The position numbers and the translations under genes were made by a program. A DNA stretch of 36,330 bases from an uncultured Candidatus Melainabacteria bacterium (GTDB lineage: Bacteria; Cyanobacteriota; Vampirovibrionia; Gastranaerophilales; Gastranaerophilaceae): positions 1 to 36,330 of the forward strand of contig CASLVD010000012.1 in NCBI GenBank assembly GCA_949398305.1, read 5' to 3'. Positions 1 through 36,330 of this stretch are shown here, in pieces. Under the pieces are notes generated by a model, which was not told the origin of the DNA, searched no databases, and saw nothing but the letters and a program-made list of their open reading frames with translations. Position 1 is the stretch's first letter; each line of letters opens with the position of its first letter.

Positions 1-42
1 AATTGAAAAATATAGACAAGTAGCTAAAAAATCTTGACAAAT

Positions 43-64
43 AAAAAGGCAGCTAAGTGCTGCC
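43..64 (-). terminator. Rho-independent terminator of the yggS-sepF operon
   Basis: On the minus strand a 6-bp GC-rich stem (GGCAGC / GCTGCC, 5-nt loop) is followed by a run of five T residues. It lies about 40 nt beyond the sepF stop codon, in the right orientation to end that transcript. Confidence 0.8.
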
Positions 65-104
65 TGTATACCTAAACTATCTCTCTTCTCATACCAAAAT
101 TATT

Positions 105-620
105 CTATTGTAGAGAGGTTCTCCACAAAGAATCGTTAAATTTACTTTGTTGAGGATTAGTATCTGCTGATAATGTTACATTGCTTGGAGCAAATACAAA
201 TACTAAATCTCCGACTTTTTTAGGGCTTCCGTTTAATGCTTGTGATGCACCGCAGACAAAGTCAATTGTTCTTTGAGATTGTTCTTTGTCTAAAAGGTGA
301 AGGTTAAGCATAACGATTTTTCTATCTTTTAGGTGTTGAACGATTGTGGCAGCATCATCAAATGAGCGAGGTTCAACAACTATAACTTCGTTACCGCCTC
401 TATTTGCGCTAGGGTGGCTAAGAACTTTTGCTTCGTTTTGTTTTTCTACTACCGGTGCATAAGATGGTGCGATCTCTCTTAAAGCACTGCCTTCTTCTAC
501 GTATTCATAATCATCTTCGTATTCATCAGAATCATTCATATCAACAAATGGATTTTCACCGCGGAATCCATCCATTACGAAATCTACAACTTTTCTGAAA
601 CTTTCTGTTATTGCTGCCAC
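105..620 (-). CDS. sepF: Cell division protein SepF
   Basis: SepF tethers FtsZ filaments to the membrane and helps build the division septum in Gram-positive bacteria and cyanobacteria. The 171-residue protein has the family layout: an N-terminal amphipathic membrane-binding segment (about residues 1-20), an acidic low-conservation linker (residues 25-75), and a C-terminal SepF domain (about 78-150) with VVEPRSFDDA, IVMLNLHLLDKEQSQRTIDF and a final VFVFAPSNV strand. The start is a GTG at 618-620, chosen because GGAGG lies 8 nt upstream and no better ATG exists. It follows yggS on the minus strand by 18 nt, the same pairing as ylmE-ylmF in Firmicutes, so the two are probably one transcript. 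Identity is clear; polymerisation and FtsZ binding are inferred from the family. Confidence 0.95.
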   Translation of the reverse strand: MAAITESFRKVVDFVMDGFRGENPFVDMNDSDEYEDDYEYVEEGSALREIAPSYAPVVEKQNEAKVLSHPSANRGGNEVIVVEPRSFDDAATIVQHLKDRKIVMLNLHLLDKEQSQRTIDFVCGASQALNGSPKKVGDLVFVFAPSNVTLSADTNPQQSKFNDSLWRTSLQ

Positions 621-638
621 CTATTTTTCCTCCGTTTA

Positions 639-1304
639 TCAATTAAATAATTTTCTACCTACCCTTAACATTGTTGAACCTTGTTGTGCCGCGATTTTAT
701 AATCCTGACTCATTCCCATTGAAATTTCCTGCAGTTTACAATTGAATTCATTTTCCAGCTCATTTTTTATTTGAACGATTTCTGAGAACAGTTTGGCGAT
801 TTCATCTTGTGCAATTCCTAACGGCGCTATATTCATAACCCCTGAGATTTCGATTGATTCAAGATTTTTAATTTGTTCAAAATTTTCAAACACTTCATCT
901 TTGGAAAATCCGAATTTTTGTTCTTCTTTAGCATTGTTTATTTGAATAAGGATTTTTTGGACTTTGCCAATTTGACTTGCGTGTTGTGAGATGCTTTGAG
1001 CAAGTTTTACCGAATCTACCGAATGTATGTAATCAAAAACTTTTACGGCTTGTTTCACTTTGTTGGTTTGTAAATGTCCGATTAGGTGAAAAGTCGAGTT
1101 TTGTCTTACGTTTTCCGGAAGGTTGTTTATTTTCTCGCAAGCTTCAATTACTCTTGATTCTCCGAAGTCGCGAAAGCCTGCTTGATATGCGGCAATTATT
1201 GCATCTTCGTTAAAATACTTTGTAACTGCAATTATTCTGGGTTTACAAGGTGCGATTTCTTCTTGTATTTGTAAAAGATTTTTTCTTATTGTCTCAATCA
1301 TCAT
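639..1304 (-). CDS. yggS: YggS/PROSC-type pyridoxal phosphate homeostasis protein
   Basis: A PLP-binding protein of the YggS/YlmE/PLPBP family, which keeps free pyridoxal phosphate in balance and has no well-defined catalytic reaction. At 221 residues it is close to the family's usual length. The PLP lysine lies in AVTKYF (Lys29). Other family marks are FGESRVIEA, HLIGHLQTNK, IHSVDSVKLA, the glycine-containing GVMNIAP and SMGMSQDY near the C-terminus. Two ATG codons stand in tandem at the start (1304 and 1301); an AGAGG motif just upstream fits either. It is the first gene of the yggS-sepF operon, behind the promoter at 1346-1374. Confidence 0.93.
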   Translation of the reverse strand: MMIETIRKNLLQIQEEIAPCKPRIIAVTKYFNEDAIIAAYQAGFRDFGESRVIEACEKINNLPENVRQNSTFHLIGHLQTNKVKQAVKVFDYIHSVDSVKLAQSISQHASQIGKVQKILIQINNAKEEQKFGFSKDEVFENFEQIKNLESIEISGVMNIAPLGIAQDEIAKLFSEIVQIKNELENEFNCKLQEISMGMSQDYKIAAQQGSTMLRVGRKLFN

Positions 1305-1345
1305 TTAACCTCTACAAGAACAGCTCTCAACATGAGCATGATTTA

Positions 1346-1374
1346 ATTGTACATTAGTTTTGCGGCATGTCCAA
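1346..1374 (-). promoter_or_regulatory. sigma70-type promoter of yggS-sepF
   Basis: On the minus strand TTGGAC (1369-1374) and TACAAT (1346-1351) are separated by 17 nt. The predicted start lies about 35 nt upstream of the yggS ATG. Seen by pattern only. Confidence 0.55.
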
Positions 1375-1412
1375 AATATTTATTTCTGTTAATATTTGCA
1401 AGAAATAAAGAT

Positions 1413-1445
1413 GGCTGAAACCATGTCCCCATCATGGTTTCAGCC
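1413..1445. repeat. 13-bp perfect inverted repeat, possible terminator of the 1558-1899 gene
   Basis: Arms GGCTGAAACCATG (1413-1425) and CATGGTTTCAGCC (1433-1445) are perfectly complementary around a 7-nt loop. The sequence lies in a 253-nt gap holding no gene. On the minus strand the stem is followed by a weak U-rich tail (ATCTTTATTTCT), so it may end transcription of the DUF2023-like gene. It could equally be a dispersed palindrome. Confidence 0.55.
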
Positions 1446-1557
1446 GCTATGGAGTTTTAGTTTGTGTGTTTACATAACTTAATATTATGATGGTTAGTAT
1501 TATGAAAAAGCTTGATTTTATTGAAGAGCATGGCATTTTTATAAGTTACATCAATAT

Positions 1558-1899
1558 TTAGGTTGAGCATGTATTTGTATAAAAATCAGGAGAGAGTCCT
1601 AAAAGCCTTTTATATTGCTCATTTCTGGAATATCCTAGCATGATTCCAAGGATGAAATCTTCATATTTTGAAATTTCATTGAGTTTTTGGCTGGAAAATT
1701 GTTTTAATATTACAAGACATTCGATTTTACCAAAGAAAATATTTATTTTGTTATTTCCTATTTCTTTTATTGAGTATTCGACGTTATTTTTGAGCAGCTG
1801 CTCGGCGTATGTCGGATAATCCTCACGGGTGCAGGTATACATTGCTAAATCCCGCATACCTTTTTTGTATTCATATATCAAATTATTAAATAATTCCAT
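1558..1899 (-). CDS. DUF2023-like small protein
   Basis: A 113-residue cytoplasmic protein with no signal peptide or membrane segment. The pattern of an N-terminal YEYKKGMRDLAMYT, a central NKINIFFGKIECL and a late EDFILGIMLGY resembles my recollection of the DUF2023 family, whose function is unknown to me. No catalytic motif is evident. The start ATG has GAGGAG about 9 nt upstream. The gene is divergent from the ZIP transporter at 1991 with a 91-nt gap, so metal-responsive control of both is possible, but I saw no clear Fur or Zur box. The family assignment is from memory of the pattern and should be treated as moderate. Confidence 0.7.
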   Translation of the reverse strand: MELFNNLIYEYKKGMRDLAMYTCTREDYPTYAEQLLKNNVEYSIKEIGNNKINIFFGKIECLVILKQFSSQKLNEISKYEDFILGIMLGYSRNEQYKRLLGLSPDFYTNTCST

Positions 1900-1990
1900 A
1901 AAATCTTCTCCTCTTCCTGTGTGTTAAGACGTATGAGTTATAAAAAAGTTTCTTTGTGGTAATATTGTTTTGCAAAGGATATAAGTTTTT

Positions 1991-2797
1991 ATGAATTTAC
2001 AAAACAATTTCGCATTAGCATTTAGCCTCACTATGTTAGCCGGTTTAACAACAGCAATAGGCGGAGCTGTTGCATTTATTACAAAGAAAGATAATTTAAA
2101 GGCTTTATCAATAGGATTGGGGTTTTCTGCCGGTGTAATGATATTTATATCTTTAGTTGACATTATTCCGGGTTCTGAAACTTTATTGAAGGCTAATTTC
2201 CCGGAAACATATAAATGGCTGGTTTTTGGTGGATTTGTTATAGGTCTTTTAGTATCTGTTTTGATTGACTATTTTTTACCCGATCACGTTGATACAGAAG
2301 AACTTTTGCATCCTGACAATCCTGAATCCTGTTCACATAACCATTACAAGCTAAAAAGAGCAGGTTTTTTAACTGCTGTTGCGATTTGTATACATAATTT
2401 TCCTGAGGGTATGGCAACATTTTTAACTACGACTCAAAATGTAACTTTGGGTTTATCGGTTGCGTTTGCGATTGCTATACATAATATCCCCGAAGGTATT
2501 GCTGTAGCGCTTCCTATCTATCATGTTACGGGTAAAAAACGTTACGCAATGCTTTATGCGGCATTATCAGGAATTACAGAACCGATCGGGGCATTAGTCG
2601 GAATGTTTATTTTCGGGCTTTTTGTTCCTCATGTGTTGGTTGGTTTTTTAATGGCGGCTGTTGCAGGGATTATGACATATATTTCATTTGATACACTTTT
2701 ACCGCTTGCAAAAGAGTATGGAAACTGGCACTTATCAATTGTTGGTATAATTTCAGGGATTCTGTTTATCTGGTTAAGTTTGATTCTATTAGGTTAA
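1991..2797 (+). CDS. zupT: ZIP-family metal transporter, ZupT-like
   Basis: An inner-membrane importer of zinc and possibly other divalent metals. The 268-residue protein has about eight hydrophobic helices. The two signature metal-site helices carry HNFPEG (His135, Glu139) and HNIPEG (His164, Glu168), which form the binuclear centre in the ZIP family. The long loop between helices 3 and 4 contains a His/Cys-rich stretch (residues 107-118, with CSHNH), typical of a metal-sensing loop. The start has AAAGGA 11 nt upstream, slightly far but the only candidate. The gene appears to be its own transcription unit, since rplI downstream has a separate promoter. Substrate choice is inferred from the family. 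Confidence 0.92.
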   Translation: MNLQNNFALAFSLTMLAGLTTAIGGAVAFITKKDNLKALSIGLGFSAGVMIFISLVDIIPGSETLLKANFPETYKWLVFGGFVIGLLVSVLIDYFLPDHVDTEELLHPDNPESCSHNHYKLKRAGFLTAVAICIHNFPEGMATFLTTTQNVTLGLSVAFAIAIHNIPEGIAVALPIYHVTGKKRYAMLYAALSGITEPIGALVGMFIFGLFVPHVLVGFLMAAVAGIMTYISFDTLLPLAKEYGNWHLSIVGIISGILFIWLSLILLG

Positions 2798-2820
2798 ACT
2801 TAACAAAATTATAAAAACTC

Positions 2821-2849
2821 TTGGCAAATTCGCATGTTTGTAGTATGTT
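2821..2849 (+). promoter_or_regulatory. sigma70-type promoter of rplI
   Basis: TTGGCA (2821-2826) and TATGTT (2844-2849) are spaced by 17 nt, about 42 nt upstream of the rplI start and its AAAGGAG ribosome-binding site. It may also serve the downstream MetE-like, CooC-like and folD genes. Confidence 0.6.
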
Positions 2850-2891
2850 AGGGCTACATGCAGAAATATAAATACAAAGGAGAATTGTAAA

Positions 2892-3389
2892 ATGCAAGTT
2901 ATATTAAAAAAAGAAGTTCAAAATTTAGGTGAAGTTGGCGATATCGTAAACGTTAAAGACGGTTATGCAAGAAACTTCCTTCTTCCTCAAGGTGCAGCAG
3001 AAGTTGCAACTGCCGGTGCTTTAGAAAACAGAGAAAAAAATATCGCAAGAATTAAAGCTAAACAAGAAAAATTACATCAAGAAGCTTTAGAAAAAGCAGA
3101 AGCTATCGAAAAATTCGGTAAATTGGAATTATCAGCTAAAGCTGGTGAATCCGGTAAATTATTCGGTACAATTACAACTAAGAAATTAACTGAAGAATTA
3201 CAAGCTCAAGCAGGTATTGAAGTAGATAGAAAATCAGTTTCATTAAATGCTCCAATCAATAAAGTTGGTGAATACAAAATGTTAATTAAATTAACTTCAA
3301 AAGTTAAATGTGAATTAGCAATCTCAGTTTCAGCTTCAGAAGTTGTAAAAGAATCTATCGAAGAAACAGTTGAAGAATCTGCTGAATAG
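2892..3389 (+). CDS. rplI: 50S ribosomal protein L9
   Basis: L9 binds 23S rRNA near the L1 stalk and projects a second domain on a long helix. The 165-residue protein has the N-terminal signature (LKKEVQNLGEVGDIVNVKDG, then YARNFLLPQG), a Lys/Glu-rich central helix (about residues 47-75) and the C-terminal domain with KLFGTIT. It ends with an acidic Glu-rich tail of about 15 residues, longer than in E. coli. AAAGGAG lies 9 nt upstream. Codon use is visibly biased toward A-ending codons compared with neighbours, as expected for a highly expressed gene. The next gene starts 23 nt after the stop. Confidence 0.97.
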   Translation: MQVILKKEVQNLGEVGDIVNVKDGYARNFLLPQGAAEVATAGALENREKNIARIKAKQEKLHQEALEKAEAIEKFGKLELSAKAGESGKLFGTITTKKLTEELQAQAGIEVDRKSVSLNAPINKVGEYKMLIKLTSKVKCELAISVSASEVVKESIEETVEESAE

Positions 3390-3412
3390 TTTCATCGTAT
3401 AAAGGAGTGTGG

Positions 3413-4456
3413 ATGAATCAATTTCCAAATCTAAAACTGCAACCTGTTGCAATTGGTTCACTGCCTTATGATAATGTAAACGATGCTATGGAGCTTGTGG
3501 GAAGGTATTTTAAACAAATCCCGTTTTTCCCGCAGATGACAAAAATTAACAAAAACGAAGACATGATTAACCAAATTTTGGAAGGTCTGCCTTCGTTTTT
3601 GGATTTGGAGGGGTTTTATTCGGATTACCGCTCTGTTATTGATGATAATAATCTTGAAAAACTTAAAAAATACGCAATAAATGGGATTTCGTTTCCGGCA
3701 TTTGAAAAATATTTAACGCAGAACAAACCTCATTTTGCGAAAGGGCAGATTGCAGGTCCTTACACGTTTTCATTGGCACTTAAAGGTAATGATGTCAGAA
3801 GTGTAATTTTTGATAGGGCTTTGCGCGATGTTGTAGTGAAGTTTTTGAGTTTGAAGGCTTTGTGGATAATTTCGCAAATAAAATCTGCAAATTCCGATAC
3901 TGTTCCGATAATTTTTTTGGATGAACCTTCTTTTGCAGGGTTTGGTGAAGCGGGTCATTTTGCAATTACATGCGATCAAGCAGTTAGTATGATGAAAGAA
4001 ATAAGTGATATTATTCATAGAAGCGGTGCTTTATGCGGGGTTCATTGTTGTGGAAAATGCAGGTGGGATGTTCCGATATCTGCTGGTGTTGATATTATAA
4101 ATCCTGATATTTATACATATTTTGTAAATTTCTTTGAATATAGTGAAAGTATTGGAAAATTTTTGCAAAATGGCGGGAAAATTGCATGGGGAATTGTGCC
4201 GACAAAAGATTTAACAGCGCTTAGAAAAATAACACTTCAAAATCTTGTTGAAAAGTTTAAATTTTGCGTAAAGAATTTGACTAATAGTGGTATTGATGAG
4301 AAACTTATTATAGATAATTCGTTGATTACTTCCTCATGCGGAGTCGGTTCTTTAGATATAGAATCAGCAGAGCGTGCAATGGGTTTGGTTTTTGAATTGT
4401 CTGAAACACTAAGAAATAATAAGGAGATTCTGAATCCGGTTCAGAATTACAATTAA
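3413..4456 (+). CDS. Short (core) MetE-like zinc methyltransferase, candidate methionine synthase
   Basis: The 347-residue protein belongs to the MetE C-terminal / uroporphyrinogen-decarboxylase-like barrel superfamily. Visible marks are AIGSLP near the start (residues 13-18), PQMTK, QIAGPYTF, FLDEPSF (Asp170-Glu171-Pro172), a His-x-Cys pair in GVHCCGKC (His211, Cys213), an acidic residue at about 232 (NPD) and a late SSCG cysteine (Cys309). His-x-Cys ... acidic ... Cys is the zinc site that activates homocysteine in MetE. It lacks the N-terminal half that binds methyltetrahydrofolate in full MetE, so the methyl donor is probably a corrinoid protein, as in folate-independent core-MetE families. 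ATG 3413 is chosen over an upstream in-frame GTG (3407) because AAAGGAG sits 5 nt before it. It is followed 20 nt later by a CooC-type ATPase. A corrinoid-protein methyltransferase of the MtaA type is the main alternative. Confidence 0.8.
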   Translation: MNQFPNLKLQPVAIGSLPYDNVNDAMELVGRYFKQIPFFPQMTKINKNEDMINQILEGLPSFLDLEGFYSDYRSVIDDNNLEKLKKYAINGISFPAFEKYLTQNKPHFAKGQIAGPYTFSLALKGNDVRSVIFDRALRDVVVKFLSLKALWIISQIKSANSDTVPIIFLDEPSFAGFGEAGHFAITCDQAVSMMKEISDIIHRSGALCGVHCCGKCRWDVPISAGVDIINPDIYTYFVNFFEYSESIGKFLQNGGKIAWGIVPTKDLTALRKITLQNLVEKFKFCVKNLTNSGIDEKLIIDNSLITSSCGVGSLDIESAERAMGLVFELSETLRNNKEILNPVQNYN

Positions 4457-4476
4457 TATAAAGAGGATTTAGTAAT

Positions 4477-5229
4477 TTGACTGTAAAACTTGCAATAACA
4501 GGTAAAGGCGGAAGCGGAAAAACAACAATAGTAAAAGCTTTTATGCAGATTTTTAAGGAAATGTATCCAGAAAAATCCATTTTGTTATTTGATAATGATT
4601 TGGCAGGTGAATTGGGACATAGTTTTGGTCTTGATATAAGAAATACTATTTATGGTATTCGAAGCGGCAAGCACGAGTATAAAACCGGAATTCCTGAAGA
4701 TATGACAAAACAAGAATTTATTGAATGGGCGATGGAAGATATTTTAGTGTCGCTTGATGACAATGTTGACATTATTGTATCGTGGCTTGTCGGTTCAAAA
4801 GATTGCCGCTGTCCTGTAACAAAATTGATTAATGATGCAGTAAATAAGCTTATCAATCGTTATGATATTGTGATTTTCGACTGCGAATTTGATTTAAAAT
4901 ACCTAAATCAAATTGTTGATACTGAAATTGACGCGACAATTATTACCGCAAACCCGACAGAAGAATCCGCACACCTTGCTAAGCGTATTGAAGAGTTCAG
5001 CTCAAAATATGCAGCAGGAACTCAGCTTGGTGTTGTAATCAATAAGGTTGATAACAGCGATTTATCATCAGTTTACGGACTTTTGAAAAAATATGACCTA
5101 GATATTTTGGGTGTAATTCCGTATGATAAAAATATGGAGCAAAACCCTATTTCGCGTGAATCTCAAGTCGTTCAGGATGCGATTAAGGAATTTTATTTTA
5201 GATTAAATCTTCCGCAATTAAAGCAGTAG
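4477..5229 (+). CDS. CooC-type P-loop ATPase (nickel-insertion / maturation family)
   Basis: A 250-residue ParA/MinD-superfamily ATPase. The deviant Walker A GKGGSGKTT (residues 9-17) with its signature lysine is followed by LLFDNDLAG in switch I. Cys110-Arg-Cys112 matches the Cys-x-Cys metal-binding motif of CooC1, which loads nickel into carbon monoxide dehydrogenase. VIFDCEF and VVINKVD are the later nucleotide-binding elements. Translation starts at TTG 4477, with AAGAGGA 9 nt upstream. It lies between the MetE-like gene and folD (7-nt gap), an arrangement that recalls cooC and folD in acetogen Wood-Ljungdahl clusters. No CODH gene is in this window, so the client could be another nickel or corrinoid enzyme. 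Confidence 0.82.
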   Translation: MTVKLAITGKGGSGKTTIVKAFMQIFKEMYPEKSILLFDNDLAGELGHSFGLDIRNTIYGIRSGKHEYKTGIPEDMTKQEFIEWAMEDILVSLDDNVDIIVSWLVGSKDCRCPVTKLINDAVNKLINRYDIVIFDCEFDLKYLNQIVDTEIDATIITANPTEESAHLAKRIEEFSSKYAAGTQLGVVINKVDNSDLSSVYGLLKKYDLDILGVIPYDKNMEQNPISRESQVVQDAIKEFYFRLNLPQLKQ

Positions 5230-5236
5230 GAGAAGT

Positions 5237-6076
5237 ATGGCGCAAATTTTAGATGGCAAAAAGTTAAGAGAAAAAATTTTGGGTGAGTTGAAACTTAAAG
5301 TTGAAAGTTTTACGCAAAAGCCGTCACTTGTTGTGATTTTAGTAGGAGAGAACCCTGCAAGTAAGATTTATGTAAATAACAAGAAAAAAACTGCTCAGAA
5401 TCTCGGGATAAATTCTGAAGTGATAAATTACCCGTCAGATATTACAGAACAAGAGCTTCTTGATAAAATTGAAGAATTAAATAACGATAAAAATGTGACA
5501 GCAATTCTTGTCCAATTACCTTTGCCTGAGCATATTTCAAAAGAAAATGTAATTAATACGATATCACCTTCAAAAGATGTTGACGGATTTACTCCGTATA
5601 ATTTTGGAAAGCTTTTTTCCGGGTCAGAGCCTGTGGTTTATCCGTGTACTCCAAAAGGGATTTTATTGCTTCTTGATGAATACGGCATTAAACTTGAAGG
5701 AAAACACGCAGTAATTGTTGGACGTTCTAATATTGTCGGGCGTCCTTTATCTCAAATGCTTTTAAACAGAAATGCAACGGTTACGGTATGTCATAGCCGC
5801 AGTGAAAATCTTTCAGACATAATAAAAACTGCAGATATTGTTGTGTCTGCAGCGGGGAAAAATGTTATTAAAGGGGAAATGTTAAAATCTGGTTGTGTGG
5901 TAGTAGATGTCGGGATTTTCAAAGATGAGAACGGGAAAACCCGCGGAGACGTGGACTTTGAAACAGCATCCCAAGTTGCATCATACATATCACCTGTTCC
6001 GGGTGGTGTCGGGCCGATGACTATTGCATCGTTAATGCTTAACACCGTGGAACTATATGTTAAAAATTCGGGTTGA
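5237..6076 (+). CDS. folD: Bifunctional methylene-THF dehydrogenase / methenyl-THF cyclohydrolase
   Basis: FolD interconverts 5,10-methylene-, 5,10-methenyl- and 10-formyl-tetrahydrofolate in the cytosol. The 279-residue protein is of normal length. The cyclohydrolase site contains YVNNKKK with the catalytic lysine (about residues 46-52). ILVQLPLP, SPSKDVDGF and PCTPKGI are the substrate-site signatures. The NADP-binding domain carries GRSNIVGRP, and the late PVPGGVGPMT is also diagnostic. AGGAG lies 3 nt upstream of the ATG, overlapping the end of the CooC-like gene, so the two are surely co-transcribed. The gene ends 4 nt from the convergent hypothetical gene at 6081, with no obvious terminator between. 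Confidence 0.97.
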   Translation: MAQILDGKKLREKILGELKLKVESFTQKPSLVVILVGENPASKIYVNNKKKTAQNLGINSEVINYPSDITEQELLDKIEELNNDKNVTAILVQLPLPEHISKENVINTISPSKDVDGFTPYNFGKLFSGSEPVVYPCTPKGILLLLDEYGIKLEGKHAVIVGRSNIVGRPLSQMLLNRNATVTVCHSRSENLSDIIKTADIVVSAAGKNVIKGEMLKSGCVVVDVGIFKDENGKTRGDVDFETASQVASYISPVPGGVGPMTIASLMLNTVELYVKNSG

Positions 6077-6080
6077 GTTA

Positions 6081-6410
6081 CTATGAACCGCCTAACAGGT
6101 TCAAAGTACAGCTTGACTTGATGTTGTTGTTTACAAGTGTTTTCAAGCCTGAAATTTCGTTTTCAATTGCTGTTAATTGTGAATCAATAGAGTCCTTCTC
6201 TGTTTCTAATTGATCACTCAAATCTTCATAATAAATGTAGTCAGCATCTTCTGTACAATCTGCATCAGAACTTGCGTATTCTCTTTCAATTGCTGTCATT
6301 TGAGAAGTTGCATACTGAATTTGGTTCATAATTGATAAATACTGAAATTGTAAAAAGTTTTTTTGCAAAGTCATTAAACTTTTTTGACTTGCCAATGCTA
6401 AAAATGCCAT
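6081..6410 (-). CDS. Small coiled-coil protein of unknown function
   Basis: I do not recognise this 109-residue protein. The N-terminus (MAFLALASQKSLMTLQKNFLQ) is hydrophobic/amphipathic without a typical signal peptide. The rest is rich in Gln, Glu and Ser with heptad-like spacing (about residues 30-95), suggesting a helical coiled coil. Two cysteines (Cys52 and Cys101) are far apart. AAGGAG lies 9 nt upstream of the start. A near-palindromic 17-nt motif at 6491-6507, shared with another hypothetical gene's upstream region, lies 80 nt upstream. It may be a lineage-specific structural or surface protein; this is a guess. Confidence 0.65.
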   Translation of the reverse strand: MAFLALASQKSLMTLQKNFLQFQYLSIMNQIQYATSQMTAIEREYASSDADCTEDADYIYYEDLSDQLETEKDSIDSQLTAIENEISGLKTLVNNNIKSSCTLNLLGGS

Positions 6411-6490
6411 AATCTCGTCTCCTTATTTAAAAAGTTCTCTCTTCTATATAAAGTTTTTTGGAAATCTCTAATTTCAACAAGAAGGTTTTT

Positions 6491-6507
6491 TGTAACATTT
6501 GTTTACA
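6491..6507. promoter_or_regulatory. Shared 17-bp motif TGTAACATTTGTTTACA
   Basis: A near-palindrome in the divergent gap between the 6081-6410 and 6591-7793 genes. Apart from an inverted AT centre and one base it matches 22583-22599, and partly 20126-20142. Possible regulator site; the protein is unknown. Confidence 0.35.
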
Positions 6508-6535
6508 AAGTGCACATTCTTATTATGTAAATTAG

Positions 6536-6564
6536 TTGCCTGATAAGTTTGAATAAGGTAAAAT
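6536..6564 (+). promoter_or_regulatory. sigma70-type promoter of the beta-lactamase-like / ldpA operon
   Basis: TTGCCT (6536-6541) and TAAAAT (6559-6564) are 17 nt apart, 26 nt upstream of the ATG at 6591 and just before the GGAGAGG ribosome-binding site. Confidence 0.55.
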
Positions 6565-6590
6565 AGAAAATAATATTGGAGAGGAAATTA

Positions 6591-7793
6591 ATGCCGAAAT
6601 TAGCAAATGTGCATAGGCAAACTTATACAGAATCAGCAGAGGTCTTGAATTTTAGACAATATCGTGCTGATTACGATTATTCCCGATATAATTCCAAAAC
6701 GGATAGATATGGAACATTAAGAGAAGCTAACAGACCAAGAAGAAAAAAAACTAAAAAAAGAAACATTTTTCATTTTTTAATTTCTTTATCTGTGTTCTGG
6801 TTTGTATTGTTTTGTGCTATGCCGTATTCATTCAGGCATATAACCGGTGCAATGTTTAATCCTACTCCTTATAAAGCTGTTAAAGCTGATATGTATGATA
6901 TTAGTTTTCCAACATATAGTTATTTGTCTAATAGCTGGTTTTTGGGTAAACGCGGGTTTAATTTCTCAGCAGCGAAGAAAAAAGCTCAGATGGTTTCTTT
7001 AAATGAAAATGTAAGTATGCCTGTTTTGAAACGAGAGCTGATGAATCTTATGGAAGAATATGCTTCTGTTAAACCGGCTGTTTATGTTTGGGATTATGAA
7101 ACAGGTAATTATGTTGATATTAATGCTTCAAAAAGTTATGCAACTGCAAGTATAATTAAAATTCCTGTTTTGATTGATGTGTTTAAATCAATTGAGGCCG
7201 GACAATTCTCATTAGAGGATACAATGCCTCTAACCGAATACTATAGAACAGAGGGTTCTGGCAGTATGCAGTTTAAGGCGCGAAATTCCGAGTATACAAT
7301 TGATAAACTTGCAGAACTTATGATTACAGAATCAGATAATTCTGCAACAAATATGCTTATATCAAAGGTTGGTTCAATGACAGATGTAAACCAATCTATA
7401 AGAAATTGGGGTCTGAAAAATACAACACTTCAAACCTGGCTTCCTGATTTAACCGGAACAAATCGTACAACTGCCCGTGATATGGCCCAAATGCTCTATA
7501 ATATTGATGAAAACGACAAATTTTTAACAGAATCATCCAGAAGCAGAATACTTAATTATATGGGTCATGTTCATAATAACCGTCTAATTCAGGCAGGACT
7601 TGGTGCGGGATCTGTATTTTTACATAAAACAGGTGATATTGGTACAATGCTTGGAGATGCCGGAATTGTTATTGCACCGAACGGAAAAAAATATATTGTT
7701 GTTATTCTTGCAAATCGTCCTCATAATTCTGTTGCCGGAAAAGATTTCATTGTGCACGCTTCAGAAATTATTTATAACTATATGGTGAAATAA
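6591..7793 (+). CDS. Membrane-anchored class A beta-lactamase-fold serine hydrolase lacking the general-base Glu
   Basis: A 400-residue penicillin-recognising protein. Residues 1-58 are a basic, Tyr/Arg-rich cytoplasmic tail, 60-77 are one membrane anchor, and the catalytic domain (about 140-400) is outside. The active-site motifs are Ser187-Ile-Ile-Lys190, Ser248-Asp-Asn250 and Lys346-Thr-Gly348, with class A spacing (61 residues between the first two). In class A beta-lactamases Glu166 lies 36 residues after the SDN serine; here that place is Leu284 (TWLPDL) and the omega loop is shortened. Hydrolysis of acylated drug is therefore doubtful; a peptidoglycan-related role is more likely. ATG 6591 is preferred over an in-frame TTG at 6576 because GGAGAGG sits 6 nt upstream of it. 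Its stop overlaps the ldpA start (TAATG). Confidence 0.88.
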   Translation: MPKLANVHRQTYTESAEVLNFRQYRADYDYSRYNSKTDRYGTLREANRPRRKKTKKRNIFHFLISLSVFWFVLFCAMPYSFRHITGAMFNPTPYKAVKADMYDISFPTYSYLSNSWFLGKRGFNFSAAKKKAQMVSLNENVSMPVLKRELMNLMEEYASVKPAVYVWDYETGNYVDINASKSYATASIIKIPVLIDVFKSIEAGQFSLEDTMPLTEYYRTEGSGSMQFKARNSEYTIDKLAELMITESDNSATNMLISKVGSMTDVNQSIRNWGLKNTTLQTWLPDLTGTNRTTARDMAQMLYNIDENDKFLTESSRSRILNYMGHVHNNRLIQAGLGAGSVFLHKTGDIGTMLGDAGIVIAPNGKKYIVVILANRPHNSVAGKDFIVHASEIIYNYMVK

Positions 7794-8737
7794 TGTTAAA
7801 AGAGTTACTTGATACCAATCATTGTTTTAAACTTGTTTGCGGTGCAGGAAACGAAGATGTTGAAGAAATTAAACGTCTTGTTTATGTTTATGCAATTGCC
7901 GGATGCAGGTTTTTTGATTTGTCTGCAAATGAAGAAGTTATTTCAGCTGCGCGCGAAGCTTTAGAGCTTGCAAAAGTTTATGATGCATATTTATGTGTGA
8001 GTGTGGGGATAAAAAATGATCCGCATGTGAATAAAGCTGTAATTGATTACGAAAGATGTGTTAACTGCGGCTCTTGCGAAGCTGTTTGTCCTCAGGGAGC
8101 AATACATTATGCAAAAGTTAAAAAAATCAAATGTATAGGCTGCGGAAGATGTTGGAAAGTATGTTCACGTGCTGCAATATCCTATGTTTCAGAAGAAAAA
8201 AATCTTGATGAAGTACTGCCATCAATTGTTGATAAAGGAATTGATTGCATTGAATTTCACGCAATGGGGCTGAATGAAGAAGAAATTACTTCAAAATGGA
8301 AATATATTAATGATAATTATGAAGGAATTTTGAGTATTTGCACAAGCCGCGGGAAGTTAAGTGATGAAGCACTTGTGAAACGAATCAAGGAAATGACAAA
8401 AGATAGAAAGCCTTATACAACGATAATTCAGGCTGACGGATTCCCGATGAGCGGTGGGGAAGATAATTATAAATCAACTTTGCAAGCTGTTGCAACTGCT
8501 GAGATTGTACAAAATGAGAAATTACCGGTGTATATAATGTTATCCGGCGGCACAAACGGTAAGACTACGGAACTTGCTAAAATGTGCGAAATTTCATATT
8601 GCGGGGTTGCAGTAGGATCTTATGCCAGAAAAATTGTTAAAAGATATATTGAGCGCAGTGATTTTTGGAAAAATCCTAATGTTTTAAAAGATGCACTTGA
8701 TGTTGCAAAACCGCTTGTTGACACGGTAATATGTTAA
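7793..8737 (+). CDS. ldpA: LdpA-like 4Fe-4S protein (light-dependent period family)
   Basis: LdpA is an iron-sulfur protein that relays redox/light state to the circadian clock in cyanobacteria. This 314-residue protein has an N-terminal domain (FKLVCGAGNEDVEEI), two Cys-x2-Cys-x2-Cys-x3-Cys clusters (Cys89/92/95/99 and Cys114/117/120/124), each expected to bind a 4Fe-4S centre, and a C-terminal TIM-barrel-like part with IIQADGFPMSGG and IMLSGGTNGKT, the segment I associate with the LdpA C-terminal domain. It starts inside the stop of the preceding gene, implying coupled translation. In a lineage without photosynthesis it presumably senses redox or has a metabolic role; that is inference. A generic ferredoxin-like oxidoreductase is the alternative. 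Confidence 0.85.
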   Translation: MLKELLDTNHCFKLVCGAGNEDVEEIKRLVYVYAIAGCRFFDLSANEEVISAAREALELAKVYDAYLCVSVGIKNDPHVNKAVIDYERCVNCGSCEAVCPQGAIHYAKVKKIKCIGCGRCWKVCSRAAISYVSEEKNLDEVLPSIVDKGIDCIEFHAMGLNEEEITSKWKYINDNYEGILSICTSRGKLSDEALVKRIKEMTKDRKPYTTIIQADGFPMSGGEDNYKSTLQAVATAEIVQNEKLPVYIMLSGGTNGKTTELAKMCEISYCGVAVGSYARKIVKRYIERSDFWKNPNVLKDALDVAKPLVDTVIC

Positions 8738-8780
8738 ACCCTCACCCTAACCCTTTTTCTCAGAGAGGGGATACAAACAA
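8738..8780 (+). repeat. CCCTCACCCTAACCCT-type intergenic sequence
   Basis: The 56-nt gap between ldpA and the phosphopantetheinyl transferase gene begins with CCCTCACCCTAACCC and ends near GAGAGGGG. It looks like a short, non-coding, GC-rich intergenic element with loosely complementary ends. Only one copy is visible here. Confidence 0.3.
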
Positions 8781-8793
8781 AAAGAAGGTGAAA

Positions 8794-9324
8794 ATGGAAA
8801 TTTACTACTTAAAAAAAGATGAATTTTTAAAATCAATAAACCGTGAGGAACTTGAAAAGTTTTCTGACGGGCGAAAATATTTATCTGAAGAAAAATATCT
8901 TGAACACTTATGCGGATTATATTTGACAAAATATGTTGCAAAATATTATTATGATGTGAAAAATCCCGAAATTGAATACCAAAACGGCAAACCTTTCTTT
9001 AAATCAAAAGAAATATGTTTTAGTATTTCCCATTCAAATAACATTGTACTTGCAGCGTTTAACAATCGAAATATTGGTGTTGATGTAGAATTTATGCGTC
9101 CGCGGGATTATCAAAAAATCATGAAACGTTATGATTGTATGGATGAAAATATTACAAAGGAAGGTTTTTACAGATTCTGGACACTTCATGAAGCTGAAAT
9201 TAAGCTTAACAGCAGGGTGAAATCTTCGTATTCTGCAATACTTGAAGATGAGTATATGTTAACCTGTGTATCGGATGATGTTCTTGTTACAAATACCGGT
9301 ATGCGTGAAATTACTGTTTCATAA
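8794..9324 (+). CDS. Sfp-type 4'-phosphopantetheinyl transferase
   Basis: Transfers the phosphopantetheine arm of CoA to a serine of acyl or peptidyl carrier proteins. The 176-residue protein has the family signatures: SISHSNN (residues 78-83), the Mg-binding GVDVE (Asp97, Glu99) and FWTLHEAEIKL (Trp129, Glu133), where the usual WTxKEA lysine is a histidine. The reading frame stays open back to 8731, but ATG 8794 is chosen because AAGAAGGTG stands just upstream and the protein then begins in the family manner (MEIYYLKKDEF). At 176 residues it is at the short end for Sfp proteins. It follows ldpA in the same orientation. No acyl carrier gene is nearby; it may serve fatty-acid synthase ACP or a product pathway elsewhere. 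Confidence 0.85.
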   Translation: MEIYYLKKDEFLKSINREELEKFSDGRKYLSEEKYLEHLCGLYLTKYVAKYYYDVKNPEIEYQNGKPFFKSKEICFSISHSNNIVLAAFNNRNIGVDVEFMRPRDYQKIMKRYDCMDENITKEGFYRFWTLHEAEIKLNSRVKSSYSAILEDEYMLTCVSDDVLVTNTGMREITVS

Positions 9325-9330
9325 TATTTG

Positions 9331-9370
9331 ATAATTATTTTCACGGATAACTGTTACCAATTTTCCAGTC
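9331..9370 (-). pseudogene. Duplicated 3' end of a pilin-like gene
   Basis: Aligned without gaps, 9331-9370 matches 9458-9497, the 3' end of the adjacent pilin gene, at 31 of 40 positions (offset 127). On the minus strand it translates to GEDWKIGNSYP and then a TGA, against GWKIDNSYPWK in the intact gene. It is a non-functional tail fragment. Tandem duplication followed by decay, or recombination with another pilin gene, would explain it. Confidence 0.7.
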
Positions 9371-9406
9371 CTCGCCGGACGGGGTATTTTGCTGCATACT
9401 ATTTCC
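9368..9406 (+). repeat. Dispersed GC-rich repeat, copy 1
   Basis: Begins GTCCTCGCCGGACGGGGTA and continues with TTTTGCTGCA. The first 18 bases are identical to copy 4 at 28582. It lies in the 137-nt gap between the phosphopantetheinyl transferase gene and the pilin gene. Confidence 0.6.
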
Positions 9407-9461
9407 AAGTTATTGCAACAGCTCAGCTCCGCAAGGTAGCAGGCTGAAAAATACTTAACTA

Positions 9462-10268
9462 TTATTTCCAAGGGTAACTATTATCGATTTTCCAGCCTGC
9501 GCGTCGGATTCTTTCTGCACAGTATTCGCCGGTGCCGGTTTTTGAACAATTTGTATTTATTTCTTCATCACTAAGATTATATCCTGCAGGTTGAACACCT
9601 TTCCCATCGGATAATCTATCTAATCTGAATACATCTTTTCCAAATTTGTTTGGTTTTGTTCCTCCGTTTATATCAACCCAAACCCAATTGAGTGCTGCAT
9701 TTACACCCGGTGTTGAAGTCCCGCCGAGAACAAAAATTATGTATAAAAATCCGTCTGCTGTATAAAATGTTGTTCGTCCGGTTTGAGATATAAGTGCTGT
9801 AACCATTTTACCGCCATTTAGCGCTGAAAAAGGTGCATTAGAACTGTATCCGCAATCTTTTGGTTGTTGGCAGTATGTTAAAACTTTTATATAAGGTGCC
9901 CAGTATGTTTTAAAATAATTTTCTGCTTGCATTTCAAATGCACTTATTGGTTCTCCAACCTCATCGAAAGACAGTTTGTAAGCTTGATTGATAACCGATA
10001 TTGCACGCTGTAATTTTGTAACAGTTGCACGCTTTTGGTGTTCTGTTATCAATGTTGGTATAGTCATCGCTGCAACAACACCGATAATGCCAAGGGTTAT
10101 TAAAACCTCAGCCAGCGTAAAGCCCTCCTCGGCCGGAGTGGGCAGTATGCTACCAATTTTAACACTTATCATATCAATACACGACCTACGGTGCTTATTT
10201 CCCCGATTATTTCGGTTCCTGAGCAGGAATCTGTTAAAATTATTTTGTTTATTATCCATATAACTCAT
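9462..10268 (-). CDS. Type IV pilin-like / pseudopilin protein with extended leader
   Basis: A secreted prepilin-like protein of 268 residues. The class III signal is GFTLAEVLITLGIIGVV: cleavage is expected between Gly49 and Phe50 (Glu54 is the conserved Glu5), followed by the hydrophobic N-terminal helix. The leader is 49 residues, far longer than the 9 of the other pilin here, and its end is encoded by a dispersed repeat (10126-10163). The globular part has two Cys pairs and a VDINGGTKPNKFGKDVF loop that resembles one in the second pilin (VDTNG...PN..G.D.F). A GAGAGGA ribosome-binding site precedes the first ATG; a start at Met33 is possible but has no good SD. An XRE gene is divergent from it, 86 nt away. 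Assembly machinery is not in the window. Confidence 0.88.
   Translation of the reverse strand: MSYMDNKQNNFNRFLLRNRNNRGNKHRRSCIDMISVKIGSILPTPAEEGFTLAEVLITLGIIGVVAAMTIPTLITEHQKRATVTKLQRAISVINQAYKLSFDEVGEPISAFEMQAENYFKTYWAPYIKVLTYCQQPKDCGYSSNAPFSALNGGKMVTALISQTGRTTFYTADGFLYIIFVLGGTSTPGVNAALNWVWVDINGGTKPNKFGKDVFRLDRLSDGKGVQPAGYNLSDEEINTNCSKTGTGEYCAERIRRAGWKIDNSYPWK
10126..10163 (+). repeat. Dispersed GC-rich repeat, copy 2, read in frame inside the pilin leader
   Basis: Begins TCCTCGGCCGGAGTGGGC and ends TGCTACCAATTTTAAC. It matches copy 4 (28582-28620) along its whole length with one insertion and one deletion. Read on the minus strand it encodes VKIGSILPTPAEE, just before the prepilin processing site. 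Confidence 0.65.
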
Positions 10269-10286
10269 ACTATCCTCTCAATAAAT

Positions 10287-10298
10287 GGTTTATAAACC
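10287..10298. promoter_or_regulatory. Palindromic operator candidate GGTTTATAAACC
   Basis: A perfect 12-bp palindrome in the pilin/XRE divergent gap. It starts exactly 10 nt beyond the pilin -10 box, so it covers the first transcribed bases. The second pilin/XRE gap has a palindrome at the same distance. Confidence 0.6.
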
Positions 10299-10308
10299 TA
10301 TAAATATT

Positions 10309-10337
10309 AATATAAGCTATTGTTTTAAAAAAGTCAA
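10309..10337 (-). promoter_or_regulatory. sigma70-type promoter of the first pilin gene
   Basis: On the minus strand TTGACT (10332-10337) and TATATT (10309-10314) are 17 nt apart. It overlaps the promoter proposed for the divergent XRE gene. Confidence 0.65.
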
Positions 10338-10348
10338 CTGCATAAAAT
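10320..10348 (+). promoter_or_regulatory. Promoter of XRE gene 1, predicted leaderless
   Basis: TTGTTT (10320-10325), 17 nt, TAAAAT (10343-10348), then 6 nt to the ATG at 10355. Transcription would begin at or next to the start codon; no Shine-Dalgarno sequence is present. Confidence 0.5.
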
Positions 10349-10354
10349 AAAAAG

Positions 10355-10582
10355 ATGGATGATAAAGATTTTTTGATTAGATTAGGGTTAAAGCTTAAGA
10401 TTTTACGCAGTATTAAAAAGTTATCTCAAGATGATGTTGCAAATAGCTTAAATATTGATAAAAGCTACTATAGCAAAGTCGAACGCGGGCTTACAAATCC
10501 TACTCTTTTGTATATGAAACATTTATCTGAAATTTTGGAAGTCGATTTGTCTGATTTAATGGATTCTAATATAAATATTTAA
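10355..10582 (+). CDS. XRE-family helix-turn-helix regulator 1
   Basis: A 75-residue protein that is almost only a Cro/C1-type HTH domain (about residues 9-68). LGLKLKILRSIKKLSQDDVA is helix 1 and 2, SLNIDKSYYSKVERGLTNPT is the recognition helix region, and a short tail follows. No sensor domain is present, so it would respond through dimerisation or operator competition. It is divergent from the first pilin gene, and the palindrome at 10287-10298 is its likely operator. The start is ATG 10355; no ribosome-binding site is visible but a -10 hexamer ends 6 nt upstream, predicting a leaderless message. Confidence 0.85.
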   Translation: MDDKDFLIRLGLKLKILRSIKKLSQDDVANSLNIDKSYYSKVERGLTNPTLLYMKHLSEILEVDLSDLMDSNINI

Positions 10583-10607
10583 TAAAACATTTGCATGACG
10601 GTTATAT

Positions 10608-10636
10608 TTGCGAGATATTAATAGTAGAAATATAAT
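10608..10636 (+). promoter_or_regulatory. sigma70-type promoter of glmU-hydG
   Basis: TTGCGA (10608-10613) and a consensus TATAAT (10631-10636) are 17 nt apart, 15 nt upstream of the glmU start and just before its AAGGGAG site. Confidence 0.7.
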
Positions 10637-10651
10637 AAGGGAGAAAATCAA

Positions 10652-11935
10652 ATGGATATAAAAGCCGTTATTCTTGCAGCGGGCAAGGGAACAAGAATGA
10701 AATCTGTTTCTACACCTAAGGTTTTGCATGAAATTATGGGTAAGACTCTTTTGGGGTATGTTTTAGATAATGTTAAAAACTTTGTATCGGAAGAATTTGT
10801 AATTGTAGGACACCACGCACAGGATGTTGAAAACTTTGTGAAAAATAATTATGATAATGCAAAAACAGTTCTTCAATCACCTCAATTAGGTACAGGGCAT
10901 GCTGTTTCTATGGTTTGTCCGGAGCTTGAAAATTACGACGGACTTGTCTTAATTCTTTGCGGCGATACTCCGCTTGTTAAAGAAGAAACTTTAAAAGAAT
11001 TTGTTGAATTTCACAAATCACAAAATTCTGATTTAACCGTTATGAGTACTATTTTTGAAGATCCGACAAATTACGGGCGAATAATTCGTGAAACTGACAA
11101 TTCTTTAAAATGTATTGTTGAAGAAAAAGATGCAACACCTGAACAAAAAGCTGTAAAAGAGGTTAATGCAGGGATTTATTGTTTGAATTGGGGCAAAATA
11201 AAATCAGCTTTCGGTCAATTAAAAAGCAACAACGCCCAAGGAGAATATTATTTAACAGATATTATTTCCTGGGGTAAGGCTCAAAATTTAAATGTAAATG
11301 CTTATATTTTACAAAACAGTGATGAGATTTACGGTATCAATTCTCGTTTAAACCTTGCGCAAGCCGCTAAAATGATGAATCGCCGTAATCTGGAACATTA
11401 TATGGAAGATGGAGTTACAATTGTTGATCCGGATTCAACATGGATTAGTGAAGACACCCAAATCGGGCAAGATACTATTATTTATCCGGCAACTTACATT
11501 GAAGGTAAAAATGTTATTGGTAAGAATTGTAAAATCGGGCCTTGTGCGCATTTAAGAGGCGGTGTTGAGGTTTGTGATAATGTTAAAGTCGGTAATTTTG
11601 TTGAAGTTAAAAAAGCAAAAATATCTTCAAATACAAATGTCGGTCATCTTTCGTATATCGGTGATGCCGAGCTTGGCGAAGGGGTAAACATTGGTGCAGG
11701 AACTATTACTGCGAATTACAATCCGCTTACAAAAGTTAAATCCAAAACTGTTATTGGTGATAATGTTAAAATCGGTTCAAATTCTGTTCTTGTCGCGCCT
11801 GTAGCGATAGATGAAGGTGCAAATGTCGGTGCCGGCGGAATTATTACAAAAAATGTTCCGGCATGGTCACTTGCAATTACTCGTTCACCATTAAAAGTTT
11901 TAGAAAATTGGGTAAAAAAACAGCTAGGCAAATAA
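10652..11935 (+). CDS. glmU: Bifunctional GlmU: GlcNAc-1-phosphate uridyltransferase / glucosamine-1-phosphate acetyltransferase
   Basis: Makes UDP-N-acetylglucosamine, the precursor of peptidoglycan and many surface glycans. The 427-residue protein has the N-terminal pyrophosphorylase domain (VILAAGKGTRMKS, SPQLGTGHAV, CGDTPLV, EVNAGIY) and a C-terminal left-handed beta-helix with isoleucine-led hexapeptide repeats (about 255-410). GHLSYIGDAE and NIGAGTITANY are the acetyltransferase site. It is about 30 residues shorter than E. coli GlmU, with both domains intact. A strong promoter and AAGGGAG precede it. hydG begins 19 nt after the stop with no terminator, so the two are co-transcribed. 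Confidence 0.96.
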   Translation: MDIKAVILAAGKGTRMKSVSTPKVLHEIMGKTLLGYVLDNVKNFVSEEFVIVGHHAQDVENFVKNNYDNAKTVLQSPQLGTGHAVSMVCPELENYDGLVLILCGDTPLVKEETLKEFVEFHKSQNSDLTVMSTIFEDPTNYGRIIRETDNSLKCIVEEKDATPEQKAVKEVNAGIYCLNWGKIKSAFGQLKSNNAQGEYYLTDIISWGKAQNLNVNAYILQNSDEIYGINSRLNLAQAAKMMNRRNLEHYMEDGVTIVDPDSTWISEDTQIGQDTIIYPATYIEGKNVIGKNCKIGPCAHLRGGVEVCDNVKVGNFVEVKKAKISSNTNVGHLSYIGDAELGEGVNIGAGTITANYNPLTKVKSKTVIGDNVKIGSNSVLVAPVAIDEGANVGAGGIITKNVPAWSLAITRSPLKVLENWVKKQLGK

Positions 11936-11954
11936 AATTAAACAGAGGTTAAAA

Positions 11955-13376
11955 ATGTACAATCCTAAATCAAATAAAGCAGAAGAATTTATAAATCATG
12001 AGGAAGTTTTAGCTTCTATTCAGTATGCGTCAGAAAATAAAAATAATGTTGAACTTATTGATAAAATTCTTCAAAAAGCCCGTTTTGGTAAGGGGTTAAC
12101 ACACCGTGAAGCGGCAGTTTTATTGGATTGTGAAATAGAAGAAAAAAATCAGGAGATTTTTGAGCTTGCTAAAAAAATCAAACAGGATTATTACGGAAAC
12201 AGAATTGTACTTTTTGCGCCTTTGTATTTGTCAAATTACTGTGTAAATGGCTGTGTATATTGTCCTTATCATGCGAAAAACACCCATATTCCGCGTAAAA
12301 AAATGACACAGGAAGAAATCAGGGAAGAAGTTATCGCGCTTCAGGATATGGGACACAAACGATTGGCGATTGAAACAGGTGAAGATCCTATAAATAACCC
12401 TATTGAATACGTTTTGGAATCACTTAAAACAATTTATTCGATTCATCACAAAAATGGTGCAATTCGCCGTGCAAACGTAAATATCGCCGCAACTACAGTT
12501 GAAAATTACAGAAAACTTAAAGAAGCCGGAATCGGTACATATATTCTTTTTCAAGAAACTTACAATAAAGAATCTTATGAAAAACTTCACCCGACTGGTC
12601 CAAAACATAATTACAATTACCATACAGAAGCCATGGATAGGGCTATGCAAGGCGGGATTGATGATGTCGGACTCGGAGTTTTGTTTGGCTTAGAACTTTA
12701 CCGGTACGAATTTTCTGCACTATTAATGCATGCTGAACACTTAGAAGCTGTGTTTGGAGTAGGACCTCATACGATTTCAGTGCCTCGTATAAGACGTGCT
12801 GATGATATTGATCCGACTGCATTTGATAACGGAATTGATGATGATACTTTTGCAAAAATTGTTGCTTGTATAAGAATTGCTGTCCCTTATACTGGCATGA
12901 TTATTTCTACACGCGAATCTAAAAAATGTCGTGAGCGTGTTTTGGAACTTGGAATTTCACAAATTAGCGGCGGTTCAAAAACATCTGTCGGCGGTTACGC
13001 GCATCCTGAAGATGAAACAGAAGAAGATACCGCACAATTTGAAATAGAAGACAGAAGATCTCTTGATGAGGTTTTAAAATGGCTTATGGAGCTTGGATAT
13101 GTACCAAGTTTTTGTACAGCCTGCTATCGTGAAGGGCGTGTGGGTGATAGGTTTATGGAAATTTGTAAAGAACAGCAGATTCATAATTTTTGCCACCCGA
13201 ATGCGATTATGACACTAAAAGAGTATCTTGAGGATTACGCATCAGTTCAAACCCGCGCAGTTGGAGAAAAACTTATCCAAAAAGAGCTTAAAACCTTTGA
13301 AAATAAAAAAATGTCAGAACTTGTTGAAAAAAATCTTGAAAAAATTTCTCAAGGTGAACGGGATTTTAGGTTCTAG
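11955..13376 (+). CDS. hydG: [FeFe]-hydrogenase maturase HydG (radical SAM tyrosine lyase)
   Basis: HydG cleaves tyrosine to p-cresol and dehydroglycine, yielding the CO and cyanide ligands of the hydrogenase H-cluster. The 473-residue protein has the radical-SAM motif Cys96-x3-Cys100-x2-Cys103 (CVNGCVYC) and the C-terminal auxiliary-cluster motif Cys387-x2-Cys390-x22-Cys413, whose exact spacing separates HydG from ThiH and HydE. ETGEDP, SVPRIRRADD and QISGGSKTSVGGY are family signatures. AGAGG lies shortly before the ATG. It is downstream of glmU with a 19-nt gap. HydF is encoded 13.5 kb away; HydE and the hydrogenase itself are not in the window. Confidence 0.96.
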   Translation: MYNPKSNKAEEFINHEEVLASIQYASENKNNVELIDKILQKARFGKGLTHREAAVLLDCEIEEKNQEIFELAKKIKQDYYGNRIVLFAPLYLSNYCVNGCVYCPYHAKNTHIPRKKMTQEEIREEVIALQDMGHKRLAIETGEDPINNPIEYVLESLKTIYSIHHKNGAIRRANVNIAATTVENYRKLKEAGIGTYILFQETYNKESYEKLHPTGPKHNYNYHTEAMDRAMQGGIDDVGLGVLFGLELYRYEFSALLMHAEHLEAVFGVGPHTISVPRIRRADDIDPTAFDNGIDDDTFAKIVACIRIAVPYTGMIISTRESKKCRERVLELGISQISGGSKTSVGGYAHPEDETEEDTAQFEIEDRRSLDEVLKWLMELGYVPSFCTACYREGRVGDRFMEICKEQQIHNFCHPNAIMTLKEYLEDYASVQTRAVGEKLIQKELKTFENKKMSELVEKNLEKISQGERDFRF

Positions 13377-13414
13377 GTCCTCGGCCGGACGGGGCATCAT
13401 TCCTACCGATTTTC
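13377..13414 (+). repeat. Dispersed GC-rich repeat, copy 3
   Basis: Begins immediately after the hydG stop codon with GTCCTCGGCCGGACGGGGCA and continues to CCTACCGATTTTC. It matches copies 1, 2 and 4. The rest of the gap to the Nudix gene (to about 13479) holds nothing recognisable. Confidence 0.6.
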
Positions 13415-13479
13415 TTCAGATTTGACTAATTATATGCGCTCTGCGAGGCTTAGGTTGTATGGTATGGGTATTCAAATAC

Positions 13480-13509
13480 TTGAAAAAATATTTATCCCTA
13501 TGATACAAT
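13480..13509 (+). promoter_or_regulatory. Promoter of the Nudix gene, predicted leaderless
   Basis: TTGAAA (13480-13485), 18 nt, then an extended -10 TGATACAAT (hexamer 13504-13509) that ends exactly 6 nt before the ATG at 13516. No Shine-Dalgarno sequence is present. Confidence 0.55.
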
Positions 13510-13515
13510 TACCTT

Positions 13516-14058
13516 ATGAATTTTGAAGAGAAAACGCTTAATTCTAAGGTCGTATATGAAGGAAAAGTTGTTACTGTCTTAAAAGACGATGTAGAAGTTG
13601 CAGACGGTCACAAGTCTTTTCGTGAAGTTATACTCCACAGCGGCGGGGTGGTCATTGCAGCACTTAAGGATTCTGATACAATTTTACTTGTAAAACAGTA
13701 CCGATATCCTTTAAAACACGTAAATTTGGAGCTTCCGGCAGGTAAACTTGAAATCGGTGAAGACCCAAATGAAGCCTGCAAGCGTGAGCTTGAAGAAGAA
13801 ACCGGATACAGGGCAAAAGTTTGGAAATCTTTAGGTTATATCAATACGACACCGGGAATTTGCACTGAAAAATTGTATTTGTATTTAGCAAGAGATTTAG
13901 AATTTGTCGGAGAACATCCTGATGAAGGCGAAATCTTAAAATGCTGTGAATACAACTTAAAAGATGTGTTTGATATGATTCAAAACGGTGAAATCAATGA
14001 TGCGAAAACAATTTGCGCTTTAAGCCGTGCTTTTTGTAAGGGTTATAAAAATGATTAA
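13516..14058 (+). CDS. Nudix hydrolase, ADP-ribose pyrophosphatase type
   Basis: Hydrolyses nucleoside diphosphates linked to another group, most likely ADP-ribose. The 180-residue protein has a complete Nudix box (residues about 76-98: G-x5-E-x7-REL-x-EE-x-G, ending RELEEETGY) with metal-binding glutamates. LVKQYRYPLKHVNLELPAGKL just before it is typical of the ADP-ribose pyrophosphatase group, as is NTTPGICTEKLYLYLA after it. The message is probably leaderless. The HAD gene starts inside its 3' end (8-nt overlap), so the two are coupled. Exact substrate is inferred. Confidence 0.9.
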   Translation: MNFEEKTLNSKVVYEGKVVTVLKDDVEVADGHKSFREVILHSGGVVIAALKDSDTILLVKQYRYPLKHVNLELPAGKLEIGEDPNEACKRELEEETGYRAKVWKSLGYINTTPGICTEKLYLYLARDLEFVGEHPDEGEILKCCEYNLKDVFDMIQNGEINDAKTICALSRAFCKGYKND

Positions 14059-14842
14059 AATGATTGCAACAGATATTGACGGAACAATTTTTGAGTGGGG
14101 AAAAGGTTTTAGCCCTGCCGTTAAAGCTTGTATGAAAAAACTAAAAGATGCAGGGGTTAAAGTTGTTCTTGTAACAGGCAGAATGCACAGTTCAGCGCTT
14201 CACGCAGCTGATGAACTTAATCTTGGAACACCTGTAATCTCATATCAAGGCGCGCTTATTAAAGATTGCGATAATAAAACGCTTTTTCAAAAAACATTGT
14301 CTGCTGACTGTGCCAAAAGCCTTATTAAATGGGCTCGAGAAAATGATGTTCACATAAATCTTTATCTTGATGACAAATTGTATGTCGAAAACGATAATGA
14401 AATTATCAAATTCTACACAGATGGCAAACACATAGATTATACCGTTTGTAACTTTGATGACTTAGAAATAAAAGATGTTAATAAAATCCTTGCAATTGAT
14501 ATAAAAGATGCTGAAAAAGTTACAGGCTGGGTTAATGAACTGAAAAAATCTTATCCTGATTTATATATTGTAAAATCCACTCCATATTTTTGTGAAATTT
14601 GTTCAGGCGAAGCAAAAAAATCACTTGGAGTTCAGTATTTGTGTGACATGTGGGGGCTAAAACCTGAAGAAGTTTTAACAATCGGTGATCAAAATAACGA
14701 CATTGATTTAGTTCAAGCAGGCGGAATTGGTGTTGCAATGGGAAACGGAACTCCTGAATTAAAAGAATGCGCGGATTTTATTACTGATACAGTTGAAAAT
14801 GACGGGTTTGTCAAAGCTGTTGAAAAATTTGTTTTAAAATAA
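14051..14842 (+). CDS. Cof-type HAD-superfamily phosphatase
   Basis: A class IIB HAD hydrolase (Cof/YidA group) that dephosphorylates sugar phosphates or cofactors such as FMN. The 263-residue protein has motif I IATDIDGTI (nucleophile and acid Asp), motif II LVTGRM, a capping domain (about 85-185), and motif IV TIGDQNNDIDLVQAGGIGVAMGNG. Start ATG 14051 has AAGGG 8 nt upstream and overlaps the end of the Nudix gene; an ATG 9 nt later is the alternative. Its end overlaps the convergent zinc-ribbon gene by 9 nt. Substrate is not evident. Confidence 0.9.
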   Translation: MIKMIATDIDGTIFEWGKGFSPAVKACMKKLKDAGVKVVLVTGRMHSSALHAADELNLGTPVISYQGALIKDCDNKTLFQKTLSADCAKSLIKWARENDVHINLYLDDKLYVENDNEIIKFYTDGKHIDYTVCNFDDLEIKDVNKILAIDIKDAEKVTGWVNELKKSYPDLYIVKSTPYFCEICSGEAKKSLGVQYLCDMWGLKPEEVLTIGDQNNDIDLVQAGGIGVAMGNGTPELKECADFITDTVENDGFVKAVEKFVLK

Positions 14843-15175
14843 ATTTTTGTTATTAATTTTGTTATATTCATCAAGTAACATAACTTCTCCGCCGCACATT
14901 TTGCACTTTTGAGGTTTTTGTATGTGTCTTGAAACTCTTTTACATCTTGTACATATATATTTTTTCAGGCAAAACGGCAGAATAAATCCAAGACTCATTA
15001 GTATAAATTCTACGATAAATAAACCTATGCCAATAACGATTAGCCATGCGGCAAATGAAAAATCCATAGTATAATAAAACGGCAATCCGTAATCATCCTC
15101 ATATACTGTCGGAGGCGGTGCTTTTATTTCTCTTTTTACAATAGCGCTGTTTAATAGATTTTCTGAAATTGGCAT
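14834..15175 (-). CDS. Single-span membrane protein with a zinc-ribbon-like Cys motif
   Basis: Unrecognised 113-residue protein. The N-terminus (residues 1-40) is polar with a PPPTVYEDDYGLP stretch, residues 41-68 form one or two hydrophobic helices, and the C-terminal part has two CxxC pairs (CTRCKR and CKMC, residues about 75-94) that look like a zinc ribbon. A -10 sequence TGCTATAAT (hexamer 15182-15187) ends exactly 6 nt before the ATG and there is no ribosome-binding site, so the mRNA is predicted leaderless. Function unknown. Confidence 0.7.
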   Translation of the reverse strand: MPISENLLNSAIVKREIKAPPPTVYEDDYGLPFYYTMDFSFAAWLIVIGIGLFIVEFILMSLGFILPFCLKKYICTRCKRVSRHIQKPQKCKMCGGEVMLLDEYNKINNKNLF

Positions 15176-15181
15176 AACTGA

Positions 15182-15190
15182 ATTATAGCA
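15182..15190 (-). promoter_or_regulatory. Extended -10 element of the zinc-ribbon gene, leaderless
   Basis: On the minus strand TGCTATAAT is a consensus extended -10. It is followed by 6 nt and the ATG at 15175. No clear -35 box is visible. Confidence 0.5.
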
Positions 15191-15234
15191 TATTATGTAA
15201 AATTATGATATGATTTTAAAAAATGGAGCAGAAA

Positions 15235-15726
15235 ATGTACAGAATCGGTGTTGGTTACGATATTCATAAATTAATAGAAGGAAGAGATTTAATTATCGGC
15301 GGAGTTAAGATTACGCATGAAAAAGGACTTTTGGGTCATTCAGATGCGGATGTTTTGATTCATGCACTTATTGATGCAATGCTTGGTGCTCTGGCGCTTG
15401 ATGATATCGGAACACTTTTCCCTGATACCGACCCGAAATATAAAAATATAGATAGTACACTCCTTCTTAAACATGTTTATGAACTTATTCAGGATAAAGG
15501 TTACGGGATTGTAAATATTGACAGTAACGTTATAGCTCAAGCTCCGAAAATGATGCCATATATTCCTAAAATGAAAGAAGTTCTTTGTAAGATTCTTGAT
15601 ATTTCCCCTGATAATTTATCTATCAAGGCTAAAACGAAAGAAAAAATGGACGCTGTCGGACAAAAATTAGCAATTGAAGCGAATGCTGTTGTTTTATTGC
15701 AAAAACGTATAAAAAAGATGTATTAA
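15235..15726 (+). CDS. ispF: 2-C-methyl-D-erythritol 2,4-cyclodiphosphate synthase
   Basis: Step five of the MEP isoprenoid pathway: forms the cyclic diphosphate from CDP-methylerythritol 2-phosphate. RIGVGYDIHKL holds the first metal ligands (Asp, His); LGHSDADVLIHALIDAMLGAL and DIGTLFPDTDP are the canonical signatures. The final KTKEKMDAVGQKLAIEANAVVL matches the conserved C-terminal helix, with AVGQKLAI in place of the usual GRGEGI. ATG 15235 is preferred to ATG 15223 because it has TGGAG 6 nt upstream and gives the family N-terminus (163 residues). A TATGAT -10 lies at 15204-15209. Confidence 0.95.
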   Translation: MYRIGVGYDIHKLIEGRDLIIGGVKITHEKGLLGHSDADVLIHALIDAMLGALALDDIGTLFPDTDPKYKNIDSTLLLKHVYELIQDKGYGIVNIDSNVIAQAPKMMPYIPKMKEVLCKILDISPDNLSIKAKTKEKMDAVGQKLAIEANAVVLLQKRIKKMY

Positions 15727-15729
15727 TAA

Positions 15730-15906
15730 CTATTTGTTCCATCCGGTAAGTTCCACATGCAATTCGTCTGACGTATCTTTTATAAATTCGACAATCGGAG
15801 AGATATTTTGAATTTCTTCGTATTCCTGATTGTTTTTGCAAAAATTGTCTAAAACAATAATTGTGTTGTAAATTTTTTCACTTAATATAATCCTACGTTT
15901 GTTCAT
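15730..15906 (-). CDS. Small protein of 58 residues, unknown function
   Basis: An open frame too short for most gene finders. It starts at ATG 15906 with AAGGA about 9 nt upstream, and ends at TAG 15730-15732. The translation begins MNKRRIILSEKIYNTIIVLD and ends HVELTGWNK: a basic start, then an acidic, helix-forming protein with one cysteine and no membrane segment. It ends 3 nt from the convergent ispF gene. The ribosome-binding site and normal codon use support a real gene. It lies downstream of creD on the same strand across a strong hairpin. Confidence 0.55.
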   Translation of the reverse strand: MNKRRIILSEKIYNTIIVLDNFCKNNQEYEEIQNISPIVEFIKDTSDELHVELTGWNK

Positions 15907-15927
15907 ATGTTAATTCCTTTTTTAATT

Positions 15928-15955
15928 TTGGCGCAAGACATTTGTCTTGCGCCAA
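15928..15955. repeat. Perfect 28-bp palindrome (13-bp arms, 2-nt centre)
   Basis: Arms TTGGCGCAAGACA and TGTCTTGCGCCAA are exact complements around TT. It sits between creD and the 58-residue gene, both on the minus strand. Neither side has the T-run of a Rho-independent terminator, so a processing hairpin, a bidirectional stop or a protein-binding site are possible. Confidence 0.7.
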
Positions 15956-15964
15956 CGAATTATG

Positions 15965-17161
15965 TTATCTTACTTCACTGTTTTGATTTTCGTTGTACCA
16001 TTCAACATTTCTTGTTGCATACATAACAAGTGCCATTATCAGGAATAGTCCTAAACTTCCTAAAATTAATGATAAATCTTGCAGCATTAATAATATGTAT
16101 AAAAATACGTATAGTAAGGTTAGAATACCTGTAATTAATAATGAAAATGTTAAGTTTGTTTTTTTAGTAATTACAAAATATGTGTAAAGACTAATCAGCC
16201 CGATAGTCATTATTGATGATGTAATATAAGCTCCTGCAAATGGTATAAATTCTGATAGTGAAACAAGTAGTAAATAGAAAATTAACATTGAAATTCCTAT
16301 CATTAAATATTGAAGCTGGTGAATTGGTCTTTTTTGTTTTGATGTAATTTCGTAGATAAAATATGCTAAAAATGTCAAGGTTAAGAATAAAAATGAGTAT
16401 TTAACTGATCTTTCTGACATTCTATAGTTATCAACCGGCATGAGGAAGGAAACTCCTAATTTTGAAGCTTCTAAAGAAGAACTGGCAATTGCCGGAATAC
16501 TCCATTTTGCTTGAAATTTATCTTTTTCAACTTTTCTTTCTGTAGGTAAAAAATCTCCGTCAAAGCTAGGGCTTTCCCAGTTACCTTCAATATAGATAAT
16601 ATTATTTTGTCCGTTTGGTGTTAAATACAATTCATTAATTCCGCGGATTTTATATTGAATTTCAAACGGTATAAGTCTATCTGATGTGGATATTTTTTTA
16701 TAGAAACTTAAATTATTTGACGGAGTTAAATTCCCGCTTATTAGTTTAAATTTTGGCTGTTCAATAAATCCTTTTGAGTCTGAAATATCAAAATTTAATA
16801 CGGCAACGGCATTATCTATTTTTCCTAAAAAATTCATGAAATTACCTTTAATAGATACATCTGCTGTATAGACAGGAACTTTAAAAATCCCTTTTTTTCT
16901 TAATTCTGTGTTAACTTTCACATTGACATTATAATCATTGAGCGGTAATCTTTTCTGATTAATTATCAGTGCAGGTTCTTTTAAAGTTTGTTTGCCCGCC
17001 CAGGATTTACCCACTGTTTCTACAGCATCGTTACGGTATGATTGTCTGCCGTCAACTATTCCTGTTAAAAATGCAGTCGGTATTAACAGAATTAATAAAA
17101 TACCTAGAATCATGTAGAATTTTTTTGATTTTGAATGAGATTTTTTCATATATTTTTCCAT
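15965..17161 (-). CDS. creD: CreD-like inner membrane protein
   Basis: A 398-residue inner-membrane protein of the CreD family, whose E. coli member is induced by the CreBC two-component system and affects envelope properties and beta-lactam response. One N-terminal membrane helix (about residues 16-36) follows a basic stretch. A large extracytoplasmic beta-rich domain has SWAGKQTL and GPxLxVP-like ALIIN positions, and five or six hydrophobic segments fill the last 150 residues. AGGAGGT precedes the ATG. The gene has its own promoter (17210-17238). No creBC pair is adjacent; the nearest kinase is at 21.4 kb. Confidence 0.88.
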   Translation of the reverse strand: MEKYMKKSHSKSKKFYMILGILLILLIPTAFLTGIVDGRQSYRNDAVETVGKSWAGKQTLKEPALIINQKRLPLNDYNVNVKVNTELRKKGIFKVPVYTADVSIKGNFMNFLGKIDNAVAVLNFDISDSKGFIEQPKFKLISGNLTPSNNLSFYKKISTSDRLIPFEIQYKIRGINELYLTPNGQNNIIYIEGNWESPSFDGDFLPTERKVEKDKFQAKWSIPAIASSSLEASKLGVSFLMPVDNYRMSERSVKYSFLFLTLTFLAYFIYEITSKQKRPIHQLQYLMIGISMLIFYLLLVSLSEFIPFAGAYITSSIMTIGLISLYTYFVITKKTNLTFSLLITGILTLLYVFLYILLMLQDLSLILGSLGLFLIMALVMYATRNVEWYNENQNSEVR

Positions 17162-17209
17162 AAGACCTCCTTTATTTGGTTTTCTATTCTTAATAATAAT
17201 TCCGTTTTT

Positions 17210-17238
17210 AGTTTATACCAAGTTTTAAAATCTGTCAA
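17210..17238 (-). promoter_or_regulatory. sigma70-type promoter of creD
   Basis: On the minus strand a consensus TTGACA (17233-17238) is followed by TAAACT at 17 nt (17210-17215); the TATAAA at 15 nt is the alternative -10. The start codon of creD lies about 50 nt downstream. Confidence 0.5.
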
Positions 17239-17271
17239 TAGTTTTCTTGAAAGGCAAAGTATTACTATAGT

Positions 17272-17745
17272 TTAGCCTCTAAAGCGGTCGGAAATGTAAC
17301 TTAATATAGCTCCGCCAATTTCTTCATTAGGGTCAAATGTTTGTTGAGGGTTATGAGGTTGCAGAGAATTTTGAATAAGCATTTTAACAAGCGGTCCAAA
17401 TGCATCAGGAACCTGAATTTTACGGTAGATTCCTGCTAAGAATGTTTGGATGTTTGGTGAATTTGTGTTATTAAACCTTGAAAATACAGGATAAAGTTTA
17501 TCGATTCCTTTTGTGCCGTTATCAATCATCCTGTCTAAAATATAAAGGGTTTCTGTTATTTGGGCTTCGTGGTTTGAGTGTGTCAGGATATCTGTTAAAT
17601 AAGGCAAAGCATTTTCTTTTTGGCGCACAAAATAATCCACTTCGTTTTTATCAAAAGTGCAATAATTACGTCCCGGTTCAGGTAGCCGGCATGATGTGCA
17701 GGCGTAATACGGATTTATATTAATATTTTGAACTTGTTGGATCAT
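17272..17745 (-). CDS. Helical-repeat (HEAT/ARM-like) protein of unknown function
   Basis: A 157-residue soluble protein. The N-terminus has three cysteines (Cys16, Cys19, Cys29) in a CxxC...C pattern. The rest reads as successive amphipathic helices (ENALPYLTDILTHS, ITETLYILDRMID, GIDKLYPVFSRF, NIQTFLAGIYRKI, AFGPLVKMLI), like a short HEAT or armadillo array, often a protein-binding scaffold. AAAGG precedes the start. It is the last gene of a four-member minus-strand set starting near 20069, 8 nt after the large membrane protein gene. No specific family recognised. Confidence 0.7.
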   Translation of the reverse strand: MIQQVQNININPYYACTSCRLPEPGRNYCTFDKNEVDYFVRQKENALPYLTDILTHSNHEAQITETLYILDRMIDNGTKGIDKLYPVFSRFNNTNSPNIQTFLAGIYRKIQVPDAFGPLVKMLIQNSLQPHNPQQTFDPNEEIGGAILSYISDRFRG

Positions 17746-17753
17746 ATTTACCT

Positions 17754-19253
17754 TTAACTATATACAAATGGCGGGCCATTTTTGATTTCAAACAGAATGT
17801 TTTCAGCCATTGTTTTAAGTTCTTCTTTTGTGCGTTTGCCGCTGTCGACTTGTTTATAGAATTCTTCTACAAGCGGTTGGATTGCAGCATCTTTTTTTGA
17901 TTTAAAGTTGCGTAATTCGGTTGATACAAGGCGTTTTTGTAGTTCCAGTTCGGTTTCAGCGTTAATCTTTTTCACCTGAACTTCTTTTACCGCATCGCCG
18001 GCAAGTTTTCCGCCATAAGTTGCGGCGGTTAAGCCTGTTATTCCATAGAATAGATATTCAAATTGCGGATTTGCGGTGTCTAAAAGCCAGTTGTAGAAAA
18101 ACGCACGGTAATCTTCTACAAATGAATTAAACGCAGGGCGCGGTGTGCCGTCACCTGCGTAATTCGGGTTGGCTTTGGTTGTTGATGTTTTTAATTTTGT
18201 TATTATTTTTTCTAAAAATGCATTTTTATCTTCTTGTTTCCATTTCAGTAAATTAATTTGTTCTTTAATAAATAAAGTTAAATCTTTTGCACCGTCATCA
18301 ATAGACATAAACATATGTTCAAGAAGGTCACTGTCAACTGTTTTTGAGTTTTCTTCCGATTTTGCTACAACATGTTTAATTAAATCTTTGGTATTTTCGA
18401 TACCTTCTTTGAGGTGTTGTTTGCTTTTTGAAAGGTTTTTCATTGATAAAAATCCAAGTCCGATAATTCCTGCAAAAGTTCCGATTCCGAGCAGGATATT
18501 GCCAAGGTTGGAATTTTTTTCCTGCTTGTGCTTGTCATTTGAGGTGAATGGAACTTGTGATAGTGAAAGTTTTCCAAAATTTGGCAGAATTTTTTCATTA
18601 TCATCTTTAATATATTTTTCAAAATCGGTTGTGTATTTAGACAGCAAGCTTCTTATAATCTGCATTTTGCCTGAGAAGGATTGAGTTTCAACATCAATCA
18701 GATTTTCTTGAAGATTTTTTTGAATGTTTGCCTCTTTACGTTTTATCCAGATATCTTTGTAACCGTCTAAGAATGTTTTTCCCATAAATGCCATTGCAGA
18801 AAGTGTTAAAACACCTGCTCCCGCGATAAATGTTTTTTTGTTAGGGTTTTGAACGAACTGGTATACAAGCTGATGGGTTTCTTTACTTAACTGAACGTTA
18901 CGTGTTACTGCGGGAAGCCATTTTTCTTTTGGCAGGTCTTTTGCAATTCTTGTGCTGCGGCGTGCAAACCCCGTAACAACCGCGATTGTTGACATAACTC
19001 CAAGAACAACAGCACTGAGCGGTAAAAGCTTTTTATCAATTATTTTATTATCTCGATAAAGTGCCTCAGGCATGGTGGTGTTATCGGAAATTATGTATGT
19101 GTCTTTAGTACTGTCCAGTGAGCAGTTTTTATCTTTGACAAGATTATTTACAAGAACCCCTTCTTTTGTCGTAAGATTATTCCTGCGCTGTGAAGTTGTC
19201 AAATTCCTTTGCTGCCGTATAGTTTCCGCATCATGTAACGGATTAATGTTCAT
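17754..19253 (-). CDS. Large multi-span membrane protein of unknown function
   Basis: An unrecognised 499-residue protein. Residues 1-75 are polar, with many Arg, Asn and Thr. Hydrophobic segments lie at about 77-95, 141-160, 250-272 and 398-416. Between them are charged, Lys-rich helical parts (for example 170-245 and 275-360), possibly coiled coil. The C-terminal 80 residues are strongly charged and helical. It has no catalytic motif I can see. Its start overlaps the end of the preceding gene by 11 nt, so they are translationally coupled. Its neighbours (a CxxC protein and a HEAT-like protein) suggest a membrane complex, which is inference only. Confidence 0.75.
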   Translation of the reverse strand: MNINPLHDAETIRQQRNLTTSQRRNNLTTKEGVLVNNLVKDKNCSLDSTKDTYIISDNTTMPEALYRDNKIIDKKLLPLSAVVLGVMSTIAVVTGFARRSTRIAKDLPKEKWLPAVTRNVQLSKETHQLVYQFVQNPNKKTFIAGAGVLTLSAMAFMGKTFLDGYKDIWIKRKEANIQKNLQENLIDVETQSFSGKMQIIRSLLSKYTTDFEKYIKDDNEKILPNFGKLSLSQVPFTSNDKHKQEKNSNLGNILLGIGTFAGIIGLGFLSMKNLSKSKQHLKEGIENTKDLIKHVVAKSEENSKTVDSDLLEHMFMSIDDGAKDLTLFIKEQINLLKWKQEDKNAFLEKIITKLKTSTTKANPNYAGDGTPRPAFNSFVEDYRAFFYNWLLDTANPQFEYLFYGITGLTAATYGGKLAGDAVKEVQVKKINAETELELQKRLVSTELRNFKSKKDAAIQPLVEEFYKQVDSGKRTKEELKTMAENILFEIKNGPPFVYS

Positions 19254-19941
19254 CCTTTTCTATATCCTTTTCGTCTTCTCCTTTGAGTTTTTTGTAAAGT
19301 TGGTGAATGAATGTTTTTAGCTCAAAGGTTCGTTTTGCTTCATCGATTTTTTTGTCTTCATCATCTGTTTCTTGAGTTCCGAAGACAAAGAAGAGAGATT
19401 TTAATTTCTTTTTCAAGTCTGATGTGAATTTAGAGATTTTTTCGCCTATTGCGGCTTTTAGTTCTCCGTATATTGCTGTTAATTTATCAGAAATATCAGC
19501 TATTTTTTGATTAATTGCCTGTGTAAATCTTGCAATTGCAGCCGGAAGATTTTGAATTATTGTCAGAGCTTTTCCGACTATGTTGTTTAAAATAAAATTA
19601 ACGGGTTTTGCGATTACAGCGGGCATGGTGTTGGTTATAAGCACTGCCAGTGCCATAATTCTCTGGTGAGTGTTTGAAATATTTTTTTGAAAATCTGCAA
19701 GTGCCTGTAAATGGTTTTGTTGAGCAAGTTTTGCCTGTGCTTTTGCATTTTTTTGAGCTCTTAGCATTGCACCGATTGCGGCACACTGGTTGTAGCTCAT
19801 TTCACCGACATTTCTCGGGATGTCGCGCTTTGAAGTGGAATTTCCGCCTGCCATTCCGTTACAAATCGGGCATGCTCCTAAGGGCATTCCGTGAGGACAG
19901 GTTCCTGCTTTATGTGGACGTACGTGTACAGCGGTTGACAT
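19243..19941 (-). CDS. Protein with CPHG-x4-CPIC knuckle and long helical region
   Basis: An unrecognised protein of 232 residues. The N-terminus has a compact Cys/His motif, CPHGMPLGACPICNG (residues 15-29), which could bind zinc. A Gln/Ala-rich helix follows (55-90), then a mostly hydrophobic or amphipathic stretch (100-185: ALAVLITNTMPAVIAKPVNF, KALTIIQNLPAAIARF) and a highly charged Lys/Asp/Glu tail. ATG 19941 is preferred over an in-frame ATG at 19962 because AGAGGA lies 7 nt upstream and MSTAVHVRPHK is a more natural start. A 42-residue ORF ends on its start codon (TAATG). Confidence 0.72.
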   Translation of the reverse strand: MSTAVHVRPHKAGTCPHGMPLGACPICNGMAGGNSTSKRDIPRNVGEMSYNQCAAIGAMLRAQKNAKAQAKLAQQNHLQALADFQKNISNTHQRIMALAVLITNTMPAVIAKPVNFILNNIVGKALTIIQNLPAAIARFTQAINQKIADISDKLTAIYGELKAAIGEKISKFTSDLKKKLKSLFFVFGTQETDDEDKKIDEAKRTFELKTFIHQLYKKLKGEDEKDIEKDEH

Positions 19942-20069
19942 TAAAAAATCCTCTTCATACAAGAGGACACTTCAAAAGAATTATTGTTATATCCAAATTG
20001 CGCGTGGATAATAACTTTTCTTTGAGTGTTCCGGCTTTTACGGCTGCGGCGACAGCTGAAGATGTTCAC
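19941..20069 (-). CDS. Candidate leader ORF, 42 residues
   Basis: A GTG (20067-20069) with AGAGGA 6 nt upstream opens a frame of 42 codons that ends exactly in a TAATG overlap with the next gene. The product (starts VNIFSCRRSRKSRNTQRK, ends SSCMKRIF) is very basic and Cys-containing. The ribosome-binding site, stop/start overlap and good promoter 13-20 nt upstream argue for translation, perhaps as a leader peptide coupling the operon. Its odd composition leaves open that it is only untranslated leader. Confidence 0.42.
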   Translation of the reverse strand: MNIFSCRRSRKSRNTQRKVIIHAQFGYNNNSFEVSSCMKRIF

Positions 20070-20088
20070 TTCATTTCCTCTTAATTTG

Positions 20089-20117
20089 ATAGTAATTTAA
20101 CCAAAAAAACATGTCAA
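20089..20117 (-). promoter_or_regulatory. sigma70-type promoter of the 20069-17272 operon
   Basis: On the minus strand a consensus TTGACA (20112-20117) is followed by TACTAT (20089-20094) at 17 nt. A partial copy of the TGTAACAAA-type motif (20126-20142) abuts it upstream. Confidence 0.65.
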
Positions 20118-20135
20118 ACATGGTACGAACTTTTG

Positions 20136-21437
20136 TTACATATTAAATTCTTTTATAAATTCATTGACCCATTTTATCAAATGCGGAATTTCATATGGTT
20201 TTGGAAGATATAAATCTGCACCTGTATTTAGTACAAGTTCTTTATCATGAATAATTGATGTTACAATTATTTTGGAGTGCTTAAAATCTTCTTGTTGTTT
20301 TAGTTTATAACAAAGATTAAGCCCGTTTTTCTTTTCTAAATCTCCTGCATCAACTATTATAAGTGCAGGAATTTCATCTGTTTTCGGAATTTCATATTCG
20401 TTTACGGTTCTGGTTTGATATCCTTGAAGATTTAAGATTGTGTTAAGTAAAATACTCAATGCTTCATCTGTTTCAAAAATCAGGATTTTATTGTTTAATT
20501 CTTTTTCAAGGATTGAATCTTCTCCGGCGATTTTCGGGCGTTCCATAAGATAATTTGAACGATTAGGGTTATCAGCCATATTATGAATCTGGGTTAGAGC
20601 TGTTAAAACCTGTGTGGTATCTTTGTATTTTGTAAATTCATTTGTGATAATTCCGATTGTGGAATGTACAAAATTTGCGCGGCGTCCTGCGTATTCATCT
20701 CCCTGCAAAATCATGTAGCCTCTGTCTAGATCGTGTTCTGCATAAAATTTATTTGCAACAGAGTCAAATGCAAAAATTAAAAATCGTGCAAGTTTTTCGG
20801 CTTTTATGGTATCTGTTATTATAAGAAAAATATTTTCTGAAATTTGTCCGATATAGTCATTATGATTTAATGAGGCGCGAATAATTGCAATATAGGTTTG
20901 TAAAAGCTTATCAGACGCAAGTCCTGTGTATGCTTGTTTATAGCTTTCAAAATTTTCGATACTGATATATAAAGCTGCCCATTCATCGTTATCAGAAAGC
21001 TTCCGTTTAATTGCGCGAAGTGTGTAATTTTTGTTCGGTAATTGTTGTTTTGTGTCAAGGTTTGATTCAAATTCGCGGCGAAGGTGGGCATTCATTCTTA
21101 CCTGAAACTCTTCTGAATTAACGGGTTCTGAGAGAAAATCATCTGCTCCGCTTTCAAGAACTTTAATTCTGTCATTAAAGTCGGCAGATTTAGACATTGC
21201 AACAATTATCGGACGCATGTTGTAAGTAAGCGCGCGCACTTGTTTGCAAAAATCCGATAAATCATCGTCAAAACTGTCTGAAATTATTATCAAATCAGGT
21301 TCTTTGTCTTGAATAAGCTTAATTGAAGTTATTAAATCTTTTGAGATAATAACTTTATTTGTTTCGGATTCAAGTAATTTTTTATATTTTGTGGAAAGTT
21401 CCAGTCTTTTGTCAATGATAAGTGTTACTGACTGCAT
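20136..21437 (-). CDS. REC-GGDEF-REC response regulator with degenerate first receiver and GGDEF
   Basis: A 433-residue signalling protein of three domains. Receiver 1 (about 1-120) has Ser53 where the phosphorylated Asp should be and Glu104 for the conserved Lys. A GGDEF-fold domain (about 150-290) has SENIF (200-204) instead of GGDEF, so no cyclic-di-GMP synthesis is expected. Receiver 2 (about 316-433) keeps the acceptor Asp363 (IIVDAG) and the Lys413-Pro pair (YLPKPY) and should be phosphorylatable. No DNA-binding domain is present. GAGGA precedes the ATG, which lies inside the end of the histidine kinase gene (13-nt overlap), so the kinase is the likely partner. The output may be a protein interaction. 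Confidence 0.88.
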   Translation of the reverse strand: MQSVTLIIDKRLELSTKYKKLLESETNKVIISKDLITSIKLIQDKEPDLIIISDSFDDDLSDFCKQVRALTYNMRPIIVAMSKSADFNDRIKVLESGADDFLSEPVNSEEFQVRMNAHLRREFESNLDTKQQLPNKNYTLRAIKRKLSDNDEWAALYISIENFESYKQAYTGLASDKLLQTYIAIIRASLNHNDYIGQISENIFLIITDTIKAEKLARFLIFAFDSVANKFYAEHDLDRGYMILQGDEYAGRRANFVHSTIGIITNEFTKYKDTTQVLTALTQIHNMADNPNRSNYLMERPKIAGEDSILEKELNNKILIFETDEALSILLNTILNLQGYQTRTVNEYEIPKTDEIPALIIVDAGDLEKKNGLNLCYKLKQQEDFKHSKIIVTSIIHDKELVLNTGADLYLPKPYEIPHLIKWVNEFIKEFNM

Positions 21438-22171
21438 TTTATCCTCGCTTGTTCTTCGATTGACAGTATCGGGAATTGAAGTGTGAATGTGATTTCACCT
21501 AAATTTTGATTATCGTTCAGCGGAATTGAATTAACAGAAATTTCGCCCATCATTTTTTCTGTAAGATTTTTGGTTATGTATAATCCCAGTCCGCTGCCTT
21601 GAACTTTTCGTGTTAAGGGATTGTCAATTCGTGAAAATTTAGTGAAAATTTTATCGTAATCGTCAGGTGAAATATTTATTCCTTTGTTTGTGACTTTAAT
21701 TATAACTTTGTTATTATCCATTCCTGCTGATATTTTTGTAGTGTTTGTGCCTGAAGAGTATTTTGCACTGTTTTCGATTAAATTTGTCATAATTTGTTGA
21801 AATTTATCTTTATCAACAAATATCGCAGGCAGATTTTCGCGGCAATTAAATTCAAAAACTTGTGTTGGATACTGATTTTTTACAATTGAAATGATTTGTT
21901 CAATAGGAGGTTTTATATTTAATTCATTAAATACAAGTGTATTATTTTTTGATTGAAGTTTGGTAACAGAAAGCATATTTTCAACAAGATGAATAAGCCT
22001 GTTGGACTGTTCTTCGATGATTTTAATAAACTTTTGTTTGCTGTTATCATCAAGCTTATCCCAGGAGGTCAGCATAGTTTGTGAAAATCCGCGGATTGAA
22101 GTTAACGGAGTTCTCAGTTCATGGCTCACTGTTGATATAAAATCTTCATAATTTTGCTCTGTTGTATTCAT
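21425..22171 (-). CDS. Cytoplasmic histidine kinase without a sensor domain
   Basis: A 248-residue sensor kinase core. HisKA (residues 8-75) carries the H box VSHELRTPLTSIRGF with phospho-acceptor His17. HATPase_c (about 115-235) has the N box LIENSAKYS (Asn134) and a clear G2 box GSGLGLYI. The G1 box, normally DxGxG, reads NKGIN, which may weaken ATP binding. No membrane segment or PAS/GAF domain is present, so it depends on another protein for input or monitors a cytosolic state. The message seems leaderless, with TGCTATAAT ending 6 nt before the ATG. It overlaps the response regulator gene. Confidence 0.92.
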   Translation of the reverse strand: MNTTEQNYEDFISTVSHELRTPLTSIRGFSQTMLTSWDKLDDNSKQKFIKIIEEQSNRLIHLVENMLSVTKLQSKNNTLVFNELNIKPPIEQIISIVKNQYPTQVFEFNCRENLPAIFVDKDKFQQIMTNLIENSAKYSSGTNTTKISAGMDNNKVIIKVTNKGINISPDDYDKIFTKFSRIDNPLTRKVQGSGLGLYITKNLTEKMMGEISVNSIPLNDNQNLGEITFTLQFPILSIEEQARIKCSQ

Positions 22172-22177
22172 AGCTTT

Positions 22178-22186
22178 ATTATAGCA
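22178..22186 (-). promoter_or_regulatory. Extended -10 element of the histidine kinase gene, leaderless
   Basis: On the minus strand TGCTATAAT (hexamer 22178-22183) precedes the ATG at 22171 by exactly 6 nt. It lies just after the stop codon of the 22202-22525 gene, so the kinase pair can be transcribed on its own. Confidence 0.55.
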
Positions 22187-22201
22187 AAATTATTTAAAAT
22201 G

Positions 22202-22525
22202 TTAAACTTTGACTTTGCCGCGCAGCATTAAAGTTATGCCTGTAATAAGTGCAGTTCCTGCTGCTGTGAATAAACCGGAAATTAAAGATGACACTTTTGC
22301 TTTTTTATCAAGCTGTTTTTTAAATTCATCAACAGAAACTTTACCATCCCACATTTTTCCGTCTTTTGTCATTCCGCCGATTGGAATTTGGCCGTCTTTA
22401 GCTGTTGCCTGTGCTTGTTTTACGATTGCTTTGTTAACTTTTGACTGCATATAATATGAAGACAAAGCTCCGCAAGCCAAACCTGCACCGGTCATTATTC
22501 CCATACATTTTACTACACTTGCCAT
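22202..22525 (-). CDS. Small two-helix membrane protein, unknown function
   Basis: A 107-residue protein with hydrophobic segments at about residues 5-24 (GIMTGAGLACGALSSYY) and 80-100 (LISGLFTAAGTALITGITLML), flanking a Lys/Gly-rich middle with DGQIPIGGMTKDGKMWDGK, a pattern like a soluble beta-hairpin. AGGAGGT precedes the start. It lies 30 nt upstream of the kinase gene on the same strand, but the kinase has its own promoter. The shared motif at 22583-22599 is 58 nt upstream. No family recognised. Confidence 0.68.
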   Translation of the reverse strand: MASVVKCMGIMTGAGLACGALSSYYMQSKVNKAIVKQAQATAKDGQIPIGGMTKDGKMWDGKVSVDEFKKQLDKKAKVSSLISGLFTAAGTALITGITLMLRGKVKV

Positions 22526-22582
22526 TTCAAACCTCCTAAATTCATTTATATTAAAACAGATAATACCTAAAAATTGCTACTA

Positions 22583-22599
22583 TGTAACAAATGTTTAAA
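22583..22599. promoter_or_regulatory. Shared 17-bp motif TGTAACAAATGTTTAAA
   Basis: Same length and nearly the same sequence as 6491-6507, differing in the orientation of the central AT triplet and one base. Upstream of the small membrane protein gene on the minus strand, and 111 nt before plsC on the plus strand. Confidence 0.35.
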
Positions 22600-22698
22600 T
22601 TTTAGTCTCTAAGGTAACTTGCTTTTTTTCTTTATCAATCGTATTATAAAAGGGTTAAGTTTTCTTAAATGAATGTTTTATTTTGAATTTTATTAGGG

Positions 22699-22704
22699 TA
22701 GAAT
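22699..22704 (+). promoter_or_regulatory. -10 element of the acyltransferase gene, leaderless
   Basis: TAGAAT ends exactly 6 nt before the ATG at 22711, and no Shine-Dalgarno sequence is present. No convincing -35 box. Confidence 0.4.
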
Positions 22705-22710
22705 GAATTT

Positions 22711-23532
22711 ATGGTAACTGAAGAAAAATTATATTCGGATATTCCGCCAACAAAGTTGAGAAACAAAGAGGAGAAATTTAAACCGGCAAAAACTAATCGT
22801 TTTTGGCTTACTATTGCAAGTTTATTTTTCTTTAATATGCTGCAAAACAGATTTTATGCATTCCGTTATACAGGTGTAGAAAATTATAAAAATCGTGATG
22901 ACAAATATCCGACAATTCTTTTTGCTCCGCATTGCAATTGGTGGGACGGAATTGTTTTGTATAATATTACACATAGAATCTGCCATAAAGAAATTCGTTT
23001 GATGGTTGAAGAACTTAACAGATTTCCGCTATTAAGACGCGGCGGTGCGTATTCTGTCAATAAAAAATCCGCCCAGTCTGCAATGAAAGCTTTGCAATAT
23101 TCAGTTGATTTGTTGAGTGATTTGAGAAATGTTTTGTGTATTTTCCCGCAAGGAATTATCAGACCGCCTCACTTTAGACCGTTTAAATTCCAAACAGGCT
23201 TAACTTATATTGCGCAAAATGCAGTGAAAAAATACGGTAAAGTTAATTTGATTCCGGTATCTATTGATTACTGCTTTTTAAGAGATAACAGACCGGAAGT
23301 AATTGTTGATTTTGGTCAATGTATTGAATTAACTGACCCGAAAATTGACAGAAAAGATTATACAAAATTCCTGGAAGCTAAGTTAACAGAAACTTGTGAC
23401 AATCAATTTAGAAATATTTCACAAGGTAATATGGATGATTATAAAATTCTGTTTAAACAACACTTAAAATGGTACAGACGTATTGAACAGCGTTTAAAAA
23501 GAATAGATTTACCTGACGTTTCCGGCATGTAG
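22711..23532 (+). CDS. PlsC-type lysophospholipid acyltransferase
   Basis: Adds an acyl chain to a lysophosphatidic acid-like acceptor at the inner membrane. The 273-residue protein has a membrane-associated segment (about residues 31-52), the catalytic His74-x4-Asp79 (PHCNWWD) and motif III FPQGIIRPPHFRPFKFQTG (from Phe145) typical of glycerol-phosphate acyltransferases. The C-terminus is rich in Arg and Lys and may be peripheral. Starts at ATG 22711. The repeat at 23532 begins on its stop codon. The acceptor could be another surface lipid; family membership is clear, exact substrate not. Confidence 0.87.
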   Translation: MVTEEKLYSDIPPTKLRNKEEKFKPAKTNRFWLTIASLFFFNMLQNRFYAFRYTGVENYKNRDDKYPTILFAPHCNWWDGIVLYNITHRICHKEIRLMVEELNRFPLLRRGGAYSVNKKSAQSAMKALQYSVDLLSDLRNVLCIFPQGIIRPPHFRPFKFQTGLTYIAQNAVKKYGKVNLIPVSIDYCFLRDNRPEVIVDFGQCIELTDPKIDRKDYTKFLEAKLTETCDNQFRNISQGNMDDYKILFKQHLKWYRRIEQRLKRIDLPDVSGM

Positions 23533-23600
23533 GGGTAAATATTGTTACCAATTATTTCCAAGTCATCTCAACTATTCAAGTGGGGTAAATATTGTGCTAT
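23532..23600 (+). repeat. Direct repeats GGGGTAAATATTGT (AT-rich variants of the dispersed repeat)
   Basis: GGGGTAAATATTGT occurs at 23532 and again at 23582. The first copy overlaps the plsC stop codon and continues into TACCAATTATTTCCAAG, like the second half of copy 4 at 28595. A related GGGGATAAATATTGTTGCAA stands at the tyrA stop. Confidence 0.55.
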
Positions 23601-23607
23601 GAATTTA

Positions 23608-24537
23608 TTATAATTCAAAAGATGATTTTTCAGGAAATTTTTTAGCAAGTAATTCTTGCATAAATATTCTGTCTTTATTTGTAGTTTTTTCACCGTCATT
23701 GATACATAAAAGCTTACAAGAATGATTTATAATATTTTTAAGTTTGTGTGTTTGGCATTTTACGTATAATGATTCAGTTTGAGTTAAAGGATTATACCAT
23801 GGCTTTTTAATAATTTTTAATTCTGCAAGATTATTTGATAGCATATAATATTCTATCAGAACCCGCTGAATAGTATTTTCTTTTCTGAATGGCTGAACTG
23901 TCGTATTATCAAAATCGTCTTTGAATTCATTTATACAATCGATGAAATATGATTTGCGGTAAGCATCAATGTTATGATGCGGGAAATAAGGAGTATTTAG
24001 GTTATTATATTTCTTCTTTGCCAAGTTATAGTTATAAACAATACCTTTTCCGTATGGCTGTTTATAAGTTTTATTTTTAATATTGGTACCCATTCTGCAT
24101 ATGGGTTTATTATCAGGAGTAAAGAAAAAATCTTCCTTAACAGGATTCCAAAACATAGTATCATCATTTGCATATAAAAAATATTCGGATAATTCAGGAA
24201 TATACGGTAATCTTGTTTCTAATGCTTCAGAATTAAAACAAGGTAAAGCCTCCGGAGGCATTATATATTTATGGTCAACAATTGTAATTTTTGGGTGGCT
24301 TGTGTTTAACCAGTCAGGTATTTGATTATCCGTAACTATAAATATTTTATTAATCCACGGTGCGTATTTTTCTACAGAGCGAAGTGAATACAGTAATTCG
24401 TTTGATTGTATAAAACGGCATTCTTGTACGGATTTTTTTTCGACATTTAAATCGGCTGATAACAATCTTTTATTTTTCTTCTCTTGCCAAGTAGGGTCGT
24501 TCCCGTCACACCATAAATATACTAAATCAATTTTCAT
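23608..24537 (-). CDS. Stealth-family glycan phosphotransferase
   Basis: Stealth proteins transfer hexose-1-phosphate units and build phosphodiester-linked capsules or teichoic-like polymers. The 309-residue protein has the CR1 start IDLVYLWCDGNDPTW (residues 3-17) and a full CR2: FIQSNELLYSLRSVEKYAPW, then IFIVTDNQIPDWL, LPYIPELSEYFLYANDD, and a late HHNIDAYRKS segment of the CR3 kind. No signal peptide or membrane segment. A weak AGGAA site precedes the ATG. It is divergent from the XRE gene at 24678, with its own promoter (24573-24601). The donor sugar is unknown. Confidence 0.9.
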   Translation of the reverse strand: MKIDLVYLWCDGNDPTWQEKKNKRLLSADLNVEKKSVQECRFIQSNELLYSLRSVEKYAPWINKIFIVTDNQIPDWLNTSHPKITIVDHKYIMPPEALPCFNSEALETRLPYIPELSEYFLYANDDTMFWNPVKEDFFFTPDNKPICRMGTNIKNKTYKQPYGKGIVYNYNLAKKKYNNLNTPYFPHHNIDAYRKSYFIDCINEFKDDFDNTTVQPFRKENTIQRVLIEYYMLSNNLAELKIIKKPWYNPLTQTESLYVKCQTHKLKNIINHSCKLLCINDGEKTTNKDRIFMQELLAKKFPEKSSFEL

Positions 24538-24572
24538 TCTTAATTCCTGTTTTATATACGTTAACCTGAATA

Positions 24573-24601
24573 ATTTTAACTCTTATATGCGCTTGCGTCA
24601 A
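24573..24601 (-). promoter_or_regulatory. sigma70-type promoter of the Stealth gene
   Basis: On the minus strand TTGACG (24596-24601) and TAAAAT (24573-24578) are 17 nt apart, 35 nt upstream of the start. A 16-bp AT-rich palindrome (ATTATTT AA AAATAAT, 24627-24642) lies in the same gap and could be an operator. Confidence 0.6.
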
Positions 24602-24677
24602 TATTATAAAAATTATAGCCGTTTGCATTATTTAAAAATAATCATTTACTTAATATTTTAGTAATAGAGATTGGATT

Positions 24678-25040
24678 ATGATGAAGTTCGACAATAAATC
24701 TTATATTGCAGAGAAGATAAAATCTCATCGGAAAAAGATGAATTTTACTCAGGCAGAGCTGGCTGAAATGGTAGATTTGAGTGTTCAGCATATTTCGCGG
24801 ATTGAAAGCGGTTGTTATATTCCTTCGTTAAAATCATTTTTTGTATTAGTTGAAGTCTTGAAAATAGATTTACGGGAATTTGGCTTCGGAGTTGAAAAGA
24901 CCGGTAATATTACAAAAGATTTGTTGATCAATAAAATTACTAATGCATCGGAATCCGAATTGGTGTTTTATAAAAATTTAATAGATGCCGCAAGTGCTAG
25001 TATGGTCGAAATTAAGAAAAATAATAAAAGTGAAAGTTAG
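24678..25040 (+). CDS. XRE-family helix-turn-helix regulator 3
   Basis: A 120-residue regulator with a Cro/C1 HTH in residues 10-67 (IKSHRKKMNFTQAELAEM, then SVQHISRIESGCYIPS) and a short helical C-terminus (about 75-120) that may dimerise or sense a ligand. It heads an operon with the GT8 and LicD genes (17-nt and 19-nt gaps) and is divergent from the Stealth gene, so it is well placed to set the whole surface-glycan set. The start is ATG 24678 or 24681; only a weak GAGA lies upstream. Confidence 0.85.
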   Translation: MMKFDNKSYIAEKIKSHRKKMNFTQAELAEMVDLSVQHISRIESGCYIPSLKSFFVLVEVLKIDLREFGFGVEKTGNITKDLLINKITNASESELVFYKNLIDAASASMVEIKKNNKSES

Positions 25041-25057
25041 GCGGGAGAAAGTTTAAA

Positions 25058-25972
25058 ATGAGTGATATTAATGTTTGTCTGGCATGTGATGATAATTATA
25101 GCAAATACGCTGGTGTTGTAATTGCATCTGTTCTATCTAATGCTAAACCTGAAAGTTATTTACATTTTTATATACTTGACGGCGGGGTTGCACAGGAAAA
25201 TATTGATAAAATTATGTCTTTAAAAAATATTAAAGACTGCGAAATTAAGTTTGTAAAAGTCGATGATTCGCAATTTGAAATGTATAAAAATATTAAAACG
25301 CATCAATACGTTACTTTACAAACTTATTACAGATTAAAACTTGCTCAAATTTTGCCCGAAGTTGATAGGATTATCTATATGGATTGCGATATGGTTGTAA
25401 ATGATGATTTGGAAGAATTGTTTACAACAGAGCTTGGAGATAATGTAATTGCAGGTGTTCTTGATATTAGAGTTTATGGCAAAAAAGCCTGGAAAGGTGC
25501 AAAATATATTAACGCAGGCATGGTCTTATTTGACCTTGTAAAATTCAGAAAAGAAAATATTGAGGATATTTTTTACGAGTATACAAAAAATAATTATGAC
25601 AAAATAAAAACCGGAGATCAGGATATTATTAATTTTTCACTTGAGGGAAGAATTAAAATTGTAGATGATGAATGGAATGTCCAGTCAAGTAATTTTACAA
25701 ACCGCTCAAGCTATACAAATAATCCTAAAATCATTCATTTTGTAGCAAAAAATAAACCTTGGCATTTTGGGTCATTCAGTTATCACAGAAATTATTATTT
25801 TAAATATCTTCAATTAACACCTTGGGCGTTGTCTGATGATGAAAAAGATTACTGGTATAACAAAAATCAAATTGCTTCACTTGTTAAATATGTAAAATAC
25901 AGACCATTTTTCATGTTTAGACCGAAGTTTTATCAGGCATTATTTTGTACATATATTAAACCTTTGTTTTAA
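25058..25972 (+). CDS. GT8-family glycosyltransferase (LPS galactosyl/glucosyl type)
   Basis: Uses a UDP-sugar to extend a surface glycan. The 304-residue protein has the GT8 pattern: VCLACDDNYSKYAGVVIASV at the start, YMDCDMVV with the metal-binding Asp109-x-Asp111, KYINAGMVLFD and a late HFVAKNKPW. A basic aromatic C-terminus (VKYRPFFMFRPKFY) probably attaches it to the membrane. The start has GGGAGA upstream. It is the second gene after the XRE regulator and directly before LicD. Sugar and acceptor cannot be read from the sequence. Confidence 0.9.
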   Translation: MSDINVCLACDDNYSKYAGVVIASVLSNAKPESYLHFYILDGGVAQENIDKIMSLKNIKDCEIKFVKVDDSQFEMYKNIKTHQYVTLQTYYRLKLAQILPEVDRIIYMDCDMVVNDDLEELFTTELGDNVIAGVLDIRVYGKKAWKGAKYINAGMVLFDLVKFRKENIEDIFYEYTKNNYDKIKTGDQDIINFSLEGRIKIVDDEWNVQSSNFTNRSSYTNNPKIIHFVAKNKPWHFGSFSYHRNYYFKYLQLTPWALSDDEKDYWYNKNQIASLVKYVKYRPFFMFRPKFYQALFCTYIKPLF

Positions 25973-25991
25973 AAAGGAATAAGTTGGAATT

Positions 25992-26957
25992 ATGAATATA
26001 AAAAAGTTTTTATCAAAAATTTATTCGGTTACGGATTATAAATGTACGCATAATCTTATAAAAATTTGCGGAATTAAGATTAAAATAGCTAAAAAAGAGT
26101 TTGCGGATAAGAAAAAAGAAAATTTATACTATTATTACAAGAAAAATAATATTGATATTACAACAATTCCGCCGGCTGTTGGTCAGATGAGAGATATTCA
26201 GCTTGCAAATTTAGAACTTTTGAAAGAATTGGATTATGTATGCCGTGAAAATAATTTAACATATTGGCTTGACGGCGGAACTTTGCTTGGTGCTGTTCGC
26301 CATAAGGGATTTATTCCGTGGGATGATGATATAGATACAATTATGCCAAGAGACAGCTATGATAAAATTATTGAAGCTTTTAAAAAATCATCGCGCAATC
26401 CTGATATTTATGCAAAATATGTTGCTGACTTAGCATGTCCGGCAACTTGTTTTATAAAAATTGTTCATAAGAAATGTAAATACTTGTTTGTAGATATTTT
26501 TCCGCTTGATATTTACGGTGAGAAATTAACCAAAGAGGAGCAAATCGCTCGCACAGCAGAAATTGCTCAAAAGCGTAAAATGCTTGTAAATGACTGCAAA
26601 AATGATTCTGATACAAATATTATCAGAGCAAAAACCAAAAAATATATGGATGAAATTTTACAGACAAAATGTAATTTGCCTGAATCTGATTTTGTTCGTG
26701 CAATTGATATGGCACATACCGGTAAAAATTATATTCATAGTTACGAAACTTTCTTCCCGTTGAAAGAAATTTCTTTTGAAGGGGTAAATTTCCCGTGTAT
26801 TAATGATACTGATACATATTTAACAGATGTTTACGGCAAAAGTTATATGGGTTACCCGCCAAAAATCGGAATGGCACACTCTGCTTATTTGGAAATTCCT
26901 AAAGAGCAAATGGCAGTTTTAAATGATTTAATTAAAAATTCCGGTTGCGCGGGGTAA
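25992..26957 (+). CDS. LicD-family phosphotransferase (phosphocholine-type)
   Basis: LicD proteins place phosphocholine or a similar phosphoester on surface sugars. The 321-residue protein has a short N-terminal section (IKICGIKIKI) seen in other glycosyl-modifying enzymes, then the LicD core at residues about 70-180 with LTYWLDGGTLLGAVRHKG and FIPWDDDIDTIMPR, a metal-binding acidic cluster. DIFPLDIYG and a late SYMGYPPK follow. Its last 30 nt overlap hydF, which runs the other way. No choline-uptake or CDP-choline gene is nearby, so the transferred group is unknown. Confidence 0.88.
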   Translation: MNIKKFLSKIYSVTDYKCTHNLIKICGIKIKIAKKEFADKKKENLYYYYKKNNIDITTIPPAVGQMRDIQLANLELLKELDYVCRENNLTYWLDGGTLLGAVRHKGFIPWDDDIDTIMPRDSYDKIIEAFKKSSRNPDIYAKYVADLACPATCFIKIVHKKCKYLFVDIFPLDIYGEKLTKEEQIARTAEIAQKRKMLVNDCKNDSDTNIIRAKTKKYMDEILQTKCNLPESDFVRAIDMAHTGKNYIHSYETFFPLKEISFEGVNFPCINDTDTYLTDVYGKSYMGYPPKIGMAHSAYLEIPKEQMAVLNDLIKNSGCAG

Positions 26958-28115
26958 AATCCCGAGACAATATGAAATTACAATACCGTAGTTTGAAATA
27001 GGAATATTTTGTTTGTTCGCAATTAGAATCCGAGATAAAACTTCGCGTCTGTTTGTCATACAAGCGCCACAATGAATTATTAATTTGTATTGTGAAATAT
27101 CAGGAAAATCGTGTCCTGCAATATTTTCAATAATTAAGTTTTTGCCTGTTTTCTTTTTTAAAAGGTTTGGAATTTTAACTCTTCCGATATCATCTTCTAT
27201 CGCGTGATGTGTACAGCTTTCGAGGATTAGAACTCTATCGCCGTCCTGCAAGTTATCAATTGCCTGAGCTCCTTTTGTAAAAGCTTCCAAATCACCTTTT
27301 AATCTTGCAAAAAGAATTGAAAATGATGTTAAAGGAATACTGTCAGGTACAATTTCAGCGACTTGTTTAAATGCCTGAGAATCTGTAATAACAAGTGCCG
27401 GCGGAGTTTTTAAATTTTCAAGAGCATTTTTTAATTCGTTTTCTTTTACAACAATGCTTATGCAATTTGAGTCAAGTAAATCCCTTAATGTTTGAACTTG
27501 CGGCAGTATAATTCTTCCTTTTGGGGCTTCTTTATCTATCGGAATGACAAGAATTACGGTACTTTTTTCAGGAATTAAATCACCTGCGATTTTTGGAGAA
27601 TTTACAAAATCTTCCGGAAGAAGTTTTACAAGTGCTTCTTTGAACTTGAAAACCAAATCTTTATCTGTATGAGCTGATGTAAAAATAATATTTTGAGTTA
27701 TGCCCTGTTCCTCCCAAGGATAGGAAGATGTATTTATATCGATTTTATTTACTAAAATTATAAACGGGATTTTGAGCTCGTTAAACTTTTCAATAAGTGA
27801 TTTTTCATAATCATCAATGCCATCGGGAGTGCATACAACCACAGCAATATCAGTACGGTTAAGGATTTTCATTGTTTTTTCAATACGTTCTGCTGCTAAA
27901 GCCGTGGAATCATTTATCCCTGCTGTATCTAAAAAATTCACAGGTCCGATAGGCAAAAGTTCCATTGATTTTTCGACAACATCTGTTGTTGTTCCTGCAA
28001 TATCTGATACTATGGAAATATCTTGTCCTGTAATTCTGTTTAGTATGGAAGATTTTCCGACATTAGTTTTGCCAAAAATTCCAATATGTAAACGCATTGA
28101 TTTTAAAGTTTTCAT
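26928..28115 (-). CDS. hydF: [FeFe]-hydrogenase maturase HydF (GTPase scaffold)
   Basis: HydF is the scaffold that receives the half-built H-cluster from HydG and HydE and passes it to the hydrogenase. The 395-residue protein starts with a TrmE-like GTPase domain: P-loop GKTNVGKS (residues 15-22), DIAGTTTD (G2), DTAG (G3) and NKID (G4). Its C-terminal domain has the signature Cys301-x-His303-x44-His348-Cys349-x2-Cys352 that binds the cluster. A GGGGGAGA ribosome-binding site precedes the ATG. It follows rpsO on the minus strand but is separated from it by a terminator. Its partner hydG lies 13.5 kb away. Confidence 0.96.
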   Translation of the reverse strand: MKTLKSMRLHIGIFGKTNVGKSSILNRITGQDISIVSDIAGTTTDVVEKSMELLPIGPVNFLDTAGINDSTALAAERIEKTMKILNRTDIAVVVCTPDGIDDYEKSLIEKFNELKIPFIILVNKIDINTSSYPWEEQGITQNIIFTSAHTDKDLVFKFKEALVKLLPEDFVNSPKIAGDLIPEKSTVILVIPIDKEAPKGRIILPQVQTLRDLLDSNCISIVVKENELKNALENLKTPPALVITDSQAFKQVAEIVPDSIPLTSFSILFARLKGDLEAFTKGAQAIDNLQDGDRVLILESCTHHAIEDDIGRVKIPNLLKKKTGKNLIIENIAGHDFPDISQYKLIIHCGACMTNRREVLSRILIANKQNIPISNYGIVISYCLGILPRATGIFN

Positions 28116-28134
28116 TTTCTCCCCCGCTGAAATT

Positions 28135-28161
28135 AAAAAACCGACCTTTGAGGGGCCGGTT
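28135..28161 (-). terminator. Rho-independent terminator of rpsO
   Basis: On the minus strand an 8-bp stem (AACCGGCC against GGTCGGTT, one G-T pair, 7-nt loop) is followed by TTTTTT. It lies between rpsO and hydF, 20 nt after the rpsO stop. Confidence 0.8.
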
Positions 28162-28180
28162 CTTTAAAGCTTTATCAGAA

Positions 28181-28450
28181 TTAACCTCTGATACCTAATT
28201 TTTTAATCAATTCTCTGTATTCGTCAAGGTTTTGAGATTTGATGTAAGCAAGTAATCTTTTTCTTTTACCTACCATCATTAAAAGACCTCTTTTTGTAGC
28301 GAAATCTTTTTTGTTAGCTTTTAAGTGTTCAGTAAGTTCGCTGATTTTTTTAGTCATCATAGCAACTTGAACTGCTGATGAACCTGTGTCTTTTTCGTTC
28401 TTGCCGAATTCTTTGACAACTTCTTGTTTGTTTTTTAAGTTAATTGACAT
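28181..28450 (-). CDS. rpsO: 30S ribosomal protein S15
   Basis: S15 binds 16S rRNA in the central domain. At 89 residues it has exactly the usual length, with DTGSSAVQVAMMTKKISELTEHLK, KDFATKRGLLMMVGKRKRLLAYI and a late IKKLGIRG. The frame stays open upstream to 28540, but ATG 28450 gives the family start (MSINLKNKQEVV) with AAGGA 9 nt before it. The 90-nt leader contains complementary segments (GAGTG/CACTC and GGCCGGTC...GCCCG) and could fold for S15 autoregulation, which is known in E. coli. That is only a suggestion here. Confidence 0.96.
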   Translation of the reverse strand: MSINLKNKQEVVKEFGKNEKDTGSSAVQVAMMTKKISELTEHLKANKKDFATKRGLLMMVGKRKRLLAYIKSQNLDEYRELIKKLGIRG

Positions 28451-28581
28451 TTTAATTTTCCTTTTTGCTTTTGGAGTACATATCGGGCTTTTCGACCGGC
28501 CTTTTACTTGCTCCTGTTGAGTGATTATTGGCGTAAGCACTCTACAGACATGATGATAATACAGTAAAAATCAAAAATCAA

Positions 28582-28620
28582 GTCCTCGCCGGACGGGGCA
28601 TAATTGCTACCAATTGTAAC
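28582..28620 (+). repeat. Dispersed GC-rich repeat, copy 4
   Basis: Begins GTCCTCGCCGGACGGGGCAT, then AATTGCTACCAATTGTAAC. The first 17 bases are identical to copy 1, and the whole matches copy 2 in the pilin gene. Confidence 0.65.
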
Positions 28621-28820
28621 CTCAAGTAAGCGATATTATTTAATTCACTTTTAAGCGTTGCCGTTTAATGCGAGGCGGGTGCTCGGCCGGAGCGAATTTG
28701 CGTACGGATGGAGCAAAGCGAATCCGGATAGCGAGCAGATTGAGCGAACAAGTGCGAAGCACTATCAGCGAAATTCTGTGAGCGTGGAGCAAATTCAAGA
28801 CATGGGGCAGGGGTAATTAC

Positions 28821-28848
28821 AAAAAAAATCCCTGAATATTTTCAGGGA
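28821..28848 (-). terminator. Rho-independent terminator of the 28932-30122 gene
   Basis: On the minus strand a perfect 8-bp stem (TCCCTGAA / TTCAGGGA, 4-nt loop) is followed by eight T residues. Confidence 0.85.
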
Positions 28849-28931
28849 TAAATTTCTACACTACTTTTCTAACCTACTTAAATAATAATAAGTTTTTCAC
28901 ATTTCTTATTGAGGAATCGTAACTATACTTA

Positions 28932-30122
28932 CTAATCTTTTTTAGTTTCGCCGGTTTTTTCAGGTGAACCGTATTTGCTGTATCCCGGTCCCATTTTGTT
29001 AGCTATTTTCTTGATGATATTATCAAAGTTTTTATAAATATCATCGTCAATCCATAACCAGCTTCCTAATTCTTTATCAATTTTAGCAAAGTCAGCTTTG
29101 CATTCATCGTAAATGCCAAGTTCTTCAGCTTTTTCACGTAAAGCGTAAGCTACCTGTCTGCATCCGTTGACTTTTTGGTCACTTGTTGCACCGTATCCGA
29201 ATAATTTGTTAATACCAAAGCCGCCTAAGACTGTTCCCCAGAAGCCTTCATTAGCATCTGACATAAATGCTTCCATAAAGGATTCGCCTTTTTCACCTGA
29301 ATGGTATTTATTCCAAGCTGTCATATAATCCATTACATTATCACTTGTAATTGAGCCGACAACTTCTTCCATTGCAGGATCATCAGTACCTGCGCAGTAT
29401 GTTGCTGCGTAGAATGTTTCGATTGCAGTTTTTACCTGCGGGCTGTATTTAACTTCTTTTTTGCCTTGAGAATTTTCAGTTTCATCAACTTTTTCTTCAT
29501 CATCGGTTTTATCAGTGTCATCGGTGTTGTCTTTTCCGTCCACTTTATCTTTATCTTTATCATCTTTTTTATCGGCTTTTTTGTCATCTTTTGGTTTGCC
29601 GATATTATTTGCATCGTTAATGATATTTCTGATTTCATCACCGATTCTGTTTGATTCTTTTAATGCTTCTGTTGCAGATAATTCTGTTTTTGTTGTTAGT
29701 TCAACAAGTTCTTCTTCTGCTTTTTTCAATCTTTCTAATAATGCTTCGATTTCTTCTTTATTATCTTTATATTTTTCATCAAGAAGCATTGCATTTAGCT
29801 TGTTTCTTGTTATATTAATGTTTTGCAAGTTGCAGTTAATATTACCGCTTGCAATATTATTTGCAATTGGTGCATATAGAGCATTGACGTAATTATTTAT
29901 AGAATCTTGACTTGGAACTTGAATATTAGGTCCTAAACTTGCTAAAGGCGGAGTTAAAGCTTGCTGAGCAAGACCATTAAGTTCTACTCCGATTGGTGCA
30001 CTTGCATAATCAGGTATAGTTGCTACTTGAATGTCGCCGCCAAAGTTTGTTGTAATGCAAGGCAGTGCATTCATAAATGGTATGTTCGCATAAGATTGAT
30101 ATGTTACATTTCCGTATGACAT
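28932..30122 (-). CDS. Unrecognised 396-residue protein with Asp/Lys-rich linker
   Basis: No family recognised. Residues 1-100 are rich in Asn, Pro and Ala (NVTYQSYANIPFMNALPCITT), with no normal signal peptide. A coiled coil fills about 105-170 (repeating Lys/Glu/Leu). Residues about 175-225 are a low-complexity Lys/Asp stretch (KDDKKADKKDDKDKDK), likely unstructured. A folded C-terminal domain (about 226-396) has several Trp and Cys. The ribosome-binding site is GGGGAAAAG. It ends with a strong terminator and is divergent from XRE gene 4 with a 196-nt gap. A surface or secreted structural protein is possible. Confidence 0.72.
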   Translation of the reverse strand: MSYGNVTYQSYANIPFMNALPCITTNFGGDIQVATIPDYASAPIGVELNGLAQQALTPPLASLGPNIQVPSQDSINNYVNALYAPIANNIASGNINCNLQNINITRNKLNAMLLDEKYKDNKEEIEALLERLKKAEEELVELTTKTELSATEALKESNRIGDEIRNIINDANNIGKPKDDKKADKKDDKDKDKVDGKDNTDDTDKTDDEEKVDETENSQGKKEVKYSPQVKTAIETFYAATYCAGTDDPAMEEVVGSITSDNVMDYMTAWNKYHSGEKGESFMEAFMSDANEGFWGTVLGGFGINKLFGYGATSDQKVNGCRQVAYALREKAEELGIYDECKADFAKIDKELGSWLWIDDDIYKNFDNIIKKIANKMGPGYSKYGSPEKTGETKKD

Positions 30123-30303
30123 ATTCTTTTCCCCGTTTCTTTATTTGTTCCCCGTACCTATATAAACAATTTTGAGTTGGAGAAATTGCATGACCGGATT
30201 GGTTTTTCATGATGTAAAATTGTCAAAACGGTTTTATTTATTGAGTTTTAGCGATTAAAAATGTTTGTAATATTTCTTAATAATTATGAATGGTACTAAT
30301 TTA

Positions 30304-30312
30304 TGCTATGAT
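30304..30312 (+). promoter_or_regulatory. Extended -10 element of XRE gene 4, leaderless
   Basis: TGCTATGAT (hexamer 30307-30312) ends exactly 6 nt before the ATG at 30319, and no ribosome-binding site is present. Confidence 0.5.
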
Positions 30313-30318
30313 ATTTGT

Positions 30319-30723
30319 ATGAAAACTTTAGCAAGATTTATTCAGTCAAAACGTGATGAAATGGGCTTTACACAAAAAGGTTTGGCAGTTGCGGCAAACA
30401 TTTCTGTTAATATTGTTGAAGAAATTGAAGCCGGAAAAGAGTTGTTTTTACCTGTAACTATCAGACAGGCGCTTGCAAAGGCTTTAAAATGCGAGCCTGA
30501 TGAAATTAAGGCTCTTGAAAAGGATATTGCAAGTGATATTGTTTCACCTGAAATTATTGAAAGTTTAAAACAATTAATCTTGAATGGCGCGGGGGGGCTG
30601 AAGTGCCCGAAATGCGGTGCGCCTTTAGATACAAGAGTTGCAAGGATGTATGATTTGGAAGATAATTTAATACTTCATCCGAAAGCTCATTGTACAAAGT
30701 GTCCTTTTCAAATTCATTCATAA
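30319..30723 (+). CDS. XRE-family regulator 4 with C-terminal zinc ribbon
   Basis: A 134-residue protein with a Cro/C1 HTH in about residues 4-60 (IQSKRDEMGFTQKGLAVAAN, then ISVNIVEEIEAG), a helical link, and a C-terminal zinc-ribbon-like module with CPKCGAPLDT and CTKCPFQ. ATG 30319 is chosen over an in-frame ATG at 30286 because MKTLARFIQ is the usual XRE start and a -10 hexamer stands 6 nt before it. tyrA starts 11 nt after the stop with AAGGAG formed at the stop codon, so this regulator is the first gene of a two-gene operon with an aromatic amino acid gene. Confidence 0.82.
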   Translation: MKTLARFIQSKRDEMGFTQKGLAVAANISVNIVEEIEAGKELFLPVTIRQALAKALKCEPDEIKALEKDIASDIVSPEIIESLKQLILNGAGGLKCPKCGAPLDTRVARMYDLEDNLILHPKAHCTKCPFQIHS

Positions 30724-30734
30724 GGAGTGTTTTT

Positions 30735-31484
30735 ATGAAAATTGGTGTTGTTGGTTTAGGTTTAATTGGCGGTTCAATTTTTAAGGACTTAAAAAAGCTT
30801 AATTACAATGTTATTGCTGTTTCAAATTCTCAATGCGGCGAAGGAATTTATAAAAATTACGAGGTTTTAAAAACTTGTGATTTTGTATTTGTTTGTTCTG
30901 CAATGAATAAAACGCTTGAGATATTGGATAAATTAGAAGAAATTTTACCGCCTGACACGGTTGTAACAGATGTTTGTTCGTTGAAAGGTTTTGTTTCAAA
31001 AAAAGCCCGTCCGTATAAATTTGTTCCGTCACATCCTATGGCAGGAACTGAGCATAAGGGATTTGAAAATTCATTTGAAGGACTTTTTAGGGGGGCAAAA
31101 TGGGTTATTACACCTGTTTTTGGGGAGGATTCAAGACTTGTTGAATTAATAGAAGAACTTGGTGCAAGTCCTGTTATCACAACACCTGAAAAACATGATG
31201 AAGCTGTTGCATTGATTTCTCACATGCCGATGGTTATAGCTCAGGCAATATTTAAAACAGCGGCGGAAAATCCTTTAGCACTTGAAATTGCGGCATCAGG
31301 TTTTCGTGATATGACACGTCTTGCGATGTCAAATACTGAAATGGCAAATGATATGGTTCAGATAAATTCTGAAAATATTCAAATAAGTATTTTAAAACTT
31401 TATAAAACGATTGGCGACCTAACTAATTCGGATTATCTTGAACAGATAAATGAAATTAAATTAAATCGCCAATCGTGGGGATAA
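30735..31484 (+). CDS. tyrA: Prephenate/arogenate dehydrogenase
   Basis: Oxidatively decarboxylates prephenate or arogenate toward tyrosine, with NAD(P). The 249-residue protein has the Rossmann start MKIGVVGLGLIGGSIFKDL, the conserved DVCSLKG, FVPSHPMAGTE with the catalytic His, and the late AVALISHMPMVIAQAI helix. Size is slightly short but complete; it lacks an ACT or chorismate mutase domain. ATG 30735 is chosen because AAGGAG precedes it; the upstream frame is not needed. It follows the XRE regulator 4 gene. Another shikimate-pathway gene, aroF, lies 1.6 kb away. Confidence 0.94.
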   Translation: MKIGVVGLGLIGGSIFKDLKKLNYNVIAVSNSQCGEGIYKNYEVLKTCDFVFVCSAMNKTLEILDKLEEILPPDTVVTDVCSLKGFVSKKARPYKFVPSHPMAGTEHKGFENSFEGLFRGAKWVITPVFGEDSRLVELIEELGASPVITTPEKHDEAVALISHMPMVIAQAIFKTAAENPLALEIAASGFRDMTRLAMSNTEMANDMVQINSENIQISILKLYKTIGDLTNSDYLEQINEIKLNRQSWG

Positions 31485-31503
31485 ATATTGTTGCAACTAT
31501 TTT
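31477..31503 (+). repeat. Variant of the dispersed repeat at the tyrA stop
   Basis: GGGGATAAATATTGTTGCAA overlaps the tyrA stop codon and resembles GGGGTAAATATTGTTACCAA at 23532. Its GC-rich half is missing. Confidence 0.45.
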
Positions 31504-31504
31504 G

Positions 31505-31930
31505 TTATGGAGTTGGTGTTGCCGGAGCTTTTTTGAATAAGTTTTTTACCCATTGAGCACCTTTATTATATAAATTTGTAACTTTTGTTTTTGCTGTTGT
31601 TAAATGTGGTTTGACTTTAGCTAGGCCATCTTTAACCCATTGACCTACTTTAGAATTTTTTAAATATGTATAAGCTTTAGTTGCAACATTTTTTAGTTTT
31701 CCTCTGAATACATATGCTAAAACTGCTGTTGCTGCAAGACCTGCAACTGTGCCTACAACTTTTGTGGTGTTTGATTTTTGTTCTTTTTCAGGGAAAATTA
31801 AGCCCGGTTTCCAGGTAGTTTTTTCGCCTGTAATCGGATCGATATAAACATTATCAGTTTTTGGATTAACTGCTCTTTGTTGAAAATTTGGAGCATAAGC
31901 TGCTGTTGAACCTACAAATAATGATGACAT
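31505..31930 (-). CDS. Small Lys-rich protein with one hydrophobic segment, unknown function
   Basis: A 141-residue protein. The N-terminal 50 residues are neutral with DPITGEKTTWKPG. A hydrophobic segment (about 56-75: VVGTVAGLAATAVLAYVF) follows, then a basic, Lys/Thr/Val-rich helical part (YLKNSKVGQWVKDGLAKVKP) ending in Pro/Thr repeats (APATPTP). It may be a membrane-anchored, DNA- or polyanion-binding or surface protein. AAAGGA precedes the ATG. It lies alone between tyrA (convergent) and the second pilin gene. Confidence 0.65.
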   Translation of the reverse strand: MSSLFVGSTAAYAPNFQQRAVNPKTDNVYIDPITGEKTTWKPGLIFPEKEQKSNTTKVVGTVAGLAATAVLAYVFRGKLKNVATKAYTYLKNSKVGQWVKDGLAKVKPHLTTAKTKVTNLYNKGAQWVKNLFKKAPATPTP

Positions 31931-32007
31931 AACACATTTTCCTTTCTAACCTTTTACCTACATTTTTATAAAGTATTTTTCGATAAAAAAATTGCCTTTT
32001 TGAAAAA

Positions 32008-32050
32008 ATAACAAAAATAAATGCCTGAATATCTGCGAATATTCAAGCAT
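32008..32050 (-). terminator. Terminator of the second pilin gene
   Basis: On the minus strand an ATGC/GCAT plus TGAATAT/ATATTCA stem with one mismatch is followed by a T-rich tail (TTATTTTTG). It is the only structure between the pilin stop and the next gene. Confidence 0.55.
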
Positions 32051-32075
32051 TTTAGTTCTTAATAAATTTTAATAT

Positions 32076-32726
32076 TTATTTTAAATAATCCATATTTCCG
32101 TTGTGCAGAAGATGATATGTGCATCCCCAGCCGGATGAGTTTTTATTACAATCATATACAAGTGACGGATCTCCTAACGGATGTAGACCTTTATTTTTAA
32201 CATATCCAAAAGTAAATAAGTCTTGTCCTATTTGATTTGGCGGGGCTGTACCGTTTGTATCTACAAAAAAATCTATTAATTCATTTTCATTCCATTTACC
32301 AAAACTTATAGAAGTTCCGTTCAATAATACTATTTTATATGTTCCGTTTCCGCCATAATTTCCGGCAGTATTGCCGTTTAAATATTTGTAATGCCCGCTG
32401 TACATACAAGGTGTATTTGTTTCAACTCCGCAATCTTGAGCTACTTTTATGGATGTTAATAAGATTTTTGCAATCTTTAATGAATCTTCTGATTTGTAAT
32501 ATTCTTGTGAAAGATTCCAATCATCCGGAGTGCCATACTCTTCTTCTACACTTCGTAATGCTTGTGAAAGTATTGAGTATGTTTCTTTCAAACGGGTATA
32601 AGTTTGTTTTTCGTAGTATTTACTCATAAGTGTCGGAATTGTCATTGCCGCAACAACACCGATAATGCCCAGAGTGATAAGAACTTCAGCCAATGTAAAT
32701 GCCAATTTCTTGTGTGTATTTGTCAT
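32076..32726 (-). CDS. Type IV pilin-like / pseudopilin protein 2
   Basis: A 216-residue secreted prepilin-like protein with a 9-residue leader. The signal is KKLA then FTLAEVLITLGIIGVV, with cleavage expected after Ala9 (Ala for the usual Gly) and Glu14 as the conserved Glu5. Two Cys pairs and a loop VDTNGTAPPNQIGQDLF are shared with pilin 1 (VDINGG.KPN..G.DVF), so the two are related although the rest of their sequences has diverged. The ribosome-binding site is GGGAGAG. It is divergent from XRE gene 2, 82 nt away, under the promoter and operator at 32759-32815. Confidence 0.9.
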   Translation of the reverse strand: MTNTHKKLAFTLAEVLITLGIIGVVAAMTIPTLMSKYYEKQTYTRLKETYSILSQALRSVEEEYGTPDDWNLSQEYYKSEDSLKIAKILLTSIKVAQDCGVETNTPCMYSGHYKYLNGNTAGNYGGNGTYKIVLLNGTSISFGKWNENELIDFFVDTNGTAPPNQIGQDLFTFGYVKNKGLHPLGDPSLVYDCNKNSSGWGCTYHLLHNGNMDYLK

Positions 32727-32758
32727 TGTTTACTCTCCCTGATGAAGTTAACCGGATT

Positions 32759-32776
32759 TGTTTCCATTTGGAAACA
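32759..32776. promoter_or_regulatory. Operator candidate TGTTTCCATTTGGAAACA
   Basis: A perfect 18-bp inverted repeat (8-bp arms around TT). It starts exactly 10 nt after the pilin -10 box, covering the first transcribed bases, and lies at the -35 side of the XRE promoter. A dimeric regulator bound here could block both genes. Confidence 0.7.
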
Positions 32777-32786
32777 TATAGGATTG

Positions 32787-32815
32787 ATTATAATCTTATA
32801 ATTTCAATATGTCAA
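32787..32815 (-). promoter_or_regulatory. Consensus sigma70 promoter of pilin 2
   Basis: On the minus strand TTGACA (32810-32815), 17 nt, TATAAT (32787-32792): both hexamers match the consensus. The -35 box overlaps the start codon of the XRE gene. Confidence 0.8.
32797..32802 (+). promoter_or_regulatory. -10 element of XRE gene 2, leaderless
   Basis: TATAAT ends exactly 6 nt before the ATG at 32809; no Shine-Dalgarno is present. It lies in the spacer of the pilin promoter, so the two cannot be used at once. Confidence 0.55.
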
Positions 32816-33102
32816 GTAAAAATCCTGCGGGTACTATTAATAAAGAAAACTTATATTTAAAAGAATTTGGTCAAAGTTTAAAGAGTTTGAGAATCGGATA
32901 TGCACAAAAAAGTCTGCGCATATTTGCATACGAAACAGATGTTCCGTGTGCAACATTAAGCAGAATAGAAAATGGACTGCGTATTCCTAATATTATAATT
33001 TTAAAACGTCTGGCAGCAGGTTTTGACTGGACAGTAGAAGAATTAATTGCAAATATAGAAAAAAATATTCCGGAAGAAATCAGGACTTTTGATGTTTTAT
33101 AA
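32809..33102 (+). CDS. XRE-family helix-turn-helix regulator 2
   Basis: A 97-residue regulator: a short N-terminal extension (MSSKNPAGTINKENLYL), then a Cro/C1 HTH (about residues 20-80) with LKSLRIGYAQKSLRIFAYET and CATLSRIENGLRIPN, and a short tail. It has no sensing domain. It lies divergent from pilin 2 with a perfect palindrome in between, and is likely to regulate itself and the pilin. The message appears leaderless. It stops 1 nt from the convergent aroF gene. Confidence 0.87.
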   Translation: MSSKNPAGTINKENLYLKEFGQSLKSLRIGYAQKSLRIFAYETDVPCATLSRIENGLRIPNIIILKRLAAGFDWTVEELIANIEKNIPEEIRTFDVL

Positions 33103-33103
33103 A

Positions 33104-34153
33104 CTATTCCACGCAAGAAAAAGACGAGCTTTTTTCAAGGTGTAGAGTATCAATTAAATTATTTAATCTTGTGAAAACTTCTTTGAATTGCGGGATAGAA
33201 AGACTTTGTTTCCCGTCACTGAGTGCTTGAGACGGGTTGTGATGAACTTCAACCATAATTCCGTCAGCACCTACAACAAGTCCTGCTTTTGCCATTGGTT
33301 CAATCAGGTATCTTTGACCTGTACCATGGCTCGGGTCAACAATAATTGGCAGATGAGAATATTTTTTGATAACAGGAATTGCCGAAATATCAAGAAGATT
33401 TCTTGTAAATGCACTGTCAAAACTTTTCAAACCTCGCTCACAAAGAATAACTTTTTCGTTTCCGTTATACATAATATGTTCTGCCGCAAGCAGGAATTCT
33501 CTGATTGTATTTGCAGGTCCTCTTTTTAAGATAACAGGTTTGTTGCATTTGCCGACTGATTTTAAAAGTTTAAAGTTTTGCATGTTTCTTGCACCGATTT
33601 GGATAATATCAGCGTATTTGCATACCAAATCTAAATCAGCAGAATCCATCAATTCTGTAACGACCAGAAGTCCGGTTTCTTCTTTAGCACGGGCAAGAAG
33701 TTGTAAGCCTTTTTCACCTAACCCGTCAAAATCATAAGGTGAGGTTCTCGGTTTGAATGCTCCGCCGCGAAGGAATTGGCAGCCAAGCTCTTTTGCCGCA
33801 AATGCAACCTGACGTAATCCTTCATAATCTTCTTCAACGGAACACGGACCTACCATCGCTACAGGACGGTTAGCTCCGCCAATTTTTACACCGTTTTCAA
33901 ATTCTATTACAGTATCTTCAGATTTTCTGTCGCGTGAAGCCAGTCTAAAAGGCTCGCGGATAAACTTAATTTGTTTAACCCCTTCAAGTGCTTCAATTCT
34001 TCCCGGTGATAATGTTGTTTTATCTCCGAGGGCATCAATTACTGTATGAACATCGCCTTCTTTTACAAGAACTTGAAATCCGTGTTCCTTTAATAAATCT
34101 GTGACGGTTTGGATATTAACCTTACTTGCGTCACGTTCCATAATTATAATCAT
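33104..34153 (-). CDS. aroF: 3-deoxy-7-phosphoheptulonate (DAHP) synthase, type I-beta
   Basis: First step of the shikimate pathway: joins phosphoenolpyruvate and erythrose 4-phosphate. The 349-residue protein has an N-terminal ferredoxin-like regulatory domain (about residues 1-70, MIIIMERDASKVNIQ) as in Thermotoga DAHP synthase, then the catalytic barrel with AMVGPCSVE (Cys metal ligand), GGAFKPRTSPYDFDGLG, ILKRGPANTIREFL and IVDPSHGTG. Length fits the type I-beta family. AAGGA precedes the ATG. The promoter lies 33 nt upstream and its -35 box overlaps the eno stop codon. tyrA nearby is in the same overall pathway. Confidence 0.96.
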   Translation of the reverse strand: MIIIMERDASKVNIQTVTDLLKEHGFQVLVKEGDVHTVIDALGDKTTLSPGRIEALEGVKQIKFIREPFRLASRDRKSEDTVIEFENGVKIGGANRPVAMVGPCSVEEDYEGLRQVAFAAKELGCQFLRGGAFKPRTSPYDFDGLGEKGLQLLARAKEETGLLVVTELMDSADLDLVCKYADIIQIGARNMQNFKLLKSVGKCNKPVILKRGPANTIREFLLAAEHIMYNGNEKVILCERGLKSFDSAFTRNLLDISAIPVIKKYSHLPIIVDPSHGTGQRYLIEPMAKAGLVVGADGIMVEVHHNPSQALSDGKQSLSIPQFKEVFTRLNNLIDTLHLEKSSSFSCVE

Positions 34154-34185
34154 AGTTTTTTCCTTTTTAAATAATATTTACTATG

Positions 34186-34214
34186 ATTATAGAAAACAAA
34201 TTTAAAATAATCAA
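34186..34214 (-). promoter_or_regulatory. sigma70-type promoter of aroF
   Basis: On the minus strand TTGATT (34209-34214), 17 nt, TATAAT (34186-34191). The -35 box overlaps the eno stop codon. Confidence 0.65.
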
Positions 34215-35488
34215 TATTTTTTCGGATTAAAAGCGTTCATGCCGAGATATTTTGCGTTTTTACCGAGTTTCTGTTCGATTTTTAGCAGTCTGTTGTATTT
34301 TGCAACTCTTTCCGAGCGAGAAAGTGAACCGGTTTTAATTAGTCCTGAGTTTACTCCGACTGCCAAATCGGCAATAAATGTATCTTCGGTTTCACCCGAA
34401 CGGTGTGAAATTACTGTTGTATAATTATTGTTTTTGGCAAGATTTATTGCTTCGAGAGTTTCAGAAACAGTACCTATCTGGTTTAATTTTATTAAAACAG
34501 AGTTTGCGGCAGATTCTTTTATCCCTTGTTTGATTCGTTTTATATTAGTTACAAAAAGATCATCCCCGACAAGCTGACATTTGCGTCCGATACTTTGACT
34601 CAAATGTTTCCAGCCTTGCCAGTCATCTTCTGCCATGCCGTCTTCTATAGAAATTATCGGATATTTATTAACCAGATTTTCTAAAATTTCTGCAAATTCA
34701 ATACTGTTATATGCGGAATCTTTTATAAAATATTTTCCGTTATTATAAAATTCACTTGAAGCTACATCAAGGCAGATTTTTACCTGTTCTGTTGTGTAGT
34801 TTGCAGCTTGAATAGCTTCAATTACAAGATCAATTGCATCGGAGTTTGTTTCAAGATTAGGCGCAAATCCGCCTTCATCACCGACACCTGTTGAAAAGTT
34901 TTTCTTATTTAAGATTTTTTTAAGTGAATAAAAAACTTCTGCCCCAATCTGTATAGCTTCTGAAAAACTTTTTGCCCCGACAGGTGCAATCATGAATTCC
35001 TGAAATTCAATATTATTATTTGCATGTGCTCCGCCGTTTAAAATGTTCATCATCGGAACAGGCATGATAGCTGCATTAATCCCGCCAAGATACTCATATA
35101 AAGGAATTCCGTAACAATTTGCTCCTGCTCTTGCACATGCCATCGAAACCCCGAGTGTAGCGTTAGCTCCCAAAGTACTTTTGTTTTCTGTACCGTCAAG
35201 CGTAATTAATGTACGATCAATTAAATACTGGTTATCAACATTTTTATTTACCAAAGCCGGTGCAATAATTTTATTGATATTGTTTACTGCTTTTTTAACA
35301 CTTTTACCGTCAAAATCCCCTTCATTATCTCTTAGTTCAAGTGCTTCAAATTTACCGGTTGAAGCACCTGATGGAACTGAGGCAATGCCATTTTCACCTG
35401 AAAATAATTTAACTTCAACTTCGATTGTAGGGTTGCCGCGTGAATCAAGAATCTGACGGGCATGAATATTTTTTATTGCACTGGACAT
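34211..35488 (-). CDS. eno: Enolase
   Basis: Converts 2-phosphoglycerate to phosphoenolpyruvate in glycolysis. The 425-residue protein is of full length and has [67 protein letters not shown] (metal ligands), [20 protein letters not shown] and [20 protein letters not shown] precedes the ATG. It follows gph by 59 nt on the same strand and may share its transcript, though I saw no promoter between. Confidence 0.97.
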
Positions 35489-35547
35489 TTTAAACTCTCC
35501 TTTTAAAATAAGGATAAGTTATTTAAAAGTTAATTGAATCAGTCCGG

Positions 35548-36213
35548 TTACTTAAGTCTGTTTTCTAAAATATCTATAATCTCATCAGGTGAATCAATTA
35601 TAATTTCTGCATCATGTTTTGTTAAAAATTCACGGTTTCTGAATCCCCATGTGACACTGATACAAGGCATTCTAGAATTCTTAGCTGTCATAATATCAAC
35701 ATCTGAATCACCAACATAAACAGCCTCATTATTGGTTAGGTTAAATTTTTCTAATACTTTTAAAACTGTGTCAGGAGCAGGTTTTTTTCTAATTCCGCAA
35801 GCTTCATTTTCTCCTGCTGCAAAATCAATTAAATCAGGAAAATATTTACTGCATAGTTCTTTTACTGCCATATCAAATTTATTTGAAACAACTGCTGTAA
35901 TATATCCTTTTTGTTTTAAAGTTTTTAACATTTGGGGAATTTTGTTATATGGCGCAGTTTTATTATACATGTTTTTAGAGTAATGATTTTTAAAAGTTTC
36001 AAGACACTGTTGAAAATCAGGATTATCCTTTCCGTCCGGAATTGCACGCTCAATAAGTTTTGCAACACCATTTCCTACGAATTGGCATATTTCATCTATT
36101 GTCTTTGTAGGATAATTTAAACAGCTAAGCGCATAATTTGTACTGTTTTTTAAATCTTCAAGAGTATTTATTAGTGTACCGTCCAGGTCAAAAATTACAA
36201 TTTTTTTCTTCAT
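35548..36213 (-). CDS. gph: Phosphoglycolate phosphatase-like HAD hydrolase
   Basis: A 221-residue HAD subclass I phosphatase, in the Gph/PGP group. Motif I is IVIFDLDGTLINTLEDL (nucleophile and acid Asp); a helical cap domain follows (about residues 16-85), then VVSNKFD (motif II), KPAPDTVL with the catalytic Lys, and VYVGDSDVDIMTAKN (motif IV). An ATG 33 nt upstream is in frame, but ATG 36213 is chosen because TATAAT ends exactly 6 nt before it and no ribosome-binding site serves either. Substrate could be phosphoglycolate or another small phosphate. Confidence 0.9.
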   Translation of the reverse strand: MKKKIVIFDLDGTLINTLEDLKNSTNYALSCLNYPTKTIDEICQFVGNGVAKLIERAIPDGKDNPDFQQCLETFKNHYSKNMYNKTAPYNKIPQMLKTLKQKGYITAVVSNKFDMAVKELCSKYFPDLIDFAAGENEACGIRKKPAPDTVLKVLEKFNLTNNEAVYVGDSDVDIMTAKNSRMPCISVTWGFRNREFLTKHDAEIIIDSPDEIIDILENRLK

Positions 36214-36219
36214 AGAGCT

Positions 36220-36225
36220 ATTATA
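36220..36225 (-). promoter_or_regulatory. -10 element of gph, leaderless
   Basis: On the minus strand TATAAT is followed by 6 nt and the ATG at 36213. No clear -35 box. The remaining 105 nt to the window end hold nothing else that I can recognise. Confidence 0.5.
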
Positions 36226-36330
36226 TAACAACTTTTTCAAAATCAAAATTTTGATAAAATTTTAATAGGGATATCTGTTTATATATCGTGCAGGGCAATA
36301 CTTTTAGAAATCTTTTTTGAAAAATTTTTG

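Follow-up and report, generated by a model that had tools for sequence, protein, structure and literature searches.

In the window, by which we mean the whole 36,330-nucleotide stretch of DNA analysed here, a type IV pilin-like gene and an XRE regulator gene diverge from a short gap in which their promoter elements overlap and a palindrome lies beside them. The palindrome is conserved beside homologous XREs in related genomes, such pairs recur throughout the genome, and the palindromes of unrelated XRE families cluster at particular positions. We infer from this arrangement that the XRE binds the palindrome, and we consider it reasonably likely that it acts as a repressor of the pilin and as a regulator, probably an activator, of its own leaderless promoter, which lacks a -35 element, giving a switch of the kind formed by lambda CI in about 50 parallel copies. 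An XRE dimer would bind just downstream of the pilin start site and so block the pilin promoter; the same dimer, at -41.5 of a regulator promoter with a perfect -10 and no -35, would probably recruit RNA polymerase to its own gene. With two physically overlapping promoters, polymerase would use one at a time, and the outcome would be an on/off, possibly bistable, switch, with the regulator on and the pilin off or vice versa. With subfamily-specific operators in about 50 pairs, each pilin could be controlled on its own.

A divergent pair with overlapping promoter elements

The features of the locus are as follows.
31505-31930, strand not given: small-protein gene, flanking the cassette
32065-33103, approximate borders, no strand: cassette of pilin and XRE, about 1.04 kb, with an empty site in the nearest relative (G045)
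32076-32726, minus strand: pilin-like protein of 216 amino acids, leader MTNTHKKLA followed by FTLAEVLITLGIIGVVAAMTIPTL (open reading frame and Pfam N_methyl, PF07963)
32733-32739, minus strand: Shine-Dalgarno-like GGGAGAG of the pilin gene, read from the sequence
32759-32776, no strand: candidate operator TGTTTCCA-TT-TGGAAACA, from palindrome search and conservation in relatives
32787-32792, minus strand: pilin promoter -10, TATAAT, with a 17-nt spacer to TTGACA
32797-32802, plus strand: regulator -10, TATAAT, placed for leaderless transcription and lacking a -35 hexamer
32809-33102, plus strand: XRE/Cro-CI regulator of 97 amino acids, HTH domain only (Pfam HTH_3, PF01381)
32810-32815, minus strand: pilin promoter -35, TTGACA, overlapping the first regulator codons
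33104-34153, strand not given: DAHP synthase gene, flanking the cassette on the other side

The two genes are divergent and 82 bases apart. The pilin-like protein carries the N-terminal cleavage/methylation motif of PF07963 (21.8 bits against a cutoff of 21.2) and a long hydrophobic helix, the combination by which type IV pilin-like proteins are recognised, and FTLAE is invariant across all aligned pilin rows. A single-sequence structure prediction of the pilin head was unreliable (pLDDT 40.5). The regulator belongs to the HTH_3 family by its profile score (23.4 bits against a cutoff of 23), and its single-sequence AlphaFold2 model has five helices with a mean pLDDT of only 44.9. A profile built from 15 module XREs found C.BclI and C.AhdI as its best solved-structure matches and also matched SinR strongly (3qq6 and 1b0n).

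Scored on the assumption that sigma-70 rules hold for this host, the minus-strand pilin promoter, TTGACA-17-TATAAT, matches the consensus at 12 of 12 positions and is the window's one exact 12/12 promoter, where dinucleotide shuffles lead one to expect 0.15, which bears out the full-consensus promoter of the initial annotation. The regulator -10 lies inside the spacer of this promoter and ends 6 nt ahead of the regulator ATG (32809). No Shine-Dalgarno sequence is present upstream of that ATG. Because a perfect TATAAT stands 6 bases before the start codon without a ribosome-binding site, the regulator mRNA is probably leaderless. The nested leaderless promoter proposed initially thus holds for its -10 element and not for a -35, for which the best hexamer matches at 2 of 6 positions and none is recognisable. 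Since the pilin -35 overlaps the regulator codons and the regulator -10 sits in the pilin spacer, the two promoters should be unable to be occupied together.

The palindrome as candidate operator and its conservation

The palindrome consists of 8-bp arms around a non-palindromic TT centre, so that 16 of its 18 bp are symmetric; it had been called a perfect 18-bp palindrome, a description that suits the arms and fails for the 18-mer, as TT is not self-complementary. It starts 10 nt after the pilin -10, in agreement with the initial annotation, and so overlaps the promoter/start region of the putative target gene; for a pilin transcript starting near 32780 it would span about +5 to +22. It lies about 30 nt ahead of the pilin start codon, in the predicted 5' UTR, and its centre is at -41.5 from the regulator ATG. 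The sequence is unique in the window at up to 3 mismatches (0.40 expected) and in the whole genome at up to 2 mismatches, and no second operator palindrome was found in the gap. Against shuffles of its own gap its significance is modest (p ~0.015); the palindrome is convincing as a putative regulatory site through its conservation beside homologous XREs, not through own-gap statistics.

Homologues of the regulator that are 52-63% identical to it (family A) are found in three further genomes of the genus, where they occupy different genomic places and each adjoins a divergent pilin. Among 46 genus genomes, the family-A palindrome TGTTTCCANNTGGAAACA has five matches at up to 1 mismatch, four of them in the gaps between a family-A XRE and its divergent pilin and the remaining one inside an unrelated coding gene. 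Aligning the four gaps shows a single difference among 64 arm positions and centres that read TT, TA, TA and TG. In each of these gaps a -10-like hexamer of the regulator starts at the same distance, exactly 20 nt, from the palindrome. The search of relatives proposed in the initial annotation therefore recovered the palindrome, and homologous gaps lacking it, which were to speak against the idea, did not turn up: the pair is wholly absent at the homologous locus, and the palindrome is retained wherever the pair is present. These relatives support a pairing of regulator and operator. The G005 family-A regulator has a Shine-Dalgarno sequence, and the leaderless state is not universal in the family. 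The pilin divergent from that regulator (L063 101-1519, G005:C17) has an in-frame insertion of more than 150 amino acids, which separates an early FNLAE from the real FTLAEV motif. The family-A palindrome of G044 is the longest, with 13-bp arms, and the XRE beside it (L013 1501-1731, G044:C14) is truncated at about 70 residues, the match to its C-terminal part lying in another frame; it is possibly a broken regulator.

The same kind of site differs between XRE subfamilies, whose palindromes include, besides TGTTTCCA-NN-TGGAAACA, the sequences CCCATATATGGG, CTATCGCG-NN-CGCGATAG, ATGACTAATTAGTCAT, TTCTATATATAGAA, ATTGAGAAATCTCAAT and TGTCGC-N5-GCGACA. Gaps share a string of at least 12 bases in 39% of pairs at 65-80% XRE identity, against 1-4% of pairs below 40%, and many of the shared strings are palindromes, for example CCCATATATGGG and TTCTATATATAGAA. 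Once near-orthologues are collapsed, no label permutation (0/2000) reaches the observed association of gap similarity with XRE identity, a correlation that is supportive and not conclusive, because common descent of whole gaps contributes to it.

A palindrome in a predicted 5' UTR, close to a start codon, could instead form an RNA hairpin that acts on translation or stability of the pilin mRNA and has nothing to do with the XRE. We regard this as very improbable, given that the palindrome sequence tracks the XRE subfamily, that its position is set relative to the regulator start, and that its spacing to the regulator -10 is fixed in all family-A gaps. It is also improbable, if slightly less so, that the XRE activates the pilin, or answers another signal or partner protein while the palindrome belongs to a different DNA-binding protein. 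The 97-residue regulator shows no visible ligand or partner domain, which leaves room for such a reading; a pilin promoter at full consensus, however, needs no activator, the palindrome lies downstream of the pilin -10, and it accompanies homologous XREs at different genomic sites.

Recurrence of the pair and positions of the palindromes

The initial annotation took a dedicated one-to-one regulator for a pilin-like protein to be unusual. In this genome, whose AT richness and 1.9-Mb size, with the pilin signature, suggest that it may belong to the Gastranaerophilales (non-photosynthetic Cyanobacteriota), it is the rule. Across 1.92 Mb in 109 contigs, for which we took the stretches round pilin and XRE genes, there are 119 pilin N-termini and 64 matches to the module-XRE profile. 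XREs within 800 nt of a pilin N-terminus number 47, all of them divergent, with no tandem or convergent arrangement, and four more pilins, counted at first as unpaired, have weaker divergent XREs, so that at least 47 and probably 51 or more of the 119 N-termini have a divergent XRE. The family's other genera have pairs too: among 26 pilin loci sampled from genomes beyond the own genome, G039, G044 and G045, 4 showed one. G039 likewise has 119 pilin N-termini, and several sister genomes, searched with the more stringent threshold of E <= 1e-10, have no more than ten; per-genome numbers across the order range from 1-10 up to well over 47, and genome size changes little alongside. The window itself holds a second module.
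9969-10121, minus strand: N-terminal motif region of a second pilin, from the pilin N-terminus search
10349-10567, plus strand: second divergent XRE, from a module-XRE profile match

The pilin of this second module (9969-10567) has a long in-frame leader insert. Many pilins (L068, L069, L123, L081, L145, L197 and others; in the own genome, for example, G000:C22:10624-10688) carry such an insert, which repeats FTLAE before the true cleavage site and is of either the type FTLAE-GATHV...-FTLAEVLITLGIIG or a second type starting GTCCTCGCCGGACGGGG. This kind of insert is found across the family, and one 65-nt leader element has all 23 of its DNA matches in the genome at or beside pilin N-termini. 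Because it would be removed with the leader, the insert may be a tolerated or functional mobile element.

We collected 97 distinct modules from 16 genomes and compared their gaps. Among the 73 modules whose regulator has no Shine-Dalgarno sequence, TATAAT-like hexamers peak at -12 (24 modules) and -13 (9 modules) of the regulator ATG, 33 together, and no position from -33 to -14 holds more than 7; leaderless regulators would therefore be a common trait of the modules. The -35 matches of these leaderless promoters are near background (3.03 against 2.64 of 6), and full promoters are over-represented on the pilin strand (p = 1.7e-8). For palindromes, XREs were grouped into 49 families at <50% identity. 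Strong palindromes occur in 26 of the 49 families, against a mean of 7.4 and a maximum of 15 in 200 shuffles. With the regulator transcription start taken as the ATG, and with a score cut-off and position windows that were set after inspection of the data, 8 families have a palindrome centred at -43.5 to -40.5 (0.33 in shuffles, maximum 3) and 5 have one at -64.5 to -60.5 (0.41 in shuffles, maximum 3). About half of the 49 families have no strong palindrome; weaker or repeated half-sites may serve there. Within the own genome, 9 of 46 gaps are individually significant for a palindrome against shuffles (Fisher combined p = 2e-7), and palindrome strength at pilins with and without an XRE differs in the expected direction, without significance (Mann-Whitney p = 0.12). 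With few gaps significant one by one and no significant difference from unpaired pilins, we relied on cross-genome conservation and position.

Activators that touch RNA polymerase classically sit at -41.5 or two helical turns further out, and lambda CI at PRM is the model for activation from a -41.5-type position. Because an operator centred at -41.5 of a leaderless promoter without a -35 recurs in unrelated XRE families, self-activation appears to fit better than self-repression, with the qualification that positions near -42 could be partly forced by the geometry of the pilin promoter. The initial proposal, in which an XRE dimer at the palindrome represses both the pilin and its own gene, survives as a compact divergent switch that would control both genes, which fits all the evidence, including the retention of the palindrome by homologous XREs; its self-repressing half is what the geometry disfavours. 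In that simpler scheme, negative autoregulation by an XRE blocking both promoters would give steady low expression and no switch. Negative autoregulation is frequent among HTH-only XRE regulators, and the candidate operator overlaps the place where a regulator -35 would lie. In families B and D a second site sits closer to the regulator start, at about -29, an arrangement that looks more like self-repression. We nevertheless rate the simpler scheme as rather unlikely, since the regulator promoter has no -35 to block and palindrome centres in unrelated families gather at -41.5 and about -62, typical activator positions.

Cassette behaviour, known systems and significance

In the nearest relative, G045, whose DAHP synthase is 99% identical, the site between the small-protein gene and the DAHP synthase gene is empty, and in G045 and about 17 other genus genomes the small-protein gene stands beside the DAHP synthase gene with nothing, or no pilin/XRE pair, between them. 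As the empty G045 site shows, the pilin and XRE, about 1.04 kb, are gained or lost together as one unit, and by parsimony this cassette would have been gained in the genome studied here. No recombinase or target-site duplication was found at the cassette. The small low-complexity protein (31505-31930) adjoins tyrA; its position is kept across the genus, and its length (about 116 to 350 amino acids) and sequence are very variable. A phage origin was considered and rejected: viral contigs hold no relative of the XRE, and the pilin matches two of them only. The palindrome has 18 matches in viral contigs, and a search with the XRE protein across the genome-contig collection gave two distant matches only. 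An extended proposal, which we offer tentatively as a possibility, has about 50 independent bistable switches of the lambda type, one per pilin, in which each XRE represses its pilin and activates itself through a private operator; cells would differ in the pilins they display, and the unit of pilin, XRE and operator would move between genomes as a cassette.

A single module is of a known kind, a divergent HTH repressor with its predicted target in a lambda-like geometry. As at PRM/PR, there is a small HTH protein, divergent overlapping promoters and a candidate operator placed to block one of them and centred near -42 of the protein's own weak promoter (here -41.5 and a 2/6 -35, with the start taken as the ATG). 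The lambda PRM mRNA is also leaderless. Unlike lambda CI, the module XRE has a pilin as its putative target, lacks an oligomerisation domain and exists in about 50 parallel copies per genome, and where lambda CI has three cooperative operators the window locus has a single palindrome. The restriction-modification controller proteins C.AhdI and C.BclI are likewise XRE proteins that consist of an HTH domain alone and whose own promoters carry palindromic operators, whereas the module XREs are linked to pilin genes; no restriction-modification system is among the immediate neighbours (pilin, small protein and DAHP synthase), and 47 XREs of the genome are pilin-linked. SinR, matched strongly by the XRE profile, is a repressor of surface or biofilm genes with the XRE fold, but it is one global regulator with a SinI-binding domain, and the module XREs would each be dedicated to one gene. 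MrpJ and its paralogues are also multiple HTH regulators tied to surface-appendage operons, with 14 mrpJ paralogues in Proteus mirabilis, according to a title cited in PMC5484520, and 13 in Morganella morganii (PMC3521468). Gene context sets these apart: the MrpJ paralogues are part of chaperone-usher fimbrial operons, with several orphans among them, and MrpJ is a repressor of motility, whereas each module XRE diverges from one pilin gene across a gap that holds a palindrome, in several times more copies.

Earlier genome papers mention ordinary type IV pilus genes only (PMC5877343). A literature search outside subscription papers found nothing on pilin/XRE divergent modules or on pilin expansion in Melainabacteria/Gastranaerophilales, and as far as can be told a genome-scale array with subfamily-specific operators is undescribed. 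A divergent pair of repressor and target is a textbook design; dozens of paralogous, pilin-attached pairs in a 1.9-Mb genome are something for which we found no description. They offer a large natural set of XREs and operators from which to learn how recognition helices choose DNA. About 50 pairs with subfamily-specific sites suggest a large set of surface proteins that could be switched one by one and, if this is true, a gut-type bacterium would diversify its surface without DNA inversion or hypermutation.
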